Shown here in pieces: positions 1 through 32,997 of a DNA stretch of 32,997 bases. The notes under the pieces were generated by a model. That model was not told where the DNA came from and made no database searches. It was given only the letters and a program-made list of their open reading frames with translations. The stretch covers positions 1 through 32,997 of the forward strand of contig QMPV01000015.1 of the NCBI GenBank assembly GCA_003648765.1, written 5' to 3'. Made by a program: the position numbers and the translations under genes. Position 1 is the first letter of the stretch; each line of letters opens with the position of its first letter. The DNA comes from Candidatus Aminicenantota bacterium (GTDB taxonomy: Bacteria > Acidobacteriota > Aminicenantia > Aminicenantales > Aminicenantaceae).

Positions 1-2
1 AA

Positions 3-98
3 TCCTTCCCTGATTATGGAGCAATTATTTATGATGATACCGGCCAGCTGAAGATGGTCGGTAAATCTTTCTCCTTTCAATCATTAATTAATCAATAA
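3..98 (+). CDS. 3' end of a CDS truncated by the window start (…SFPDYGAIIYDDTGQLKMVGKSFSFQSLINQ*)
   Basis: Only plus-strand frame open from the window edge to a TAA at 96-98; protein-like composition. No family recognised. Confidence 0.4.
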   Translation, partial: SFPDYGAIIYDDTGQLKMVGKSFSFQSLINQ

Positions 99-141
99 AT
101 CCAATCCATAAGAAACCACCCTCAGTTTTGATTAAAAATTA

Positions 142-468
142 GGCTTTGTCCCCAAGTGGCGGGAATGAAGTTACTACATTAAGGCGAAGGAAAATGTCTT
201 CGCTTCTGTTCAGATTTTTAACGCCATTCCTTCACCGCCCTTCTCGAGGCCGGCGAAACTGCGCCCGAGCAACTCGAACCTTTGGACTTTATTCTCTGTT
301 AATATGAGTTTCAAAACTCTAATTCCATCGTGCTCAATACATTCTCGGCGCCCGAGGCGGTCGGGTTCCCTCGAAGGACGGTTCCGGAAGGCTAAATCTT
401 CAATGTCGCTTCGACATTCTCCTTCGCCTTTTGTTCGATTTTGCTTCCCGTCACTTGGAGACAAAGCC
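142..468. mobile_element. MITE-like non-autonomous element, 327 bp, with terminal inverted repeats and 8-bp target-site duplication
   Basis: Left end ggctttgtccccaagtggcgggaa (142-165) matches the reverse complement of the right end ttcccgtcacttggagacaaagcc (445-468) at 22/24 positions. Flanked by direct repeats AAAAATTA at 134-141 and 469-476. No transposase-like ORF inside. Confidence 0.82.
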
Positions 469-584
469 AAAAATTATAATCTCCAGGAAAGCGAGTTCGG
501 TGGTTGAATTTGTCTCTATCTGGGTAATTTCTATTTATTTATCTTTCTTACTCTAGTTATTATTCTAGTTATTTATTTTTCTTT

Positions 585-2078
585 CTATTTCTCAACCGGC
601 TTGGGCTTGACCGGAGGCTTAAGGTCTGGTGGCAGGGGTGAACGATAGGGTTTGCCCTTGGTTTTTTCCAGCCACTCCGCCCGCATTTTCTTCAATATCT
701 CTGGTTTAGTGAGAAAATCGAGGCCGGTCAGAGCCATCACTTTACCAGCGGTAAGCATGGCTTTATGGCCGATGCTCATGCCTCCACAGGCCACGGTCGA
801 CCAGTGATGGCCGGGTGTCCCCAGAGGTTTACAAGCAATGCCTAGAGTTGTCGTCGGAGTAATCCAACTTACGTCGGCTACATCAGTGGAACCACCACCC
901 CAGCTCCGCCCCGGTTTTCTTAAAGGTTGGATTTTCCTATCCAGGCCTTTGGGCTCTAAGCCTAAATTTTTTTGAATCTCCCGGGCAAATTCTTCCTCTT
1001 TTTCATCGAAAGAAGGAGGGCCCACCAGCAGGAGATTGCTATAGACAACCTCGCAACCAGCTTGATTGGGCAGTAAATTATAAACCCCACTGATAAAATG
1101 AACTTTATAGGTGGTACCCGTCATCTTGGCCGCACCTTCAATAATATCCAGCACCCGGCGATAATCTTCTTCCACACTCTCCCGGTCAGCATCCCGGACG
1201 TAGTACCAGGCCCGAGCATAATCGGGCACCACATTGGGAGCCAGGCCTCCATCGGTAATAACATAATGAAGACGAGCCGTAGGCTTAAGGTGCTCTCGGA
1301 GATAATTGAGGCCTACATTGGTCAACTCAATGGCATCCAGAGCACTGCGGCCATGCCAGGGATCGCCGGCCGCATGGGCTGTTTTACCGAAAAACTCCAC
1401 TTCAAATTGATTTAACGCGTTAGAAGAGCCGAGGGAAACACCATTTCTTGAACTGGGATGCCATTGAATACAGGCATCCAGATCATTAAAAAGACCTTCT
1501 CGGGCCATGAAAACTTTGCCCACCAAAGTCTCTTCAGCTGGGCAACCAAATAACTTAATGGTGCCGGCTAGATTATTTTTAGCCATGACTTCTTTGAGAG
1601 CTACAGCCGCCGCCGTCGAGGCCACGCCAAAAATGTTATGCCCACAACCATGACCTGGTTGCCCTTTCACTAAAGGCTTTTTGTAGGGCACGGTGTCCTG
1701 AGAAAGTCCGGGCAGAGCATCGTACTCGGCCAGAATTCCAATCACTGGTTTCCCTGTCCCATAGACAGCCACAAAAGCCGTCGGCATTCCGGCCACACCC
1801 CGTTGAACCAAAAAGCCATTTTTTTCCAAATAGTCGGCCAACAAAGCTGAAGACTTATATTCCTCCATAGCTATTTCAGCAAATTCCCATATTTTCCGAT
1901 TAAGCTCGGCCAGCTCACTGAAATGTCCTTCCAACCAGGTGAGGGCCTCTTTCTTTAAGGGTGTTAATTTGGCTGGCTTGACCTCAATAACCGCCGGATC
2001 TTTGCTTTTAGTTTGAGAAAAAGACCAGGCCACCAGAACCAAACCCAGGATTAAACCCACTAGGAATTTCTTTCTCAT
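585..2078 (-). CDS. Secreted M20-family peptidase/amidohydrolase (AbgB-like)
   Basis: N-terminal signal peptide (MRKKFLVGLILGLVLVAWSFSQ); M20-type motifs GILAEYDALPG, GHGCGHN, GCPAEET, WHPSS, and a GGGSTDVADVSW C-terminal block. RBS AAAGGAGGT upstream on the minus strand. Confidence 0.88.
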   Translation of the reverse strand: MRKKFLVGLILGLVLVAWSFSQTKSKDPAVIEVKPAKLTPLKKEALTWLEGHFSELAELNRKIWEFAEIAMEEYKSSALLADYLEKNGFLVQRGVAGMPTAFVAVYGTGKPVIGILAEYDALPGLSQDTVPYKKPLVKGQPGHGCGHNIFGVASTAAAVALKEVMAKNNLAGTIKLFGCPAEETLVGKVFMAREGLFNDLDACIQWHPSSRNGVSLGSSNALNQFEVEFFGKTAHAAGDPWHGRSALDAIELTNVGLNYLREHLKPTARLHYVITDGGLAPNVVPDYARAWYYVRDADRESVEEDYRRVLDIIEGAAKMTGTTYKVHFISGVYNLLPNQAGCEVVYSNLLLVGPPSFDEKEEEFAREIQKNLGLEPKGLDRKIQPLRKPGRSWGGGSTDVADVSWITPTTTLGIACKPLGTPGHHWSTVACGGMSIGHKAMLTAGKVMALTGLDFLTKPEILKKMRAEWLEKTKGKPYRSPLPPDLKPPVKPKPVEK

Positions 2079-2600
2079 CTGTGGTTAACCTCCTTTATCC
2101 ATAAGTGATACTCCAAATAAATTCATTTGACAAGGCAAAAAAACAGACCAATTTCTCTTTCTTTTTTGGACAAGGCTGGCTCCAGGTCTTAACAGCCAAA
2201 AGAAGTTGGGCTATTGGTAACAATGGATCCCTAAGGGAAGAGAGGTTATTGAGTTGAGTCAGAATTGGAGTCACCCATTAGAAGGGAATTGTCAGGGGGG
2301 AGAGCCGAATTGGGGGAGGTTTGCACTTTTGACTTTTGACAGCCAAGAAAGTCACCCAGGAAAAAAGTTAGTGATTAACTCGCCTAAAAGTGTCTCCCCC
2401 TTCTTCTATTATCTTATCCGACACTCCCCTTTGCACCTGCGGGGACCGGCTATGGGAAGGAGTTTTTAGATAAAACTAACTTAAAAAGCAAGAAAATTTT
2501 TGTTATTCAAATGTGTCCTGCCAAGCCCTCATGGGCGAGACTAATTTCTTCCCTTTAGATTTAGATTAAGATTAGAAATATGACAATCCTTAAAAAGAGG

Positions 2601-2935
2601 CTATTCCTGAGGGGAGACAAATTTTTCCAAAATAGCTTCAATATCTCTTTGGGGACGAAACCCAACTATTCTTTCCACTTCCTGGCCGTCCTTAAAGATA
2701 ATTAAAGAAGGAATAGCCATAATCTGATATTTGACCGCAGTTTGCATATTTTCATCGGTATTCATTTTAAAGAATTTAGCTTTGCCGTTGAATTTCTCGG
2801 CTACCGCCTCAACTACTGGCGAAACCATCCGACACGGACCACACCAGGGGGCCCAGAAATCTACCAAGACTGGTAGATTTGATTCCAGAACTTCTTGTTG
2901 AAAATTACTGTCAGTAACTTCAGGAATATTAGCCA
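2601..2935 (-). CDS. trxA: Thioredoxin
   Basis: VDFWAPWCGPCRMVSP active site and thioredoxin fold motifs (FFKMNTDEN, MAIPSLIIFKDG). The start at 2935 (MANIPEV) is preferred over the ORF-track start at 2954 because GGAGGAGAAAAG lies just upstream of it. Confidence 0.95.
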
Positions 2936-3222
2936 TTTTTCTTTTCTCCTCCAAAATACATGGTTAGGATTTGTTTGACGTTCTTATCTACAATGCGATA
3001 ACAAACCCGATTCTTTTCTTTCTTTCCCTTAACAATTCCCACCGTCCGTAAAATCTTCAGATGCTGGGAGGTGTTGGGTTGAGAAATCTGAAGGCACTTC
3101 TGCAGTTCCCCCACACAACATTCTTTTTCCAGCAAATTATGAAGGAGTTTCAGGCGGGCAGGATGGGCCATTGCCTGAAATATCCGGGATATCTTTTTGT
3201 ATCTTCTAATACTTTTCTGCAT
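2929..3222 (-). CDS. ArsR/SmtB-family winged-helix regulator
   Basis: FQAMAHPARLKLLHNLLEKECCVGELQKCLQISQPNTSQHLKILRTVGIVKGKKEKNRVCYRI is a typical ArsR HTH; ECCV cysteine pair at the alpha3 position. Overlaps trxA. Confidence 0.92.
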   Translation of the reverse strand: MQKSIRRYKKISRIFQAMAHPARLKLLHNLLEKECCVGELQKCLQISQPNTSQHLKILRTVGIVKGKKEKNRVCYRIVDKNVKQILTMYFGGEKKNG

Positions 3223-3256
3223 ATTCTTTCCTTCCTCTTTAAGATATTTCAGAATT

Positions 3257-3284
3257 ATTATATTTTTTTTATATTATATGTCAA
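3257..3284 (-). promoter_or_regulatory. Sigma70-type promoter of arsR-trxA
   Basis: Minus strand TTGACA (3279-3284), 16-bp spacer, TATAAT (3257-3262), about 35 nt upstream of the arsR ATG. Both hexamers match consensus exactly. Confidence 0.8.
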
Positions 3285-3299
3285 GTTTACTAGTGACAT
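3278..3299. promoter_or_regulatory. Putative ArsR operator (inverted repeat ATGTCA-N10-TGACAT)
   Basis: atgtcaagtttactagtgacat: perfect 6-bp inverted repeat with 10-nt spacer overlapping the -35 box. Confidence 0.65.
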
Positions 3300-3426
3300 T
3301 TAGTTCAGGTTTTCACCTTTTGCCTTTAATTGGAACTGGCCAATGAGAGGAATTATTCACTCGAGGTTCCCTCCCTTTCTTTTTTCCCTTTGCTTCAAAA
3401 ACTGAAAAGTGAAGACTTGATCCCGT

Positions 3427-4950
3427 TTATTCATTTTTGTCAAAAAGGCGATACTGAATGGCCTCGGCGAGAAAAACCGGATTCAAGAGCGAGGAGTTAT
3501 CTCCTTCAAGATCAGCAATTGTCCGGGCCACTTTAAGAATTTTAACAAAAGCCCGGGCACTAAGATTCAAATTTTCCATAGCTCTCTCCATCAGTCTTTC
3601 ACCGGCGGCATCCAAACGGCAATATTGCTTAATCTCAGTTAAATTCATCTGAGCATTACTCCAGATTCTTTCTCTCTTGAACCGCTGAATCTGCTGCTCT
3701 CGGGCGGCCACCACTCTCTCCCGGATTTGGGCCGAGCCTTCACCCTGGCTCATTGAAGTTAACTCTTGAAATGATATTTTCGGTACCTCAATCTGAAGAT
3801 CGATCCGGTCTAAAAGAGGTTTGGAAAGAGGGGCGAAAAAGCGGGCTTTCTGGGAAAGATAATAGTCACTGGAGTTGGCTAACACGGTATAGCTCTCCTC
3901 AAAAGAATTCATGGCGGCCACCAGCATGAATGAACTAGGGAAAGTCACCCGACTATGGAGGCGCGAGATGGTCACACAGCCGTCCTCAAGAGGCTGACGT
4001 AAGTTCTCCAGGACTTGACGTTTATACTCGACAAGTTCATCCAAGAAAAGAACACCCCGGTGGGCCAAGCTAACCTCACCTGGCCGAGGGATAGTCCCTC
4101 CGCCGATTAAACCAGCCGCAGTGACACTGTGGTGGGGGGAACGGAAGGGACGATGAACAATAATCTGACCTCCAGCCAACAGCCCGGCCACACTATAGAT
4201 TCGAGTGACTTCAATTATTTCTTCTTCGGTCATCGGCGGCAGGATGGAAGGAAGCCGGCGAGCCAACATCGTTTTTCCCGCCCCCGGGGGGCCCACCATA
4301 AGAAGATTGTGGCCTCCAGCGGCCGCAATCTCCAGCGCACGTTTAGCCTGGTGCTGACCGCGGACATCCTGAAAATCGACCTGATAAGTTACATCCGGAG
4401 AAAAATGATCAAGAAAAGAGTCGGCCGGAACAAACTGTTGTGGGTCACGAAGAAACTCAATAATTTCTCCCAATGAAGATAAGCCATAACAGCGGAGGCC
4501 GCTAATCAAAGAGGCTTCAGGTAGATTCTCCTTGGGAATCACTAATCCCTGGAAACCTTGGCGTTGGGCCAAAAAAGCAGCTGAGAGAACACCTCGGACA
4601 GGTTTCAAATGGCCATCCAGGGCGAGTTCCCCCATGAAAAGATAATCCTTGATCCTCCTCACAGGGAAAACCCCTTGATGGGCCAATAGACCAACAGCAA
4701 TGGGGACATCAAAAGAAGAGCCTTCTTTCCGTCGATCAGCCGGAGCAAGATTAATAATTAATTTTTTCCGCGGCAAGGCGTAGCCACAATTAATCAGAGC
4801 GGCTCTCACTCTTTCTCGACTTTCCCGAATGGAAGCATCAGGTAAACCCACCAGAATAAGACCGGGCAAACCCACAAAAGCATCCACTTCCACTTCCACC
4901 AACTCAGCTTCAATGCCTGCCAGTGAAGCGCTCGCCACTTTAAATAACAT
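3427..4950 (-). CDS. comM: YifB/ComM family Mg chelatase-like AAA+ ATPase
   Basis: Walker A GPPGAGKT, FRSPHHSVTAAGLIGGG, GEVSLAHRGVLFLDEL and SARAFVKILKVARTIADLEG. The start MLFKVASASLAGIEA at 4950 is more family-typical than the longer ORF start at 5031. Confidence 0.93.
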   Translation of the reverse strand: MLFKVASASLAGIEAELVEVEVDAFVGLPGLILVGLPDASIRESRERVRAALINCGYALPRKKLIINLAPADRRKEGSSFDVPIAVGLLAHQGVFPVRRIKDYLFMGELALDGHLKPVRGVLSAAFLAQRQGFQGLVIPKENLPEASLISGLRCYGLSSLGEIIEFLRDPQQFVPADSFLDHFSPDVTYQVDFQDVRGQHQAKRALEIAAAGGHNLLMVGPPGAGKTMLARRLPSILPPMTEEEIIEVTRIYSVAGLLAGGQIIVHRPFRSPHHSVTAAGLIGGGTIPRPGEVSLAHRGVLFLDELVEYKRQVLENLRQPLEDGCVTISRLHSRVTFPSSFMLVAAMNSFEESYTVLANSSDYYLSQKARFFAPLSKPLLDRIDLQIEVPKISFQELTSMSQGEGSAQIRERVVAAREQQIQRFKRERIWSNAQMNLTEIKQYCRLDAAGERLMERAMENLNLSARAFVKILKVARTIADLEGDNSSLLNPVFLAEAIQYRLFDKNE

Positions 4951-5621
4951 GGTCAAAGAATCACCCCAAAGATTAGAGGCCTCAACCTCAATATAAAGAC
5001 GGCTGCTCAGGAAGCTTTTTTTCAATCCCAAGAAAATAACAAAAATCTTCGACTTCGCGAATTTGAGTAAAAGTTATCCGAGAGCTCTCATTCTGAGAAT
5101 AATTTCTCCAGAGATGGAAAAATAACCTTTTTTTCTCCCCTCCAAAGCCTTTTTTAACAACCCTGCCGCTAAAAGCGTCTATCTTAAATGTCTTAAATCT
5201 GAACTGAGATTCGCTTTAAATGGAAAGACTCACCAAAACCCCTTCGCCCCTCTTCTCTAAAATTGTCCTCCAGGGATAACAGGTAACGCTTTGAAGGCAA
5301 CTATAATGAACTTAGTTTACGAGTGAGAATTTATCCTCTTATCCTCTTATCTTTCCCTCGAGAAAAAGATGTTTACCCTTACCCGTGAAAGGCCAAGGGG
5401 GTTCATGGTACCAATAAGTCAAAATTTAGGATTAGGCCTTCACCTTTTTCTTGGAGGGTTAGCCAAAATTTATTGGAGATAAAGCTAATAATTATCTCGG
5501 CTCAAAACCTAACTCGACATAGCTCGACCATGGAAGCTAAAATAAACCAAAGCTAGGCTTAAAAAGAAACCTCTTCCCCTTTATAGCCTTTTTAAATCCA
5601 AAAAAACAATCAGATTTCTAT

Positions 5622-6455
5622 TTACTCATCCTTAAGAGAAGCAAATTCTTTGGCTAATCTTTCTAATTCTTCTTCGACATCCTTAGAAGATTTGAGTTTG
5701 ATTTTTGTCACCCGCAGGGGCACATATTCCTTGGGTTTGGGCTTCTTTTCTTCCGGTTTTGGCGAGGGTTTTTCCTTCTTTTCTTCCTTAACCAATTCTA
5801 CCGGCGGCTCTTCTTTCCTTTTTTCTCCAAATACCTTTTCCCTGATAATCGGCACCACCATTTTGGCCATCAGCTTTAAACTGTCCAGGACTCCCACACC
5901 GTTAATGGCAATAGCTTCGATATGAGGCAACCCCCGGGGATTCAACAGATTGTTGAATGTTTCAACGGGAATCAAATTAGAAAGATCTCTTTTATTATAT
6001 TGAAAAACAATCGGAGTCAAATTTAAATCTATGCCGTAATCATAAAGATAACGTCTCATCTCTTCAAAGCTTTCCAAATTGGCATCCAGTAGCGGGGCCT
6101 GAGAGTCGGCCACAAAAATAATCCCATCAGCTCCCTTCAAAACACTCCGCCGGGAGGCTTCATAAAACACCTGGCCTGGTACGGTTAGCAACTGGAAATG
6201 AACTTTATAATCCTTGATCAGGCCGGCTTTAACCGGCAGTAAATCAAAAAATAAAGTCCTTTCTGTGTCTGTTTCCAGACAGACAAGTTCTCCCCGTGAG
6301 TTTTCATCCAATCGGGAATAAATATAGCGCAGATTGGTCGTCTTACCACTCAAACCGGGGCCATAATAAACCACTTTAATGGCTATGGTTTTGGTCGCGT
6401 GATTGACAAAGGCCACTCTTTCTGGTCCCTTTCTTTGTAAAGTTAACACAATCAC
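5622..6455 (-). CDS. MglA-like small Ras-type GTPase with Lys/Pro-rich C-terminal extension
   Basis: VVYYGPGLSGKTTNLRYIY, TVPGQVFYEASRRSVLKGADGIIFVADSQ and FQYNKRDL match MglA motifs. About 70-aa tail rich in K, E and P. Confidence 0.88.
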   Translation of the reverse strand: MIVLTLQRKGPERVAFVNHATKTIAIKVVYYGPGLSGKTTNLRYIYSRLDENSRGELVCLETDTERTLFFDLLPVKAGLIKDYKVHFQLLTVPGQVFYEASRRSVLKGADGIIFVADSQAPLLDANLESFEEMRRYLYDYGIDLNLTPIVFQYNKRDLSNLIPVETFNNLLNPRGLPHIEAIAINGVGVLDSLKLMAKMVVPIIREKVFGEKRKEEPPVELVKEEKKEKPSPKPEEKKPKPKEYVPLRVTKIKLKSSKDVEEELERLAKEFASLKDE

Positions 6456-6710
6456 TCCCTTGAGTCAAACCAGCAGCCTTCTCTTTGTGGTTACTATTTT
6501 AAGATGACACATATTATTACTAATTTAAAATGTCACATTAGCTATAATCCTTCTGCTCGGTATTTAAGCTTAGCCGGGCGTAGGAAAGGCGAAAATTTAT
6601 GTTTACAGAGCAAGATTTGACCAGGATTGTGCTTGTTGAGCAAGTAATCAAAAGCGTTATAACAACGAAAGAGATTTCTCTATTACTGGTTTAAACTATC
6701 TGCTGATAAA

Positions 6711-6830
6711 GGGTCTCTAACACCATGATAATAAGAATGTCTGACACCATGTTTTAAGGGTGTCTGACACCATGGTAATTGGACACCAGGGTAATTGGTA
6801 ATTTTGATAGGATAAAGGGTGTCTGACACC
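6711..6830. repeat. Cluster of GGTGTCTGACACC palindromic repeats (locus A)
   Basis: Copies at 6739-6749 (core), 6759-6771 and 6818-6830, and a degenerate copy gggtctctaacacc at 6711-6724. The unit is a near-perfect palindrome GGTGTC-T-GACACC. Confidence 0.85.
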
Positions 6831-6995
6831 GTAATAGAATGATACTATGATAGGACTGATCCAAGGATAAGACATGACGATTATTTTATCTTCTTCCAGG
6901 CCCGCTTCCTGTTTTTCAAGTTCAAACATCACTCTAAAGTGAACCCCCTCTACTTTCCATCAATATTTGGAAAACCTCTTCGCTTTCTTTAATAT

Positions 6996-8192
6996 TTATT
7001 TCTTGCCTCCGCGGTTGAGACCCTCTAGAAAAGCAAAAACACGATGATATTTCTCTAGGATGATGTCCCAGGCATAATTTTTTTCCACGTACTTCTGACC
7101 ATTCATTCCCAGCTGAGACCGCAGCCGTTCATCAACCAGAAGTAGATCCAGGGCTTCGCCGAATTCGGCCTGATTGGAGTAATAAAGTCCGGCCTGCCCG
7201 GCCAGACAATGATCCTTGAGGGGTTCGGTCTTTTCCTGGACAAGGATCGGTGTGCCCAGGGCGAGTGACTCCAGAGCCGCCATACAGAGACTTTCAAAAT
7301 GAGATGGGTGAATGGTCACTAGAGCATTCTTCATCAAAGCTGTTTTGTCTTCGGAAGAAACAAAGCCAAGATATTTAATTTGGGGATGGGGCGGAATGTC
7401 CATCAACTTTTTACCAATAAGCACCAGATCGACTCCCGGCCGCCGGCGGGCATACTCCTGAAAATAATCCATCAACTCCTGACAACCTTTGCCTGGTTCG
7501 ATCCGACCGGCATAAAGAAGATAAGGCCGGGCCAGTCCGTAACGGGACCTTAAGGCAGTCTCATCAGGCATTGACGGGGTAATATCAACTCCCACGCCGA
7601 CGACATCCTGGTATTTCCCCTCAAGATTAAAAAGTCTGGTCAACATTCGTTTCTCGGCCTGGGTATTGAAAATAAAAGCCTGAGGCGCGGCGAACACCTC
7701 CTTCATCATTTCCAGATAGAGGGCCGGTTCATCGTGAGCGGTAGGCACTAAGGCCTTGGGCCGAGTGATCTCTTTTAACCCCCAGTAGGTATTGAAATAA
7801 AGATAAGTAAAAAAAACAAAACAGTCATATTCGGCCTGTTCCAAGCGCAAGGCTTCAATTAACTGAGGCACATAAGGCCCCTGCTCGGCCATCCATCGCT
7901 TTTCGTCCTCTGGAGAATGGGGATGGTGAAAAATCCAATCAGAAAATTCATTGAACTCATCGATATTTCTTTCTTTCTCCACCGGGAACCGTTTAATAAT
8001 CACCTGATTTAAAATCGACTCTCCCGGTTCATATTCATTTTTCCAGGTGATATAGCTCCGAGCGGTGGTGGTGAAAATAGTGCACTCATAGCCCTGCTGG
8101 GCCAGGCGCTCGGCTACCAGCCGACAGTGAAGCTCCGAGCCACCCATGACCTCCTGTCCATAGCGCTGAATAACAAAGGCAATCCGTTTCAT
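6996..8192 (-). CDS. GT4-type glycosyltransferase (paralog group A, copy 2)
   Basis: IAFVIQRYGQEVMGGSELHCRLVAERL N-terminus; LLYAGRIEPGKGCQELMDYF and HFESLCMAALESLALGTPILV motifs. Confidence 0.88.
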   Translation of the reverse strand: MKRIAFVIQRYGQEVMGGSELHCRLVAERLAQQGYECTIFTTTARSYITWKNEYEPGESILNQVIIKRFPVEKERNIDEFNEFSDWIFHHPHSPEDEKRWMAEQGPYVPQLIEALRLEQAEYDCFVFFTYLYFNTYWGLKEITRPKALVPTAHDEPALYLEMMKEVFAAPQAFIFNTQAEKRMLTRLFNLEGKYQDVVGVGVDITPSMPDETALRSRYGLARPYLLYAGRIEPGKGCQELMDYFQEYARRRPGVDLVLIGKKLMDIPPHPQIKYLGFVSSEDKTALMKNALVTIHPSHFESLCMAALESLALGTPILVQEKTEPLKDHCLAGQAGLYYSNQAEFGEALDLLLVDERLRSQLGMNGQKYVEKNYAWDIILEKYHRVFAFLEGLNRGGKK

Positions 8193-9259
8193 GAGCCACC
8201 TAATTCCTTGATGATCCGCAACAGCTTGGCTTCCAGTCCTTCGGAACGCAATTTTTCAATTCGGGCCCGTTGCCCTTGAACGATTTTTCTCTTTATCTCC
8301 TCTTGATGCACGATTAAATCAATCAACTCAGCCACCAGATCCACCCGTTTGGTGTGTAAAAGCACTCCGGCGCCCCCTAAAGTATAGGGAACCGCCGCCG
8401 CCGCATAGGCCACCACGGGCAGATCGAAAATCATGCTCTCCACCAGCGGCAGACCAAAGCCTTCATGTTCACTCATGGAGAGAAAAACATCGGCTGTCCG
8501 ATAAAGAGCGTACATCTGCTCATCAGTGATATGGCCGGTGAAGACGACTTCTTCCGGCCGTAGATAAAAATCATCTACTAATTTAATCAGGCTCTTATAG
8601 TAGGCGGGCAAAGAAGTGGTCTTGCCCACAATAATTAATCTTACCAGAGGAGAAATATACTTTTTATAATAAAAGACAATCCTGATCAGGTCATCCAGCC
8701 GTTTATTAGGCACAATCCGCCCGACAAAGAGGAGATTAACCCGACCATCCTGAAAGAGCTGTTGAAAAAACCGGTCGGGAGGCCGCTCATATTTCTGAAA
8801 GTCGATAAAAAGAGGAAAAACATCTGTCCGCTGGTAACCCAGTTCAGCCAGTTCCTGCCGATTATATTCTGAATCGGCCAGGGCTATATCCACCCGGGAG
8901 GCCATAAGTTTGACTTCCTCCCGCCCCACCCGGGCAATATGGGCCATCTCAGCACTGTAAGGACGGAAAAAATGTTCTGGAGTAATATTATGATAAATCA
9001 AAATTTTCCAGGAAGGCAGCTGAATAAATTTCTCAGTCAAAGGCGAAGGTAAAGCAAAATGGAAAATAGTCACATCAGAAGGTTGGGGCTGAGTAAACTC
9101 GGCCCACAGTCTCGACTGGGTCTCAAGTCCTTGGTCACGTTCCAGACAATATATCTCTGAGTGAAAGCCGTTTTTTTGGAGAAATTGTTTTATATGATAG
9201 GCTTCATCGCCGATGGCGTCGCCCCGGTGAAAAGTGGGGACCAGCTGATCCACCCTCAT
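8189..9259 (-). CDS. GT4-type glycosyltransferase (paralog group B, copy 2)
   Basis: LLFVGRIVPNKRLDDLIRIVFYYKKY and EHEGFGLPLVESM. Strong similarity to the adjacent 9256-10323. 4-nt overlaps on both sides. Confidence 0.88.
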   Translation of the reverse strand: MRVDQLVPTFHRGDAIGDEAYHIKQFLQKNGFHSEIYCLERDQGLETQSRLWAEFTQPQPSDVTIFHFALPSPLTEKFIQLPSWKILIYHNITPEHFFRPYSAEMAHIARVGREEVKLMASRVDIALADSEYNRQELAELGYQRTDVFPLFIDFQKYERPPDRFFQQLFQDGRVNLLFVGRIVPNKRLDDLIRIVFYYKKYISPLVRLIIVGKTTSLPAYYKSLIKLVDDFYLRPEEVVFTGHITDEQMYALYRTADVFLSMSEHEGFGLPLVESMIFDLPVVAYAAAAVPYTLGGAGVLLHTKRVDLVAELIDLIVHQEEIKRKIVQGQRARIEKLRSEGLEAKLLRIIKELGGS

Positions 9260-10323
9260 GAGCCGGCTACCTCAGTAATATATTGCAGAAGAATTTTGGC
9301 TACATTTTCCCGTCGGTATTTAGCCAGTGCTTTCTGCTGGGAGGCTAAAATGGCGGCTTTCAGGTCTTTATTTTCCCCTATCTCCTGAATTAAAGCTGCC
9401 ACCGCCAGAAAATCTTTTTCTCGAATAAGTACTCCCCCTCCGTTCATGGTCTCCTCCACCGCCCCCCCGGGATAAGCCAGTACAGGAATATTTAAATAAA
9501 ACGACTCCAGCAAAGGCACGCCGAACCCCTCATGTTCACTCAGGCTTAAGTAAAAATCACTCAAACGGAAAAAAGCCAGCAGTTCAGCGAATTCAACATG
9601 ACCGGGGAAATAGACATCTTGCAATTCCAGCTCATCCACCAGCTTCCATAAAGCAGCCAAATATCTCTCCATGCCTCGGTAATCTCCCACCAGCAACAAC
9701 TGGGAATGGGGATTAAAATATTTCTTATAAAAATAAAAGACCTTAATGATATCCTCGAATTTCTTATTAGGGATGACTCGTCCGACAAAGAGCAAAGTGG
9801 TTTTCTCATTATGGAAAAGCCGGTGAATGACCGCATCACCCTGGCCGTCAAACTTGCTGAAATTCATCAAAATCGGCAAAACTCCGGTGCGACGGTAGCC
9901 CACTGCGGCCAGTTCTTGACGGTTGTATTCGGAATCACCCAGCGCCAGATCGACTTTATCCACAAACATTTTCAACTCCAGTCGGCCTTTGTAGCACTCC
10001 CGGGCGAGGATACGGTGATAATCCAGAAAATACTGATAGGGGGTGATATTGTGATATATCATTATCTTCTTGTCAGGCACCCGGAAAAACATCCTGGAAA
10101 CCGGCGAACCAATGGAAAAATGAAAAATAATCACGTTCTCGGATGAACTGTAAGCCGGATATTCGCGGAAATCGTGGGCTAAATGAGCCAGACGGGGGTC
10201 ATAAAATCTGACGAAAATTTCCGACTCAAAGCCGTTCTCCTGTAAAACTCGTCTGATCTCCAGCATCTCATCAGAAATAGCATCTCCATAGGTTAAGGAA
10301 GTGGCAAATTGATGAACCTTCAC
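9256..10323 (-). CDS. GT4-type glycosyltransferase (paralog group B, copy 1)
   Basis: LLFVGRVIPNKKFEDIIKVFYFYKKYF and EHEGFGVPLLESF. Confidence 0.88.
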   Translation of the reverse strand: MKVHQFATSLTYGDAISDEMLEIRRVLQENGFESEIFVRFYDPRLAHLAHDFREYPAYSSSENVIIFHFSIGSPVSRMFFRVPDKKIMIYHNITPYQYFLDYHRILARECYKGRLELKMFVDKVDLALGDSEYNRQELAAVGYRRTGVLPILMNFSKFDGQGDAVIHRLFHNEKTTLLFVGRVIPNKKFEDIIKVFYFYKKYFNPHSQLLLVGDYRGMERYLAALWKLVDELELQDVYFPGHVEFAELLAFFRLSDFYLSLSEHEGFGVPLLESFYLNIPVLAYPGGAVEETMNGGGVLIREKDFLAVAALIQEIGENKDLKAAILASQQKALAKYRRENVAKILLQYITEVAGS

Positions 10324-11498
10324 GATCGCTCCTCAGTCAATTTATTAATAATATTAATATATTTATTTTCAATAACTTCCCAGGTGTAATTATTGACAAA
10401 ATACCGGCGGCCGTTTCGGCCCAGAGCCGCCCTCAGTTTTTCATCTTCTAAAAGCAGCTTTAAAGCTTCTTCAAACTCTTCATAATCCTCATAATACAGG
10501 CCTCCCTGACTGCGGCGGCACTGACCGCGGAGAACTTCACACCGGGCGTTAGCCAGCACCGGTTTCTCCAGAGCCCAGGCTTCCAAAGTAACCATGGACA
10601 GACTCTCATAAAAGGAGGGCATGACCAAGAGAAGGGCCCCCTTTAGGGCGGCGAATTTCTCCTCTTCGGAAACAAAACCCAAATACCTGATGTCAGGATG
10701 ATGAGGAATGGTTAACTTGGTACTGCCCACCAGCACCAATTTAATCGAATGTCTGGTTCTCTCTTTAAATTTCAAAAAATATTGAAATAATTTATCGCAA
10801 CCTTTATTTTCATCGATTCGACCGATGTAAAGAAGATAATCATCTTCCAATTCTCTTTCCTGGCGGAAAGGCTCAGTGGAAATGACAGTTGGAATCTCAA
10901 CACCCACCCCGACTACATCACCCAGAATATGGGCATTATCAGCCACCCGCTGAATCATCTCCCTTTCTTCCACTGAATTATAAATAAAAGCCTGAGGCAA
11001 ACGAAAAAGTTCTTTGAAAATTTGCAAATAGACCACCGGGTCATGCTCAGCCGTGGGCACTAGGAGGCTTTTCTCCGGAACAGTATGAATTCCCCAGTAT
11101 GAATGATAATAGCGATAACTGAAAAAAATGAAAAAATCATAATCAGCCCGGTGCTGGTCAATATAGTGGATCAAATCCGGCACCAAGGGCCCTTCCTCTT
11201 CCAGCCACTTGAGCTCATCTTCGATTCTGTGTTCATGGTGAAAGACATAATCCTGGATGCGCCCAAAACGAACTGGATTGCGGGGTCGGACCACGGGGAA
11301 ACGCCTCACCGGAACGCCGTTGATCTCCTCTCTGTCATCAAGGTAATAATTCTCCCAGGTGATATAGTCATAGGCTTTGGTGGTCAGGACTTCAACTTCA
11401 TAATATTTTTTCATATGTTCGGCAATCCAGCGACAATGGAGCTCGGCGCCGCCGTTAATTTCCAAACCGTAACGCTGAACGACAAAGGCTATTCTCAT
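10320..11498 (-). CDS. GT4-type glycosyltransferase (paralog group A, copy 1)
   Basis: IAFVVQRYGLEINGGAELHCRWIAEHM, YIGRIDENKGCDKLFQYF and FYESLSMVTLEAWALEKPVLA. Confidence 0.88.
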   Translation of the reverse strand: MRIAFVVQRYGLEINGGAELHCRWIAEHMKKYYEVEVLTTKAYDYITWENYYLDDREEINGVPVRRFPVVRPRNPVRFGRIQDYVFHHEHRIEDELKWLEEEGPLVPDLIHYIDQHRADYDFFIFFSYRYYHSYWGIHTVPEKSLLVPTAEHDPVVYLQIFKELFRLPQAFIYNSVEEREMIQRVADNAHILGDVVGVGVEIPTVISTEPFRQERELEDDYLLYIGRIDENKGCDKLFQYFLKFKERTRHSIKLVLVGSTKLTIPHHPDIRYLGFVSEEEKFAALKGALLLVMPSFYESLSMVTLEAWALEKPVLANARCEVLRGQCRRSQGGLYYEDYEEFEEALKLLLEDEKLRAALGRNGRRYFVNNYTWEVIENKYINIINKLTEERS

Positions 11499-12142
11499 GG
11501 AAAAACCTTCTTCTCGACTTCCTTTTCCCGTCGGTTAAGAAAAGCCAGGTCTTTCTCTAAAATCCGCGATTGAATTTTCAGATGGTCTTCCTCTATTTTT
11601 AACTTGGTGATCTCCACTACAAGGTTATGGGTCAGTTGATGGAGAAGTTTGGTATATTCTTTAGCCCGACCTAAATCCTTAAAAGCCGCATCCAGCCGCT
11701 CGTTGACGATTTGATGATTAAAATCGATTTTAGCTTCCAGACGACCTAATACCTGATCAATCCGGCTCAATTCCTGATGAAAACGCTCGGTTAAACTGTC
11801 TAGACGGCGGTTGGTATAATCCAGATTTTCGACCGTCTCCCGCAACTCTTCATCAACCGGCAAAATTAACAATTTGATCAAGGGAGCGAAGGGCCGCATA
11901 ATCTTCAAAAGAAAACGACGAACCTTACTTTTCAATCCCGGCGGAGGAGAAGGAGAAGGCGGTCTCCCCATTTCCAGCAATTCAGGAGCTGTTTTTTCTG
12001 CAGGCGGCTCTTCCTCTTGAGGCGGTCGGGCGGCGATTCTCTTTTTTATCTGATTCATAATATCTTCAACATCCAGATTCTCATAATCTATTTTTATGGC
12101 CAAATCTTCTTCACGCTGATTTTGTTTTTTTTCTTCACTCAT
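11495..12142 (-). CDS. Coiled-coil protein of the glycan cluster, unknown function
   Basis: Pro-rich N-terminal region, basic/hydrophobic RFLLKIMRPFAPLIKLLILP segment, then long heptad-like region. 4-nt overlap with the downstream glycosyltransferase gene. Confidence 0.7.
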   Translation of the reverse strand: MSEEKKQNQREEDLAIKIDYENLDVEDIMNQIKKRIAARPPQEEEPPAEKTAPELLEMGRPPSPSPPPGLKSKVRRFLLKIMRPFAPLIKLLILPVDEELRETVENLDYTNRRLDSLTERFHQELSRIDQVLGRLEAKIDFNHQIVNERLDAAFKDLGRAKEYTKLLHQLTHNLVVEITKLKIEEDHLKIQSRILEKDLAFLNRREKEVEKKVFP

Positions 12143-12157
12143 GGGGCCACCTGCCTT

Positions 12158-12379
12158 TTAATATTCCTCATCTTTATACATAAAATCTTCATAGACACTT
12201 TGGACATCCTGAATATCAGGCAGAGGTTGCAGCTCCATTTGGTGAATCTCCTCAATTTCCCGCTCGGTCAATCTTCCTTTCTTCTTCCTTTCTTCTATTC
12301 TTTTTTTGACCGCCTCCCCTAAAACTGCCTGTTCTTCAGCCGAGAGGCTTTTTATTTCAAAAAATTTTCCATCTTTCAT
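12158..12379 (-). CDS. Small (73 aa) charged hypothetical protein
   Basis: Co-directional, 15 nt from the coiled-coil gene; charged helix-like sequence. Confidence 0.55.
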   Translation of the reverse strand: MKDGKFFEIKSLSAEEQAVLGEAVKKRIEERKKKGRLTEREIEEIHQMELQPLPDIQDVQSVYEDFMYKDEEY

Positions 12380-12430
12380 CCTTCATCTCCCTTAAAATTT
12401 ATGTCTTATATTTTAGCTTTCTTAGCCGCA

Positions 12431-14455
12431 TTATTTAAGATAGCCTAAAGCCCGCAGTTCTTCCTTTAATCTTCGGGTGAGGCGAGCCTTTTTCTTTTCC
12501 AATCGACGGGCCGCCTGATATAACTCCTCCAAACGCCGGAGAAATTGACGGACTACCTCAGGTTCTTGAGTGGCTAGATTTTCTCTTTCCTGCGGGTCCC
12601 TGTTCAGGTTAAACAACTCAAGTCGGGGAAGGTCAGGCGGAGGAAAAGAGAAAAATTTTAGAGCCTCCGGAGAAAATTCTTCGTTGATAATCAATTTTTT
12701 TCCCTGGGAAAAAAGGGCCGTGCGTCGAGGCAGATGGGAATTGAGAATATTGCCGGCCAGCTCGGCCAGCGACTCCCGACCTGACTGTTTTTTCCCCTGG
12801 ACCAGCGGCCAGAGAGTCTCCCCGTCCAAGGAAGCTAAAAAATCCGATGTTTTCAACTTCAGAAAATCAACAATGGTCGGAAAAATGTCAATCAACCGGA
12901 CCGGCTGCCTGATTCGTTTGGCCGAAGGGCTACCGTCAGGAAATTTGATAATCAGCGGTACGCGCAGGGACTCCTCATATAAATCCTGGCCATGTCCCCA
13001 ACTTTGGTGCTCGTAAAATTCCTCGCCGTGGTCACTGGTGACAATAATCATACTCCGCTCGTATAAACCCAACTCTTTGAGGGCCGCTAATAAACGTCCG
13101 ATTAACACCTCGTCTGTATAGAGGATTTCTCCATCATAGAGAGCGATAATATTTTCCCTCTCTTCTTGAGGAAGAGGTTTAAAAATCCCCTGTTTGCCGC
13201 CTAGATAGCCGATTAAATCCAGGTGACCCCACTTGGGGTTTTCCGGTAAAAAGCGAGCTTTATAGGGATAGGGACAGGCATAGGGAGAATGAGGCTGATA
13301 AGTATGAATAAAAAGGAAAAAAGGCAATTCTTTATTCTGCCTCAACCAGTCTAAAGTGGCCCGGGCTACCTGGGCCGCCCCTTCCTGCTGAAAAACGCCC
13401 CCGAGATCATCCCGGTAAAGGTCAAATCCCCGCGAATAGCCATAAACCGTACTTAAAAACCCGCCACCGGTGAAAGCCGCACAATAATAGCCTTTCTTCC
13501 GAAAAATGTCGGCTAAAGTGGTCAACTCGGGAGAAAGACGGTCCAAACCTGTTTCCACTTGATGATTAAAACAATATAAAGAAGTCAAAAGCGAGACATG
13601 GCTGGGCAGAGTCCAGGAGGAAGGAGCGTAAACTCGCTCAAAAAGAACACCATCCCTGGCTAAAGAATCAATATTAGCCGAAGTAGAGCGTTCATAACCG
13701 TAACAATGGAGATGGTCCGCCCGTAAAGTATCAATGGAAATTAGAATAACAGGGACTGGTCTTTCTTTCTGGGGCGCTATAATTATTGGATTAATCCAAA
13801 ATGAAGCTGTCCCTTCCGGACCCTCTGTCTGGAAAATAAGTTTTACTTCCTTCAACTCAGCGGGAAAAGTAACTTCTTGAAAGTCAAAGTTAACCGTCTC
13901 TCCAGCTTGAGGCAAAGCTACTCGGCGAAAGAACAAAGTCTTCTTTCTTGCCTTGGCCTGGAGAATGATGCGGAAAGCAACTTCCTTCTCAGAGGAAGAT
14001 GGTGATTCAACCGGAGGAGAAGCTATACCCAGCCCGAATTTCATCCGAGAACCGGGTTCAATCCGGCCTTCAAACCAAAACTGGGTAGGAGGTGGAGCGG
14101 CAATAATCTCCCGCTCAGTGCCTCCTAGCTTCCATTTTCTTAGGGCGCCCCAGGGATTCTGCCGTTTCCCCAAGAACTCTTTTATTTCTGTTTGGTCGGG
14201 CACAGAAAAGCTCCCTGGCTCAGCTGACCGGGATGACCAGGGGGTAAGTGTAAAATTCTCCGCCTGGAGAAACTCCATTACTCGGATCAGAGGAAGTGGT
14301 TCTTCCTTAGAAGGCCGACAGTCGGAAAGAATCCCCCCTAATAAAACCACCAGAAAAATTGAGACCAAAATCAGCCTGATTCTCACCCGGGACCTTAGAG
14401 ATAGATAAACCCCTTTGATAAAAAGTAGTTTATCACGTTTAGCCCTTTTCACCAT
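12431..14455 (-). CDS. Membrane-anchored sulfatase-like hydrolase/transferase (alkaline phosphatase superfamily)
   Basis: TM segment IRLILVSIFLVVLLGGIL; VPVILISIDTLRADHLHCYGY, SSWTLPSHVSLLTSL, IIVTSDHGEEFYEH and SWGHGQDLYEESLRVPLIIK; C-terminal LRALGYL. Confidence 0.88.
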   Translation of the reverse strand: MVKRAKRDKLLFIKGVYLSLRSRVRIRLILVSIFLVVLLGGILSDCRPSKEEPLPLIRVMEFLQAENFTLTPWSSRSAEPGSFSVPDQTEIKEFLGKRQNPWGALRKWKLGGTEREIIAAPPPTQFWFEGRIEPGSRMKFGLGIASPPVESPSSSEKEVAFRIILQAKARKKTLFFRRVALPQAGETVNFDFQEVTFPAELKEVKLIFQTEGPEGTASFWINPIIIAPQKERPVPVILISIDTLRADHLHCYGYERSTSANIDSLARDGVLFERVYAPSSWTLPSHVSLLTSLYCFNHQVETGLDRLSPELTTLADIFRKKGYYCAAFTGGGFLSTVYGYSRGFDLYRDDLGGVFQQEGAAQVARATLDWLRQNKELPFFLFIHTYQPHSPYACPYPYKARFLPENPKWGHLDLIGYLGGKQGIFKPLPQEERENIIALYDGEILYTDEVLIGRLLAALKELGLYERSMIIVTSDHGEEFYEHQSWGHGQDLYEESLRVPLIIKFPDGSPSAKRIRQPVRLIDIFPTIVDFLKLKTSDFLASLDGETLWPLVQGKKQSGRESLAELAGNILNSHLPRRTALFSQGKKLIINEEFSPEALKFFSFPPPDLPRLELFNLNRDPQERENLATQEPEVVRQFLRRLEELYQAARRLEKKKARLTRRLKEELRALGYLK

Positions 14456-14626
14456 CTGCCTCGGAAGAATACGGAGGCATTTTAAATGATTTAGCCTTGA
14501 TATTCAATCCGGCCGGGAAAAAAGAGCCTCATCAAAATTAAATTTTCACTTGATTATCACTTAATTTCCTGGCTTATATTTAAGTCAAGAGATTTTTTAA
14601 AGAAATTAGCCGAAGGACGAAACAAG

Positions 14627-15097
14627 ATGATTAAATCAACTTTACGCCACAAATTCCGCATAGCCGTCATTGGCGGCGCCGTGGCCGACCAAGAAGCTTT
14701 GGCAGCTGCCTACCGCATTGGCCAACTCATAGCTGAAAAAGGTGGTATTTTAATCTGTGGGGGCCTGGGCGGAGTTATGGAAGCCGCTTCCCGAGGAGCC
14801 AAAGAAAAAGGCGGGCTCACGGTCGGCATTCTTCCCGGTGCCTCTCATAAAGAAGCCAATCCCTATATCGACTTACCCTTGGCCACAGCTCTGGGACATA
14901 CCCGTAATTCCCTGGTAGCTCTTAACGCCGATGTGATTATCGCCGTTGACGGCCGTTACGGCACCTTAAGTGAGATTGCCCTGGGCAAAATTTATGGCAA
15001 GCCGGTTATCGGGTGGCACACCTGGGAAATTCCCGGAGTAGAAATAGCCCAAACTCCGGAAGAAGCTGTGGAGCTAGCCTGGTCGAAATTAAAATAA
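14627..15097 (+). CDS. TIGR00725/LOG-like (SLOG) family protein
   Basis: GGILICGGLGGVMEAASRGAKEKGGLTVGILPG and AVDGRYGTLSEIALGKIYGKPVIG. Confidence 0.82.
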   Translation: MIKSTLRHKFRIAVIGGAVADQEALAAAYRIGQLIAEKGGILICGGLGGVMEAASRGAKEKGGLTVGILPGASHKEANPYIDLPLATALGHTRNSLVALNADVIIAVDGRYGTLSEIALGKIYGKPVIGWHTWEIPGVEIAQTPEEAVELAWSKLK

Positions 15098-15213
15098 GGC
15101 TGAGTGGCCACCTCTTGCCAAACAGCGGCCCTCCGGGCTCTCTGTCACCTGTTTTTCATCCAGCATTTAGAGAAATTGGAGTCAAATATTGTGTTGCTGC
15201 TGCCGGTGTTATT

Positions 15214-15618
15214 AGTGTCAGATACCTGCTATCAGATTGATGTCTTTGGATGGGTGTCCGACACTGTATCGTAGAAGCTGTCTCGTGTCTTATTTGATGT
15301 CAAGTTGTGGTAGCAGACACTGGGGAAAAATCAGTCTCTGAGAAAAATCGCTGTCTTAAAATCGGTGTCAAACTCCCATTATATTGTAAGAGCCACCATA
15401 TTTGATCCTTCCCAAGACATGGTGTCTGACACTCATAGTTGGCGTCTGACATCCATAGTAGTGGGGTAAGAAAATCAGTTTCTGACAAGACCAATAATTA
15501 AAGGAAAATAACATGATGTCTGAAACCACCACCCGGAAATCAGTGATTATAATCTAGCGATAATACGGTGATAACACGGTGTCTGACACCTTTATGGCGA
15601 CACCAAATGTATGACACC
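15214..15618. repeat. Array of degenerate GGTGTCTGACACC palindromic repeats (locus B)
   Basis: Copies or remnants: agtgtcagatacc 15214-15226, ggtgtccgacact 15253-15265, ggtgtctgacact 15421-15433, ggcgtctgacatcc 15441-15454, ggtgtctgacacc 15578-15590, tatgacacc near 15618. Confidence 0.85.
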
Positions 15619-15661
15619 AAAAATATTCCCGGTGAAGATAATTATGGTGAACCCTCAGATT

Positions 15662-15670
15662 TGCTATAAT
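15662..15670 (+). promoter_or_regulatory. Extended -10 promoter element of truA
   Basis: TGCTATAAT (TG-n-TATAAT) 11 nt before the truA ATG. Confidence 0.55.
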
Positions 15671-15681
15671 GTAAGCCGATT

Positions 15682-16428
15682 ATGGTTAACTATCGGATAA
15701 CCGTCTGTTATGATGGACTAGACTTTTATGGCTGGCAACGCCAGCCCCGTCTCAAAACAATTCAAGGTGAACTGGAAAAAGCCATCGAAAAAATCACTGA
15801 ACTCCCGGTGAAGGTCATCGGGGCCGGCCGGACTGATGCCGGTGTTCATGCCCGCGGCCAGGTGGCCAATTTCCATACGATCTGCCAGCTGGAAAATGAA
15901 ACCTTTCTCCGGGCTCTTAACGGCCATCTTCCCTGGAGCATCAGGGTCACCGACCTGCGGACCGTCAGCCCCAATTTTCACGCCCGGCGGTTGGCTCTAG
16001 CTAAAACCTATCAATATCGCATCCTCCAGGCCGCCTCGCCCGACCCTTTCCGCCTTCGCTATACTCTTTTCTGGCCCTATCCCCTAGATTTTGAAGCCAT
16101 GGCCGAGGCAGCCCGGCTCTTTCGCCGCAAAGACGACTTTTCCTCCTTCTCCGCCAACGAGGATAAAAACCCTATCCGGGAAGTGATTCGCTCTGAACTG
16201 AAAAGAGAAAAAGATGAAATAATCTATACTATCGAGGCCAAGGGTTTTCTCCGCTACATGGTCAGAACAATTGTCGGTGCCTTGCTGGAAGTAGGCAAAG
16301 GCAAAATCTCTCCGGAAAAAATTGATGAATTGTTTCAAATGAAAAAGAGAGTCAAAGACATACCCACCGCTCCACCCCACGGCTTATGTTTGATGAGAGT
16401 TATTTATCCTGGAGAATCTTCCCCATAA
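15682..16428 (+). CDS. truA: tRNA pseudouridine(38-40) synthase TruA
   Basis: YRITVCYDGLDFYGWQRQP, GAGRTDAGVHARGQVANF, FRRKDDFSSFSA and FLRYMVRTIVGALLEVGKGK. Confidence 0.96.
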   Translation: MVNYRITVCYDGLDFYGWQRQPRLKTIQGELEKAIEKITELPVKVIGAGRTDAGVHARGQVANFHTICQLENETFLRALNGHLPWSIRVTDLRTVSPNFHARRLALAKTYQYRILQAASPDPFRLRYTLFWPYPLDFEAMAEAARLFRRKDDFSSFSANEDKNPIREVIRSELKREKDEIIYTIEAKGFLRYMVRTIVGALLEVGKGKISPEKIDELFQMKKRVKDIPTAPPHGLCLMRVIYPGESSP

Positions 16429-16891
16429 TTAAAGCATTCTCGGGGGGGTTCTTATAATAGCCCTTTCTCACCCCGATAACTTCAAACCCCAGCTTATGAT
16501 AGAGTGACCGGGCGACTTGATTGGAAGGCCTGACCTCTAGCACAACATATCTCACACCCTGTTTTTTCATTAACTCCAGGATCTCTCTGATAACTCTCTC
16601 CCCGATACCCCGTCCCCGCCAATCAGGGTGAACAGCCACATTGCTGATCTGGGCCTCATCACCGATCTTCCAGTAAATCAGATAGCCAATAACTTTTTCT
16701 TGCGGTTTATAGACAATAACAAAAGGAAAAGAAATGGACTCGTTTTCAATCTCTCCTAGAAAGGAAGATTCGGGCCAGGGGTTGGAGAAAGACTGGCGCT
16801 CAATGGCTCCCACATAGGGAATATCTTTCTCCTCCATGGGACGGAGATAATACAAGCGAGGCGAAAGCTTCTTTCCCTTAAATATGGTCAC
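16400..16891 (-). CDS. rimI: Ribosomal protein S18 alanine N-acetyltransferase-like GNAT
   Basis: ISNVAVHPDWRGRGIGERVIREILELMKKQGVRYVVLEVRPSNQVARSLYHKLGFEVIGVRKGYY. Adjacent to tsaB. Confidence 0.92.
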   Translation of the reverse strand: MTIFKGKKLSPRLYYLRPMEEKDIPYVGAIERQSFSNPWPESSFLGEIENESISFPFVIVYKPQEKVIGYLIYWKIGDEAQISNVAVHPDWRGRGIGERVIREILELMKKQGVRYVVLEVRPSNQVARSLYHKLGFEVIGVRKGYYKNPPENALIMGKILQDK

Positions 16892-17562
16892 TCCTCCGCC
16901 TGGGACTTTCGTAAATAAAGAGGCTGAACTTCATGAGCGTTCAGTCCCTTCCCTGTCTGAAGAAGGGCAAATCCCAACTCCCCGACTTCAGCGGCGATGA
17001 AAAACGACCGGGTCGGGAAACAGGCCTTACTTCCCAGAAACTCACTTATTATCTCTTGATACATATTGACTCCATTGCCGATAAAGGCTACCCGTCTCCT
17101 CTTCGGCAGAGAGCGGAAAAACAATTCGGGTTTATAGGCGCCGGGAGAAACGACTGCCTCTAACTGCTCCGACTTGAACTCATAAAGGGCGGCGTAAATT
17201 TCACCTTTCTTGGCATCAATCACCGGGGCCACCAAGGGATAACTCGATTCGCGTAATTTCCAGGCTAAACCTTCCAAAGTGGAAATCGGAGCCACACGCT
17301 TTTTAGAAGAATAAGCCAGGGCTTTGATAGTGCTCAAACCAATGCGGATGCCGGTAAAGGACCCCGGACCAACAGCCACCGCATAGCCTTCTATCTCTCT
17401 TACCGAGTGATGAGAATATTTAAGAAGAAGCTCAACCGAAGGTAAGAGCCTCTCGGAAAAGGTCGTGGGACTGACCAAATTAATCTCCCCCAACAACCGA
17501 TTGTTCTCCAGCAAAGCCACTGACCCCCAAAAAGTGGTGGTGTCGACCGCCAAAATTAGCAT
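16888..17562 (-). CDS. tsaB: tRNA t6A biosynthesis protein TsaB
   Basis: MLILAVDTTTFWGSVALLENN, YAVAVGPGSFTGIRIGLSTIKALAY, PVIDAKKGEIYAALY. Confidence 0.94.
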   Translation of the reverse strand: MLILAVDTTTFWGSVALLENNRLLGEINLVSPTTFSERLLPSVELLLKYSHHSVREIEGYAVAVGPGSFTGIRIGLSTIKALAYSSKKRVAPISTLEGLAWKLRESSYPLVAPVIDAKKGEIYAALYEFKSEQLEAVVSPGAYKPELFFRSLPKRRRVAFIGNGVNMYQEIISEFLGSKACFPTRSFFIAAEVGELGFALLQTGKGLNAHEVQPLYLRKSQAEE

Positions 17563-17566
17563 CCCT

Positions 17567-18112
17567 TCACCTTTTCTCCAGTTGATGGGCGTAAGCGAAT
17601 AAACCGCCGGCCTGAATAATCGCCAGCTGAACCCCCGAGAAAGGCGGGAAATTAAATTTTATTCCCTGGGTAAGATTTTCTCCTTCTCCCGAAAGTAGCG
17701 ATAATCTCACCTCATCGCCCGTAGCCAGCTGCCCATTGGCCACCAAGTTTTCCACCGCCGGACAACGGATGACCGGTAAAGCCGAATTAACCGCATTGCG
17801 GAAATAAATGGCTCCAAAAGAGGGGGCGACAATGGCGGCAATACCCAGAGCCAAGAAACAGTCCACAGCTTGCTGGCGAGAAGAGCCGGCGCCAAAATTC
17901 CGGCCAGCAATGATTATATCTCCTGGTTTGGCCCGCCGAGCAAAATCTTCCCAGCCAGCCAGGTTACCCAAGGCATATTGGCCCATTAGCCGGCGGTCAG
18001 TGATATGGAGATAAGCATTATGATAAATCTGATCGGTATCAATATCTTCAATCAATCGCCCTTGATCATTAGTCAGCACCCATAAACGACCTTGAATTAG
18101 ACCTTCTTTCAT
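17567..18112 (-). CDS. Aconitase/LeuD-family small (swivel) subunit, copy 1
   Basis: DIDTDQIYHNAYLHITD and IIAGRNFGAGSSRQQAVDCF. 1-nt gap from its large subunit. Confidence 0.9.
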   Translation of the reverse strand: MKEGLIQGRLWVLTNDQGRLIEDIDTDQIYHNAYLHITDRRLMGQYALGNLAGWEDFARRAKPGDIIIAGRNFGAGSSRQQAVDCFLALGIAAIVAPSFGAIYFRNAVNSALPVIRCPAVENLVANGQLATGDEVRLSLLSGEGENLTQGIKFNFPPFSGVQLAIIQAGGLFAYAHQLEKR

Positions 18113-18113
18113 T

Positions 18114-19367
18114 TCAAATCTCCTCCGGAGAAATAATTTCTCCAGCCAGACAAGAAGCCGCCACCACTGCCGGACTGGCTAAATAAGTCTGGCCTTTACC
18201 CTGCTTGCCGTAGAAATTGCGGTTAGCCGTGGAAATCTGCACTTCTCCTTCACCGGTTAATCCGATGTGACCTTCAGCACAACCACCACAGCCGGGATTA
18301 CTAACCACCGCTCCACTTCTAAACAAAATTTCCAGAATCCCCTCTTCCAAAAGGGTTTGATAAACCCGACGGGTGGCGGGAACACACTTGAGGATAACTC
18401 CCGGTTTGATTTTTTTCCCCTTCAGGATGTCAGCTGCTTGGCGGAAATCCTCCACCCGGCCATTGGTACAAGAACCAATAAATCCTGAGTCAATGGGAGT
18501 GCCTTTAACTTCGGTAATAGGTTTGACTTTATGAGGAAGATAAGGCACAGCCACCTGGGGCGGTAATCCAGAAACGTCTATGGATATTTCATTTTCATAA
18601 TCGGCATCCGGGTCAGGTTCTGGCCATTCTTCCAAATTAAAACCAGGCAAGGCCATTAATTCTTGAGTTGTTTTTCCATTAAGTTCAGGGATAAACCCGA
18701 TAATGCCGGCCATCTCTGTGACCATACTACATAACGTAATGCGACCTGTTAGAGAAAATTGCTTGACAGGCTCTCCTACAAATTCCACCGCTTTCAAAGC
18801 CACCTGTTTTGTTCCCAGCATCTTACAAAGATAAAGAGTGAGGTCTTTAGGAGTCGCCCAGGGAGATGGTTGGCCGGTGAGACGAACTTTAACTGTTCTC
18901 GGCACTTCAAACCAAGTCCGACCTGTTTTAAAAGAAAAAGTAATATCTACATCACCCATTCCCTGACCAAAACAGCCCACCGCTCCCATTATATTTAAAT
19001 GGCTGTCAGTGCCGACAAGGGTTTTTCCCGGTCCCGCCAGCCCTTCCTCAATCATTACATGGGAACCGATACCGCAATCAACATCAAAAACCCGCAGCCC
19101 GTGGCGTTTGGCAAACAAGCGGCAGATTTGCTGATTATCTGCATATTTTAGGGTACAGGCCGGCACACAAAGATCAAAAGTAAAGACCACCCGGTCGGGA
19201 TCAAAAACTGGTTGGTCGCCGTATTCCCGCTCATAATTTTTCACCACATTTGGCCCTCCGAAGTCACGGGCCGAGACAATATCCAGCTCAAGCCAGACAA
19301 TTTCACCGGGCTGGACTTTGCGGCCACAATGAGCGGCAATTATTTTTTCAATAATTGTTTGCCCCAC
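18114..19367 (-). CDS. Aconitase/LeuC-family large subunit, copy 1 (divergent)
   Basis: LVGTDSHLNIMGAVGCFGQGMGDVDITFSFKTG, GSCTNGRVEDF and NPGCGGCAEGHIG (three [4Fe-4S] Cys). Confidence 0.9.
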   Translation of the reverse strand: MGQTIIEKIIAAHCGRKVQPGEIVWLELDIVSARDFGGPNVVKNYEREYGDQPVFDPDRVVFTFDLCVPACTLKYADNQQICRLFAKRHGLRVFDVDCGIGSHVMIEEGLAGPGKTLVGTDSHLNIMGAVGCFGQGMGDVDITFSFKTGRTWFEVPRTVKVRLTGQPSPWATPKDLTLYLCKMLGTKQVALKAVEFVGEPVKQFSLTGRITLCSMVTEMAGIIGFIPELNGKTTQELMALPGFNLEEWPEPDPDADYENEISIDVSGLPPQVAVPYLPHKVKPITEVKGTPIDSGFIGSCTNGRVEDFRQAADILKGKKIKPGVILKCVPATRRVYQTLLEEGILEILFRSGAVVSNPGCGGCAEGHIGLTGEGEVQISTANRNFYGKQGKGQTYLASPAVVAASCLAGEIISPEEI

Positions 19368-19392
19368 ACCTTCCTCCTAAACAATTTTTTAT

Positions 19393-20508
19393 TTAGATGT
19401 GCTCGGCCACAGCCTTGGCCATATCCAGAGTAGAAGAATTTCCGCCCATATCGTAGGTTCTAACCCGACCCTCTTTTATTACTGCGGCTACCGCCTTCTC
19501 CAGATGAGCGGCCAATTCCTTCTCACCCAGCCACTCCAGCATCATTTTAGTCGCCAAAATCGTGGCTGTCGGGTTGACTTTATAAAGCCCAGCATACTTG
19601 GGGGCCGAACCATGGGTAGGCTCGAAAACAGCGTAATTATCACCGATATTTCCAGCACAAGCAAAGCCTAATCCTCCTACTAGCTGGGCGGAAAGGTCCG
19701 AAATGATATCGCCGAACAAATTTTCCGCTACCAGCACCTCATAATCCTGAGGATTCTTGATCAACCACATAGCCATGGCATCTACATTGGCTTCCCGGAA
19801 TTCAATCTCTGGATACTCACGGGCCATTCTTCGAGCTATATTCAGAATAAGGCCGCCGGTTTCCCGCAACACGTTGGGTTTTTCCACTATGGTTACTGAA
19901 CGCCGCTGGTGTTCTCGGGCATATTCAAAAGCCCGTCTCAAAATTCTTTCACAGGCTTTTTTGGTCATAATGCGAGTCGAGAGAGCAATTTCTTCAGCCG
20001 GCACAGCGGCAAATTTTTTCATTTTAGGGTGAATTAACAGGGCCTGGCGAACCTCTTCGGGTAAAGGATGAAATTCCACTCCGGCATACATTCCTTCGGT
20101 ATTTTCCCGGAAAATAACTAAATCAATATCATCACGATAGTTAAGCGGATTGCCAGGATAAGCTTTGCAAGGTCGAAGGTTAGTGTAAAGGTCAAACTCC
20201 TGGCGCAGACGGACAATCGGACTAAAATAACTTAAACCTTTCTCTCGCAATTCGGGAGCCAACTCCTGCCAAGCATCCTCTTTGGGTTTGGAAGTAATAG
20301 CCCCAAAAAGACAAACATCCGTTTGTTTTAACAACTGAATTGTCCGTTCAGGTAGGGGATTACCTTCCCGACACCAAAATTCCCAACCGATATCACCATA
20401 TAGATATTCGGCATCAAGCTGAAGCTTATCCAGCACCAGCATAGCTGCTTCAATTACATCCCGACCAACCCCATCACCTGGTAAGACAGCTATCCGGTAT
20501 TTGGCCAT
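19393..20508 (-). CDS. Isocitrate/isopropylmalate-type beta-decarboxylating dehydrogenase (isocitrate dehydrogenase-like)
   Basis: IAVLPGDGVGRDVIEAA, SPIVRLRQEFDLYTNLRPCK, VIFRENTEGMYAGVEF, NLFGDIISDLSAQLVGGLGFA and FEPTHGSAPKYAGLYKVNPTATI. Confidence 0.92.
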   Translation of the reverse strand: MAKYRIAVLPGDGVGRDVIEAAMLVLDKLQLDAEYLYGDIGWEFWCREGNPLPERTIQLLKQTDVCLFGAITSKPKEDAWQELAPELREKGLSYFSPIVRLRQEFDLYTNLRPCKAYPGNPLNYRDDIDLVIFRENTEGMYAGVEFHPLPEEVRQALLIHPKMKKFAAVPAEEIALSTRIMTKKACERILRRAFEYAREHQRRSVTIVEKPNVLRETGGLILNIARRMAREYPEIEFREANVDAMAMWLIKNPQDYEVLVAENLFGDIISDLSAQLVGGLGFACAGNIGDNYAVFEPTHGSAPKYAGLYKVNPTATILATKMMLEWLGEKELAAHLEKAVAAVIKEGRVRTYDMGGNSSTLDMAKAVAEHI

Positions 20509-20547
20509 ATAATTCCTCCTCTTCTATAAGATATAATTATGATTTAA

Positions 20548-21060
20548 TTATGTCCTTTTTTTCTCGTCTTCCCTAGAATCAGCTAATTTTTGGCGAGTAT
20601 AGGGAATTAATCCCCCCGCTTTAATTATTTTCAGAACCATCAGCGGCAAGGGCGGCAGCAACCAACGCTTTCCCCCAGCTACTAATTCGCCTTTCTCCAG
20701 TTCAAGGTCAACTTCATCACCCTGATTAAGACCGGCGACAACTTCCTCCTGAACAAAAACTGGTAAACCCTGATTAATAGCGTTCCGGAAAAAAATTCGG
20801 GCAAAGGAACGGGCAATAATCGCTTGGACTCCAGCGGCCTTGAGACAGATAGCCGCCTGCTCTCGGGAACTGCCACAGCCGAAATTGCGACCAGCCACAA
20901 TTATATCCCCCGGTCGAACTTGACGGGCAAATTCAGGGTCTAAGTCCTCTAAAGCGTGTTGGGCCATTTCCTCAGGTGTTAAGGGGGAGTAAGTATATTT
21001 CCCAGGGAATATAACATCTGTATTAACATTATCACCATATTTCCAGACTTTGCCTTTCAT
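20548..21060 (-). CDS. Aconitase/LeuD-family small subunit, copy 2
   Basis: [25 protein letters not shown] and [48 protein letters not shown]. Start reset to 21060, giving an ATGA overlap with the LeuC-like gene. Confidence 0.92.
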
Positions 21061-22313
21061 AGTAAACACTTCCTTGGATCTTTTATTCGGCCTTCAATGG
21101 CCGAAGCAGCTACCGTAGCCGGAGAAGCCAGATAAATAAACGAATCTCGACTACCCATACGGCCCCGGAAATTACGGTTAGCCGTACTAAGAGCCACTTC
21201 GCCTGGAGCTAAGACTCCTTGATGAGCTCCCAAACAAGGGCCGCAGCCCGGATTAATAACTACACACCCCGACTCGTTGAAAATTTTGATCAATCCTTTC
21301 TCTAGGGCTTTTAAAAGCTCCTTCTGTGAAGCAGGAATTATCAGCACTCTCACTTGGGGATGAACCTTCTTTCCCCTAAGAATTTGAGCGGCTACTTCCA
21401 AATCTTCCAGTCGCCCGTTGGTACAAGTGCCAATTAAAGCCTGGTGAAAGGGCAAGCCTTCGACTTCGCTGACCGGTCGAACATTATCCACCGTATGCGG
21501 ACAGGCAACTTGAGGCTCTAATTTGTCTAAATTCAAGTTAATCACCTCACTGTACTGAGCATCTTCATCGGAAGTAACTACTTCATAATCACTGATTCCT
21601 AGCTCCTGGAAAAAATCAAAAACTTTCTTATCAGGATGAAAGTAAGCATTCTTGGCGCCCATTTCAGCGGCCATATTACAGAGCACCATGCGGGAGGCCA
21701 AAGAAAGGGCTTTTGCCCCTGGACCACTGAATTCAACAGCTTGATAGTTGGCTTTATCGGCTCCCTGGTCACCTATGATTTTCAAAATGATATCTTTGGC
21801 ATAAACCCAGGGAGGTAGCTGTCCTTCTAGATTAATTTTAATTGTCTCGGGAACCCGGAGCCAAAGCTCATCGGTAGCCCAGACAGAAGCTACCTCCGAC
21901 CGCCCCACTCCCACAGAAAAAGCGCCGAAAGCCCCATAAGTGGTGGTGTGAGAATCCGCCCCAATAACTATTGTTCCTGGCGCTGCCAAACCGTGTTCGG
22001 AAAGGACCTGGTGGCAAATACCATGATTTATATCAAAAAAATTTCTTACCCGCTGCTCCCTGACAAATTCTCTAATTATTTTATGATTCTGAGCGTATTT
22101 TTCTGAAGAAGCTGGCACAACATGATCGAGCACAATCACCAATTTCTCTGGATCTCTGACCTGGGAAATTCCCAATTTACGAAATTCATTAATAATCGCG
22201 GCGGTATTATCATGGGAAAGAATGCGATCAGGGGAAACAACCACGATATCACCAGCTTTGACTTTCTGGCCGGCCCGTTTTCCCAAAATCTTCTCTGAAA
22301 ATGTTTGCCCCAT
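21057..22313 (-). CDS. Aconitase/LeuC-family large subunit, copy 2
   Basis: VIGADSHTTTYGAFGAFSVGVGRSEVASVWATDELWLRVPETIKI, GTCTNGRLEDL and NPGCGPCLGAHQG. Confidence 0.93.
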   Translation of the reverse strand: MGQTFSEKILGKRAGQKVKAGDIVVVSPDRILSHDNTAAIINEFRKLGISQVRDPEKLVIVLDHVVPASSEKYAQNHKIIREFVREQRVRNFFDINHGICHQVLSEHGLAAPGTIVIGADSHTTTYGAFGAFSVGVGRSEVASVWATDELWLRVPETIKINLEGQLPPWVYAKDIILKIIGDQGADKANYQAVEFSGPGAKALSLASRMVLCNMAAEMGAKNAYFHPDKKVFDFFQELGISDYEVVTSDEDAQYSEVINLNLDKLEPQVACPHTVDNVRPVSEVEGLPFHQALIGTCTNGRLEDLEVAAQILRGKKVHPQVRVLIIPASQKELLKALEKGLIKIFNESGCVVINPGCGPCLGAHQGVLAPGEVALSTANRNFRGRMGSRDSFIYLASPATVAASAIEGRIKDPRKCLL

Positions 22314-22331
22314 GATACCTCCCGAAGTTTT

Positions 22332-22865
22332 TTACTTAAAAGGTTCGAAATTGACGAAATCAGCATGATTAACAATAATCGCCTCTATAGTGGAGCGCCG
22401 CCCATCTCCTTCTTTGGAATGACAGGCGATAATATGCAACACCTCTTCCGGCAAACCAAAGCGAGCCGCAAAAACTGCTCCCGAGAAAGGATGACGGAGC
22501 AACTCCCCTGAACGGCTTTTCTTAAATTCTCCACCTGATTTGGCAAACTCGAAAAGTTTACCCACATCATGAAGCAGTGCCCCTGCTAAGAGAATATCTT
22601 GATTAATGGTAATCCGATCACCATAAACCTCTTTCATCGCTTGAGCAATAGCCAAAGCTGTTCGGGTAACAGCTCGAGTATGGTCAATGAGATTAATCGA
22701 TGTCTTTTCAATAAGCAAAGTAAAAGGCATCTCTAACAGATCATTTATTGTCCAACCTCCCTCTACCAAAGCTTCTTTCCAAACTTGGAGGGTCTTGGTC
22801 TTCAAATCTTGGTCTTGAAATTCATTCAACTCGGGAAATAAAAGAAAAAGTTGTTCATCCATCAA
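22332..22865 (-). CDS. HD-domain metal-dependent phosphohydrolase-like protein
   Basis: LLAGALLHDVGKLFEF, LLRHPFSGAVFAARFGLPEEVLHIIACHSKEGDG and NHADF, an HD-superfamily pattern. Confidence 0.85.
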   Translation of the reverse strand: MMDEQLFLLFPELNEFQDQDLKTKTLQVWKEALVEGGWTINDLLEMPFTLLIEKTSINLIDHTRAVTRTALAIAQAMKEVYGDRITINQDILLAGALLHDVGKLFEFAKSGGEFKKSRSGELLRHPFSGAVFAARFGLPEEVLHIIACHSKEGDGRRSTIEAIIVNHADFVNFEPFK

Positions 22866-23649
22866 AGCCTCCTTCTAAAGTCCTTTCCTCAGGTCCATCA
22901 TATTCAAAATCTTGGGGATCGATCTTTCTCATCGGCCGCATGCGGGTTTTTTCTTCGTGGATATGAGCTACTAAGCCAGGAAGACGAGCAATCATGAAAA
23001 AGGCGTTACCAATCTCGGGTGGAATATCCAGCTCACACAGTAAAGCGGCCATAGCTCCATCGACATTTATCGGAAGTTCCCGACCGGTCATCTCGGCTAG
23101 GATTTTTTCCACAATTTGGGCTGTTTTCACATATTTTCCAGCCAGACCCAATTCCTCAGCCAAATTAAAAAGCTTTATTGTCCGGGGATCCTGGGTATGC
23201 AAACGATGTCCGAAACCGGACATTCTTCTCCCCGCCGCTTTCAACTCCTGGAGGAATTCCCGGGCGGCTTCTTCCAGTTCCACACCCTGCTCACTGCTTC
23301 GCTTAACAATTGTGGTTAACTGGCGCATACCTTCTTCAATGGCTCCGCCGTGGTAGCGGGAGATAGCTAAAATTCCAGCGGCCACAGCTGCATTTAACTC
23401 AGCTCCAGTGGAAGCTACTGTTCGAGCGGCCAGAACAGATGGCGGCGTCGGACCATGGTCAATTGAAGACACCAGGATGGCTTCGATGAGACGGCCCACT
23501 TTTGGGGAAGGTAAATCACCTTTCCAAAGTAAATAAACCGCCTGGCCGAAAGAAATTTGGCCCATTAAGCGGTCAATTGGATAGCCTCGCACCATAATTT
23601 TATTGGGCTCAACCTTGGTAATAGATGTTTTCCAGTGAAACTCACTCAT
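22855..23649 (-). CDS. Citryl-CoA lyase / citrate synthase C-terminal-like protein
   Basis: SIDHGPTPPSVLAARTVASTG, RRMSGFGHRLHTQDPR and NVDGAMAALLCELDIP: the three citrate-synthase catalytic positions (His, His, Asp) are present in a short ~264-aa single-domain form. Confidence 0.88.
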   Translation of the reverse strand: MSEFHWKTSITKVEPNKIMVRGYPIDRLMGQISFGQAVYLLWKGDLPSPKVGRLIEAILVSSIDHGPTPPSVLAARTVASTGAELNAAVAAGILAISRYHGGAIEEGMRQLTTIVKRSSEQGVELEEAAREFLQELKAAGRRMSGFGHRLHTQDPRTIKLFNLAEELGLAGKYVKTAQIVEKILAEMTGRELPINVDGAMAALLCELDIPPEIGNAFFMIARLPGLVAHIHEEKTRMRPMRKIDPQDFEYDGPEERTLEGGFDG

Positions 23650-23659
23650 TATCTCCCCC

Positions 23660-24562
23660 TTATTTTTTCTTTGTCAGTAATTCCCCCACAACCCGAGGGA
23701 AATCAAAAATGGAATCCACCACTCGGACACCAGCCTTTTCTAAAGAATCTCTTTTACTCTCATAAGAACCTCGGCCACCCTCGATAATTGCTCCCGCGTG
23801 CGAAAACCTTGTTCCAGCTTTGGCAGCTTTACCCCCAAGGTAAGCCACCACTGGTTTGGTTACTTTTCCCTGTTGGATTAAACTCGCTACTCGCTCCTCC
23901 TGAGTAGTGCCAATTTCTCCAAAGAGGGCTATTACTTCTGTTTGAGGATCTTCTTGGAAATATTGGGCTATTTCTGGCAGGCCTAAGCCTACCACTGCAT
24001 CCCCTCCGACATGAACAATCGAACTTTGCCCTAAACCGGCTTTAGTCAAATAATAAGAAATGGCCGAAGTCATTCCTCCACTACGGGAACAAACACCGAC
24101 TTGGCCTGGTTGAAACCACTCTCGAGCTCTTTCTGCCCGACCACCAATCATACCCAAAAGAGCTTGCCCCGGACTAACCATTCCCAACGTATTAGGCCCG
24201 AGACAAATAGCTCCCTTAGCAGTCGCCACCTCCAGAATCTCCAAAAGGTCATAAATAGGCACCCGATCGGGAATAAGGACACACATCTTCAGACCAGCAG
24301 CCAAGGCTTCTAGGGCAGCTTCTTTAACCAAAGTAGCCGGCACAAAAATAACCGAAATCTCTGCTGGGCCTCTTGTTTCCAGGGCCTCAACCACAGAATC
24401 AAAAACAGGAATTCCATAAACCTCTTCACCGCCTCTCCCCGGAGTTACTCCCGCAACCACCTGAGTCCCATAATCTTTCATTAACCTGGCCCGAACACGA
24501 CCTTCCCGACCAGTTATCCCCTGAATAATGACTCGTGTCTCTCGATCGACCAAAATAGCCAT
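23660..24562 (-). CDS. SucD-like CoA ligase small subunit (citryl-CoA synthetase CcsB / succinyl-CoA synthetase alpha-like)
   Basis: VIIQGITGREGRVRARLMKDYGTQVVAGVTPGRGGEEVYGIPVFDSV, GVCSRSGGMTSAISYYLTKAGLGQSSIVHVGGDAV and FSHAGAIIEGGRGS (phosphohistidine). Confidence 0.9.
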   Translation of the reverse strand: MAILVDRETRVIIQGITGREGRVRARLMKDYGTQVVAGVTPGRGGEEVYGIPVFDSVVEALETRGPAEISVIFVPATLVKEAALEALAAGLKMCVLIPDRVPIYDLLEILEVATAKGAICLGPNTLGMVSPGQALLGMIGGRAERAREWFQPGQVGVCSRSGGMTSAISYYLTKAGLGQSSIVHVGGDAVVGLGLPEIAQYFQEDPQTEVIALFGEIGTTQEERVASLIQQGKVTKPVVAYLGGKAAKAGTRFSHAGAIIEGGRGSYESKRDSLEKAGVRVVDSIFDFPRVVGELLTKKK

Positions 24563-24565
24563 TTT

Positions 24566-26149
24566 TTACTCAAACTCCTTAGCCTTTGCCTGTTGCTGGG
24601 CGATTATCTGTTGACGATATTCGGCTAAACCGGGTATCGGCAGATAAATATAAATAGCATCTTGCTCATGAAACTTACAGAAAATTTCACAAGCCAAACA
24701 TTCAGTACATCTTCCCTGACGAGCCTCTTCGGATGAGACCTTCAACACTGGGCGGCCAGCCTCATCCAGTTGGAGAATTTCCGCCAAACAGGCTTTAACA
24801 CAGCCTTTAGTCCGGCAGTTTTCACAGGCTTGGTGGTCAATTAATACTTCCCCAGTCATGGTAGCAAACCTATAGGTGTAACGGTCTAAGTCTGGATAAA
24901 CTAAGGGAGAAACTAGATGGTTTTGGGAGTTGTTTTCCTGGACGAGCTCCCGGAGACGGGCAGCGCAAAATTCAGCTGAATCAGCCTGTCCATAACCCTC
25001 AACAACTCCTTTTATTCTAGTGAGATAAGTCTGTAAAATTTGAATCGCCACCTTTTCATAATTACCACCTAAGCGAATAACCGCGGGAATGGTCAAGTTC
25101 TCTTCCAAAAAAGCTTTGACTAATCCCCGGGCCGAATGATATTGCTCCTGGCTGGCCACTCCCGAGCCAGAAGCAAAATAGCCTTTGAGAAAAGGCTGAG
25201 AGAGAATAATTCGCGCCGCCCGATAAACTTTACTGGCTGGGGGATTACCACTTGTATCGCAGTAATTGGCCAGCTTAAACCCTTGAGCCAAGACAGCATC
25301 CATAGACATCATTGACCCCCCTCCTCCTGCTCCCTGGAAACCGATAATCATTTCTTCAGGAGAAAAGTCCTCTTGCATCTGCAGAAAATAAAATGTTCCG
25401 CGGTAATCATCTTTTTCTACTTGGAAGGCAATCTTCTCCAGAAGGGTGGGAGGCCGGTCGAACTCCCGAGCTATTTCAATGGACAGCTCAGGATGCCGAA
25501 AGACAGCGTAATCATCGACGGCCAGATGACAATCAACTGCGACTAACTCGCCTTTTTGGGTCAGCGCCAACGGATTTACTTCCAAAGACCGAGCTTCTAC
25601 CTGGCGGGCAATTTCATAGAGTTTAGCCAGGGTTGAAGCCAGTTTAACCAAGAGTTTACCTCGGAAGCTATGACGGCGGAGGAGATTTCTGACCTCATAT
25701 TCCTTTAAGCCTGAGGAAATCTTAATGGGATGGCGGATTATCTTATCAGGATTCTTTTTGGCTATTTCTTCAATGCCGGTGCCACCCACACTGCTGAAAA
25801 CTAGCACTGGCTTTTTAGCCGCATCATCAATAATCAGACCAGCGAAAAATTCCTGGGCAATATCCAGTTTTTCTTCAACTAGAATTTCTTCAACTATAAA
25901 ACGACCAATCTTCCGACCGAAAAGCTGACGGGCTGACTGCTCGGCTTCTTCTGGAGTTTGGGCAAAGAGAATTCCCCCCTTCTCCGCGCGACCGGTTATC
26001 CAGACCTGAGCTTTGAGGACCACTGGAGAATTAAGATGAGTGGCAATCTGCCGAACTTCCTCTGGGGAGTGGGCTACCCCACCCCGGGGGACTTTAACTC
26101 CTTTCTCCTTTAAAATCTGTTTGGCCTGATATTCAAACAATCTCGCCAT
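24566..26149 (-). CDS. ATP-grasp SucC/CcsA-like CoA ligase large subunit with C-terminal two-cluster [4Fe-4S] ferredoxin domain
   Basis: MARLFEYQAKQILKEKGVKVPRG, EARSLEVNPLALTQKGELVAVDCHLAVDD and GFQGAGGGGSMMSMDAV; C-terminal CENCRTKGCVKAC…CTECLACEIFC. Start at 26149, preceded by GGAGAGAGAG. Confidence 0.9.
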   Translation of the reverse strand: MARLFEYQAKQILKEKGVKVPRGGVAHSPEEVRQIATHLNSPVVLKAQVWITGRAEKGGILFAQTPEEAEQSARQLFGRKIGRFIVEEILVEEKLDIAQEFFAGLIIDDAAKKPVLVFSSVGGTGIEEIAKKNPDKIIRHPIKISSGLKEYEVRNLLRRHSFRGKLLVKLASTLAKLYEIARQVEARSLEVNPLALTQKGELVAVDCHLAVDDYAVFRHPELSIEIAREFDRPPTLLEKIAFQVEKDDYRGTFYFLQMQEDFSPEEMIIGFQGAGGGGSMMSMDAVLAQGFKLANYCDTSGNPPASKVYRAARIILSQPFLKGYFASGSGVASQEQYHSARGLVKAFLEENLTIPAVIRLGGNYEKVAIQILQTYLTRIKGVVEGYGQADSAEFCAARLRELVQENNSQNHLVSPLVYPDLDRYTYRFATMTGEVLIDHQACENCRTKGCVKACLAEILQLDEAGRPVLKVSSEEARQGRCTECLACEIFCKFHEQDAIYIYLPIPGLAEYRQQIIAQQQAKAKEFE

Positions 26150-26173
26150 CTCTCTCTCCAAAAAGCACCTATA

Positions 26174-26202
26174 TTATTCAAGGGAGGGGTTTTTTTGTCA
26201 AT
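26174..26202 (-). promoter_or_regulatory. Sigma70-type promoter of the citryl-CoA/aconitase operon
   Basis: Minus strand TTGACA (26197-26202), 17-bp spacer, AATAAT (26174-26179), ending 25 nt upstream of the first gene's ATG. Confidence 0.7.
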
Positions 26203-26613
26203 CAGGAGAAAAGAAGCTAACCCCAGGTAAAAAATATAAATCAAGAAAAAGGAAATTTAAAAGTTCCTCTCTCTTCTTTCAAATAAACTCGCCCTCAAGA
26301 AAGAAAATATTTGGAGTCCTTCCCTTTTCATCTGGAACCTGGAAGGAGTAAAGTCAAATCATCATCTTTCACCTTGGACCAAAGGAAAGCCTCCTAAAAG
26401 AAAAAAAACCCTAGGTCACCTGGTTTAAAAATTCCCTTTTCTATCACTTGCGACTTTCCTCAGTTAAGGCCACGAATTGGCTGGGGAAGGATTATTATTT
26501 AAATTGAACTGAGCCAGAAATGACTGAAAATTTTATCATTCCAAGATAAAAGGTAAAAACCTGAGGCCAAAATGTTTCAATTCAGATCAGATGTTTAGTT
26601 AGAAACTAGTAAT

Positions 26614-27027
26614 TCATTCCAGCCAGACCTTAAGGACTTCTCCTTCATCATAAATTTCAATTAAGGCCGTGGCTCCTTGTTCTTTGAGTTCCCGCCATAG
26701 TTTACGCAAGTCTAATCTTTTCCCTCTAAAATTCAATCTTAAATCTTTCTCTTCTTCAGCCAATCTAAAAATCCATTCCACTAATTCCACAGGTAAAGTT
26801 ATCCGGACTTTATCCTTTTTACTCCGGACATCGTAGACCACAAGTTTAAACCATTTCACTTCTTGACCTCTCTCGTAGTGGGGATTCTTCCGAACAGCCT
26901 GACGAATAACTTGCAGGTCACGCTCAAAACTTTTAACCCGTGAAAAACATAGGCCACTTACCAGTAAAGCCACAACTAAAGCTATACTAACTTTTCTCAT
27001 CGATAAACCTCCTTTTTTAACAATCAA
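26614..27027 (-). CDS. Secreted small protein with C-terminal YvlB/SHOCT-like domain
   Basis: Signal peptide MRKVSIALVVALLVSGLCFS (start probably at MRKVS); C-terminal KWFKLVVYDVRSKKDKVRITLPVELVEW…ALIEIYDEGEVLKVWLE. Confidence 0.75.
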   Translation of the reverse strand: MIVKKGGLSMRKVSIALVVALLVSGLCFSRVKSFERDLQVIRQAVRKNPHYERGQEVKWFKLVVYDVRSKKDKVRITLPVELVEWIFRLAEEEKDLRLNFRGKRLDLRKLWRELKEQGATALIEIYDEGEVLKVWLE

Positions 27028-27878
27028 TCAACCCAAAGACGAATAACAGTCTCTTCGGATTTTATTTCCAGGATTTCTCCTTTAAATTCATTCAATTCTT
27101 TGATAATTCGATCAATATCATAGCCCTTTTCTTTAAGAAGCTCCTTACTTCTCTCATCTACGGCTCGGAGAGCCAGGTCAGCCAACACCCAAGGAATCGT
27201 CAGATTGACCTTTAATTGCCCTTCCTCAAAAACCTGAAGATGAAGAAGTCTGGTTCTAGTGGCCGTCTTTTCACCGGCATACTCATCCAGAGCTTTAGGA
27301 TCCACCCGTAACAAAGCAATCTTGGCTCGATCACGGAGCTCTTCATCTTTTTCCTCAGAAAGGATTTTCTTTAGAACTTTTAAACACCGCCGCGCTATCT
27401 TCTTCTCAGGGATATAACTCAATTTAAGAGCCGCGTAATATTGAATCACTTTATTGGAGCGGTCCAGACGACCGGTAATCAAAGAAACATAATCCTTTCT
27501 TCCCTTTTTATACAATTCGTAAGCCAAATCAATTATTGAGACCTCGGCTTCCTCTTCCAAACTAGGATTTTTTTCCTTCCGGCGGAGAAATTGCTGGTAA
27601 GCGGCTATAGCTTCGGTCTCCCGGCCAGGTTGCTCTTGTAGACAACGGGCCCGATAAAAGAGGGCTTCGGTGACTAGAGGACTGTGCGGAAATTGCTGAA
27701 TAAGAGTAGTTAATTTAGCTTCTGCTTCGGCCCATTTTTTATCAAAAATTAAAATCTTGGCCTCCTGGAGAAGATCAGCCGCTTTGTGTTTTTCGGCCAA
27801 ACTAGTTCCGGTTATAATTATTAAAAGTATAATAATCCCCAAGGTTATTCTTTTTCTCACTTTAAACCTCACTTTCAT
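27024..27878 (-). CDS. Exported TPR/HEAT-like protein with C-terminal YvlB/SHOCT-like domain
   Basis: N-terminal TM/signal; TPR-like AEAKLTTLIQQFPHSPLVTEALFYRARCLQ; C-terminal LLHLQVFEEGQLKVNLTIPWVLADLAL…ILEIKSEETVIRLWVD. Confidence 0.78.
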   Translation of the reverse strand: MKVRFKVRKRITLGIIILLIIITGTSLAEKHKAADLLQEAKILIFDKKWAEAEAKLTTLIQQFPHSPLVTEALFYRARCLQEQPGRETEAIAAYQQFLRRKEKNPSLEEEAEVSIIDLAYELYKKGRKDYVSLITGRLDRSNKVIQYYAALKLSYIPEKKIARRCLKVLKKILSEEKDEELRDRAKIALLRVDPKALDEYAGEKTATRTRLLHLQVFEEGQLKVNLTIPWVLADLALRAVDERSKELLKEKGYDIDRIIKELNEFKGEILEIKSEETVIRLWVD

Positions 27879-28674
27879 CTAATTCTTTTCTGATAATGTT
27901 TATTTTCAAAAGCAATTGTTTTTCCTGAATAAATCGCTGGAGCTTGATTATTTCCTCGGATGGCAGTCCTTCGCTGACTTTTAGGAGTTCGTAAATCAAA
28001 AACTCTATTTGATCGCACAAAGCTTTAACTCGAGCTAGTCGAAAATCGGCTAACTGAGAATTAAGATACTTTTTCTTGAGTAATAATTCCTGGATTTCTT
28101 CGGCAGTCATCTTTTCTTGCCAAAAACGTTGGGCTTGATCACTGGGTAACTGAAGAAACTCCAAAAGCAACAACTGGCTTTTGTCCAAATAATCCCGCAC
28201 TTCTTCGCGAGCTAGATGCTGTTCAACCTGGTCTAGCATCTGAGGAGAAAAAGAGAAGACTTCTTCTTGAGAAATACGAGGTAACCAACCTTTGAGAATG
28301 AGTAACATGGCCAAGGCTCCAATAATTACTCCAACGCTTAATCCAGCCCAAAGGGGACGGGACAACCAAGAACGCCAGCCTGACTGCTGAAAAAATGGTT
28401 TTGATCTTGGCTTTCTTTCCCTTTGGAATTGACGATTTCTTACCTGGTGTCTTACTTTTTGAACCAATAATTCCCAGTCAATGAAATCTTCTTCTCGCCT
28501 AAGCCCCGCTGCAAAATCATCCACGGCTTGGAGGAGTTGTTGATAAACAGTCAACTCTTGTTGACAAGAAGAACATTGTTTCAAATGAGAAATTACTTTA
28601 TTCCTTTCTTCAGGCGTCAATTCATCAGTTAAAAACGCGCCCAAATTTTTTCTGGTGAAACCACATCCTTTCAT
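27862..28674 (-). CDS. Zinc-finger anti-sigma factor (transmembrane)
   Basis: LGAFLTDELTPEERNKVISHLKQCSSCQQEL (HxxxCxxC zf-HC2); TM AGLSVGVIIGALAMLLILKGW. Overlaps the sigma factor gene by 4 nt. Confidence 0.88.
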   Translation of the reverse strand: MKGCGFTRKNLGAFLTDELTPEERNKVISHLKQCSSCQQELTVYQQLLQAVDDFAAGLRREEDFIDWELLVQKVRHQVRNRQFQRERKPRSKPFFQQSGWRSWLSRPLWAGLSVGVIIGALAMLLILKGWLPRISQEEVFSFSPQMLDQVEQHLAREEVRDYLDKSQLLLLEFLQLPSDQAQRFWQEKMTAEEIQELLLKKKYLNSQLADFRLARVKALCDQIEFLIYELLKVSEGLPSEEIIKLQRFIQEKQLLLKINIIRKELDESEV

Positions 28675-29249
28675 TTCTCTCCTCCCAACAAAGGTTGAAG
28701 ATGATGCCGAAGATGACGAAGGGCTTTAAAATGAAGCGACTTAACAGTTCCTGGAGCTATCCCCAGCACCTGAGCAATTTCATCAAATTTAAGTTCATTA
28801 ATCTGTTTGAGAATAAAAACCAATTTCTGCCGGGGACTTAGTTGCTCCATAGCTTCCCCAATCAATTGACGTAATTCACTGTTTTTTTCCATTGGCCATT
28901 CTTGTTTTATTAAGGTTAAGGCATCTGGATAATGATTAATTCCCGCTCCTCTTTTCTGGCTCTTCTGCCGGCGGTAACGGTCGATACATAGATGGCGAGC
29001 AATTTGATAAAGCCAGTGTTCAATATTGGTCTCTTCTTTTAAATATCCCATCTTTTCATAAGCTCGCATAAATGTTTCCTGAACAATATCCAGCGCTTCT
29101 TCCCGATCGCCACAAAATGCATAGGCTAACCGAAATATCTTTTTCTGATAAACAGCCACCCAATGAGCCACGGCTTCCTCATTCCTCTCCCGCAACTGAG
29201 AGACAAAATTCTTCCGCGCCAACTCATTAGATCCTCCTCGGCTTCTCAT
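28671..29249 (-). CDS. ECF-type RNA polymerase sigma factor
   Basis: YAFCGDREEALDIVQETFMRAYEKM (region 2), WLYQIARHLCIDRYRRQ, and LSPRQKLVFILKQINELKFDEIAQVLGIAPGTVKSLHFKALRHLR (region 4). Confidence 0.95.
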   Translation of the reverse strand: MRSRGGSNELARKNFVSQLRERNEEAVAHWVAVYQKKIFRLAYAFCGDREEALDIVQETFMRAYEKMGYLKEETNIEHWLYQIARHLCIDRYRRQKSQKRGAGINHYPDALTLIKQEWPMEKNSELRQLIGEAMEQLSPRQKLVFILKQINELKFDEIAQVLGIAPGTVKSLHFKALRHLRHHLQPLLGGEK

Positions 29250-29285
29250 CTACCTGATTATATCCTTTTTTTCGGCAAAATAACT

Positions 29286-29720
29286 TTACTCCAGCCAGAT
29301 CAATACTCGGTCATCTTCAGTCAATACTTCCAACAGGAGACCTGCCCCCCTAGTGAAAATCAATTGCCATTCTTCCTCACTGACCTTATCCACCCAGTGA
29401 TTATGGGAAAAAGCTGGCCTTTCATCATCAAAGGCCCAACAATCTTTCATCCCCAAAATCAATCCCAACGGGGCTGTTAACCGAACCAGTCTCGCTTCAT
29501 CTCGCTCATAGACCAAAAGACAAATTTTCTGGGGTTGTTGGTTATCCTTTCGGGCTACTTGGGCGATCCGTTTATAAGCTTGGGCAAAATAAGGTTCGGG
29601 ATTATCAATGTTTTCCATCAACTGAACTGAAGCGCAGCCCGCCAGAGTAAAAATAATTAGGATAAACAAAAAAATGATTATTGGTTGGGGTTTTTTTGGA
29701 GCTAACATCAGCCTCTCCAC
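29286..29720 (-). CDS. Small lipoprotein with YvlB/SHOCT-like C-terminal region
   Basis: Lipobox FTLAGC; C-terminal CLLVYERDEARLVRLTAPLGLILG…LLEVLTEDDRVLIWLE resembles its two paralogous neighbours. Start likely at MLAPKK. Confidence 0.7.
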   Translation of the reverse strand: MERLMLAPKKPQPIIIFLFILIIFTLAGCASVQLMENIDNPEPYFAQAYKRIAQVARKDNQQPQKICLLVYERDEARLVRLTAPLGLILGMKDCWAFDDERPAFSHNHWVDKVSEEEWQLIFTRGAGLLLEVLTEDDRVLIWLE

Positions 29721-30132
29721 GTTAAACTAATTTCCACCCTTCCTTACGCAAACTGAAAGAAAAAAGTTTATCCCTTTTAGTTAATTTTCTTCTATTTAAA
29801 TTTATTCAGCTAAATCAACGCCCCCCCTTCTCCGCCAGTCAATTCTTCTCATTTTCAAGTTAAAGTGAACTTCTATTCTCCCCTCTCCAAGATGTATCTA
29901 AGTGTTAATGGAGAGGAAAGGCAAAATATCCAGGAACCTCTATTCCCTCCCAGAATTCCACCAAAAAATTGACCTTTTCTCGCTGAATATCGGTTAGAAA
30001 GGCCTCTCCTCCTTTTTTTTCTCCCAGGATGGGCTAAGCAATAAACAAAGACCTTCTTTTAAAACTAACTGGAGAAAAATAACTTGCCTCGCTGAGCTAG
30101 ATATAGGTAAAATCCACTTACAGGAGGCTGGC

Positions 30133-31881
30133 ATGAAAAGGAGAACCACCTATTTATTAATAATTATTTTCTTTTTTATCTTCCTCATTGGCGCCACCCT
30201 CATCTCCATTTTATATTTTGAGTTCGCTCAGGCTCCCTCGGTTAAACCTAATTCTTTTCTAGTGATTAAACTTCAAGGCACCATAGTGGAAAGAAGCGCT
30301 CCAGACCTGTTTTCCCGGATTTTCCTTGTCTCACCTCAACTCTCTATGTATGACCTCTGGTTCACGTTCCGCAAGGCAAAAGTAGATCCTCGCATCAAAG
30401 GCATTATCCTATATCTGGGACAATTGCAATGTGATTGGGGAAAGATTAATGAACTCCGCGACCTTATCCAGGATTTTCGCCAATCAAACAAACCTATCTA
30501 TGCTTATTTTGAAGAAACTTTGGATGTCGATAAAGAATATTACCTGGCCACAGCCTGCCAAGGAATTATCCTGCATCCTTTAGGAACTCTAGGCATCAAT
30601 GGCTTGGGAGGATATGTGCCTTTCTTTAAACATACTTTAACTAAATTGGGCATCGAAGTTGAGGTGGAACACCTGGAAGAATATAAAACCGCCTACAATA
30701 TGTTCACTGAAGATAAATTCACGCCCGCCCACCAGGAAATGTTAGAATCTATTTACCGAGATATCTTCCAGCGCTATTTGACCACAGTGGCTGAAGCCCG
30801 AAAAAAGAAGACCACCGAAATGAAAAGGCTCATCGACCACGGTTTTTATCAGGGGGAAGAAGCCTTAAAATCAGGATTAGTGGATCATTTATTTTATCAA
30901 GATGAATTAGGAGAATTCCTCAAAAAACAAACCGGGAAAAAAGTAAACTTTATTAATTATTCAAACTATCTCCGGGTCAAACCATCTTCATTAGGTTTGA
31001 ATAAAGGCCCTCGAGTGGCTCTGGTTTACGCCAGTGGGCCTATCCATACCGGAGAAAGTACTTTCCAATCGATTGGCAGCACCACTTTAACAAGATGGTT
31101 TCGGAAGATCAGAAGTGATAAATCCATCAAAGGGGTGGTCTTCCGAGTCGACAGTCCCGGCGGCTCAGCCGTAGCCTCAGACATCATCCGCCGGGAAATT
31201 TTCTTAACCAAAAAAGAAAAACCCGTAGTAGTCAGTATGAGCGATGTAGCCGGTTCAGGCGGGTACTGGATTTCATTGGCCAGTCATCGAATAATCGCCC
31301 AACCCCAAACTTTGACTGGTTCTATTGGGGTAATCTCAGGCAAAATAAACATGATAACTCTCTACCAAAAAATTGGAGTAACAGCCGAAAAATTAACTTT
31401 TGGCCGTCATGCTGATATCTTTTCCACTTTCCATCGTCTCACTCTCGAAGAAAGGCAACTCCTTAAAGACCAAATTTCCCAAATTTACAACCAATTTCTT
31501 TCGCTGGTAGCTGAAGCCAGAAATAAACCCAAAGAAGAAGTTCAGAAAATAGCCAAAGGCCGTGTCTGGACCGGTGCTCAAGCCCTCCAATTGGGTCTAG
31601 TTGATGATTTAGGTGGCTTGACCTTGGCCTTGAATAAGGTCAAAGAATTAGCGGGTATTCCCCCAGAAAGAGAGGTTAAGTTGGTGGTTTTCCCTCGGGA
31701 GATTTCCTTGTGGAGCTATTTATTTTCCCGCCGGGGGATAACTGCCTCTCCTTCGCTTATTAGAGAACTTCAGGTTCAAGTCAGCCCTCAGGAATTAAAA
31801 ATGCTCAAGATTTGTCAACTTCTCCAGCAATCTGGCTCCTCAGGTTGGGCGTTAATGCCTTTCTGGAAAACTCCCCAATGA
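30133..31881 (+). CDS. sppA: Signal peptide peptidase SppA, 67K-type
   Basis: VVFRVDSPGGSAVASDIIRREI, VVSMSDVAGSGGYWISLASHRIIAQPQTLTGSIGVI and EEYKTAYNMFTEDKFTPAH. SD AGGAGG upstream of the ATG. Confidence 0.95.
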   Translation: MKRRTTYLLIIIFFFIFLIGATLISILYFEFAQAPSVKPNSFLVIKLQGTIVERSAPDLFSRIFLVSPQLSMYDLWFTFRKAKVDPRIKGIILYLGQLQCDWGKINELRDLIQDFRQSNKPIYAYFEETLDVDKEYYLATACQGIILHPLGTLGINGLGGYVPFFKHTLTKLGIEVEVEHLEEYKTAYNMFTEDKFTPAHQEMLESIYRDIFQRYLTTVAEARKKKTTEMKRLIDHGFYQGEEALKSGLVDHLFYQDELGEFLKKQTGKKVNFINYSNYLRVKPSSLGLNKGPRVALVYASGPIHTGESTFQSIGSTTLTRWFRKIRSDKSIKGVVFRVDSPGGSAVASDIIRREIFLTKKEKPVVVSMSDVAGSGGYWISLASHRIIAQPQTLTGSIGVISGKINMITLYQKIGVTAEKLTFGRHADIFSTFHRLTLEERQLLKDQISQIYNQFLSLVAEARNKPKEEVQKIAKGRVWTGAQALQLGLVDDLGGLTLALNKVKELAGIPPEREVKLVVFPREISLWSYLFSRRGITASPSLIRELQVQVSPQELKMLKICQLLQQSGSSGWALMPFWKTPQ

Positions 31882-31925
31882 AGCTAAGTTGATTGATTAA
31901 TCAGGATATTCTAAGATATCTTTCC

Positions 31926-32997
31926 ATGAGATGGCTAAAAAACGTATTTCTAGGATTATTGATCCTGTCTGTTACCCAAGTTCAGGGCCTGTTTACCCAA
32001 ATTTCTCCCTTTAAACCCAAGCTTTTCCATATAAAAAACATTCCCTCCGGCCGTCTTTCTCGGATTATCTACCTCCCAACCGGACAGGCCGTGTACCTGC
32101 GAAGTCAACTCAGTCAGGAAACGTACCTCGGTATTGTTGAAAATAGCCATTTTTCCGAACATTGGTTAGGCTCAATCGATTTTAATCTTCAAAAAGATAG
32201 ACAGGGCGATGTTTGGTTGGCTGGAATCACCAACGAAACTTCATTTCCGCAACTAATTTTAGAAAAAATAGAGCAAAGCCCATCTCTAAGACTTTCCCTC
32301 ACCCACTCTACCCAGCAGATTTATCCCTCTTCTCTTGATTTTGCTTTTGACCTGGCTAATCAGGCCGTTTTTGTCTGGTTGGAAAAATCTTCAGCTCAAT
32401 TTTCATTACAAGGATATCAAACGGCCACCGCGACTTTTTGGAAGATAAACCATCCTTCATTAAATTCTGCTTCTTTTCCTCGAATTCTTATAGATCAGAG
32501 TAACCGAATCTGGGTTTTTTGGGTGGGTAATCTTCAAGGAAATGATGATATCTTTGTTACTTGTTTTGACAACGGTCACTGGACTCCAGTGAAATGTTTA
32601 AGTGAACCCAATCCCTACCCCGACCTCTTCCCCCAAATTAAAGAGGGTCCAGACGGGCAAATCTGGCTAGTCTGGAGTGGGTACGACGGACACGATTACG
32701 AAATATTCGGCCGAAGGTTCCAAGCAGGCAAATGGTCAAACACCCAAAAAATAACAGATAACTCCACAGCAGACAGTGCTCCTTTTCTGCTCCTAATCCG
32801 AAATAAACCTCTAATATTTTGGCTTCAAGCTAAAGATACCTTTAGCTTTCTGCGCGCCTCATTCTGGCCTAAACAATCTAAAATAAATCCTGTTATTCTT
32901 TTCCAAAGCATCCATCCCTTCCATAAAATTCAGGCTGCTCTTCAAGACGGTCAAATCAGTCTAGTGCTTCAAGGATTTAAAAAAAATACTCTTTTAA
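31926..32997 (+). CDS. Exported beta-propeller-like protein, 3' truncated by window end
   Basis: ATG at 31926 (MRWLKNVFLGLLILSVTQVQGL signal peptide) and open to the last base. Repeated blade-like motifs DRQGDVWLAG, DQSNRIWVFWVG, GPDGQIWLVWSGYDGHDYEIFGR. Absent from the ORF track because there is no stop in the window. Confidence 0.75.
   Translation, partial: MRWLKNVFLGLLILSVTQVQGLFTQISPFKPKLFHIKNIPSGRLSRIIYLPTGQAVYLRSQLSQETYLGIVENSHFSEHWLGSIDFNLQKDRQGDVWLAGITNETSFPQLILEKIEQSPSLRLSLTHSTQQIYPSSLDFAFDLANQAVFVWLEKSSAQFSLQGYQTATATFWKINHPSLNSASFPRILIDQSNRIWVFWVGNLQGNDDIFVTCFDNGHWTPVKCLSEPNPYPDLFPQIKEGPDGQIWLVWSGYDGHDYEIFGRRFQAGKWSNTQKITDNSTADSAPFLLLIRNKPLIFWLQAKDTFSFLRASFWPKQSKINPVILFQSIHPFHKIQAALQDGQISLVLQGFKKNTLL

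Follow-up and report, generated by a model that had tools for sequence, protein, structure and literature searches.

The locus described here raises the question of what three proteins encoded around an ECF sigma factor and its membrane anti-sigma factor have in common, and what the shared part would contribute to the pathway. It lies in a stretch of 32,997 nucleotides from Candidatus Aminicenantota bacterium (contig QMPV01000015.1, positions 1 to 32,997), which was analysed as a whole and is called the window below. A preliminary description made from the letters alone had aligned the C-termini of the three proteins by eye, had likened them to a small domain of YvlB/DUF2089 SHOCT-like proteins, and had taken them to be envelope-side sensors or effectors of the ECF pathway. 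To our knowledge, the ECF circuits of Acidobacteriota have been little studied.

Results

All five open reading frames are present with the boundaries first assigned to them, on the minus strand, where they form one head-to-tail run of lipoprotein, ECF sigma factor, ZAS anti-sigma factor, TPR/tail protein and secreted tail protein. The first gene (29286..29720, minus strand) encodes a lipoprotein with a lipobox (LAGC) and a C-terminal tail domain at about residues 63-144; orthologs 5' of sigma were recovered at 18 loci of Aminicenantes, where 15 of the 18 have a lipobox, and also in other classes. The second gene (28671..29249, minus strand) encodes an ~190-residue protein carrying sigma-70 region 2 and region 4 (PF04542, 1.5e-16; PF08281, 1.1e-16; TIGR02937 above cut-off at 102.5 bits), and the adjacent anti-sigma gene, together with a predicted ECF-type promoter motif ahead of its own operon, places it among the ECF sigma factors. 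The membrane anti-sigma factor (27862..28674, minus strand) consists of an N-terminal zf-HC2 domain (PF13490, 7e-9), one TM segment and a helical extracytoplasmic domain, and the zinc-binding H-x3-C-x2-C near its N-terminus, kept in 50 of 52 orthologs, marks it as a ZAS (class I) factor. The extracytoplasmic helical domain, at about residues 131-270, is strongly conserved (YLExSQYLLLDF...KKKYxNxQL...CDQIExLF...QLLLKI) and matched no Pfam or other family model.

The fourth gene (27024..27878, minus strand) encodes an exported TPR-type helical-repeat protein (TPR_6, 7.4e-8) with the tail domain at about residues 209-284. Its AF2 model (pLDDT 84) shows an all-helical part, for which the best PDB matches in a fold search were BamD and TPR proteins, followed by a beta-beta-alpha-alpha-alpha-beta-beta tail. 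The last gene (26614..27027, minus strand), with 39 orthologs lying directly 3' of the TPR gene, encodes a small secreted protein composed of a signal peptide, a short helix, the tail (about residues 55-137) and little else; its start is probably the ATG at 27000 rather than 27027, matching its orthologs. The signal-peptide, lipoprotein and TPR contexts first proposed for the tails were thus recovered, whereas the HEAT repeats were not, Pfam supporting TPR alone in the 284-aa protein. The overlaps of 4 bp between sigma and anti-sigma genes and 17 bp between anti-sigma and TPR genes, and the gap of 36 bp between the end of the lipoprotein gene and sigma, are the spacing expected for a single transcription unit. 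Elsewhere in the window, an amidohydrolase-like gene (585-2078) was recognised by eye, as were two aconitase-family large/small subunit pairs and isocitrate dehydrogenase, citrate synthase and succinyl-CoA ligase-like genes (17567-26161).

Because iterated HMMs merged the three tail families, the case for their homology rests on separate profiles of ortholog families that were defined strictly by cluster position (18 lipoprotein, 52 TPR and 39 secreted sequences, gathered by genome search and a scan of GTDB contigs). Compared by hhalign, these ortholog-only profiles scored 81.4 (E 1.7e-15) for the secreted and lipoprotein tails, 58.7 (E 3e-10) for the secreted and TPR tails, and 35.9 (E 7.6e-6) for the TPR and lipoprotein tails; the maxima of the column-shuffled controls, 18, 17 and 29 in the same order, are far below the first two scores and below the third. 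Negative control profiles made from the C-termini of sigma or anti-sigma scored 8.7-12.8 against the tails, as unrelated sequences. In a tree that included other classes, separate groups were formed by the TPR tails (65/65), the lipoprotein tails (24/24), the secreted tails (42/46) and the SHOCT C-domains (18/18), with support of 0.83-0.998 for the four groups, and the persistence of separate clades across the phylum indicates that the paralogs are old and were not recently copied from one another. Judged by these profiles, the three tails (within 26614-27027, 27024-27878 and 29286-29720, all on the minus strand) are a homologous domain, every pair being related, and the by-eye alignment is borne out.

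When the window tails were compared alone in a pairwise shuffle test, the scores of the secreted tail with the TPR and lipoprotein tails were reached by 0 of 2000 shuffles, and that of the weaker TPR-lipoprotein pair by 89 of 2000, which is not significant. This last result is what could be said for three unrelated, short beta-rich ends that are alike by chance or composition, an idea which the ortholog-only comparisons with their column-shuffle controls, and the clean clades, in which a P and a W are invariant, make scarcely credible.

The core of the tail comprises ~80 residues in the order beta-beta-alpha-alpha-beta-beta, and the invariant positions of the alignment are P25 and the W of the last V/I-W-L/I/V/F-E strand. 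An AlphaFold model of the secreted-protein tail (pLDDT 88) has strands at 5-12 and 17-25, a helix at 26-35, strands at 43-46 and 49-52, a helix at 53-66, and strands at 68-73 and 76-82; the tail in the TPR-protein model keeps this order, with an extra helix added and the two short middle strands absent. None of 25 tail members matched a Pfam family, and scans of the tails against Pfam, NCBIfam and PHROG gave nothing above cut-off. When PDB sequences were searched with the profile of the tail, all matches had E of at least 0.05, PCNA being the best of them, and none was accepted as a homolog. A fold search of the PDB with the tail model gave no convincing chain, with probability <= 0.35 and TM < 0.4 among the matches listed.

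A relationship of the tails to SHOCT-like proteins was seen in profile comparison, the merged tails matching a SHOCT C-domain profile with 91% probability (E 9.5e-7) over the beta-beta-alpha-alpha-beta-beta core. In small searches the tail HMM matched Acidobacteriota SHOCT-like proteins and residues 57-127 of a Paraclostridium SHOCT-like protein (E 1e-7 to 2e-8), and the HMM of the exported tails weakly matched a stand-alone protein encoded beside the Paraclostridium gene. On these comparisons, the family first suggested is essentially right, in that the tails are one domain, related to the C-terminal domain of PF22746 proteins of Acidobacteriota and Clostridia. PF22746 itself spans only the N-terminal ~32 residues of SHOCT-like proteins, not the tail-like domain, and had no match in any window protein or, by genome search, in the genome to which the window belongs. 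The likeness to YvlB/DUF2089 SHOCT-like proteins first suggested therefore holds for their C-terminal domain, but the family name covers the other half. Assignment of the tails to B. subtilis YvlB, a SHOCT-like protein with DUF4097/Toastrack, looks wrong; the DUF4097 (Toastrack) beta-repeat had no match in the window proteins. At four SHOCT-like loci of Acidobacteriota (L264:3615-3896, L267, L268 and L269) a ~92-residue protein is encoded between a DUF2089-type regulator gene and a SHOCT-like gene, and by weak HMM matches it resembles a tail with the helical part swapped for transmembrane helices.

The tail domain is present in 119 of 396 sampled Acidobacteriota genomes, in contexts that include stand-alone, tandem and SHOCT-fused forms. 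Nearly all of the cluster loci recovered from Aminicenantes, some on truncated contigs, have the order sigma, anti-sigma, TPR/tail; with the same truncations, 39 have the secreted tail and 18 the lipoprotein. The lipoprotein is absent from many loci, where the promoter directly precedes sigma, and so is not essential to the module. The full five-gene order also occurs outside Aminicenantes, in other Acidobacteriota classes (L130, L131, L135 and L139), which indicates that the arrangement is old in the phylum. Secreted tandem double-tail proteins of ~180 residues were also found in other classes (L145:4640-5197, L146:4459-5013, L147:4543-5091 and L148:4753-5295); a sigma factor of this family was not detected within about 5 kb of them.

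The predicted ECF-type promoter of the window, TAAACTTTTTTCTTTCAGTTTGCGTA (29745..29770, minus strand; -35 TAAAC, 17 bp, -10 CGTA), lies 25 bp 5' of the GTG start of the lipoprotein gene and is the single match to TRAAC-N17-CGTA in the window, where 0.17 would be expected. In an unbiased spaced-word count over upstream regions, AACCT...CGTA stood far above shuffles, and the consensus is TRAACCTTTT-N12-CGTA, that is, T[GA]AACCTTTT-N12-CGTA. Scored as T[GA]AAC-N17-CGTA, the motif is present ahead of the leading gene of the transcription unit at 44 of 53 loci (at most 1 in shuffled regions, 0 for the reversed motif), before the lipoprotein gene where there is one and otherwise directly before sigma; the exact motif is absent from 9 of the 53 upstream regions. 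Exact matches in 46 genomes numbered 23, and those of the reversed control 0. This operon accounts for 19 of the 23, one of them ahead of a second sigma copy that is truncated, which makes the tail proteins the probable main output. With looser criteria, 71 sites were recovered, compared with 17 in controls. Matches with one mismatch in the window's own genome (7, against 10 for the reversed control) were at noise level and were not used alone. The promoter is established by conservation, and we infer its use by this sigma factor. Conserved synteny and the shared autoregulatory promoter support the earlier placement of the tail proteins in an ECF pathway.

Sites away from the cluster include those upstream of pspC, where 5.4 kb held 6, compared with 3 in 173 kb of other sequence at the same loci; genome G034 has such a site in addition. 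Others precede two large secreted proteins with a CBM9-like N-terminus, in two different families, a DUF4342 protein, and YtfJ-like secreted proteins in two genomes (one above the Pfam cut-off, the other recognised by eye). The window's genome holds a second exact copy of the motif at the start of a HlyD/CusB-type efflux adaptor gene (L237, G000:C34:5271-5296). In another genome, G001, the pspC site is kept though the orthologous cluster was not detected, which suggests that another ECF factor may use such sites. The off-cluster sites are thus weakly supported leads, for which other ECF factors with similar motifs could account. The divergent neighbour of the operon encodes an SppA-type peptidase (S49; 30133..31881, plus strand; Peptidase_S49, 1.4e-73), and sppA homologs occur, often with intervening genes, in the flanking sequence retrieved for 35 other cluster loci, a number that includes duplicate records of a single genome. 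By its position, sppA is a conserved and frequent neighbour and only a candidate member of the circuit.

Discussion

The locus is probably an autoregulated ECF sigma/ZAS anti-sigma module for envelope stress, whose chief output would be paralogous extracytoplasmic proteins sharing the ~80-residue domain. By analogy with its family, the zinc anti-sigma factor would keep sigma at the inner membrane in unstressed cells; an envelope signal would be sensed by the helical extracytoplasmic domain of the anti-sigma factor and sigma would be freed. From TRAACCTTTT-N12-CGTA, free sigma would then transcribe the operon, and also a few envelope genes, pspC among them. All three tail proteins (lipoprotein, TPR scaffold and small secreted protein) may then come together at the membrane surface by way of the domain they share, and the assembled proteins could protect the membrane, feed back on the anti-sigma factor, or both. 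The parallels with B. subtilis sigma-W and with the PSP partner network argue for membrane stress as the input, by analogy and short of proof.

That the tail proteins instead act upstream, as sensors or co-regulators, is a good deal less probable and still deserves weight. In the periplasm they would bind the anti-sigma factor at its helical domain and control its stability in the manner of RseB, with autoregulation serving only to replenish them. RseB-type periplasmic regulators are known, which counts for this proposal, as do the strict co-operonic position of the tail genes with sigma and anti-sigma over the phylum and the extracytoplasmic location that the tail proteins share with the anti-sigma domain. 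However, two of the three paralogs are optional, and no sigma partner could be recognised within about 5 kb of the double-tail secreted proteins of L145-L148. Since the chief target of the promoter is the operon itself, a role in output or feedback is favoured at least as much as one in sensing.

We consider it unlikely that the tails are a generic module for oligomerisation or docking at the membrane surface, the operon's function being carried by the lipoprotein anchor and the TPR scaffold at the N-termini while the ECF factor merely controls envelope assembly, for instance through a BamD-like scaffold. The fold matches of the TPR part to BamD and TPR proteins would fit such a role, and so would the many contexts of the domain, stand-alone, tandem and SHOCT-fused. 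On the other hand, the small secreted protein has hardly anything besides its signal peptide, short helix and tail, and the tail is the sole part common to all three products.

A bolder reading, which we put forward as rather doubtful, is that the tail is an undescribed membrane-stress domain, of a fold not yet in the PDB, that works on either side of the membrane. Its cytosolic form would act with SHOCT-like/DUF2089 regulators and with a two-TM relative in which the helical part has turned into membrane-spanning segments. In the envelope it would form a set of three under ECF control, and matched complexes on the inner and outer faces might thereby report on the same membrane.

What is new here, at the level of sequence, is a conserved five-gene operon with a conserved ECF promoter ahead of its first gene. 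The analysis defines a recurrent domain and connects it with the SHOCT-like proteins that partner PSP-type stress systems. For Acidobacteriota it also provides a sigma factor whose promoter motif is defined and whose predicted regulon is small. Both this promoter and the pair of sigma and anti-sigma factors are open to direct test in a heterologous host.

Among known systems, B. subtilis sigma-W, with promoters of the TGAAAC/CGTA type, resembles the present one in promoter type and in autoregulation. The sigma-W regulon includes yvlABCD, pspA and sppA (PMC3498285), which parallel the pspC sites and the sppA neighbourhood found here. In contrast, the sigma-W/RsiW regulon is large and the system lacks a cluster of tail-domain genes, whereas nearly all exact promoter matches of the present system are the operon itself. 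The class I (ZAS) anti-sigma factors paired with ECF sigma factors (mSystems 2020, PMC7406223) share the N-terminal zinc-binding domain and the sigma-anti-sigma gene pair, and the anti-sigma factor described here differs in adding the conserved helical extracytoplasmic domain of ~130 residues, which is without a family model. The PSP partner network, in which Toastrack, PspC, SHOCT-like and DUF2089 proteins are placed around membrane-stress signalling (PMC11237479), involves the same partner families; in the sections of that work used here, SHOCT-fused globular domains are treated as intracellular, and neither the tail domain nor an extracytoplasmic version of it is named. The SHOCT-like proteins encoded beside DUF2089 are alike in the homologous C-terminal domain of ~80 residues and in forming small paralogous sets that adjoin a transcription regulator. 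In those proteins, however, the domain follows a SHOCT-like helix pair and there is no signal peptide, whereas the Aminicenantes tails are exported, lack SHOCT and are placed under the predicted control of an ECF sigma factor.
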